Source of the DNA: a virus | Length of the DNA: 29,645 nucleotides | IMG/VR virus record: IMGVR_UViG_3300043548_000013 | Location: 1-29,645 of that record | Strand: one strand, 5' to 3' | Part shown: positions 1 through 29,645 of the stretch, piece after piece | How positions within the stretch are numbered: position 1 is the first letter of the stretch | Layout of the letters: every line of letters begins with the position of its first letter | Made by a program: the position numbers and the translations under genes | The notes under the pieces: generated by a model | Database searches by the model: none | Told to the model about the DNA's origin: nothing | The model's input: the letters and a program-made list of their open reading frames with translations, nothing else

Positions 1-818
1 CGTATCCTAATGCCCGTAAGATGATTGATAATCGCCAGTCATCGAATGATGACCGCAGTATTGACATTGCTCGTCATGGATTCTTCCTTCTGCAGTTTAT
101 GAGCAGCAACTGCTCTGCTGGTATGTTCAACCAGATGATTCGCAATCTGTTGATGTGCGCTGAGGCATTTGAAACTCGTCGTCGTTACCAAACTCGCAAT
201 ACCTATCGTCTGCCTGATTTCATGGGTCTTGCGTCGACTCCTCTCGAGGAATCGATTGTTCTTGCTCGTTCGATTGCCGAACAGTTCCGTAACAAGCATC
301 GTGTTGAAGTTCTCAGCACTGTGTTTGTGACGGATGGTGATGGTGATGACAACGTTACGGTTGGTGGTAAGTATTCTCGCTGGTCGGCACGCAACCTGAC
401 TATTTCGGATGCCAAGACTGGTGCGAATGTAACTGTCAAGTATCATGATGACCAGCGCAACCAGATGCAGGAAGCACTGCTCGAACTCTATCGCAAGGCG
501 ACTGGTTCGCGCACCATGAATTTCTTCATCGTGGATTACAATGCGAAGTACTTTGCCCAGCGTCTCTATAAGTCTGCTGACTTCTCCACCAAGTGGAAGG
601 AAGAATGGAGCAAGGGTAAGTATTTTCATGTCACCAAGTCTGGTGGTTATGACGATCGCTTCCTCGTTCCTGGTGGTAAGGAACTCGGTATTGATGCCGA
701 TGTTCTGGATACAGATGCGACTGATGCTAAGGAACTGACCAAGGCATTTAAGAAGTTCCAGAACAAGAAGCAAACCAATCGCGTGCTGCTCGGAAAAATG
801 ATTCGGGCAGTTGCTTAA
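1..818 (+). CDS. VWA-domain (CobT-like) protein, C-terminal part, 5' truncated by window edge
   Basis: The frame is open to the left edge, so the true start lies outside the window. The visible 271 or so residues hold the later part of a von Willebrand factor A fold. A MIDAS-type threonine sits in 'STPLEESI', and an Asp-rich strand end reads 'VFVTDGDGDDN'. The first MIDAS motif (DxSxS) would lie upstream. The family gives metal-dependent protein contacts, and VWA proteins commonly work with a MoxR/CobS AAA+ ATPase; such a gene starts 325 bases downstream. In cobalamin synthesis CobS and CobT form the cobaltochelatase chaperone, but T4-like phages carrying these genes lack the rest of that pathway, so cobalt insertion is not implied. 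VWA assignment is fairly sure; the biological role is unknown. Confidence 0.65.
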   Translation, partial: YPNARKMIDNRQSSNDDRSIDIARHGFFLLQFMSSNCSAGMFNQMIRNLLMCAEAFETRRRYQTRNTYRLPDFMGLASTPLEESIVLARSIAEQFRNKHRVEVLSTVFVTDGDGDDNVTVGGKYSRWSARNLTISDAKTGANVTVKYHDDQRNQMQEALLELYRKATGSRTMNFFIVDYNAKYFAQRLYKSADFSTKWKEEWSKGKYFHVTKSGGYDDRFLVPGGKELGIDADVLDTDATDAKELTKAFKKFQNKKQTNRVLLGKMIRAVA

Positions 819-826
819 AATTATTT

Positions 827-873
827 TACCTCGAAACGAAAAAAGTGCTTGACATTTCTCTCGTTTCGAGGTA
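827..873. repeat. 13-bp perfect inverted repeat around a -35 box (operator candidate)
   Basis: TACCTCGAAACGA at 827-839 is the exact reverse complement of TCGTTTCGAGGTA at 861-873. The 21-base spacer holds the TTGACA -35 box of the next promoter, and the right arm fills the -35/-10 spacer. The right-arm core CGTTTCGAGGTAGA recurs exactly in the promoter at 1081-1109. This is best read as a regulator binding site in three copies, two of them inverted. A transcript hairpin is possible but is not followed by a T run. Confidence 0.6.
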
Positions 874-877
874 GAGT
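849..877 (+). promoter_or_regulatory. sigma70-type promoter for the 59-residue early gene
   Basis: TTGACA (849-854), a 17-base spacer, then TAGAGT (872-877). The start of transcription would fall near 884, so the ATG codons at 884 and 887 would sit at or before the transcript start. This supports translation from the ATG at 905. Confidence 0.7.
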
Positions 878-904
878 GTATATATGATGAGAAAGGAATT
901 CTTG

Positions 905-1084
905 ATGTCTGATTTTACTTCGTTCGCTGATGGTTTCGCTACTGCTCGTGAAGATTTTGAGGGTGGTTGGGTTGAGTCTATTGAACTTGATTTTATCGTG
1001 TCCCAGCTTCGCGTGATGGTTGGCGCTTCTGATGCCTATATCGCTGGTTATCTTTCTTATCTCTATGGTGAAAAAGCGGCTTGA
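905..1084 (+). CDS. small early protein of unknown function (59 aa)
   Basis: I do not recognise this family. The start at 905 is chosen over the upstream ATG at 884 because the AGAAAGGA ribosome site (890-897) is well spaced from 905 and the promoter would begin the transcript near 884. The protein is acidic and mostly helical in appearance, beginning MSDFTSFADGF and ending near 'AGYLSYLYGEKAA', with no signal peptide or metal motif. It stands alone between two related promoters, the pattern of a phage early accessory gene that acts on the host. Its stop codon (1082-1084) lies within the -35 box of the next promoter. Confidence 0.6.
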   Translation: MSDFTSFADGFATAREDFEGGWVESIELDFIVSQLRVMVGASDAYIAGYLSYLYGEKAA

Positions 1085-1109
1085 CTTTTCTACCGTTTCG
1101 AGGTAGAAT
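1081..1109 (+). promoter_or_regulatory. sigma70-type promoter for the CobS-like gene with shared operator core
   Basis: TTGACT (1081-1086), 17 bases, TAGAAT (1104-1109). The spacer and -10 carry CGTTTCGAGGTAGA (1094-1107), identical to 862-875 upstream. Within it CTACC/GGTAG (1090-1094/1102-1106) is a short inverted repeat. The two promoters are probably controlled by the same factor. Confidence 0.7.
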
Positions 1110-1142
1110 GTTTTATATTATGATGTGATGTGAGGATTTTTT

Positions 1143-2279
1143 ATGACGAACCGTGAAACTTTGATTGAGTACCTTTCCGCTAACAACACCAACAATGGTG
1201 TTTTCCGTAAGCGCGACGTTGTCGCCGCTGCCGAGTCTCTCGGTATGAAGTATCCTGGCTGGATTTTCCAGCGCGATCGTATGATCAAGCGTGGTTCGTA
1301 TGACCTGTCGCCGCTGATGTCAACCATTTCTGCTGTCCCTGTCGCTGCGACTGCCCCTAAGATGGTCATTCAACCCAAGTTGCAGACCACTGTTGAGAAC
1401 CTTGTTCCATCGGTCGACCAGACTTATGTTCCGTTCGGTTTCTATCGCGACCTTACCAAGATTGTCAAGTCTGCGGTTTTCTATCCGACGTTCATCTCTG
1501 GTCTGTCTGGTAACGGTAAGACCACGATGATTGAGCAGGTTTGCGCCAAGTTGAAGCGCGAATGTATGCGTGTTAACATCTCTATCGAAACTGATGAAGA
1601 CGATCTGATTGGTGGTAACACCCTCGTCGACGGTAACGTTGTTTATCGTGAAGGTCCAGTTCTCACTGCCATGAAGCGTGGTGCGATCCTTATCCTCGAC
1701 GAAATCGACCGTGGTTCGAACAAGATGATGTGCCTTCAGGCGATCCTTGAAGGTAAACCATACTTCAATAAGAAGACTGGCGAGACCATCTATCCGAAGT
1801 CTGGTTTCAACGTTATCGCTACGGCGAACACGAAGGGTCGTGGTTCTGACGATGGCAAGTTTATGTCTGCCCAGATCCTCGACGATGCGTTCCTTGAGCG
1901 TTTTGCCATCACCGTTGAGCAGGAATATCCTTCGCTCAAGATTGAGAAGCAGATTATTCTGAACAAGATGGAGAAGGCGAACAAGATCGACGACGAGTTC
2001 GCCGATAAGTTGGTCACGTGGGCGGATATTATCCGTAAGACCTTCTATGATGGTGGCGTTGAAGAACTGGTTTCGACTCGTCGTCTTGAGCACATCGTCA
2101 ATGCCTATGCCATGTTTGGTTCGCGTTCGAAGGCAATCGAACTCTGCGTCAATCGCTTTGATAGCGACACGAAGTCTGCCTTCCTCGACCTTTACAACAA
2201 GGTTGATGCTGGTGAAGATAAGACTACCAGCAATGATGATTCCTACTTCAATCACATTAATGAAGAAGTCCCGTTCTAA
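1143..2279 (+). CDS. cobS: CobS/MoxR-like AAA+ ATPase
   Basis: The 378-residue protein is an AAA+ ATPase of the MoxR/CobS group. Walker A is GLSGNGKT (residues 120-127), Walker B is ILILDEID (182-189), and a sensor-1 asparagine lies in 'VIATANTKG'. Residues 1-60 form a separate small domain, possibly a winged helix, that presents no catalytic motif. The start follows a GAGGA ribosome site at 1132-1136. CobS-like genes are common in aquatic T4-like phages. The likely partner is the upstream VWA protein, in a MoxR-VWA type chaperone pair that remodels a protein or inserts a metal; the target is unknown. All 19 arginine codons are CGN, unlike the late genes. Confidence 0.85.
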   Translation: MTNRETLIEYLSANNTNNGVFRKRDVVAAAESLGMKYPGWIFQRDRMIKRGSYDLSPLMSTISAVPVAATAPKMVIQPKLQTTVENLVPSVDQTYVPFGFYRDLTKIVKSAVFYPTFISGLSGNGKTTMIEQVCAKLKRECMRVNISIETDEDDLIGGNTLVDGNVVYREGPVLTAMKRGAILILDEIDRGSNKMMCLQAILEGKPYFNKKTGETIYPKSGFNVIATANTKGRGSDDGKFMSAQILDDAFLERFAITVEQEYPSLKIEKQIILNKMEKANKIDDEFADKLVTWADIIRKTFYDGGVEELVSTRRLEHIVNAYAMFGSRSKAIELCVNRFDSDTKSAFLDLYNKVDAGEDKTTSNDDSYFNHINEEVPF

Positions 2280-2288
2280 GGAGATACA

Positions 2289-2786
2289 ATGACAATTAAA
2301 TACAAATATAATGAGGGTGATCTGCTTCGGCAGATCACCGACTACGTAAATTCCACCTATGATGAGCACTACTCGCAGAATAAGTTTCAGGCAACTGAAT
2401 TCATTATCGATGGCGGTCACGGTGAAGGGTTTACCATTGGCAACATCATGAAGTATGCCCAGCGTTACGGTCACAAGGGAACACCCAAGGACTGGCGCAA
2501 GGATCTCATGAAGGTTATCCATTATGCCATCATTGCGATGTATGTTCATGATAAGGAATATACTGAGGCAGTTGACGATGAAGACGATCGTTATCGTTTG
2601 AACACGGTAACGTTTAAGACAGCAGAACTTGATGGAACTATTACTCTCAATACAGAACATGCAGCATTTCCTGATTGGGGTCAACATAACATGGGGACCA
2701 GTTCTCTATTGACTTCTCTCGATATTCCAGGTATAATCGATTTATCTGGTGATAAAACCAAGAAAACCAAAAAGAAGAAGGACTAA
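2289..2786 (+). CDS. DUF3310-like protein (phage 'nucleotide kinase-like' family)
   Basis: 165 residues. The central stretch contains 'GFTIGNIMKYAQRYGHKG' followed by 'DLMKVIHYAIIAM'. This matches the DUF3310 signature (glycine, GN-x-IKY, R-x-G-KG, then a helix with a conserved K-x-I-Y). The family is widespread in phages and of uncertain function; the old label nucleotide kinase is poorly supported. The C-terminus ends in a lysine tract. The gene starts 9 bases after the cobS-like stop behind an AAGGAGA ribosome site. A 10-bp UUCG hairpin begins 27 bases inside the gene, and its 3' end contains the promoter for the clamp operon. Confidence 0.6.
   Translation: MTIKYKYNEGDLLRQITDYVNSTYDEHYSQNKFQATEFIIDGGHGEGFTIGNIMKYAQRYGHKGTPKDWRKDLMKVIHYAIIAMYVHDKEYTEAVDDEDDRYRLNTVTFKTAELDGTITLNTEHAAFPDWGQHNMGTSSLLTSLDIPGIIDLSGDKTKKTKKKKD
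2316..2339 (+). other. perfect 10-bp C(UUCG)G hairpin inside the 5' coding region
   Basis: GGTGATCTGC (2316-2325), loop TTCG, GCAGATCACC (2330-2339). No T run follows, so it is not a simple intrinsic terminator. It lies 37 bases after the preceding stop codon. UUCG-capped hairpins are known near T4 gene boundaries, where they stabilise or process messages. Confidence 0.75.
2709..2737 (+). promoter_or_regulatory. strong sigma70-type promoter for the clamp (gp45) operon
   Basis: TTGACT (2709-2714), 17-base spacer, perfect TATAAT (2732-2737), all within the last 80 bases of the preceding gene. Transcription would begin near 2744, about 50 bases before the gp45 start codon. Confidence 0.75.
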
Positions 2787-2792
2787 TATATT

Positions 2793-3452
2793 ATGAAGAT
2801 TTCACACGAAACACTTACTTTGCTTAAGAACTTTGCTGGTATCAATGGCAATCTTGTAGTTAAGCAGGGTAATGTTCTCTCGACCGTGAGTGCGGGTAAG
2901 AATATTCTTGCGCTTGCTAATATCTCAGAGAGTTTCCCTCGTGAGTTTGCGATTTACGACCTCAACAGTTTGCTTGGTCTGCTTACTCTCATGGAAGACC
3001 AGGATGTAGAGTTTAATGACGCAAGCATCCACATCAGCAAGGATGGTTCTGAGTTTGAATATTTCTATTCAGATGCCAGTGTCGTAACTGCCTCGCCGTA
3101 TAAGGCGCTGGATATCGATCCTGTCTTTACATTCGTTCTAACTGCTGCTGACATCACAATGATTCAGCGTGCTGCCTCGATTGTTTCTGCGTCGACGATT
3201 AGCATTGTTTCGGATGGTAACAGCGTCACTCTGAAGGTTGGCGATCCTGCGAACTCTGCAGCAAACTCGTATAAGAAGACTCTGACAACTGATCAGGCAC
3301 CTGTGTTTGATGCTCGACTGAAGGTTGAGAATCTCAAGGTAATCACTGATGATTACACTGTTGCTGTTGGTAAGAAGAAGGCACTGCACTTCAAGAGCAA
3401 CTCGCGGGATATCGATTACTGGTTGGCAATGGAACCCACCTCGTCAGTCTAA
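2793..3452 (+). CDS. 45: sliding clamp (T4 gp45-like DNA polymerase processivity factor)
   Basis: 219 residues (T4 gp45 has 228). The N-terminus 'LLKNFAGINGNLVVKQGN' and the segment 'AIYDLNSLLGLLTLMEDQD' align by eye with T4 gp45 (LLKNFATINSG; AIYDLNGFLGILSLV). The protein forms a trimeric ring that tethers the gp43 polymerase to DNA; in T4 it also activates late transcription through gp33 and gp55. Late promoters of the T4 type occur in this window, so the same role is likely. The ribosome site is AGAAGGA just upstream. The last base of its stop is the first base of the next ATG, so the two are probably translationally coupled. Confidence 0.92.
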   Translation: MKISHETLTLLKNFAGINGNLVVKQGNVLSTVSAGKNILALANISESFPREFAIYDLNSLLGLLTLMEDQDVEFNDASIHISKDGSEFEYFYSDASVVTASPYKALDIDPVFTFVLTAADITMIQRAASIVSASTISIVSDGNSVTLKVGDPANSAANSYKKTLTTDQAPVFDARLKVENLKVITDDYTVAVGKKKALHFKSNSRDIDYWLAMEPTSSV

Positions 3453-3748
3453 TGTTCAAATCAACACTTACTGTAACTAGACCAAATACCAGTATTTTGT
3501 GGAGCGATCCGCAAGAAGAAGAAGATATCTATCGGATTTTGACTGAAGCAGCAAAAAGAAATATTACTGCTGTTCAATTATTTTCTCCCGATTTACTGAC
3601 AATGAATCTTATTTGGTCTGCGCCTTCGGAGGAAATTTGGGATGAATTTTCCCATAATTTCCTCCGCAAGAATGGCGAAATTGATGATAGTTGGTATAAT
3701 TCCAACGAAATGACTTATAAAATAACAAAGGAAAATATTGATGAATAA
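3452..3748 (+). CDS. hypothetical protein (98 aa) in the clamp operon
   Basis: Not recognised. It is an acidic protein beginning MFKSTLTVTRPNTS, with a Trp-rich middle ('LIWSAPSEEIWDEF') and no signal peptide or catalytic motif. It overlaps the clamp stop by one base and overlaps the next start by eight bases, so it is co-translated with its neighbours. The region 3628-3665 folds into a 15-bp hairpin with one bulge, an unusual load on a coding sequence. A T4-like phage often has small uncharacterised proteins between gene 45 and gene 44, but I cannot assign a homologue. Confidence 0.7.
   Translation: MFKSTLTVTRPNTSILWSDPQEEEDIYRILTEAAKRNITAVQLFSPDLLTMNLIWSAPSEEIWDEFSHNFLRKNGEIDDSWYNSNEMTYKITKENIDE
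3628..3665 (+). other. 15-bp bulged hairpin inside a coding region, sequestering a GGAGG
   Basis: GGAGGAAATT (3628-3637) pairs with AATTTCCTCC (3656-3665). TGGGA (3638-3642) pairs with TCCCA (3650-3654). T3655 is bulged and the loop is TGAATTT. The left arm contains a strong Shine-Dalgarno sequence followed at good distance by an out-of-frame ATG at 3642. Confidence 0.65.
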
Positions 3749-3929
3749 GTTGGAGATTAGTTTTAGTACTCGCGTCCCTTACAACAGCGACGATGATCAT
3801 CTAAATCGCAGCAGCAACATCGAGTTTGATGTTGACCTAGATAGCAACCCACAGGAAATTGTTCGTCAGTTTAATAAGTTTCTGGCACTGAATGATTTCA
3901 ACATTACAGTAGTAGAGGATGATTCGTAA
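3741..3929 (+). CDS. hypothetical protein (62 aa)
   Basis: Start ATG at 3741 follows a GGAAA ribosome site. The in-frame TTG at 3738 is a less likely start. The 62-residue product is acidic, beginning MNKLEISFSTRVPYNSDDDH and ending VVEDDS. It looks like a small alpha/beta protein with an Asp-rich N-terminal half. No family recognised. It overlaps both neighbours (eight bases upstream, one base downstream), so it is made together with the clamp operon proteins. Confidence 0.65.
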   Translation: MNKLEISFSTRVPYNSDDDHLNRSSNIEFDVDLDSNPQEIVRQFNKFLALNDFNITVVEDDS

Positions 3930-4513
3930 TGGCAGAGAAGGTCATGTATAAGTCGAAGTGGGACGAAGAACCACGTGAAGTGGAACTTCCTGGAATTGTT
4001 CCTGCTGTTGTTTTCAAGACTCGCGTTCGTGATGACTCGATCGAAGGTCCAAATCCTTTCCGCTGGGAGGATAAGTCGACCTACGATTATTTTGCGGGTA
4101 AGCGTGTAGTCCTGTTCTCGCTTCCTGGTGCCTTCACTCCTACATGCTCGACCTACCAACTTCCTGGGTTTGAGCAGAACTTCTCGGAGTTTAAGTCTCT
4201 CGGTATCAAGGAAATCTACTGCCTCTCGGTAAACGATGCGTTCGTAATGAATTGTTGGGCAAAGGATCAGAAGATCAAGAAGGTCAAGATGATTCCAGAC
4301 GGATCTGGTAATTTCACTCGCGAAATGCAGATGGGGGTTTACAAGGATAATCTTGGATTTGGCGTCCGCTCGTGGCGTTATGCTTGCGTTGTGAACAACG
4401 GTCTCATTGAAAAGTGGTTCGTTGAACCTGGAATGGAAGACAACTGCGAGACTGATCCGTATGGTGAGACCTCGCCTGAGAATATTCTGAATTGGTTGCG
4501 CGAAAACTCGTGA
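3929..4513 (+). CDS. peroxiredoxin, Prx5-type (AhpC/TSA family)
   Basis: 194 residues. The signature 'LPGAFTPTCSTYQLPGF' places the peroxidatic cysteine at residue 73. 'LSVNDAFVMNCWAKD' (about 99-113) and the late arginine in 'LGFGVRSWRYACVV' are further marks of the Prx5 subgroup. The enzyme reduces hydrogen peroxide and organic peroxides using thioredoxin, glutaredoxin or glutathione. C98 and C109 are candidates for a resolving cysteine, but this subgroup often uses an external thiol. Encoding it between clamp and clamp-loader genes implies expression during replication, presumably protecting the infected cell or nucleotide metabolism. Family assignment is secure; the physiological role is inference. 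Confidence 0.92.
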   Translation: MAEKVMYKSKWDEEPREVELPGIVPAVVFKTRVRDDSIEGPNPFRWEDKSTYDYFAGKRVVLFSLPGAFTPTCSTYQLPGFEQNFSEFKSLGIKEIYCLSVNDAFVMNCWAKDQKIKKVKMIPDGSGNFTREMQMGVYKDNLGFGVRSWRYACVVNNGLIEKWFVEPGMEDNCETDPYGETSPENILNWLRENS

Positions 4514-5265
4514 GAGTTTTAATTACTGGATGGGAAGGGTTTATCGGGCGGAATGCTTTACGCATTCTGTCCGATGACTTTGAGATGATTCCCTATGAAG
4601 GTGACATCCGAGACTTCAAGATTTCAGAATATTATTATGCAGTCCTGCATCTTGCTGCACTCGCTGGAGTTCGCAAGAGTTGGAACAATCCTGACGAATA
4701 CTGGGACGTAAATGTTACAGGTTCGAAGCGTGTCTTTGATGAATGTAAACGTCTCAATTTACGGTGCGTATATGCATCTTCATCCTCGATCTATGAGTGG
4801 TGGGCAAACCCATATGCTACTAGTAAGAAAGCAATGGAAGAACTTGCTCCAAATTATTCTGTAGGGATGCGATTCCATACAGTCTATGGACCAGACTCTC
4901 GACCTGACATGTTCTATGATATGATGCTCAACGACAAGGTTGAATATCTGACTGAACATAAGAGAGACTGGACTCATGTTGAAGATGTTGTTTCTGCGAT
5001 CAAAATTATATTGACTGATACGAGAATATCGGGTAAGATGGATATTGGGACAGGTAATCCTGTTTCAGTTATTGATGTTGCTCGCGAATATGGATACCGA
5101 GATGTTCCTATTCGTGAAGTGACTGGTGAAAGATTTGTCACGCATGCTGACAATTCTCAATTAAAAGAACTGGGATGGACTCCCAAGTTTGATATTATGA
5201 AGGAAGTGAAAAATGAACGTATCAAAAGAACAGTTTCTCTGGGTAGAAAAGTATCGTCCTCGTAA
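4510..5265 (+). CDS. NAD-dependent epimerase/dehydratase-like (extended SDR)
   Basis: The start is the GTG at 4510, which overlaps the peroxiredoxin stop as GTGA and puts the Rossmann strand at the N-terminus (MRVLITGWEGFIGRN). The nucleotide-binding motif G7-x-x-G10-x-x-G13 and the catalytic pair Y102-x-x-x-K106, with Ser residues near 91-93, are present. At 251 residues it is shorter than typical extended SDR epimerases (about 310-340); the stretch between the serines and Tyr is compressed. The substrate is probably a nucleotide-sugar, used for surface glycans or DNA or virion glycosylation; a family 2 glycosyltransferase at 14922 is a possible partner. The last 53 bases overlap the clamp-loader gene. 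Confidence 0.8.
   Translation: MRVLITGWEGFIGRNALRILSDDFEMIPYEGDIRDFKISEYYYAVLHLAALAGVRKSWNNPDEYWDVNVTGSKRVFDECKRLNLRCVYASSSSIYEWWANPYATSKKAMEELAPNYSVGMRFHTVYGPDSRPDMFYDMMLNDKVEYLTEHKRDWTHVEDVVSAIKIILTDTRISGKMDIGTGNPVSVIDVAREYGYRDVPIREVTGERFVTHADNSQLKELGWTPKFDIMKEVKNERIKRTVSLGRKVSSS
4543..4575 (+). other. 14-bp hairpin (two G-U pairs) just inside the epimerase gene
   Basis: ATCGGGCGGAATGC (4543-4556) pairs fully with GCATTCTGTCCGAT (4562-4575) in RNA, using two G-U wobbles; the loop is TTTAC. It starts 30 bases after the peroxiredoxin stop and 33 bases after the GTG start. No T run follows. Confidence 0.7.
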
Positions 5266-6154
5266 ACTCGATGACTGTATTCTACCAGATGATCAACTAA
5301 AGACATTCCGCGAGTTCGTTGCGACTGGCGAAATCCCTAACATGCTTCTCTGCGGTTCCGCTGGTGTTGGTAAGACTACCATCGCTCGTGCAATCTGCGA
5401 AGAACTTGGTTGTGATTATATCATTATCAACGGTTCAGAAGAATCAGGTATTGATGTTCTCCGCACCAAGATTCGAGAGTTCGCATCCTCTGTTTCATTC
5501 AGCGGTAAGACCAAGGTTGTTATCCTAGACGAAGCAGATTATCTCAATCCAAACTCTACTCAACCTGCGTTGCGTGCATTCATCGAAGAGTTTGCTAACA
5601 ACTGTCGGTTTATCTTCACTTGTAATTTCAAGAACCGAATCATCTCTCCACTTCACAGTCGAACTGCAGTAATCGAGTTTAAGTTGACAAAGGCAGACCG
5701 TCCGAAGATGGCAGGTCGTTTCATGAAACGGTTGTCAGAGATTCTTGTTACAGAGGGTATTCAATACGACGAGAGGGTTATCGCTGAAGTTCTCAAGAAG
5801 CATTTTCCTGACTATCGCCGTGTTCTAAATGAACTTCAGCGTTACAGCGTCTCTGGTGCGATTGATGAAGGTATCCTTGTCAACGTTCAAGAAGTAAACA
5901 TGAAGGAACTTGTTTCTTCTCTGAAAGCAAAGGACTTCAAGAAGATGCGTGGTTGGGTCGTTGAGAATATTGACAACGATCCGAATCTTATCTTCCGTAA
6001 GATCTATGATACCATTCTTGATGAAGTAAAGTATCCTTCGCAGTTGGTTCTGCTGCTTGCAGATTATCAGTATAAGGCAGCGTTTGCTGCTAACCCTGAG
6101 ATCAATCTGGTCGCATGCCTTGCTGAAATTATGGCAGCGATGGAGTGGAAATAA
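5213..6154 (+). CDS. 44: clamp loader large subunit (T4 gp44-like AAA+ ATPase)
   Basis: 313 residues (T4 gp44 has 319). 'WVEKYRPRKLDDCILP' is the RFC/gp44 opening. Walker A is GSAGVGKT (48-55), Walker B is VVILDEAD (102-109), sensor 1 lies in 'FTCN' (135-138), and the arginine finger is in 'HSRT' (about 148-151). Four copies join one gp62 to open the gp45 ring and load it at primer ends using ATP. The ATG follows GAAGGAAGTG, a good ribosome site inside the end of the epimerase gene. It is followed directly by gp62 with a one-base overlap, the T4 arrangement. Confidence 0.93.
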   Translation: MNVSKEQFLWVEKYRPRKLDDCILPDDQLKTFREFVATGEIPNMLLCGSAGVGKTTIARAICEELGCDYIIINGSEESGIDVLRTKIREFASSVSFSGKTKVVILDEADYLNPNSTQPALRAFIEEFANNCRFIFTCNFKNRIISPLHSRTAVIEFKLTKADRPKMAGRFMKRLSEILVTEGIQYDERVIAEVLKKHFPDYRRVLNELQRYSVSGAIDEGILVNVQEVNMKELVSSLKAKDFKKMRGWVVENIDNDPNLIFRKIYDTILDEVKYPSQLVLLLADYQYKAAFAANPEINLVACLAEIMAAMEWK

Positions 6155-6609
6155 TGAGTGGAGTTCTCGAAGGTCTGGGAACTCCAAAGGTTGAATACGA
6201 TCCCGAGGAGTTTAAAGAAAAGAAAAAGAGTATCTCTCCTTTCGATTTCATCAAAGACGTCAACTATGAAAAGAAGAATCTGATAGTTGACGAGTGGTCT
6301 GAGAAGCAATACAATCCTTGGATCATCAATCGCGGATTGACATTTAGTATTGATACTGTCCACCCTGCAAATGAAATGAACTGTCGTCCCCACCTGGACA
6401 AAGCGTTACAAAACATGTATCTTATAAATACAATACGTGCAAAGAAAAGATTTGATAAATGGATCAAAATCGAAGACGATGCCGAGGTGGAGATGATAAA
6501 AGAGTATTATGGTTACAGCAATGACAAGGCTCGCCAAGCACTCGCAATTCTCTCTGAAGAACAAAAACAATACATAAAAGAGAAATTGTATAAAGGTGGT
6601 AGAAAATGA
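6154..6609 (+). CDS. 62: clamp loader small subunit (T4 gp62-like)
   Basis: The ATG at 6154 overlaps the gp44 stop by one base; an in-frame GTG at 6145 is less likely. The 151-residue protein has 'FDFIKDVNYEKKNL', 'YNPWIINRGLTF', 'ANEMN' and 'KKRFDKWIK', the pattern of gp62 proteins in the cyanophage-like branch of the T4 superfamily. It is not obviously similar to T4 gp62 (187 residues) except in the central '(K/R)RFxKW' area. The role is the non-ATPase arm of the clamp loader that fixes the gp44 tetramer and contacts the clamp. Position between gp44 and regA supports the call. A TATAAATA at 6423-6430 inside the gene is probably chance. Confidence 0.85.
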   Translation: MSGVLEGLGTPKVEYDPEEFKEKKKSISPFDFIKDVNYEKKNLIVDEWSEKQYNPWIINRGLTFSIDTVHPANEMNCRPHLDKALQNMYLINTIRAKKRFDKWIKIEDDAEVEMIKEYYGYSNDKARQALAILSEEQKQYIKEKLYKGGRK

Positions 6610-7022
6610 GTGAAGATTTTTTTGATATTAACTATCCAGGGTATGCACCCTTGGAAGTTAAACTAAAGAATCCAGACGACTTTCTGAAGGTTCGCGAGAC
6701 TCTTTCTCGTATCGGCGTTGCGTCCAGAAAAGACAAGGTTCTTTATCAATCATGCCATATTCTACATAAGCAAGGTAGATATTTCATTGTTCACTTTAAG
6801 GAACTCTTTGCCCTAGATGGTAAGGATGCTGACTTTAGTGACAATGATCTACAACGTAGAAATACAGTGGCACATTTACTTTCCGATTGGGGTCTTATTA
6901 ATATTCTGAATCCAGAGATTCATGAAGACAAGGCACCTCTAAATCAAATTAAAGTCATTGCGTTCAAGGAAAAGAATGAGTGGGAACTCGTTCAGAAATA
7001 TAATATTGGTCGCAAAAAATAA
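6606..7022 (+). CDS. regA: RegA-like translational repressor
   Basis: 138 residues. 'KNPDDFLKVRETLSRIGVASRKDKV' followed by 'LYQSCHILHKQGRYFIVHFK' is nearly colinear with T4 RegA (FLKVKETLTRMGIANNKDKVLYQSCHILQKKG, known from the literature). The C-terminal 'VIAFKEKNEWELVQKYNIG' also matches. RegA binds early mRNAs at the start codon region and blocks ribosome loading, autoregulating itself and genes 44, 62 and 45 in T4. About 15 extra N-terminal residues precede the T4-equivalent start. The gene overlaps gp62 by four bases (ATGA) and ends just before a hybrid promoter. Confidence 0.95.
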   Translation: MSEDFFDINYPGYAPLEVKLKNPDDFLKVRETLSRIGVASRKDKVLYQSCHILHKQGRYFIVHFKELFALDGKDADFSDNDLQRRNTVAHLLSDWGLINILNPEIHEDKAPLNQIKVIAFKEKNEWELVQKYNIGRKK

Positions 7023-7053
7023 TTGACTTCCTTCTAAAAGTATAGTATAAATA
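7023..7053 (+). promoter_or_regulatory. hybrid sigma70/T4-late promoter for hsp20
   Basis: TTGACT (7023-7028), 17 bases, then TATAAATA (7046-7053), which is both a near-consensus -10 and the exact T4 late promoter octamer used by gp55. The 16 bases AAGTATAGTATAAATA (7038-7053) recur identically before the tRNA at 14445-14460. Confidence 0.75.
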
Positions 7054-7057
7054 GAGG

Positions 7058-7086
7058 GTGGAGTGCTTCGGACTCCACTCTTTTTT
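7058..7086 (+). terminator. UUCG hairpin followed by T run, between regA and hsp20
   Basis: GTGGAGT (7058-7064) pairs with ACTCCAC (7072-7078). The apex is C(TTCG)G with G65 bulged. TC then TTTTTT (7081-7086) follows. It has the shape of an intrinsic terminator for the regA operon. Because the preceding promoter would start transcripts at about 7058-7060, the same hairpin would also cap the 5' end of the hsp20 message. Confidence 0.7.
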
Positions 7087-7110
7087 AATCTCGCTTTTAG
7101 GAGAACTATT

Positions 7111-7602
7111 ATGAAATTTGATACAACAAGTCTTCCGCACATGGATCGTTATTTCGTTGGCGCCGATCGCGTCATGAAGAAGTTGGCAGATATTGCTGAC
7201 CAGTCAGTCCATATTGCGACTAAGTATCCCCCATATAATATCAAGAAGGTAGATGAAGATCGCTACGTTATCGAAATGGCAGTCGCTGGTTTCGGTAAGA
7301 CCGATTTAGATATCGAACTTCAAGAAGGCAAGTTAAAGATTAAAGGAAACGTCAAGTCTGACGAAGGTTCTGAATATCTTTACAAGGGAATTGCCGAGCG
7401 TGGTTTCACACGCGAATTTACTCTTGCCGACAACGTCGAAGTCAAGAGTTCTTCTCTGGTCAATGGTATGCTAAAGGTTTGGCTTGAAGCATTTACGCCA
7501 GAAGAAAAGAAACCAAAGAAGATTGACATTACTGACTCTGATGCAGAAACAAGTGGTGCAGAATCGACCGCTGAGTTTCTCGCAGAACAAAAGGAAAAGT
7601 AA
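7111..7602 (+). CDS. hsp20: small heat-shock protein Hsp20
   Basis: Start at 7111 is set by the TTAGGAGAA ribosome site; an upstream in-frame start would read through the hairpin. The 163-residue protein has an alpha-crystallin domain at about residues 35-130: 'YPPYNIKKVDEDRYVIEMAV', then 'LDIELQEGKLKIKGN', then 'ERGFTREFTLADNVEV' and 'NGMLKVWLE'. The C-terminal tail is acidic and lacks an obvious I-x-I motif. These chaperones hold unfolding proteins without ATP. Hsp20 is a near-universal gene of marine T4-like phages and probably aids capsid or scaffold folding. The late promoter indicates late expression. Confidence 0.92.
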   Translation: MKFDTTSLPHMDRYFVGADRVMKKLADIADQSVHIATKYPPYNIKKVDEDRYVIEMAVAGFGKTDLDIELQEGKLKIKGNVKSDEGSEYLYKGIAERGFTREFTLADNVEVKSSSLVNGMLKVWLEAFTPEEKKPKKIDITDSDAETSGAESTAEFLAEQKEK

Positions 7603-7700
7603 TGTTTAATCATAAGTATGTTATACCAGTTTCTCGCGCTGGCCATATCGTTATAGCAAGTTTGCTGATGATTATGGGTTATGCGATTTTAACAATCTAA
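7602..7700 (+). CDS. 32-residue single-span membrane peptide
   Basis: ATG at 7602 shares one base with the Hsp20 stop. The product is a short positively charged N-terminus (MFNHKYVIPVSRAG) followed by a hydrophobic stretch 'IVIASLLMIMGYAILTI' ending at the stop. It is too short for routine gene callers. Coupled translation with hsp20 and a clean transmembrane helix make it a credible gene, perhaps a small inner-membrane or lysis-timing factor, but no homologue is recognised. Confidence 0.5.
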   Translation: MFNHKYVIPVSRAGHIVIASLLMIMGYAILTI

Positions 7701-7720
7701 AATAATGGAAGGTGCCAATC

Positions 7721-8020
7721 ATGGCGAATATTAAATGTTTGAAGTTAATCAGTGGTGACGAGGTCATCGCCGACATCGATGAAGGAATTGAAGGTCTTGT
7801 TATCCTGAGAAAACCATTACAGATTATGATGATTCCAAATCAGAATAATCAGTTCGGTATTGGTTTGGCACCTTTCTGTCCGTATGCCAAGGACGATATG
7901 ATTCCACTTCGTTCTGGTGCTGTTCTATCCATTTTCGATCCAGAAACTGGTATGCTGAATGAGTATAACACTCGTTGCGGTTCTGGTATCGTTGTTCCTG
8001 AAAGTAAAATCATTCTATGA
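7721..8020 (+). CDS. small conserved phage protein, possible Sm-like barrel (99 aa)
   Basis: ATG at 7721 follows a GGAAGG ribosome site (the upstream in-frame GTG at 7712 lies inside that site). The protein begins 'MANIKCLKLISGDEVIADID' and ends 'GSGIVVPESKIIL', with 'APFCPYAKDD' in the middle. The beta-rich pattern with the 'LxSGDEVIAxV' strand recalls small Sm/Hfq-like proteins found in T4-like marine phages; this is from memory of the family and not proven. Such proteins might bind RNA. It overlaps the nuclease start by four bases. Confidence 0.6.
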   Translation: MANIKCLKLISGDEVIADIDEGIEGLVILRKPLQIMMIPNQNNQFGIGLAPFCPYAKDDMIPLRSGAVLSIFDPETGMLNEYNTRCGSGIVVPESKIIL

Positions 8021-8664
8021 AGAACTTAATTGCTGCTCTATTTCTATTCGCTCTGCCGACTGCTGCTAATGCGTCCCCCTGTGATCAGTTCTATCCGAAT
8101 GGTAAGGAAATCGTAGTCCCGAACACGGTAGTTCTTTGCAACTCTTTCTTTGCTACAGTCTACGATGATGCGAACAACGCAACGGTATTCTCCACTGAGA
8201 TTGCACAGGCACGTGTTGTCAAGGTTCCTCGAACTGATGACTTCCGCGCTGACAAGCGTATTGCTGACTCACCAACACCTGCTGATTACACCAATTCTGG
8301 TTACGATCGTGGGCACATGGTTCCTGCTGCTAATGCAGATGAGAAGCAGGAAATGTCAGATACATTCCTGATGACAAACATGACACCTCAGTTGCCATCA
8401 GTCAATCGCACTGCTTGGCGTCTACTTGAAGATCGCGTTCGTTCAGTCCCGTTCAAGTGGGTTGTAACTGGTGCGCACTATAGCAAGACACCAAAGCGTA
8501 TCGGCAAGTCAGGTGTTCCTGTTCCTGATATGCTTTACAAGGTTGCATTTTTCGAGAGTGGAAATGTTGCCGTCTATATCGTAGACAATCTTGTTCCCAA
8601 GTCACAAGTTTCAACTATGAAACTGGAAGAACTCGAAGCAAAGATTGGATATAAACTACGATAA
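8017..8664 (+). CDS. exported DNA/RNA non-specific endonuclease (NucA/Serratia type)
   Basis: 215 residues. Residues 1-19 form a Sec signal peptide (MKNLIAALFLFALPTAANA, with AxA before Ser20). The catalytic motif DRGH lies in 'YDRGHMVPAANA', with R98 and H100 matching Serratia nuclease R87 and H89. N130 in 'LPSVNRTAW' and E138 match the metal and support residues N119 and E127. C22 and C41 could form a disulfide in the periplasm. The mature enzyme would be a Mg-dependent sugar-nonspecific nuclease of about 22 kDa. A phage exporting such a nuclease may degrade host or competitor DNA outside the cytoplasm, or aid release through viscous lysate. Role is inferred; family assignment is secure. 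Confidence 0.9.
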   Translation: MKNLIAALFLFALPTAANASPCDQFYPNGKEIVVPNTVVLCNSFFATVYDDANNATVFSTEIAQARVVKVPRTDDFRADKRIADSPTPADYTNSGYDRGHMVPAANADEKQEMSDTFLMTNMTPQLPSVNRTAWRLLEDRVRSVPFKWVVTGAHYSKTPKRIGKSGVPVPDMLYKVAFFESGNVAVYIVDNLVPKSQVSTMKLEELEAKIGYKLR

Positions 8665-8669
8665 ATCCC

Positions 8670-8698
8670 TTTACTTTTGTTATGTTTTATAGTATTAT
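8670..8698 (+). promoter_or_regulatory. sigma70-type promoter for the DNA polymerase gene
   Basis: TTTACT (8670-8675), 17 bases, TATTAT (8693-8698). It lies in the 58-base gap between the nuclease and polymerase genes. Confidence 0.65.
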
Positions 8699-8722
8699 GG
8701 TATTGAATGATGAGGGATTTTT

Positions 8723-11257
8723 ATGAAGTTTTACACTTGCGCACACCAATATGGTTCTAAGGTTTTAGTCCGAGGAGTCCATAATGGTGTGCGTTTTACC
8801 AAACGTGCTGAGTTTTCGCCAACTCTTTTTGTTCGAGCGAAGACCAAAGAAGAATCTATTCACAGATCTTTGTTTGGAGAACCACTCCAACCAATTGAGT
8901 TTGAGGATAACAATGCTGCCAAGGAGTTTATTCAAACTTATGGCAAGGTAGAGAACTTTCCGATCTACGGTCAGACTAACTACGGGTATCAATATATTAC
9001 TCGTAACTATCCTGGAGAAATCCAGTGGGATATTACCCAGTTAAATATTCAGACTATCGATATCGAGACTTCTGCTGAACATGGATTTCCTGATGTTCAC
9101 AATCCGATTGAAGAAGTTCTGCTGATCACAGTTAAGAATCTTGTTACCAGGCAAATCATCACATTCGGGTGCGGCGAGTTTGATGACAAGTCTGAAGAGA
9201 TTACTAAACTTCGCGAGCAAGGTAACAAGTTCCTCTATGTCAAGTGTGACAATGAACACGACTTGATCGAAACTTTCCTTCGTTTCTATTCTGAGAATTA
9301 TCCTGATATCATCACAGGTTGGAACAACGATCTGTTCGATATTGCGTATCTGATTTCTCGTGTTGAACGTCTGTTCTGCAGCGATGAAGATAGTACCATG
9401 AAAAAGAAGTTTTCTCCATGGGGTCTTGTTCGCCGCAAGACTGTCACTATCATGGGTCGCGAACATGTGTCGTATGACATTACTGGCGTGGCAATTATCG
9501 ACTACATCGATCTCTATAAAAAGTTTACGTATACTCGCCGCGAGAGTTACAAACTGGACTTCATTGGCGAGGTCGAACTCGGTATTAAAAAGTTGGATAA
9601 TCCATATGAGACTTTCCGAGAATTCTATGTTAAGGATTGGCAAAAGTTTGTAGAGTATAACGTCCGAGACGTTGAGATCGTTGATGCTCTTGAGCGTAAG
9701 ATGAAACTGATCGAACTTATCCTGACGATGGCATACGATGCTAAGTGCAACTATAATGATGTGTTTTCTCAGGTTCGAACGTGGGATTGTATTCTCTACA
9801 ATCACTTACATGATAAGAATATTCAGATTCCGCAGAAGAAAGAAAACCAAGGTCGTCAGATTGAAGGCGCATACGTAAAGGAACCTCGTCCTGGACAGTA
9901 TGACTGGGTGGTTTCCTTTGACGCTACTTCGCTGTATCCATCAATCATTATGCAGTATAACCAGTCGCCTGAAACATTGATCAATGGCGTGGTTAAAGAT
10001 ACGACTGTTCGTGGATTGCTTGATAGTAAGTATGACCTCGATGACCTGAAGCAAGATGATTACTGTATGACTGCGAATGGTTACTGCTATACTCGTGAGA
10101 AGCAGGGTCTATTCCCCGAGATTGTTCAGAAGTTCTTTGACGATCGTCAGCGATACAAGAAACTGATGATTGCAGCAGAGAAGGAATACGAACAAACCAA
10201 GAATCCCAAACTGAAAAATGACATCTCTAAGTATAACAACTTCCAGATGGCAAGAAAGATTCAGTTGAATTCGCTGTTCGGTGCGATGGGCAACGAATAC
10301 TTCCGATACTATGATGCTCGTATCGCCGAGGGCATCACGATGACAGGTCAGTTTATTATTCAAGAAGTCGGTAAGGCGCTTAACAATTATCTAAACAAGG
10401 TTGTTGGAACAAATGGACATGACTACTCTTTCTACAGCGATACTGATTCTTGTTACATTTCCTTGGACCCTCTTGTTCGTAAGTTTTATGGCAATCTGGA
10501 TCGCGATAAACTCATTGATGTTCTCGATAAAATCTGCGAAGAGAAAATCACAGAGACAATCAACAAGAGTTGCGATAAACTTGCGGACTACACGAACGCA
10601 TTTCAAAAGAAGATTGTCTTCAAACGTGAGGCAATCGCGGAACGTGGTCTCTGGGTTGCAAAGAAAAGGTATGCGCTCAATGTCTACGATAACGAGGGTG
10701 TCCGATACAAAGATCCGAAACTCAAAGTCATGGGTCTCGAGATTGTTCGTTCCTCGACTCCAGCACCTGTTCGCGAAAGTCTCAAGGAAGCAGTCCGACT
10801 CTGCTTGACAACTGACGAGAGCACTCTCCAGAAATTTATCGAGCACACTCGTGTGTTGTTCAATAACATGGAACCTGAGGAAATCGCATTTCCTCGAAGC
10901 GTAAATGGTCTAGTGAAGTATACTTCTCGCGCTGACATTTATGCTAAGGGAACACCAATGCATGTTCGCGGTGCGTTGATGTATAATCATTTGCTCGAAA
11001 AGCATAAATTAACTATGAAGTATGAGGCAATTCAAGAAGGTGAGAAGATTAAGTTCCTGTATCTAAAGGAACCAAATACTATCTCTGAAAATTGTATTGC
11101 TTTTATCGGTAAAATTCCAAAAGAACTTGACATTCATAAGTATATAGACTATAATACAATGTTCGAGAAGAGTTTCTTGGAACCATTAAAACAGATTGTA
11201 GAAGGACTTGGTTGGAACACAGAACCAGTCGCAACGTTGGAGGATTTATTTGGATGA
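8723..11257 (+). CDS. 43: DNA polymerase, family B (T4 gp43-like)
   Basis: 844 residues (T4 gp43 has 898). The 3'-5' exonuclease motifs are present: Exo I 'TIDIETS' (D113 and E115), Exo II 'GWNNDLFDIAYL' and Exo III 'YNVRDVEIVD'. The polymerase motifs are A 'FDATSLYPSIIMQYN' (D400), B 'KIQLNSLFGAMGNEYF' and C 'YSDTDS' (D573 and D575), then 'KKRYALNVYD'. No interruption or intein is seen, and all catalytic aspartates are kept, so the enzyme should be active and proofreading. The ATG follows GAGGG (8712-8716). It is the replicase that works with gp45, gp44/62, UvsX and gp41 encoded around it. Confidence 0.97.
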   Translation: MKFYTCAHQYGSKVLVRGVHNGVRFTKRAEFSPTLFVRAKTKEESIHRSLFGEPLQPIEFEDNNAAKEFIQTYGKVENFPIYGQTNYGYQYITRNYPGEIQWDITQLNIQTIDIETSAEHGFPDVHNPIEEVLLITVKNLVTRQIITFGCGEFDDKSEEITKLREQGNKFLYVKCDNEHDLIETFLRFYSENYPDIITGWNNDLFDIAYLISRVERLFCSDEDSTMKKKFSPWGLVRRKTVTIMGREHVSYDITGVAIIDYIDLYKKFTYTRRESYKLDFIGEVELGIKKLDNPYETFREFYVKDWQKFVEYNVRDVEIVDALERKMKLIELILTMAYDAKCNYNDVFSQVRTWDCILYNHLHDKNIQIPQKKENQGRQIEGAYVKEPRPGQYDWVVSFDATSLYPSIIMQYNQSPETLINGVVKDTTVRGLLDSKYDLDDLKQDDYCMTANGYCYTREKQGLFPEIVQKFFDDRQRYKKLMIAAEKEYEQTKNPKLKNDISKYNNFQMARKIQLNSLFGAMGNEYFRYYDARIAEGITMTGQFIIQEVGKALNNYLNKVVGTNGHDYSFYSDTDSCYISLDPLVRKFYGNLDRDKLIDVLDKICEEKITETINKSCDKLADYTNAFQKKIVFKREAIAERGLWVAKKRYALNVYDNEGVRYKDPKLKVMGLEIVRSSTPAPVRESLKEAVRLCLTTDESTLQKFIEHTRVLFNNMEPEEIAFPRSVNGLVKYTSRADIYAKGTPMHVRGALMYNHLLEKHKLTMKYEAIQEGEKIKFLYLKEPNTISENCIAFIGKIPKELDIHKYIDYNTMFEKSFLEPLKQIVEGLGWNTEPVATLEDLFG
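11127..11155 (+). promoter_or_regulatory. perfect consensus sigma70 promoter inside the polymerase gene, ahead of uvsX
   Basis: TTGACA (11127-11132), exactly 17 bases, TATAAT (11150-11155): both hexamers are perfect. It sits about 100 bases before the UvsX start codon, in the C-terminal coding region of gp43. Confidence 0.75.
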
Positions 11258-12318
11258 ATGCGCTAATTGATAAAATTAAAAAGAACAGTACGATTAAGGA
11301 GACTAACGTTCTCTCTAAAAGTAAGTTGTTCAGTACGAAGGATCTGATCCAGACATCAGTTCCTGCGTTGAATGTCGCCCTGTCTGGGAAACTGGATGGT
11401 GGGTTGACTCCAGGATTGACTGTCTTTGCTGGTCCATCGAAGCACTTCAAGACTGCGTTTGCTATGATGCTAGTGAAGAGTTTCCAGACCAAGTATCCCG
11501 ATGGTGCTATTCTGTTCTACGACTCAGAGTTTGGTGCACCACAGTCTTACTTTGAGAACTTTGGTATTGATACTGAAAAGGTTATCCATACACCAATTAC
11601 TGACATTGAGCAGTTGAAGCACGATGTGATGCAGCAGATTAATCAGTTCGAACGTGGCGACAACGTTATGATTGTCGTTGACTCGGTTGGTAACTTGGCA
11701 TCGAAGAAGGAAGTCGATGATGCTCTCGACGGTAAGTCGGTTGCTGACATGACTCGCGCCAAGCAGATGAAGTCGCTGTTCCGTATGATTACTCCGCACC
11801 TTACCATCAAGGATATTCCGATGGTCGTGGTCAATCATACTTACATGGAAATTGGTATGTTCCCCAAGGCAATCGTGTCGGGTGGAACTGGTATCTACTA
11901 CTCTGCGGATAACATCTTCATCATTGGTCGTCAGCAGGAGAAGCAAGGTTCCGAGGTTGTTGGATACAACTTTATCATCAACGTCGAGAAGTCTCGTTAC
12001 GTTCGTGAGAAGTCAAAGATCCCAATCGAAGTTACTTTCGAAGGTGGCATCAGTAAGTGGTCTGGTCTACTAGACATTGCTCTGGAATCAGGTCACGTTA
12101 TTAAACCGTCGAACGGTTGGTATCAGAAGGTTGGTGAGGAAAAGAAGTATCGCCTGAATGATACTTACACCAAGGATTTCTGGATGCCAGTTCTTACCGA
12201 TCCGACATTCAGCGAGTGGGTTGAAGGTCGCTATCGCATGGCAGGTGGACAAATGATGGAGGGTGATAATGTGGACGTATCTGATGAAGATGTTTCAGAA
12301 GAATACGAAAACTTGTGA
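11254..12318 (+). CDS. uvsX: UvsX, RecA-like recombinase
   Basis: Start ATG at 11254 overlaps the polymerase stop (ATGA) and follows TTGGAGGA; an in-frame TTG at 11212 is rejected. The 354-residue protein (T4 UvsX is 391) has Walker A GPSKHFKT (60-67), the 'LFYDSEFGAP' strand, Walker B in 'VMIVVDSVGNL', and 'VVNHTYMEIGMFPK', characteristic of phage UvsX. It forms filaments on single-stranded DNA and drives strand invasion for recombination-dependent replication and repair. The acidic C-terminal tail (ending near 'DVSDEDVSEEYENL') resembles the RecA/UvsX regulatory tail. It has its own strong internal promoter. Confidence 0.95.
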   Translation: MNALIDKIKKNSTIKETNVLSKSKLFSTKDLIQTSVPALNVALSGKLDGGLTPGLTVFAGPSKHFKTAFAMMLVKSFQTKYPDGAILFYDSEFGAPQSYFENFGIDTEKVIHTPITDIEQLKHDVMQQINQFERGDNVMIVVDSVGNLASKKEVDDALDGKSVADMTRAKQMKSLFRMITPHLTIKDIPMVVVNHTYMEIGMFPKAIVSGGTGIYYSADNIFIIGRQQEKQGSEVVGYNFIINVEKSRYVREKSKIPIEVTFEGGISKWSGLLDIALESGHVIKPSNGWYQKVGEEKKYRLNDTYTKDFWMPVLTDPTFSEWVEGRYRMAGGQMMEGDNVDVSDEDVSEEYENL

Positions 12319-12493
12319 TCAGTGTGGGGTCGTTCTGAAAAAGAACGATCCCGCCATCTGCCTGCATGGTATTGATGAAGGTCTTGAGTATGAGATTTTT
12401 GTGTGTGAACCCTGTTGCGAACGACTCGCAAATGAATATGATGAAGTAGAGGAAGTTAAACTTGCAGAAGATCGAGACTATTATCCTGAGTAA
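12269..12493 (+). CDS. small zinc-ribbon protein (74 aa)
   Basis: The ATG at 12269 is set by GGAGGG (12258-12263), inside the end of uvsX (50-base overlap). Cysteine pairs C16-x-x-C19 and C46-x-x-C49 (with C50) plus C31 and H33 suggest one zinc site holding two short ribbons. The rest is acidic. It sits where T4 has gene 40, between uvsX and 41, but shows no resemblance to gp40. It may be a DNA- or RNA-polymerase-binding adaptor; no family is recognised. The UvsX-proximal hairpin lies in its coding sequence, and its end overlaps the helicase start. Confidence 0.7.
   Translation: MWTYLMKMFQKNTKTCDQCGVVLKKNDPAICLHGIDEGLEYEIFVCEPCCERLANEYDEVEEVKLAEDRDYYPE
12326..12352 (+). other. 11-bp hairpin eight bases after the uvsX stop
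   Basis: GGGGTCGTTCT (12326-12336) pairs along its full length with AGAACGATCCC (12342-12352), with one G-U pair; the loop is GAAAA. No T run follows. It is inside the zinc-ribbon gene, 57 bases from its start. Confidence 0.75.
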
Positions 12494-13850
12494 AATGTTT
12501 TCGGATGAAGATTACACGAGAAAGGTTATTCCTTTCTTGAAGAAAGAGTATTTCCATGATTCATCCGAGCAAAAGTTATTTCGATATGTCCAAGATTTCG
12601 TAGAAAAATACAATTCTCTTCCGACAGTGGAAGCGATTGAGATTGCTGTTCAGAACGATCGCAGTATCAATGAACAAGAATTTAAAAGCATCAACGAAAA
12701 GTTGACCGTGCTTGATGACAATCTCGATGTCAATGAGAAGTGGTTGCTTGAAGAGACTGAGAAATTCTGTAAGGACAAGGCAGTCTACAATGCAATCATG
12801 CAATCTATTCAGATTATTGATGGCGAAGATAAACAGCATACGCAGGATGGTATTCCGTCAATCCTACAGGAAGCATTGAGCGTCTGCTTCGACAACAATG
12901 TTGGTCACGATTATCTTGACAACTCTGACTCTCGATTCGATTTCTATCATCGTGATGAAACTAAGTTACCGTTCGATCTAGAAATGTTCAACAAGATTAC
13001 CAATGGTGGTCTGCCGAACAAGACTCTAAACATTGCGCTTGCTGGTACTGGTGTTGGTAAGTCATTGTTCATGTGTCACATGGCAGCAGGTGCGTTGGGT
13101 CAAGGTAAGAACGTTCTCTATATCACCATGGAAATGGCAGAAGAGCGCATCGCTGAACGTATCGATGCTAACTTGATGAACGTAAACATTCAGGATCTTA
13201 AGGATCTGTCGAAGTCCATGTTCGATAATCGTGTTGACAAGATTCGCAAGAAAACTGAAGGTAAGTTGATCATCAAGGAATATCCGACTGCGTCTGCGCA
13301 CGTTGGACACTTCAAGGCACTGCTAAACGAACTGCAACTGAAGCGAAACTTCCGACCAGATATTATCTTCGTTGACTACCTAAATATTTGTGCATCCAGT
13401 CGATTCAAGGCAGGTGCGGGTGTAAACTCTTATACATATGTTAAGGCGATCGCTGAAGAACTTCGTGGGTTCGCAGTTGAGTTCGATCTTCCTGTTGTTT
13501 CTGCCACTCAGACTACTCGTGGTGGTTATGCTAACAGTGACGTTGACTTGACTGATACTTCAGAGTCCTTTGGTCTGCCAGCAACTGCTGACTTGATGTT
13601 TGCTCTCATCTCGACAGAAGAACTTGAGAAGATGGGTCAGTTGATGGTCAAGCAGTTGAAGAATCGATATAATGACCCAGCAATGAACAAGCGTTTCATG
13701 GTTGGTATTGATCGAGGTAAGATGAAACTGTATGACCTTGAGCAATCTGCACAACAAGGGATTATGGATTCTGGTCAGGAAGATGTTCCTGTGTTCGAAC
13801 GAACACCAATAGGAGCGAGGTCTAGGGAGTTTTCTAAGTTTGACTTCTAA
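12462..13850 (+). CDS. 41: replicative DNA helicase (T4 gp41-like, DnaB family), TTG start
   Basis: The TTG at 12462 is favoured over the ATG at 12495. An AGAGGAAG ribosome site (12448-12455) is correctly placed, and the extra residues 'IETIILSKMF' match the start of T4 gp41 (VEIILSHLIF). The 462-residue protein has Walker A GTGVGKS (195-201), 'NVLYITMEMAEERIAERID', Walker B in 'DIIFVDYLN', and 'SYTYVKAIAEELRGFAVEF', all shared with gp41. It forms the hexameric 5'-3' helicase that unwinds the fork and recruits primase. The primase (gp61) gene is not in this window. The 3' end overlaps the oxygenase start by 11 bases. Confidence 0.93.
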   Translation: MQKIETIILSKMFSDEDYTRKVIPFLKKEYFHDSSEQKLFRYVQDFVEKYNSLPTVEAIEIAVQNDRSINEQEFKSINEKLTVLDDNLDVNEKWLLEETEKFCKDKAVYNAIMQSIQIIDGEDKQHTQDGIPSILQEALSVCFDNNVGHDYLDNSDSRFDFYHRDETKLPFDLEMFNKITNGGLPNKTLNIALAGTGVGKSLFMCHMAAGALGQGKNVLYITMEMAEERIAERIDANLMNVNIQDLKDLSKSMFDNRVDKIRKKTEGKLIIKEYPTASAHVGHFKALLNELQLKRNFRPDIIFVDYLNICASSRFKAGAGVNSYTYVKAIAEELRGFAVEFDLPVVSATQTTRGGYANSDVDLTDTSESFGLPATADLMFALISTEELEKMGQLMVKQLKNRYNDPAMNKRFMVGIDRGKMKLYDLEQSAQQGIMDSGQEDVPVFERTPIGARSREFSKFDF

Positions 13851-14424
13851 TTTCATAGAACTATATCCAAACGTATTGTCGCCGGAAGACTGCGAACTTG
13901 CTTGCGAATTGATGGATGATATTATTTCTCGTCCAGATCCTGGCGCAGCATGTATTCTGTCAGATGATTCTTCGCGGACGGACTGGAATATATCAAACGG
14001 TCGTTATGGATCTTTAAAACCAAGCGAGGAAAAAATACTGGAAGCAGTAATTTCTGGTTGGAGGCAATACAATAAAAAATATTCTGCATGTTCTAGGTCT
14101 GGGTATGAATTGATTCATGCTGGTTGGAAATTTCAGCGTTCTGAAACTGGTGGTGGATTCCATCAATGGCACCATGAACAAGGATCGGGGACTGATTCTC
14201 AATCGCGATTTGCTGTTTGGATGATATATCTAAACGATGTTGAGACTGGTGGTAAAACTGAATTTAAGTTCCAAGAACTCGAAGTTAGACCAACAGCAGG
14301 AACATTAGTTATTTGGCCAGCAGGGTTTACTCATCCCCACCGTGCGAATCCAGATCTGGTTGGAAAAAAATATATCGCGACAGGTTGGTTTAATTATCCA
14401 AGCAGAGACCGTTCTCGCAAATAA
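13840..14424 (+). CDS. 2-oxoglutarate/Fe(II)-dependent oxygenase (prolyl hydroxylase-like)
   Basis: The TTG start at 13840 follows GGGAG and retains the family's opening 'FIELYPNVLSPEDCELA'; the next ATG (13909) would delete this. The iron-binding triad appears as H111-H112-E113 in 'FHQWHHEQG' (an HxE in place of HxD) and a distal His in 'GFTHPHRA' (165 or 167). A 2-oxoglutarate-binding Lys or Arg follows (K177 or R168). 'LNDVETGGKTEF' is the usual double-stranded beta-helix strand. 194 residues is normal for phage members. These enzymes hydroxylate proteins or nucleic acids; the substrate is unknown, and T4-like aquatic phages often carry several. Confidence 0.85.
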   Translation: MTSNFIELYPNVLSPEDCELACELMDDIISRPDPGAACILSDDSSRTDWNISNGRYGSLKPSEEKILEAVISGWRQYNKKYSACSRSGYELIHAGWKFQRSETGGGFHQWHHEQGSGTDSQSRFAVWMIYLNDVETGGKTEFKFQELEVRPTAGTLVIWPAGFTHPHRANPDLVGKKYIATGWFNYPSRDRSRK

Positions 14425-14429
14425 AACAC

Positions 14430-14460
14430 TTGACAAAACCATATAAGTATAGTATAAATA
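14430..14460 (+). promoter_or_regulatory. hybrid sigma70/T4-late promoter for tRNA-Arg and following gene
   Basis: TTGACA (14430-14435), 17 bases, TATAAATA (14453-14460). The -10 region AAGTATAGTATAAATA (14445-14460) is identical to that before hsp20. The tRNA begins ten bases after the -10 octamer. Confidence 0.75.
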
Positions 14461-14470
14461 ATTTGTAATT

Positions 14471-14547
14471 GGTGCCATAGCTCAGCTGGATAGAGCAAGA
14501 GCCTTCTAAGCTCTAGGTCGTAGGTTCGAATCCTACTGGCATCGCCA
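14471..14547 (+). tRNA. tRNA-Arg, anticodon UCU, CCA encoded
   Basis: A full cloverleaf can be drawn. The acceptor is GGTGCCA/TGGCATC (one G-U), the D stem GCTC/GAGC, the anticodon stem AGAGC/GCTCT around loop CTTCTAA (anticodon TCT), a five-base variable loop, and T stem GTAGG/CCTAC around TTCGAAT. The discriminator is G and CCA is in the DNA. It reads AGA (and AGG), codons frequent in the late genes that follow and absent from the CobS-like gene. Confidence 0.95.
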
Positions 14548-14563
14548 TTTCTAAGGATAGATT

Positions 14564-14935
14564 ATGACTGAAGAAACTGAAACTCAAGAATTGAATTTAA
14601 AGTTGGTAGCAACCACATTAATTTGGACCAACGCTGGTACTGAAGATATGCCACTTTGGAAAACTTCGGGTGGTAAAGAATATATTATCAAGAGGTTCAA
14701 CTATGAACCAACACTTGAGGAAATTGGTAAGTCGGTTGAAGATAGACGGCATTTGATTGAAAATCATTATCCTACATATCACGAAACTCTTTCCGGATGG
14801 CAGTTGTATTATGATCAGAATATGACTCATAATGAATACATGCAGTATCATCTAACTCAGTCTGTCGATTTCCCTGCGACAGATCTCACTGAAGTCGATG
14901 CGACAGAGGAAATGACTGCGATTGTCTCTCAATAA
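14564..14935 (+). CDS. hypothetical protein (123 aa)
   Basis: Starts 16 bases after the tRNA behind AAGGATA. The product is acidic and contains a repeated aromatic pattern ('SGWQLYYDQNMTHNEYMQYH') and 'LIWTNAGTEDMPLWKTSG'. No signal peptide, membrane span or catalytic motif is evident. It is co-transcribed with tRNA-Arg and overlaps the glycosyltransferase start by 14 bases, so a link with that enzyme is possible. I do not recognise a family. Confidence 0.7.
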   Translation: MTEETETQELNLKLVATTLIWTNAGTEDMPLWKTSGGKEYIIKRFNYEPTLEEIGKSVEDRRHLIENHYPTYHETLSGWQLYYDQNMTHNEYMQYHLTQSVDFPATDLTEVDATEEMTAIVSQ

Positions 14936-15629
14936 TCTGACAATAATCCATACTTATTACAATGAACAATCCCTTCTCGAAACTCAAATCGAGAGGTGGA
15001 ATGTTTACAACCAACCAGTAAACATTATTTTGATTGATGATGGATCGCAGAAAGTTCCTGCGATTGATGTGATAAAGCAACACGAACTTAGAGATTATAT
15101 TAACTTTTCTTTGTATCGTGTCACAGAAGATATCGGATTTAACAGTCACGGTTGCCGCAACCTTGGAGCAAGATTAGCGAATACTGATTGGTTGGTGTTC
15201 CTAGACATCGACTATACGATTCAACCGTCAGACCTAGCAAGATTAAAAGCAGAACCCCTCGATCCTGATACGTGGTATGAAATGAATGCCAAGTTTAAGG
15301 GTCGAGGGGATCCGTACATGGCATTAAATCAATTCGTCATACCCAAGCAGATATTTCTTGAAGAACGAGGATATGATGAATCCTTCGTCCCATATCATTA
15401 TGGAGACAGAGAGTTTCTCTCGCGATTAGAAAAAAATTACAACAAACAAAATCTAGATTGGTTGCTATTGACTTGCCGCAGAGGTGGTAGAAAGGCAATC
15501 CATGATGAAACTGCTGAAATCCCTGTATATGATGACGAGAAAATGGTTTATTACACCAAGAAATTCGAAGAGAGTAAACTGAAAAAAATTGACTCCAAAA
15601 TCAATTTCGAATGGACCAGATTATTATAA
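14922..15629 (+). CDS. family 2 glycosyltransferase (GT-A fold), TTG start
   Basis: The TTG at 14922 overlaps the previous gene by 14 bases, with AGAGGA at 14905-14910 as ribosome site. The opening 'LTIIHTYYNEQ' is the first Rossmann strand. DDGS (39-42) binds the nucleotide, 'GFNSHGCRNLGA' (about 72-83) is the usual N-x-G-x-x-RNxG element, and DID (95-97) is the metal site. 235 residues is a minimal soluble GT2 with no membrane anchor. It would move a sugar from a nucleotide donor to an unknown acceptor (virion protein, DNA base or host surface). The epimerase-like gene at 4510 could supply the donor. Confidence 0.85.
   Translation: MSLNNLTIIHTYYNEQSLLETQIERWNVYNQPVNIILIDDGSQKVPAIDVIKQHELRDYINFSLYRVTEDIGFNSHGCRNLGARLANTDWLVFLDIDYTIQPSDLARLKAEPLDPDTWYEMNAKFKGRGDPYMALNQFVIPKQIFLEERGYDESFVPYHYGDREFLSRLEKNYNKQNLDWLLLTCRRGGRKAIHDETAEIPVYDDEKMVYYTKKFEESKLKKIDSKINFEWTRLL
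14972..14996 (+). other. short bulged hairpin inside the glycosyltransferase 5' end
   Basis: TCTCGA (14975-14980) pairs with TCGAGA (14989-14994). CC (14972-14973) pairs with GG (14995-14996) after a bulged T. The loop is eight bases. It is weaker than the others in this window but lies in the same place, 37 bases after the upstream stop. Confidence 0.4.
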
Positions 15630-15632
15630 ATA
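15625..15632 (+). promoter_or_regulatory. T4-type late promoter (TATAAATA)
   Basis: Exact octamer overlapping the glycosyltransferase stop codon, 25 bases before the next start codon, with no -35 box. It heads the head-protein region. Confidence 0.7.
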
Positions 15633-15657
15633 GGGAGTAACATAAGATGGGATCCCT

Positions 15658-16776
15658 ATGCATAGTTTTATAAATTTCCTTACTGAAGCAGCAATTCTGC
15701 ACATTGAACACCCCTCTGATAGATTGTTCGATGGACCACAAGCAGCAAAGCATGCACTAAGAACATTGAAGCATGTTTCTGCTGGTAAAGCACCAACAAT
15801 GACTCGTAAGATTGACGACAAGATGTCGTTCAATGTTATTCGCAGAGCAGACGGTAAGGTTGGTGTTAAGTATAAGGGAACAGGATCCTCTTATAATTTC
15901 TCAGAACAAGATGTTGACACGCAGCATGGTCATAAACCATATCTTGCGCATCCACTTAAATTACTTCTAAAGCATCTTCCTAAAGTTATTCCGCATACTC
16001 CTGGTGAGTATCAAGGCGGATACATGTCAGACAGAGAATCTAGAGAACATGAAAACGGTAAGATCTCTCATACTCCGAACACTATTAAATATGCTGCTGA
16101 TGCTGATAGTCCAGAAGGTAAAGCACTGGCGAAGTCGAAAGTCAGTGCGGTAATCCATACAAAGATTACTTCTGCTGGACCAAAACCACTTACCAGTCTT
16201 GAGGGTTTCGGTCATCACCCAGACGTTCACCTAGTCCCGCATCTTGTTTCTAAAGATCACGCAGTTGTTCCAAAGGAATATAAGTCGCCTGCTGATCAAC
16301 ACCTGAAGCAAGCAGAACAACTCATGGGATCGCATGGGTTTGATCACCTTGGTGGTCACGAGCAAACTCTACGTCAGTATATCAACTCGACAGTTACAAC
16401 TGAAGAAACTCCATCGGCAGAGGGATATAAAGGTTATCTCCGTAGATGGCACCAGAAAAAGATTGATGCAGTTAAGACCGACAAGGCAAAGACTGCCAAG
16501 AAAAAAGTTATGGATGACATGGTTGATCATGTCTCCAAGAATCAAAAAGAATTCTATAAGACTCTAGAAATCCACCACCATCTGCAGCAAGCAACTAACC
16601 ATCTATCCAGAGGGTTGGATGCATTTGGCGCAGGTGGATTCCACACATCTATCGGCGGTGAAGCATCGGGTGGCGAAGGTCACGTCTATAATGGACTGAA
16701 GGTTGTCGACCGCGAAGGATTCTCTAAGGCGAATCGTGCACGTAGCGAAATCTTGAGAGCGAGCAGAGGAAAATGA
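15658..16776 (+). CDS. DUF6267-like protein with a capsid-targeting N-terminus
   Basis: 372 residues. The first ten residues MHSFINFLTE are followed by AA, matching the T4 capsid-targeting sequence cut by the gp21 prohead protease after L-x-E. The next part ('HIEHPSDRLFDG', 'TMTRKIDDKMSFNVI', 'GVKYKGTGSSYNF', 'GEYQGGYMSD') resembles a family widespread in T4-like marine phages (DUF6267, from memory). Its K-x-D-x motif and glycine-rich following strand recall nucleotidyltransferase or ligase motif I, though here it reads K51-I-D-D rather than KxDG. The C-terminal half is histidine- and lysine-rich. It is translationally coupled (ATGA) to the cytidylyltransferase-like gene. Preceded by a late promoter, so it is probably packaged in the head. 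Confidence 0.6.
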   Translation: MHSFINFLTEAAILHIEHPSDRLFDGPQAAKHALRTLKHVSAGKAPTMTRKIDDKMSFNVIRRADGKVGVKYKGTGSSYNFSEQDVDTQHGHKPYLAHPLKLLLKHLPKVIPHTPGEYQGGYMSDRESREHENGKISHTPNTIKYAADADSPEGKALAKSKVSAVIHTKITSAGPKPLTSLEGFGHHPDVHLVPHLVSKDHAVVPKEYKSPADQHLKQAEQLMGSHGFDHLGGHEQTLRQYINSTVTTEETPSAEGYKGYLRRWHQKKIDAVKTDKAKTAKKKVMDDMVDHVSKNQKEFYKTLEIHHHLQQATNHLSRGLDAFGAGGFHTSIGGEASGGEGHVYNGLKVVDREGFSKANRARSEILRASRGK

Positions 16777-17384
16777 GCGAAACGCATCACTTAACAATCG
16801 GAAGATTTGCTCCTGTTCATGCTGGTCATGCCATGATGATCAACAAGGTATTAGATGCAGCAAAACATGACAATGCAAAGCACACAATCCTGACAACTGC
16901 AACTCATGATGGTAACAAGAATCCACTGACACCAGAGCAAAAGGTAAAGCATCTTAAAAGAGCATTTCCTAGTGCGAACGTCGAAGCATTGAGTAAAGGG
17001 CATCCGACTCTGCTTCATCATCTGTCTAAGTTACACAGTCAGGGTGTGAAGAATATCGTTGTTCATGCTGGATCTGATAGAGCGCATGAATATCACACGT
17101 TGATTAATAAGTATAATGGAGTCGAAGGTCGTCACGGTCATTTTAATTTTGATTCGATCAAGGTTAAGACTGTCGGTGGAACAAGAACTGATGCTGACGA
17201 AGGTGTTGCTGGTGCGTCTGCTACTAAGATGCGCAAGGCAGCATCATCGGGTAACGAAAAAGCATTCCATGCCATGGCACCAAGTTCTATGTCGGCAACT
17301 CATAAACGTGAAATGTATAAAGACGTTCGTCGTGGTCTCGGGATTAACGAGTCCATCTCATTCAAACAATTTCTAGGAATCTAA
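16773..17384 (+). CDS. cytidylyl/nucleotidyltransferase-like enzyme (HxGH type)
   Basis: 203 residues. 'LTIGRFAPVHAGHAMMI' holds the HxGH nucleotide-binding motif (H16-A-G-H19). 'GVAGASATKMRKAA' is a version of the second conserved motif (I/G-S-x-T-x-x-R). This is the superfamily of NadM, tagatose- or glycerol-phosphate cytidylyltransferases and phosphopantetheine adenylyltransferase. The enzyme joins a nucleoside monophosphate from NTP to a phosphorylated acceptor. The last ten residues 'SISFKQFLGI' resemble the SFxxF capsid-targeting element seen at the N-termini of neighbouring proteins. It starts inside the DUF6267-like stop. Acceptor unknown. Confidence 0.75.
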   Translation: MSETHHLTIGRFAPVHAGHAMMINKVLDAAKHDNAKHTILTTATHDGNKNPLTPEQKVKHLKRAFPSANVEALSKGHPTLLHHLSKLHSQGVKNIVVHAGSDRAHEYHTLINKYNGVEGRHGHFNFDSIKVKTVGGTRTDADEGVAGASATKMRKAASSGNEKAFHAMAPSSMSATHKREMYKDVRRGLGINESISFKQFLGI

Positions 17385-17385
17385 G

Positions 17386-18678
17386 ATGGCACAATTAATT
17401 AGACCATGGCAGGGAGATCCGCACGAGTTCTTCGAAGTCATGATGATGGCAGACCAATACGGTAATCTGGTTGGTCCAGCAAATCCAACTGGTGTTGCAG
17501 TTGATGCTTTCGGTAGATCTCGCGTCTCAACTCCACTAACACTATTTGATTCCTCGCACAGATATAGAGATAATAATCTCTGGTCTACAGGGACGACAGG
17601 TACTGCCAGTGCAACGCATGATGCAAACTCTGGAGTTGTTAATTTGACTGTTGATGGTTTGGCAGATACAGAAGTTGTTCGTGAAACAACTAAAGTGTTC
17701 GCATACCAACCTGGAAAATCGTTGCTGATTCTGAACACAATGACATTCAATACTGCTAAGGCAGGTTTACGTCAACGTGTTGGTTACTTTGGTGCGCAGA
17801 ATGGTATCTATCTAGAACTAGATGGAACAACAGTCAATCTAGTCAAACGTTCATATGTTTCGGGCGGACTGCAAGAAACAAGAGTTGCTCAAGCAGACTG
17901 GAATCTTGACACACTTCTGGGTGATGGTTATTCTAAGATTACCCTCGATCTATCTAAGTCGCAGATTTTCTGGATGGATGTTGAGTGGTTGGGTGTTGGT
18001 TCGGTTCGTTGTGGATTTGTCATCAATGGACAAATGGTTCACGTTCATACATTCCACCATGCGAATGTCATCACAGGAACTTACATGACAACTGCATCAT
18101 TACCATTGCGCTATGAAATTAAAAACACAAGTGCAACTGGTAGCAGTTCCACAATGAAACAAGTCTGTTCGTCAGTTATCTCAGAAGGTGGTTACGAAAT
18201 GCGCGGTCTGCAACAGTCTGCAGGTAATGCTATCGGTTCACCAAGGGATTTATCTACAGTAAACACATATTATCCAGTAATTACTATGCGTCTAAAGTCA
18301 ACACACTTAGATGCGATTGTTATTCCAACTGCATTGTCACTGCTTGGATTCACAAACAATGCAAATTATCTCTGGAAATTAATTGAAGGCGGAACAACTG
18401 CTAATGGATCTTGGACAAACGTAAGTTCTGATTCTGCTGTAGAATATAACATTGGAGCAACAACTCTCACTGGTGGCAGAACAGTTGCCTCTGGTTTCCT
18501 CAATGGTTCGGCACAGGGTGCTGCTCCAATTAACGTTCTTAAAGAAGCACTATTCAGATTCCAACTCGAAAGAAATGGATTGACATCAACAGCAAGCGAA
18601 TTGACTCTAGTAATTGCTTCTGATTCTGCTGGTGCTGACGTTTATGCGGTTGCTGATTGGGAAGAAGTAAGTAGGTAA
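17386..18678 (+). CDS. virion structural protein (430 aa)
   Basis: The start is one base after the previous stop. The segment 'FGRSRVSTPLTLFDSSHRYRD' followed by 'YQPGKSLLILNTMTF' and 'QRVGYFGAQNGIYLELDG' is the hallmark of a beta-rich structural protein common in aquatic phages, usually seen in virion proteomes. I recall it as a structural family but not its exact location (tail fibre, head fibre or decoration). The protein is rich in Ser, Thr, Gly and Asn with few charged residues, and has no signal peptide. Late cluster position fits. Specific function not known. Confidence 0.7.
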   Translation: MAQLIRPWQGDPHEFFEVMMMADQYGNLVGPANPTGVAVDAFGRSRVSTPLTLFDSSHRYRDNNLWSTGTTGTASATHDANSGVVNLTVDGLADTEVVRETTKVFAYQPGKSLLILNTMTFNTAKAGLRQRVGYFGAQNGIYLELDGTTVNLVKRSYVSGGLQETRVAQADWNLDTLLGDGYSKITLDLSKSQIFWMDVEWLGVGSVRCGFVINGQMVHVHTFHHANVITGTYMTTASLPLRYEIKNTSATGSSSTMKQVCSSVISEGGYEMRGLQQSAGNAIGSPRDLSTVNTYYPVITMRLKSTHLDAIVIPTALSLLGFTNNANYLWKLIEGGTTANGSWTNVSSDSAVEYNIGATTLTGGRTVASGFLNGSAQGAAPINVLKEALFRFQLERNGLTSTASELTLVIASDSAGADVYAVADWEEVSR

Positions 18679-18688
18679 GGAGAAAACA

Positions 18689-18934
18689 ATGGGCGGACTA
18701 CTAACATACATTAAAGATATGATGTCAGACGGTGGTAATCCATCGACCAAACGTATGGTCGCAGTTGTTTCAACTATTCTTATTGCTGTTGGTTACATTG
18801 CCAATTTGTTCTGGGACTTCACCATCGAGGAGTTTATCTTCAACGGTGTGATGTATATTGTCATCGGTACTCTTGGTATCACTGGAGTTGAGAAGTTCGC
18901 TCCAAAGAAACCGACGAAAAATCCAGAAGAATAA
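18689..18934 (+). CDS. two-span membrane protein, holin candidate (81 aa)
   Basis: A strong AAGGAGAAAA ribosome site precedes the ATG. After 'YIKDMMSDGGNPSTKRMVAV' come two hydrophobic helices (about residues 24-42 and 48-66), then a polar C-terminus rich in Lys, Pro and Glu. This size, topology and sequence pattern are typical of proteins annotated as class II holins in T4-like and other phages. It lies directly ahead of the spanin genes, which supports a lysis role. A second candidate is encoded at 27480, next to the endolysin, so which one is the holin cannot be decided from sequence. Confidence 0.6.
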   Translation: MGGLLTYIKDMMSDGGNPSTKRMVAVVSTILIAVGYIANLFWDFTIEEFIFNGVMYIVIGTLGITGVEKFAPKKPTKNPEE

Positions 18935-18937
18935 ATA
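18930..18937 (+). promoter_or_regulatory. weak T4-late-like box before the spanin genes
   Basis: AATAAATA with TATAG following, one mismatch from TATAAATA, at the 3' end of the holin-like gene and 19 bases before the i-spanin start. Possible but unproven. Confidence 0.3.
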
Positions 18938-18955
18938 TAGGAAAAGGAAAATGAT

Positions 18956-19471
18956 ATGTTCGGTATGATCCCACTACCATATAAGTTACTGGCAGGCGTT
19001 GCCCTAATACTTGGTGTATTTGTATTTGGTTACATGAAGGGATCTGCATATGCCGAAGCAGAACTTGCCAGATTCTCTGCGGAGAAAAGTGCGCAGGTTG
19101 CCGAACTTGAAAAGAAAAACTCAGAAATCAGTAACAATGTTGTTACCGAATATGTTGACCGTGTTAATACAATTAGGGAAAAAGAATATGTCTACCTTGA
19201 TCGCGCCAAAAACGATGTTCCTAGTCAGTTTGTTATGTCTAACGGCTGGGTGCACACGCACGACGCTAGTGCCACATCCGGTGATGCCGACCCCACCAGA
19301 AGTTCTGATGCGTCCCCCTCAGCAGTTAAAGACACTGATGCCCTCATCGGAATCATCAGAAACTACGCCATCTGCCAATCCAACGCAGTCCAACTCATCG
19401 AACTCCAACGATGGATAATTGAGAACAAGGCAGCAGTTGACGCAATGGCAAATGAGAAGAAAAAGAAATGA
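18956..19471 (+). CDS. i-spanin (Rz-like inner-membrane spanin subunit)
   Basis: 171 residues. An N-terminal hydrophobic helix ('LLAGVALILGVFVFGYMKG', about 10-28) is followed by an Ala/Glu/Lys-rich coiled coil (about 35-75), then a polar periplasmic tail. This is the layout of lambda Rz-type proteins. The decisive support is an o-spanin-like gene nested entirely inside it in another frame (19188-19418). The pair would bridge inner and outer membrane and fuse them in the last step of lysis. It starts after AAAAGGAAAATGAT. Its stop overlaps the next gene by four bases. Confidence 0.8.
   Translation: MFGMIPLPYKLLAGVALILGVFVFGYMKGSAYAEAELARFSAEKSAQVAELEKKNSEISNNVVTEYVDRVNTIREKEYVYLDRAKNDVPSQFVMSNGWVHTHDASATSGDADPTRSSDASPSAVKDTDALIGIIRNYAICQSNAVQLIELQRWIIENKAAVDAMANEKKKK
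19188..19418 (+). CDS. o-spanin (Rz1-like lipoprotein) nested in the i-spanin gene
   Basis: A 76-residue frame fully inside the Rz-like gene, one frame over. ATG at 19188 follows AGGGA (19175-19179) at eight-base spacing. MSTLIAPKTMFLVSLLCLTA is a signal peptide ending in a lipobox-like T-A-G-C22; Thr at -3 is less usual than Leu but Leu stands at -4. After the lipidated Cys, the mature part is proline-rich ('PHPVMPTPPEVLMRPPQQL'), exactly as in lambda Rz1. Lysis would need this outer-membrane lipoprotein to contact the i-spanin. The longer open frame from 19050 has no ribosome site and is not the start. Confidence 0.75.
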   Translation: MSTLIAPKTMFLVSLLCLTAGCTRTTLVPHPVMPTPPEVLMRPPQQLKTLMPSSESSETTPSANPTQSNSSNSNDG

Positions 19472-21927
19472 ACGAAGATCTAAGAACTTGGTTTCGTCAG
19501 AAGTGGGTCCGAATGGACACCAAAGGCAAAATCAAGGGTCCATGTGCTAGAGAGGATGGCGAGGGTAAACCTAAATGCCTACCTGCTGCCAAGGCAAGAT
19601 CGATGTCAAAACAAGATAGAGCAACTGCTGCTCGTAGAAAAAGAAGAGAAGATCCAGTTGCTGATCGTAGAGGAAAAGGAAACAAACCTGTCATGGTAAA
19701 CACTGAAGAATTTATGATGGAAGGTAATGAACCTACTAATCCATCTCTATGGTCAAAAGCAAAGTCTTTGGCGAAGAAGAAGTTTGACGTTTATCCATCA
19801 GCATATGCTAATGGTTGGGCAGCAAAGTATTATAAGTCTAAGGGTGGTGGATGGAAGTCTGTCAGTGAAGAATCAGTTGACGAGGCATGCTGGAAGGGAT
19901 ACAAGCGTGTCGGCATGAAGAAAAAAGGCGACAGAATGGTTCCTAATTGTGTTCCTGAAGCAACAGATATTATTGCAAAGGCAAAGGCAAAACTTGCTGA
20001 AGCAGACTCTAAGAAGTATCCTAGAGAGGGATTCCCAGAAGAAGGTGACTACGGTTATCACCCAAATCCTGGTCTGAAACCACAAGAGAGCGACAAAGAC
20101 GAAGATATGGATGTCGCATACAAGAAAGCAACTGAGAAAGAGGGTCGCAGACCATTGAACGCAAAGATTACTGAAGGCGAAGATATGCCATGGCATGAAG
20201 ATCCAAAGAATCCAACTCGTAAGACTGGTGAACGCAAGGATCAATACGGCAACAAGGTAAAGAATGTTGCTAAGCATCTCGCTAAGAAAGCGATGAAGGC
20301 ATACGAAGAAACTGAAATTGACGAAGGCGTGACCAATCCAGAAATCAAGAAAGCATATGCTAATCTTCTAAAAACTCCTGGTGGTTCTCCCGAGCGCAAA
20401 TCTGCTATCCGTCGTTACAAGAGTCTTCGTCAGAATGCTGTCAAGGAAGCGGCAGAACTCGAAGAAAAGTGGATGGTGAAGAAGGGAACCGAAGTTGTTT
20501 CCACTCACAAGACCAAGGACGAAGCAGATGTCAAGGCAATGAAGCATCCTCTCTATAAGGTTTATGCCAAGGAAGAAACTGAGCACAATAACTGTGGCAC
20601 ACCTGACTGCTGCGGCGAATGTGATACAGCAATCGAAGAAGCATACGGTATGTGGAAGGTAGACTTCCCTAAGCAACATGCTGGTAAGGCAGTCGCTGCT
20701 GGTTCGGTTCACGTCAAGGCGCAGAACACTGCTCATGCTCACAAGGTTGCAGCAAAGAGAGTCGGCGTTGATCATAAGGTGTTCAAGTCGAAGGTTACTA
20801 AGTCGAGTATTCTTCCTGAAGAACTCGGCAAGGACAACGAATGGGGTCGCCCAGAACTACGCAAGAAGTTTGCTGCTATGACTCCAGGTCAAGAGTCTAT
20901 GGCAGCAGATAAGATTCCTTCGTTCGATCCACGTTACGACGATGTAACTACTCAATACTGTGGTGGTATCAGAGAAGGTTATCTTGCTGAGATTTCTGCG
21001 AAGGGTGCAGAGGCACGTGCTAAATTCCAAGCAAAAATCCAAAAGACTCTGAACGATCCTGCTAAGATTGCGAAGGCAAAGAAAGCACTTGCTAAGAAAG
21101 CAAAGATCGAGAAGGAAAAAGAACCACCGCATCTGGTAATGCAACTGCGTAAGGCAGTAAGCATTGGATCAAAGGTTCACTTCCAAGACGGTAAGCATCA
21201 CACAATTGCGCCTAACCATGCTGATGTATTCATGCACAAATATAACTCTGCCAAGTCTTCCATCGAAAAGGAAGCACTGCAGAAGCGTGCTCATAAATCA
21301 CACTCAGAATTTATGAAGGTTATTGCTGAAGAAGTTGAAACGCCACAAGGCAATGGTCCAGAGTATGATACTCACAAGGGAAACGGTGGTCACATCGGAA
21401 CTGTTGAAGCATCACATGAAGATATGCGTTTCGGGGATGTTGATAGTGAAGAACTATATGCAGAACTCGAGAAAGATGTAGAAACCCTAGGATGGGAAGA
21501 TATCGTCGATCTTTATGACCCAGAAGAAATTGAATACGAAGATGACGAGGAAGAAGATGACGATGAAGAATGTGGTTGCGGCGAGATGTCAGAAGCAATC
21601 ACACCTGCTGGTCGTCTGAAGAAAAAGTTTAATGCAATGCGCACAAAGAGTCGTCGTATGATGGCACGTAACATTGCAATTAAGCGTGTCTCGACACCAG
21701 AAAAAATTAAAGCACGTTCAGTTCGTACTGCTCGTCGCATGGTTTACAAGAGACTACTTCGCAACCGCGATATCTCGACAGTATCAGCGGCAGAAAAGAC
21801 AAGAATCGAAGCACAAATTAAGCGCATGGCGCCAATGGTTGCTCGTCTTTCTGTCAGAGTTATGCCACAGGTTCGTAAACTCGAGCAGTCGAGAATTAAG
21901 AACAGCAGAATGAGAAAGAAGAAATAA
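19468..21927 (+). CDS. modular basic head polyprotein A (DUF5872 N-terminal module)
   Basis: 819 residues of linked small modules with no single enzyme fold. Residues 1-65 are a DUF5872-like module ('LRTWFRQKWVRMD', 'KCLPAAKARSMSK'). 'SLWSKAKSLAKKKFDVYPSA' starts at residue 93 and 'ACWKGYKRVGMKKKGDRMVP' at residue 140. Others begin near 332 and 393, with a Cys-rich linker (376-385) and an acidic run (684-701). The C-terminus (713-819) is Arg/Lys-rich and probably binds nucleic acid. Junctions fit the T4 gp21 rule of cutting after (I/L/V)-x-E: VDE139|A, VPE164|A, LAE178|A, ITE236|G, IDE286|G, IEE391|A, IRE503|G and MSE709|A. I infer a polyprotein trimmed in the prohead to release internal peptides. 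Arginine codons are largely AGA near the start. Confidence 0.65.
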   Translation: MNEDLRTWFRQKWVRMDTKGKIKGPCAREDGEGKPKCLPAAKARSMSKQDRATAARRKRREDPVADRRGKGNKPVMVNTEEFMMEGNEPTNPSLWSKAKSLAKKKFDVYPSAYANGWAAKYYKSKGGGWKSVSEESVDEACWKGYKRVGMKKKGDRMVPNCVPEATDIIAKAKAKLAEADSKKYPREGFPEEGDYGYHPNPGLKPQESDKDEDMDVAYKKATEKEGRRPLNAKITEGEDMPWHEDPKNPTRKTGERKDQYGNKVKNVAKHLAKKAMKAYEETEIDEGVTNPEIKKAYANLLKTPGGSPERKSAIRRYKSLRQNAVKEAAELEEKWMVKKGTEVVSTHKTKDEADVKAMKHPLYKVYAKEETEHNNCGTPDCCGECDTAIEEAYGMWKVDFPKQHAGKAVAAGSVHVKAQNTAHAHKVAAKRVGVDHKVFKSKVTKSSILPEELGKDNEWGRPELRKKFAAMTPGQESMAADKIPSFDPRYDDVTTQYCGGIREGYLAEISAKGAEARAKFQAKIQKTLNDPAKIAKAKKALAKKAKIEKEKEPPHLVMQLRKAVSIGSKVHFQDGKHHTIAPNHADVFMHKYNSAKSSIEKEALQKRAHKSHSEFMKVIAEEVETPQGNGPEYDTHKGNGGHIGTVEASHEDMRFGDVDSEELYAELEKDVETLGWEDIVDLYDPEEIEYEDDEEEDDDEECGCGEMSEAITPAGRLKKKFNAMRTKSRRMMARNIAIKRVSTPEKIKARSVRTARRMVYKRLLRNRDISTVSAAEKTRIEAQIKRMAPMVARLSVRVMPQVRKLEQSRIKNSRMRKKK

Positions 21928-21928
21928 G

Positions 21929-22207
21929 ATGCTATCATTCAAAGAATTTATCGCTGAGGCGACATATCAGGGGAAGAAGGTTCCTCTTAACAAACCAATG
22001 GCAGGTGACGTTAAGAAGTCGAAGGTCTACGTTGATCCGGATGGGGACGGCAAGGCGCAGAAGGTAAACTTCGGCGACAAGAAACTGTCGATCAAGAAGC
22101 ATATTCCTAACCGCAAGAAGTCATATTGTGCACGTTCTGGCGGTCAGGGTAATCTAACAGATAAAACATCAGCGAACTATTGGTCGCGTAGAGCATGGGA
22201 TTGTTAA
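21929..22207 (+). CDS. small basic head protein with capsid-targeting N-terminus (92 aa)
   Basis: The N-terminus MLSFKEFIAE followed by A closely matches the T4 internal-protein capsid-targeting signal (for example MKTYQEFIAE|A of the IP proteins), so gp21-type cleavage after E10 is likely. The mature 82 residues are basic: 'KKSKVYVDPDGDGKAQKVNF', then 'KKSYCARSGG' and 'DKTSANYWSRRAWDC'. This resembles a small domain frequent in aquatic T4-like phages. Its job is unknown; packaging with DNA and injection are inferred. It begins one base after the polyprotein stop. Confidence 0.65.
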   Translation: MLSFKEFIAEATYQGKKVPLNKPMAGDVKKSKVYVDPDGDGKAQKVNFGDKKLSIKKHIPNRKKSYCARSGGQGNLTDKTSANYWSRRAWDC

Positions 22208-22208
22208 T

Positions 22209-22646
22209 ATGGATGAATTGAATACAGCAATGAAGATTGTGCTCGCGAATACTTTCGCAATGTATTTCAAGGCACACGGGCATCACTGGAATGTTGAAGG
22301 TAAAGACTTCTCCCAGATGCACGATTTCTTTGCTGGATTATACGAAGAACTTTTTGCTGCAGTAGATAAAATTGCTGAAGAGATTCGTGCTCTCGATGAC
22401 TATGCTCCATACAATATGACCGAACTATCATCAATGACAACAGTAAAAGAATCAAATATCTTTGGGGTTGATGTTGCTGGTATGCTTGCTGATTTGATTG
22501 ATGCAAATGCTTCTGTCATTGAAGCATTAAACTCTGCGCACAAATTGGCAGACGCAGAAGGCAATCGCGGACTGGTTAATTTATTAGAAGAACGTCTAGA
22601 TGTTCACGCAAAACATGCGTGGATGCTGCGCGCCACCTCTAAATAA
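22209..22646 (+). CDS. Dps-like ferritin-fold protein
   Basis: 145 residues. 'FKAHGHHWNVEGKDFSQMHD' (about 20-39) and 'VDKIAEEIRALDD' (52-64) are the Dps signature. H26, H38, D53 and E57 align with E. coli Dps ferroxidase residues H51, H63, D78 and E82. The position of D67 is Ala42, so one metal ligand seems lost, which may weaken iron oxidation. There is no basic N-terminal tail of the kind that lets E. coli Dps bind DNA. The dodecamer would store iron or remove peroxide. It is the third redox-related phage gene here after the peroxiredoxin and Fe(II) oxygenase, but lies among head genes. Confidence 0.85.
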   Translation: MDELNTAMKIVLANTFAMYFKAHGHHWNVEGKDFSQMHDFFAGLYEELFAAVDKIAEEIRALDDYAPYNMTELSSMTTVKESNIFGVDVAGMLADLIDANASVIEALNSAHKLADAEGNRGLVNLLEERLDVHAKHAWMLRATSK

Positions 22647-22647
22647 T

Positions 22648-22655
22648 TATAAATA
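22648..22655 (+). promoter_or_regulatory. T4-type late promoter (TATAAATA)
   Basis: Exact octamer two bases after the Dps stop, 27 bases before the next start; a GAGGGAA ribosome site follows. Drives polyprotein B and probably genes beyond. Confidence 0.75.
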
Positions 22656-22682
22656 TAGAAAAGTTTAAAGAGGGAACCTATA

Positions 22683-24557
22683 ATGAGTCTTGAACAAACA
22701 ATTAGAGATACGGTGATGCTAGAAAGCATGGACCTAGATGCTCGTCTGCAGCAACTAGTTCGTGCTGGTCTGATGCCATCGAACACTCTGCCTCTGCTTC
22801 GTAAAGCGATCGCAAAGGTTCAGGGTGGTATGTCACTGCAAGGTCCAGAGCGTGATGTAATGGCAACATTCATCAACACTATGATGTATATCGTTCTTGG
22901 TGATGACACTATCTTCAATAAGGCACGTGCTGGTGCAAAGAACTATGCTACAGAAGAAGTAGAACTCGACGAAAATGCTAAGATCGTTGCTCATCTAGTA
23001 AAGCGTTACGGTGACAATATTCGCAAGAGTCACGTTGTGTCTGCTGCTAATGACTTCGGCGTTGATGCTTCGAAACTTTCAAAGGCAGTTCGTAAGAAAC
23101 TCGGCAAGACTATGCTCGAAGCAAAAGAAAAGCAAGAGTATGACTACGAAGGTGACATGGCAATGTCGCAACTGAAGTCAATCATTGCTAACTCGCAGCG
23201 TATGCATGATATGTTGGGTGAAGATACCAATCTCCCTGAGTGGGTGCAGTCCAAGATTACTTTGGCAGAAGATTATATCTCAACCGCAAGCAATTACATG
23301 CAAGGTGAGATGAATGAAGAGCAGATCGACGAACTTTCAAAGTCAACTCTCGGGTCTTATGTTAAGAAGGCTAAGAACCAATTAAGTTCTTCAGATTATC
23401 ATGTTGGTCGTGCTGTTGGAGCACGCGAAGTTGGTCAATCTGCTAATTTTAGCAAAGAACTTGAAAACAAACTAGCAGCACGTGGTAAGAAGCGTTATCA
23501 TGGAATTGACAAAGCTGTCGGCAAGATGACCAAGGAAGAAGTGCAGATCGACGAACTCTCAAAGAAGACCATGGGTTCTTATGTTAAGAAAGCATCAGGT
23601 GCTGAACAACCAAAGAATGTAATGAGTCCAAAGAACGTTCCTTTAACAAAAATCGCTGCTTACCAAGGTGACAGTGAAACAGGACACTTCGGTAAGAGAT
23701 TCAACCAACATACTTATGATAAAGCAGAGCGTCTCCGTAAGAATCGTGAGACAGGCATCAAGAGAGCAGTTGATAAACTTGCGAAGGAAGAAGTCGAGAT
23801 TACCGAAGCATCAGTAGCAGATGTAGCAAAAACTGCACATCTACATGTTAGAGCAGGTAAGCATGACAGTATCCATACTGCTATTCAATCTGCAGTTAAT
23901 ACGCATTTCCCATCTTCGGTGCACTCTGCGGTAACACGTAAGAAGGTTGCTGCCCAAGCGTTGAATAAAATTCAATCGATGAATAAATCTAAGATGACCA
24001 AAGAAGATGTTGAGCAAGTCGATGAGATCTCGAAGGCAATGGCAGGTCGCTACATCAACAAAGCGAAAAACTCTATTGACCTGACTGCTTGGAGACAAGG
24101 ATACAAAGAAGCAGGTGCTGGTAGTCCTTCGAAACATATGGAAAAGAAACTATCAAAGCGCCATAAGGGTATCGAAACTGCTGTTAAGAAGTTGACTAAG
24201 GAAGAATCTGAAAACCTTGACGAACTATCGAAGGCAACTATGGGTCGTTACATCAACAAGGCTGCCACAAAAATGGGCAGTCAAGGTGTTACTGCTGGTC
24301 TGAAGATTGCTGCTGATGAAAAGTCAAGCAAGAACTTCAAGGATATGGGCAAGCGCGAAAAGGGTATCAAGAGAGCAGTTAACAAACTGACCAAAGAAGA
24401 TATTGATGCAGTAAAGAAAATGAACGAGTCTTACAAGACCGCATTTGATACTGCTCTTACAGAATATGGCATCAAGTCTCCCTCGGAACTTGATGAATCG
24501 AAACGAAAAGAATTTTTCAACTACGTAGACCAAGAATTTAAAAAGGGAGACAAATAA
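22683..24557 (+). CDS. modular head polyprotein B with four DELSK repeats
   Basis: 624 residues, Lys-rich. Modules are visible: N-terminal residues 1-95; 'YEGDMAMSQLKSIIANSQRM' (155-174) with 'NLPEWVQSKITLAEDYI', a module common in T4-like phages; four tandem repeats (214-286, 287-370, 445-508, 511-572) that each start (I/V/L)-DE-(L/I)SK-x-(x)-x-G-x-Y(V/I)-x-KA and end G-I-x-x-AV-x-KLTKE; and a closing module 'YKTAFDTALTEYGIKSPSEL' (584-603) with 'KEFFNYVDQEF'. Candidate prohead-protease sites are VMLE14|S, LDE97|N, MLE146|A, IDE217|L, IDE291|L, ITE375|A, VDE448|I and LDE514|L, one exactly at each repeat head. I infer an internal-head polyprotein; no enzyme activity is suggested. Confidence 0.65.
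   Translation: MSLEQTIRDTVMLESMDLDARLQQLVRAGLMPSNTLPLLRKAIAKVQGGMSLQGPERDVMATFINTMMYIVLGDDTIFNKARAGAKNYATEEVELDENAKIVAHLVKRYGDNIRKSHVVSAANDFGVDASKLSKAVRKKLGKTMLEAKEKQEYDYEGDMAMSQLKSIIANSQRMHDMLGEDTNLPEWVQSKITLAEDYISTASNYMQGEMNEEQIDELSKSTLGSYVKKAKNQLSSSDYHVGRAVGAREVGQSANFSKELENKLAARGKKRYHGIDKAVGKMTKEEVQIDELSKKTMGSYVKKASGAEQPKNVMSPKNVPLTKIAAYQGDSETGHFGKRFNQHTYDKAERLRKNRETGIKRAVDKLAKEEVEITEASVADVAKTAHLHVRAGKHDSIHTAIQSAVNTHFPSSVHSAVTRKKVAAQALNKIQSMNKSKMTKEDVEQVDEISKAMAGRYINKAKNSIDLTAWRQGYKEAGAGSPSKHMEKKLSKRHKGIETAVKKLTKEESENLDELSKATMGRYINKAATKMGSQGVTAGLKIAADEKSSKNFKDMGKREKGIKRAVNKLTKEDIDAVKKMNESYKTAFDTALTEYGIKSPSELDESKRKEFFNYVDQEFKKGDK
23322..24398 (+). repeat. four diverged tandem repeats of 62-84 codons
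   Basis: Units at 23322-23540, 23541-23792, 24015-24206 and 24213-24398, with an unrelated module at about 23808-24014 between units 2 and 3. Each unit has a conserved 15-residue head and a conserved 15-residue tail around a variable middle. This suggests duplication followed by divergence or recombination between modules. Confidence 0.8.
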
Positions 24558-26128
24558 TGTCCGCATGGGGTAAAGCAGATAATAAGACAGCATCGGGTAC
24601 AGTAACTCTTACTGCACCATCTATCACATTCAACGCCGCATCGGGTCACGCTGCTGGTGTTTATACTTCGTCAGGTCATCCATTCCAACTCGGTGATCCT
24701 GTAGTATACAGCGACGGTGGTGGTACTGCTGTTGTTGGTCTTACAGACGAAGAAACATACTATGTTACCAACGTAACAGCAACTACGTTCAGTCTTGCAA
24801 CTACAGAAGACCGTGCGCTGCGTAACGATCCAATCATCATCAATTCGACTGATGGTGTCGGTTCATCACATACATTCACGCTAAGTCTAGATTACGGTCG
24901 CGGAACTCTAACAGGTTCTTCTACAGCGTTTGATGCTGATCAAGATGGCGCTGAAGCTTTCGTTGGTGACATGATTCGCGTCGGCACGCAAGAAATGATT
25001 ATAACTGCAATTGCTAGTGAAACAGTTGCTACTGTGATTAACGCAAATCCAGGAACAACTCTGACAGCATTTTCAGGTGAAACATATAGAATCCACGAAA
25101 AACCAACATTTGTTTCTTCTGTTGCGACGACTGACTTTGAGTCAACACAAGTGTTTGGTGTAAAAAGCGACGAAATTCACGGTGACCAATCAGGTGGTTA
25201 TATTTCGGCAGTTGCTCTAATTCAGGGCGGTTCTGGATATGTTGAAGCTCCTGGTGTTTCGTTCTCAGGTGGTGGCGGTTCAAGTGCTGCTGCGACTGCA
25301 ACGATTTCGGGTGGCATAGTTACTGCAGTTACTGTTACAAACAATGGTTCGTCGTATGAAACTGCTCCAACAGTTACTATTGCTGGTCCTGTTCTAACAG
25401 TCCCAACATCGGGCGTAAATACTACAACTGATACAGTATCTTATACTGCGCACGGTCGTGCTGCTGGTGATGCTATTAAGTATCAAGATGGTGGTGGTAC
25501 TGCTGCTACTGGTCTGACTGACAATACAACATACTATGTTGCGATTGCTGGTCTTACTGCCAATGCTTTCAAGGTTAAGGCAGCAAATACTTCTGCTACT
25601 CTAGCAGGCGTTGCTATCTCTGGAACTGGCGGTCAGTTTACTTGTACTGCTGCTGCACTTGCAACTGGCGATCGTATTACAATCACTGGAACTGCTGGTG
25701 GCACTGGTTCGATTACTGGTTACGCAACAGGAAACGTTTATAAGGTTTCGGCAATCACAGGAACTTCGCCAAACGTAACAGGATTCACTCTGACTGATGA
25801 ATCAGGCGGTGCGCTGACAACAACTACTGGAACTCCAACAGGTCTGACATATACCAAGGAAACAGTCATTGACATTTCCGGCACTGGTAACAATGCTCAG
25901 TACTTTGAAATTGTCGCTGGTACTACTGCTACTGCTAATGCAGCACTTGGTGTCAACCAAGGCGACGAAGTTGGTGAATCGGGTGCTGTTGCTCACACTG
26001 GTTGGGTCAAGCGTAAGGTTCTAACTGGTGCTCATGCTGGTCGTATCCAGTATGAAGTTCTAGTGGCACTTTCGAAGAATGGTATCATCAGCGATGCTGC
26101 TGACGATATTCAATTCCCAGAGGACTAA
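24557..26128 (+). CDS. virion structural protein with adhesin-like repeats (523 aa)
   Basis: The start shares one base with the previous stop. It opens MSAWGKADN, a beginning I associate with structural proteins of T4-like aquatic phages, and ends 'DAADDIQFPED' after 'AGRIQYEVLVALSKNG'. A beta-repeat occurs twice (residues 39-81 and 298-341): G-H-x-(x)-G-D-x-(V/I)-x-Y-x-DGGGTA-x-x-GLTD-x-x-TYYV. A separate 'GGSGY...AP...V..SGGG' unit lies at 215-279. Very rich in Thr, Ala, Gly and Ser with almost no Cys. It is probably an exposed head or fibre protein that binds surfaces. Location in the virion is not determined. Confidence 0.7.
   Translation: MSAWGKADNKTASGTVTLTAPSITFNAASGHAAGVYTSSGHPFQLGDPVVYSDGGGTAVVGLTDEETYYVTNVTATTFSLATTEDRALRNDPIIINSTDGVGSSHTFTLSLDYGRGTLTGSSTAFDADQDGAEAFVGDMIRVGTQEMIITAIASETVATVINANPGTTLTAFSGETYRIHEKPTFVSSVATTDFESTQVFGVKSDEIHGDQSGGYISAVALIQGGSGYVEAPGVSFSGGGGSSAAATATISGGIVTAVTVTNNGSSYETAPTVTIAGPVLTVPTSGVNTTTDTVSYTAHGRAAGDAIKYQDGGGTAATGLTDNTTYYVAIAGLTANAFKVKAANTSATLAGVAISGTGGQFTCTAAALATGDRITITGTAGGTGSITGYATGNVYKVSAITGTSPNVTGFTLTDESGGALTTTTGTPTGLTYTKETVIDISGTGNNAQYFEIVAGTTATANAALGVNQGDEVGESGAVAHTGWVKRKVLTGAHAGRIQYEVLVALSKNGIISDAADDIQFPED
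24671..25579 (+). repeat. duplicated beta-repeat in a structural protein gene
   Basis: Codons 39-81 (24671-24799) and 298-341 (25448-25579) encode two copies of a unit with the shared core DGGGTA-x-x-GLTD-x-x-TYYV. They are separated by unrelated sequence. Confidence 0.7.
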
Positions 26129-26134
26129 TAACTA

Positions 26135-26587
26135 ATGGCAGACAGTAAAGTAACCGCAATGACTGCAGCGACATCGGTCTCTTCGACCGATGTCCTGTAT
26201 CTCGTGAAACCAACAACATCTCCATATGATCATAAGGTTACTGTCTCCAATCTATTTGGTGGCATTCCAGTTCCTGTGGTTCTGGAAGACGATCTTGTTC
26301 TTGGTGGCACCGTCCAGACATTAAGTGCTGGTGGTGCCATCAGCATCTCTAACTTGGTAACAAAGATTACTTCACCTTCTGGTGCTGGAACTCTTACGAT
26401 TGCAGATGGAACAGAAGGTCAAATCAAAGTAGTTGTGATGGTAAGTAATACTGGTGGTCATGCTTTGACTATCAGTGCAAATATTGGACACTCGTCAATT
26501 GTATTCAATTCAGCAGGTGATACTGCTACATTGATTTTCTTGGCAGGAAACTGGTATTTCCTCGGGGGAACGGCGACAGTATCATAA
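26135..26587 (+). CDS. structural protein, tail/head fibre-like (150 aa)
   Basis: 'KVTAMTAATSVSSTDVLYLV' followed by 'HKVTVSNLFGG' is a common N-terminal attachment pattern of phage fibre-type proteins. The rest is a beta-rich stretch ('LTIADGTEGQIKVVVMV', 'GNWYFLGG') that looks like the end of a fibre shaft or a small tip domain. It starts six bases after the previous structural gene and is likely in the same complex. A 10-bp hairpin sits at 26170-26194 inside its 5' end. Confidence 0.6.
   Translation: MADSKVTAMTAATSVSSTDVLYLVKPTTSPYDHKVTVSNLFGGIPVPVVLEDDLVLGGTVQTLSAGGAISISNLVTKITSPSGAGTLTIADGTEGQIKVVVMVSNTGGHALTISANIGHSSIVFNSAGDTATLIFLAGNWYFLGGTATVS
26170..26194 (+). other. perfect 10-bp hairpin inside the 5' coding region
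   Basis: GACATCGGTC (26170-26179), loop TCTTC, GACCGATGTC (26185-26194). It lies 35 bases after the start codon and 42 bases after the previous stop. No T run follows. Confidence 0.75.
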
Positions 26588-26588
26588 T

Positions 26589-26951
26589 ATGATTGATTTA
26601 AATGATGATAATTTTTTGATCTTTGCCATAAAGAATTACGATAATCCCAGTTGTAATGGGATGTCGGATTTAGAAGAAGATTTGAAAAGATTTAAATATA
26701 TAAAACGATTGTTCAGACGTTACGAGAATACTGATGTGTTAAGTGAACGACTGGTGCTCAACCATTTGATAATTCTTTACAACGTATTCGGTAATGCTGC
26801 TACTAGAATGTTGTTCTACAAAATAGAGCAAAAATATTGGTCTTATTTGAAAACATTTCTTGTTTTCCTAAATAGAATGCCTGATAGTTCTTTGGTCGAA
26901 ATAAATTTGGATCAAACTATTGTAAGTAAATTAAGGGAACTTAATGTCTAG
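26589..26951 (+). CDS. conserved hypothetical protein of T4-like phages (120 aa)
   Basis: A helical protein with 'DLEEDLKRFKYIKRLFRRY', 'LSERLVLNHLIILYNVFG' and 'LKTFLVFLNRMP'. I recognise this pattern from aquatic T4-like genomes, where it is conserved but uncharacterised. No clear ribosome site precedes the ATG, so translation probably depends on the upstream gene, whose stop is one base away. The last eight bases overlap the next gene. The tight link with that gene suggests a shared complex, possibly in late gene expression or assembly; this is inference. Confidence 0.7.
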   Translation: MIDLNDDNFLIFAIKNYDNPSCNGMSDLEEDLKRFKYIKRLFRRYENTDVLSERLVLNHLIILYNVFGNAATRMLFYKIEQKYWSYLKTFLVFLNRMPDSSLVEINLDQTIVSKLRELNV

Positions 26952-27483
26952 ATTTGTTGATAGTTTAATTACCTATAGAATATTGCGTCTGCTGACTACA
27001 CCATTTGATCAGCAGGATGCATTTCGTTTAGGTATCATCGACAAACATGGTAATGTTCTTAAAAAGGAACGCGATCTAAATACTACAGAGGAACAAGAAG
27101 CATATAGTCTGCTCCACCGAATGGTGTTTCGTCTAAAAAGAATTATCGAAAAAGTTCCAATGGACAATAAAAACTTTCTCTCGTTCGCGACTGCTGTTGC
27201 GCTAGTAAGAGAAGGTGTAGAATATGAAGAAGATATTTTAGAGGAACTTTTCTACATGACACAAGAAAGAGAAGATGTCAAGGAATTGGCAGAAGAATTA
27301 ACAACTATCAAACTGAAAACATTTTCTCAGTTCGTGGAAGAGATGGGCGTTGCTGGTGGTAATGTTGCTGGTATCGGTATTGAACATCCAACCAAATCTA
27401 ATCAGGCAGAACCTGGAGTTTCAAAAGCTGCTCAGAAGAAGTGGCGCAAAAAGAATAAAATTATAAGAAGGAATGCACAATGA
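26944..27483 (+). CDS. conserved hypothetical protein of T4-like phages (179 aa)
   Basis: Opens 'RFVDSLITYRILRLLTTPF', followed by 'LLHRMVFRLKRIIEKVP'. This is a strongly conserved but uncharacterised pattern in aquatic T4-like phages. The C-terminal part 'LKTFSQFVEEMG' (about 137-148) looks like the SFxxF(I/L/V)xE capsid-targeting element but is internal, and is followed by 'GGNVAGIGIEHPT' and a basic tail. It overlaps both neighbours (eight and four bases). It may be a head-associated protein processed at an internal site; not proven. Confidence 0.65.
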   Translation: MSRFVDSLITYRILRLLTTPFDQQDAFRLGIIDKHGNVLKKERDLNTTEEQEAYSLLHRMVFRLKRIIEKVPMDNKNFLSFATAVALVREGVEYEEDILEELFYMTQEREDVKELAEELTTIKLKTFSQFVEEMGVAGGNVAGIGIEHPTKSNQAEPGVSKAAQKKWRKKNKIIRRNAQ

Positions 27484-27932
27484 GTTTGTTAAATTTTTTC
27501 TCGGTGGGTAAAGAAATTGATACCCTTCAAGAACTAGAAATTGAAAAGGGTAAGATTCAACTTACCATTATGAAGATGGCCGCAGCTATTCTCGGCATCA
27601 TTATGATGTCAGTTGTTGTAACTATGATGATCGGTCTCTTTGTTCCTAATGAGGTGGTCGACAACAATGAAATCTTTAAGATCATTGGTCCTGCATTCTC
27701 TACCATTGTTGGTGCGTTCGTTGGTGCGTTCGCAACTATGATGGGTATGAAGACTTCTGAATTCGATCCTAATGTAAAGGTTCAAGAACTCGGTAAGACT
27801 GATCATAAAGCACTGGCAGAAGCGCATGTAATTAATGCTCAGGCAGAGTCGATCGAGGCGGATACAGAAATCAAACTAATGGCTGCTATCGATAAGTATA
27901 AAGATAGCGATGACGACTTCGGTCCATTCTGA
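27480..27932 (+). CDS. two-span membrane protein, second holin candidate (150 aa)
   Basis: Two hydrophobic helices lie at about residues 31-53 and 68-88 ('AILGIIMMSVVVTMMIGLFV' and 'IIGPAFSTIVGAFVGAFA'), joined by a short polar loop 'NEVVDNNEIFK'. The C-terminus is acidic and helical. The layout resembles two-span holin or antiholin proteins. It lies immediately upstream of the endolysin gene (11-base gap), the usual place for a holin. It could alternatively be an assembly or injection membrane protein. Confidence 0.55.
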   Translation: MSLLNFFSVGKEIDTLQELEIEKGKIQLTIMKMAAAILGIIMMSVVVTMMIGLFVPNEVVDNNEIFKIIGPAFSTIVGAFVGAFATMMGMKTSEFDPNVKVQELGKTDHKALAEAHVINAQAESIEADTEIKLMAAIDKYKDSDDDFGPF

Positions 27933-27943
27933 GGAGTAAAATA

Positions 27944-29119
27944 ATGACACAACTAACTGAACATTTTACTCTCGCAGAAATGATTGTATCGCCAACCGCA
28001 AAGCGTCTTGGTATTCCTAACACACCAACTCCTGCGCACATTGAAAATATGCGCTACTGCTGCGAAAAGATTCTCGAACCTGTTCGTGCTAAGTTTGGTC
28101 CAGTAACAATCAACTCTTCGTATCGTGCACCACTTGTCAACAAGGCAGTTGGTGGATCTGCTACTTCTCAGCACGTTAATGGTCAAGCGATTGACTTTGA
28201 AGTCAAGGGTGTTGACAACAAGAAGGTTGCTGACTGGGTTGCTGACAATCTAGAGTTTGACCAAGTCATCCTGGAATTCTATTCGTCAGGTGACAAGAAC
28301 TCTGGTTGGGTCCATGCTTCAATTAAGAAGGAAGGTGGCAACCGTAAGCAGCGTCTGATTGCTACCAAGTCTAAGGCAGGTGGAACAAAGTATACACCAG
28401 TCAAGGATTTCGATCCAAGCACAACCAGAGAAGCAGGTGCTCCTGTTGTAGAAGCAGTGGCACAGGTTGCTAAGGCAGCAGTCCAAACAACATCAGTTGC
28501 TGGTCTTGGACCAATGCAATCGCTACAGGCAAAATGTGGTGTTGCCGCTGATGGTAAGTGGGGTCCAGGAACATTTAAGGCAGCGAGAGATTACTTCAAA
28601 CTATCGACTGCTCAAGCAGCGCACTTCTTTGGTCAGTGTGCTCACGAGTCAGGTGGTTTCAAGGTGTTCTCAGAAAACCTAAACTACAGCGACAAGGGTC
28701 TTAATGGTATCTTCAAGAAGTATTTCCCGACAATCGCATCGACTGCTGGGTATGCTCGTAAGCCAGAAAAGATTGCTAACAAGGTCTATGCTAATCGTAT
28801 GGGTAATGGACCAGAGTCATCGGGTGATGGATGGAAGTTCCGTGGACGTGGTCCGATCCAGTTAACTGGTAAGAGCAACTATACTCAATTCGCTCAAGAC
28901 ATCGGTCGCCCTGATGTTCTGACAAATCCTGACATCGTAGCAACCGAACTCGCATTCGAATCAGCACTATGGTTCTTCAACAAGAACGGTCTGTTCGCAA
29001 TCGCCGACAAGGGTGTTACCGATGCAGTTATTGGTCAGATTACTCGTCGTGTAAATGGTGGAACGCATGGTCTTGATGACCGCATTAAAAAAACTAAACA
29101 ATACGCAGCATGGGGATAA
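27944..29119 (+). CDS. bifunctional endolysin: M15-type peptidase + PG-binding + GH19 muramidase/chitinase
   Basis: 391 residues with two catalytic domains. Residues 1-128 are an M15A-type peptidase: 'SSYRAPLVNKAVGG', then S75-x-H77-x-x-G80-x-A82-x-D84, and 'GWVHASI' (H124), giving Zn ligands H77, D84 and H124. Residues 188-215 ('MQSLQAKCGVAADGKWGPGT') look like a peptidoglycan-binding turn. Residues 222-391 are a GH19 lysozyme-like domain: acid E235 in 'QCAHESGGF', base E244 in 'SENLNYS', and 'GWKFRGRGPIQLTGKSNY'. It could cut both peptide stems and glycan chains. There is no signal peptide, so a holin is needed. The start follows GAGGAG. Confidence 0.88.
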   Translation: MTQLTEHFTLAEMIVSPTAKRLGIPNTPTPAHIENMRYCCEKILEPVRAKFGPVTINSSYRAPLVNKAVGGSATSQHVNGQAIDFEVKGVDNKKVADWVADNLEFDQVILEFYSSGDKNSGWVHASIKKEGGNRKQRLIATKSKAGGTKYTPVKDFDPSTTREAGAPVVEAVAQVAKAAVQTTSVAGLGPMQSLQAKCGVAADGKWGPGTFKAARDYFKLSTAQAAHFFGQCAHESGGFKVFSENLNYSDKGLNGIFKKYFPTIASTAGYARKPEKIANKVYANRMGNGPESSGDGWKFRGRGPIQLTGKSNYTQFAQDIGRPDVLTNPDIVATELAFESALWFFNKNGLFAIADKGVTDAVIGQITRRVNGGTHGLDDRIKKTKQYAAWG

Positions 29120-29124
29120 GAAAT

Positions 29125-29313
29125 ATGCTAACTAAAATTAAAGACGCACTAAAGAAACTGTTTGGTTTCGTTGATGCTAATAAGGACGGTAAGATCGACC
29201 TCGCCGAAATCAATATCGCTGTCGATAAGGCAGAGGTAAAGGTAAAGGAAGTCAAAGAAAAGGTCGAGACTGCAGTAAAGAAAACTCGCGGTCGTAAACC
29301 AAAGGCAAAGTAA
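29125..29313 (+). CDS. EF-hand protein with basic C-terminal tail (62 aa)
   Basis: ATG at 29125 is set by GGGGAT upstream; the in-frame ATG at 29110 lies inside the endolysin end and lacks a ribosome site. Residues 17-28 'DANKDGKIDLAE' are a complete EF-hand loop (D1, N3, D5, K7 via backbone, D9, E12). The rest is an amphipathic helix of Val, Lys and Glu (coiled coil) and a tail 'KKTRGRKPKAK' like an AT-hook or nuclear-type basic segment. It could bind calcium and DNA or peptidoglycan. A single EF-hand often dimerises. Function unknown; the position right after the endolysin suggests lysis or head function. Confidence 0.7.
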   Translation: MLTKIKDALKKLFGFVDANKDGKIDLAEINIAVDKAEVKVKEVKEKVETAVKKTRGRKPKAK

Positions 29314-29645
29314 TTGGATTCTCTGGAAACTAAAGTCGCGGTAATCGAGCATGACCTGAAGCAAATTCAGGTTGTGTTCGGTCGCCTCGATCTCGCCATC
29401 GAAAAGATTGGCGATGTTTCCAACTGCATCAATAAGATGCTCGCTGTCCACGACACAAAACTCGAGGCGCAAGAAACAGTCAACGAAGATATCTACACGA
29501 GTTTAGAAGTGCACAGGCAAGAAACTAAGGCAAGTAACGCCGAGTTACATTCGCGTATCACAACAACCACTCGTGAACTTGAAGCGAAAATTCAGTCCAC
29601 TGAAGACAAGATGCTTGCTGCTATCAAAGAACTAAAAACTTCTGT
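29314..29645 (+). CDS. coiled-coil protein of T4-like phages, 3' truncated by window edge (TTG start)
   Basis: The frame opens with TTG one base after the previous stop and is still open at the right edge (110 codons visible). The protein begins 'DSLETKVAVIEHDLKQIQVV' and continues 'FGRLDLAIEKIGDVSNC', then heptad-like repeats through 'ELHSRITTTTRELEAKI'. I recognise this pattern as a conserved uncharacterised coiled-coil gene in aquatic T4-like phages. The ribosome site is weak (AAAGGCAAAG), so coupling to the upstream stop is likely. No enzyme motif. Confidence 0.65.
   Translation, partial: MDSLETKVAVIEHDLKQIQVVFGRLDLAIEKIGDVSNCINKMLAVHDTKLEAQETVNEDIYTSLEVHRQETKASNAELHSRITTTTRELEAKIQSTEDKMLAAIKELKTS

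Follow-up and report, generated by a model that had tools for sequence, protein, structure and literature searches.

What does a phage make when a single reading frame of 819 residues is built from small, unrelated modules whose junctions resemble the sites cut by the T4 prohead protease? This question is raised by one gene in the window analyzed here, i.e. the whole stretch of DNA of 29,645 nucleotides. The source of this DNA is an environmental T4-like phage. The initial annotation read the gene product as a polyprotein cut inside the prohead to release several small peptides, an analogue of the T4 internal proteins made as one chain. The T4 protease gp21 cuts after L/I-x-E, and replacing the P1 Glu of T4 IPIII by Asp blocks its processing (PMC9026906).

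19468–21927, + strand: polyprotein A (P0001), an ORF of 819 aa

Both the coordinates and the length assigned to this gene proved correct. Its ATG overlaps the stop codon of the preceding ORF (18956–19471) and the product starts with MNEDLRTWFRQ. Comparison with the relative L002 revealed purifying selection (dN/dS 0.08), which indicates that P0001 is a real coding sequence. A Pfam search with P0001 gave no match above the cut-off and no recognised enzyme domain; its counterpart in L014 scores 33.2 bits against PF19197 (DUF5872; cut-off 27.5), a profile that P0001 itself does not match. The AlphaFold2 model of P0001 contains no continuous fold (mean pLDDT 50.8, pTM 0.24). Candidate cutting sites lie mostly inside or beside low-confidence stretches of this model, a placement that does not discriminate, because more than half of the chain is of low confidence. 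Structure searches returned only relatives of the same kind from a viral library and weak helical matches from the PDB; no fold is claimed.

P0001 is a chain of about a dozen small exchangeable beads, which are arranged as follows (↓ marks a candidate cutting site):

19468–19722, + strand: bead 1 (residues 1–85), pI 10.2, 2 Cys; phrog_727/23735 module
19723–19884, + strand: bead 2 (residues 86–139), YPSAYANGWAAKYY module, pI 9.3
19885–19959, + strand: bead 3 (residues 140–164), 25 aa, two Cys, ACWKGYKRVGMKKKGDRMVPNCVPE
19960–20175, + strand: residues 165–236 (segments 165–178 and 179–236), ending in PLNAKITE↓, where slot B begins
20176–20325, + strand: slot B bead (residues 237–286), GEDMPWHED...ETEIDE↓
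20326–20448, + strand: bead GVTNPEIKKAY (residues 287–327), pI 10.4
20449–20640, + strand: slot C content (residues 328–391), AAELEE↓KWMVKK...DTAIEE↓
20641–20820, + strand: bead AYGMWKVDF (residues 392–451), pI 10.2, ending in SSILPE↓
20820–20821, + strand: exchange slot A, empty in P0001
20821–20991, + strand: residues 452–508, ELGKDNEWG...GGIRE↓GYLAE↓, two clustered sites
20992–21330, + strand: bead of residues 509–621, pI 10.1, ending in VIAE↓
21331–21594, + strand: acidic segment (residues 622–709), pI 4.1, 35 D/E, 3 K/R, ending in EMSE↓
21595–21924, + strand: terminal basic bead (residues 710–819), pI 12.0, 36 K/R

Describing the module heads as basic or Cys-containing holds only in part, as the beads span pI 4.1 to 12.0. 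The best-predicted stretch of the AlphaFold2 model comprises residues 509–621 (pLDDT up to 84). Single modules were found both alone and shuffled in other phages. The terminal basic bead also stands alone in genes of ~145 aa, which start with MYSFKELM or similar (a targeting-like leader) and adjoin DUF6267-like and NMNAT-like genes, and a nucleotidyltransferase (NTase) bead of L014 corresponds to the free protein gp156 of the phage S-CREM2. The N-terminal module family of P0001 is also present in S-CREM2 gp160; the bead 1 module, whose L014 counterpart is the part scoring as DUF5872, occurs as well in cyanophage proteins encoded between terS and terL.

All eight junctions originally listed (after residues 139, 164, 178, 236, 286, 391, 503 and 709) are present at the residues given, and MME85↓G and VKE327↓A bring the number of [ILVM]xE↓[AG] sites to ten. 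Shuffling of P0001 predicts 2.30 such sites (0 of 2000 shuffles reached ten) and a first-order Markov model of the protein 3.18 (P about 0.002). When the A/G rule was dropped, the bare [ILVM]xE motif was not enriched in P0001 (16 sites versus 14.0 expected). Over 74 family members the full motif was enriched 1.81x, compared with 1.22x in the remaining ORFs of these loci; however, the control motif [ILVM]xK↓[AG] was equally enriched in the family (1.80x). Motif counts alone are for this reason weak evidence, and counting was rejected as proof of cutting sites. Most relatives retain sites 164 (13 of 18), 236, 286, 391, 503 and 709, while sites 85, 139 (6 of 16), 178 (9 of 16) and 333 are poorly conserved. 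Three sites that had escaped the initial annotation (451, 508 and 621) are conserved better than 139 or 178.

A clearer picture is given by the exchange of modules among relatives, which were found in twenty-two IMG/VR loci for polyprotein A and in seventy for its neighbour P0002. A 682-aa homologue in Caulobacter phage Cr30 (host C. crescentus CB15), matched by P0002 at E 4e-9, also has many sites of this type.

22683–24557, + strand: P0002, another bead polyprotein (624 aa), in which the head [ILV]DE↓LSKxTxGxY recurs

The modules are separate units, gained, lost or swapped among relatives. Between conserved flanks, one slot holds differing contents across the relatives of P0001: it may be empty or filled by one bead or another, with [ILVM]xE sites at almost every boundary. 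Slot A (after SSILPE) is empty in the window and in L004; elsewhere it is filled by six kinds of bead of 57–79 aa (L006, L009, L003/L008/L012, L002, L007), which start with an acidic lead-in and end in [VLM]KE↓ or MATE, the bead of L009 being the LSKxT bead typical of P0002. Slot B (after PLNAKxxE) contains nothing, the GEDMPWHED bead (window) or an unrelated ALTRVTSG bead. Slot C (after LRQNAVKE) is reduced to a bare ESELEE in the beadless form seen in relatives, or carries KRGLWDN, VNIDKYADM, both of these in tandem, KWMVKK (window) or KVYSVHVKG.

Exchange points were analyzed in 74 representatives with 1231 swap/indel events, using as a control sites rotated within each protein. Block ends coincided with [ILVM]xE in 53% of cases versus 18% after rotation, and block starts in 36% versus 18% (0 of 300 rotations reached either value); for strict [IL]xE at block ends the figures were 40% and 12%. 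At the exchange points of the same representatives [ILVM]xD was not enriched (0.93x and 0.70x), [ILVM]xK reached 0.82x and 1.22x (the slight enrichment being at block starts), and E without a hydrophobic P3 reached 1.4x. The coincidence of exchange points with [ILVM]xE, two to three times above rotated sites, constitutes strong evidence, and the main support, for the bead junctions as predicted cutting sites. A metaplot of HSP boundaries likewise gave enrichment near motif sites, but it is not a clean test, since every E in the linkers concerned scores, and it was replaced by the exchange-point test. Non-family ORFs (1.5–1.9x at [ILVM]xE breakpoints) did not, on inspection, provide a clean control either; some of what they show is due to members of the same class that had not been recognised.

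One and the same head can stand behind a variety of upstream modules, yet these almost always end in xxE. The motif [ILVM]xE precedes the LSKxTxGxY head in 37 of 37 distinct upstream contexts, GVTNPEIK in 7 of 7, ALTRVTSG in 4 of 4, YGMWKVDF in 10 of 12 and the terminal bead in 15 of 18, although these contexts are not all independent events, because relatives share ancestry. A search with the terminal bead only (80 loci) placed E at P1 and A or G at P1' in 31 of 32 distinct contexts; in distant single-bead genes of this type P3 is often T.

The same pattern might be expected of an uncut multidomain virion or DNA-binding protein, whose acidic xxE stretches serve only as flexible linkers and recombination points: E-rich linkers would mimic gp21 sites, E in general is 1.4x enriched near breakpoints, and some DELSKxT junctions could be helix caps. 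We regard this as highly unlikely in view of the two- to threefold enrichment for E with a hydrophobic P3, the conservation of P3 before unrelated heads, and the fact that the phages encode a protease of a family known to cut after (L/I)xE. To judge from its sequence, P0001 would work like a gp21 substrate.

The window is a fragment, and no head genes were found within its 29.6 kb; the head setting is visible in longer relatives that carry the polyproteins. Gene 21 (PF03420, Peptidase_S77) is encoded in G001, G002 and G009–G014, and gp23 in most of them. The gene order in G001, G009, G010 and G012 is gp16-17-18-19-20-gp67-like-[modular gene(s)]-21-22-23. The modular genes between gp20 and gp21, i.e. 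in the gp67/gp68 slot, resemble polyprotein A in kind and carry the same EEVEQTDE/EEVELDE junctions, and one of them (548 aa, G001) has the DYEGDMA bead in common with P0002. By inspection, gp23 of the relatives contains a candidate propeptide site, ALFE↓A/T/D, at the position of LTE↓A in T4. Genes of the P0001 type are not located between gp20 and gp21 (the position of T4 gp67/gp68) and lie outside the gp20–gp23 cluster; nor do they occupy the gp22 position, complete relatives keeping their own gp22 between gp21 and gp23. P0001 is not a positional homologue of gp67, gp68 or gp22.

The surroundings of polyprotein A include the following genes and motifs:

15658–16776, + strand: P0004, DUF6267 protein with leader MHSFINFLTE↓A
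16773–17384, + strand: P0005, cytidylyltransferase/NMNAT-like; its homologue is S-CREM2 gp154
21929–22207, + strand: P0003, small gene consisting of one DUF6321-like module, leader MLSFKEFIAE↓A
18930–18937, + strand: AATAAATA, late-promoter-like, upstream of ORF 18956 and polyprotein A; a hint only
22648–22655, + strand: TATAAATA, T4-late-promoter-like, 27 bp before P0002; a hint only

The late-promoter motif was rejected as evidence, the six copies of ATAAATA in the window being not above chance. The leaders of T4 internal proteins are N-terminal, capsid-targeting stretches of 10–19 residues (PMC9026906). The start of P0003 (MLSFKEFIAEA) is identical in 7 of 11 positions to that of T4 IPII/IPIII (MKTYQEFIAEA; shuffle P < 5e-5), and the start of P0004 (MHSFINFLTEA) also resembles a T4-like leader (shuffle P 0.001). 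In these loci 54 of 1228 distinct N-termini fit the T4-like capsid-targeting pattern, compared with 1.6 after shuffling, and they cluster in the NMNAT-like, DUF6321 and DUF6267 groups. Polyprotein A is situated between lysis-like ORFs.

It is this location, among lysis-like ORFs and away from the head cluster, that would suit a non-head protein, i.e. a factor for early host takeover or DNA metabolism that is produced in the cell and has nothing to do with virions. Such a role is extremely improbable, given the neighbours with capsid-targeting-like leaders, the modular relatives in the head cluster, and the reported detection of module relatives in the virions of S-CREM2.

The S-CREM2 virion proteome, which bears indirectly on P0001, is reported to include gp136, gp137, gp154, gp155, gp156 and gp160; its authors caution that proteins may carry over during CsCl purification (PMC10665884). 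Gp160 carries a module of the family that stands at the N-terminus of P0001 (phrog_727, E 9e-49; 8.9e-21 for P0001); direct BLAST between P0001 and gp160 is weak (E 0.003), and the link rests mainly on the shared phrog_727 profile. Gp156 matches the nucleotidyltransferase bead (PF01909) contained in the L014 polyprotein, here encoded as a free-standing protein (E 1e-33). Gp154, a cytidylyltransferase, starts with the leader MKNFSSFLTE↓A and is matched by P0005 (E 1e-15); gp137 has multiple sites and ends in a DUF6321 bead, and it was detected in virions with only 4 unique peptides (PMC10665884). Candidate sites in these proteins include IEE59↓GAFDAQYGK in gp155, ITE26↓SMHNMK and LRE213↓LNSEFR in gp137, LTE10↓ADEK in gp154 and ISE252↓GK in gp160, alongside LTE56↓APTQAV in gp23. 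S-SZBM1_195, which is abundant in virions and encoded near terS, was also considered; it is not a bead protein.

In T4, gp22, gp67 and gp68 are cut into several fragments, most of which leave the head (PMC9026906), and therefore cut pieces of P0001 need not be delivered cargo. The main rival reading is that P0001 is a sacrificial scaffold polyprotein of the prohead core: it would give the core its shape or fill it, and cutting at these very sites would be followed by the loss of nearly all fragments, so that nothing is delivered. The fate of the T4 core proteins, the long propeptides of giant phages, which are cut several times and mostly lost (PMC10052503), and the similar modular genes in the gp67/gp68 slot of relatives speak for it. 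We nevertheless consider a purely sacrificial role unlikely, as module relatives are reported in finished S-CREM2 virions and the beads vary fast, some of them (the nucleotidyltransferase PF01909) being enzyme-like and odd for a pure scaffold.

The reading we prefer is that P0001 is probably a prohead-core or internal-head polyprotein cut by a gp21-type protease at its bead junctions. It would be made late, as a single 819-aa chain of exchangeable beads, and would join the core of the prohead during assembly, as T4 gp67/gp68/gp22 and internal proteins do. The protease is predicted, from the positions and conservation of the sites, to cut after [I/L/V/M]-x-E at most junctions. Some pieces, most likely the small basic ones with the pI 12 C-terminal bead among them, would stay with the DNA and then be ejected; other pieces, such as the acidic segment 622–709, would be expelled from the head. 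As every bead has a putative cutting site of its own at its boundary, beads could be added, dropped or swapped by recombination without harm to their neighbours, which would explain the cassette slots. The slots are observed; their selective reason, like the packing into the prohead, the cleavage, and the fate and functions of the beads, is what we infer.

The observation of modules and junctions is thus confirmed, and the polyprotein reading is upheld, on comparative evidence, as regards modularity, gp21-type junctions and a T4-like head setting. The likeness to T4 internal proteins is more limited. IPI, IPII and IPIII share with this locus small basic products and a leader ending in (I/L)xE↓A, present on the neighbours P0003 and P0004. 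P0001 lacks this N-terminal capsid-targeting leader, the defining mark of internal proteins, and would give many products from one chain; the missing leader means that it is not a plain internal-protein homologue. With T4 gp67, gp68 and gp22 (“precursor to internal peptides”) it shares several (L/I)xE sites, which in P0001 lie at predicted fragment boundaries. These proteins also yield multiple fragments by gp21 cutting, some peptides being kept in the head, and modular relatives of P0001 take the gene slot of gp67/gp68. The T4 proteins are, however, not composed of exchangeable modules, whereas P0001 is an 819-aa chain encoded outside the gp20–gp23 cluster.

In phiKZ and SPN3US, a gp21-related protease processes the inner-body (ejection) proteins, which it cuts in several places after xxE (PMC9026906, PMC10052503). 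In those phages, however, the additional sites serve to dismantle N-terminal propeptides and the motif is S/A-x-E; shuffled beads are not reported in the papers cited. The polyvalent proteins of phages and conjugative elements (PMC5512222) are also long, mosaic and multidomain, and are thought to enter the host with DNA; they are giants of enzyme domains, whereas in P0001 no enzyme domain is recognised (a nucleotidyltransferase bead occurs in its relative L014) and the junctions look like those of a prohead protease. In the open literature, to which the search was confined, we found no earlier description of a shuffled-module polyprotein cut by a prohead protease.

Few virion parts are understood as poorly as the internal head proteins of T4-like phages, and outside T4 not many of these have been named. 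There is about an even chance that T4-like phages of aquatic bacteria possess a cassette system for such proteins, cut in the prohead, delivering a phage-specific mix and evolving by bead shuffling. If so, many “hypothetical” proteins (DUF6321, DUF6267, DUF5872, phrog_727 and others) would belong to one system, and cutting after [I/L/V/M]xE would become a simple reading rule for proteins of environmental T4-like phages, predicting which small proteins accompany phage DNA into the host. The (L/I)xE protease would gain a new role, as separator of a modular cargo chain.

Among the closest known counterparts are cyanophage proteins of the T4-GC_119 type and S-CREM2 gp160 and gp137, which share the N-terminal or Cys-Trp modules, or sister DUF6321 modules, and have junctions similar to those of P0001, some being reported in virions. 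They differ in being shorter, with fewer beads, encoded between terS and terL or elsewhere, and annotated as hypothetical or structural. Among database records, 126 had their best place on P0001 at 80–90% identity; the bead 3 segment appears to be this place for most of the cyanophage records concerned, and in the listed example, H60, residues 139–164 of P0001 were matched at 88.5%.

Residues 17-70 of S-CREM2 gp160 (L128:6343-7236), a protein reported in virions (PMC10665884) that shares the N-terminal module family of polyprotein A (P0001), matched phrog_696 'major head protein'. This segment is similar to the part of gp23 located directly past the propeptide site (GFTGAAAPxGPxAGxDP), so this virion protein appears to imitate the N-arm of the capsid protein.

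Relatives of the terminal basic bead are also encoded singly. In the single-bead genes of distant phages (L193-L208), this bead is often preceded by T-x-E|A and not by (I/L)-x-E|A, which perhaps reflects a differing protease preference. One compact cluster looks like an internal-protein gene cassette, and the majority of its genes have targeting-like N-termini:

L196:1541-5020, DUF6267-like gene, single terminal bead, NMNAT-like gene and two small genes

The window contains the following further genes:

8017-8664, endonuclease that has a DRGH motif and apparently a signal peptide (by inspection)
16773-17384, P0005, NMNAT-like protein
22209-22646, Dps/ferritin-like ORF between both polyprotein genes (by inspection)
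22683-24557, P0002, second bead polyprotein with repeated heads IDE|LSKxTxGSYVKKA
26944-27483, ORF of 179 aa with an internal stretch KTFSQFVEEMGVAGGNVAGI...PG, then a basic tail at the end

A 682-aa relative of P0002 is encoded by an isolate, Caulobacter phage Cr30. By inspection, the product of 8017-8664 appears to be a secreted NUC-type nuclease.

The targeting-like motif of P0005 (ISFKQFLGI) is placed at the C-terminus, not the N-terminus. The end of the 179-aa ORF, comprising the KTFSQFVEEMGVAGGNVAGI...PG stretch and the basic tail, recalls the beginning of S-CREM2 gp160.
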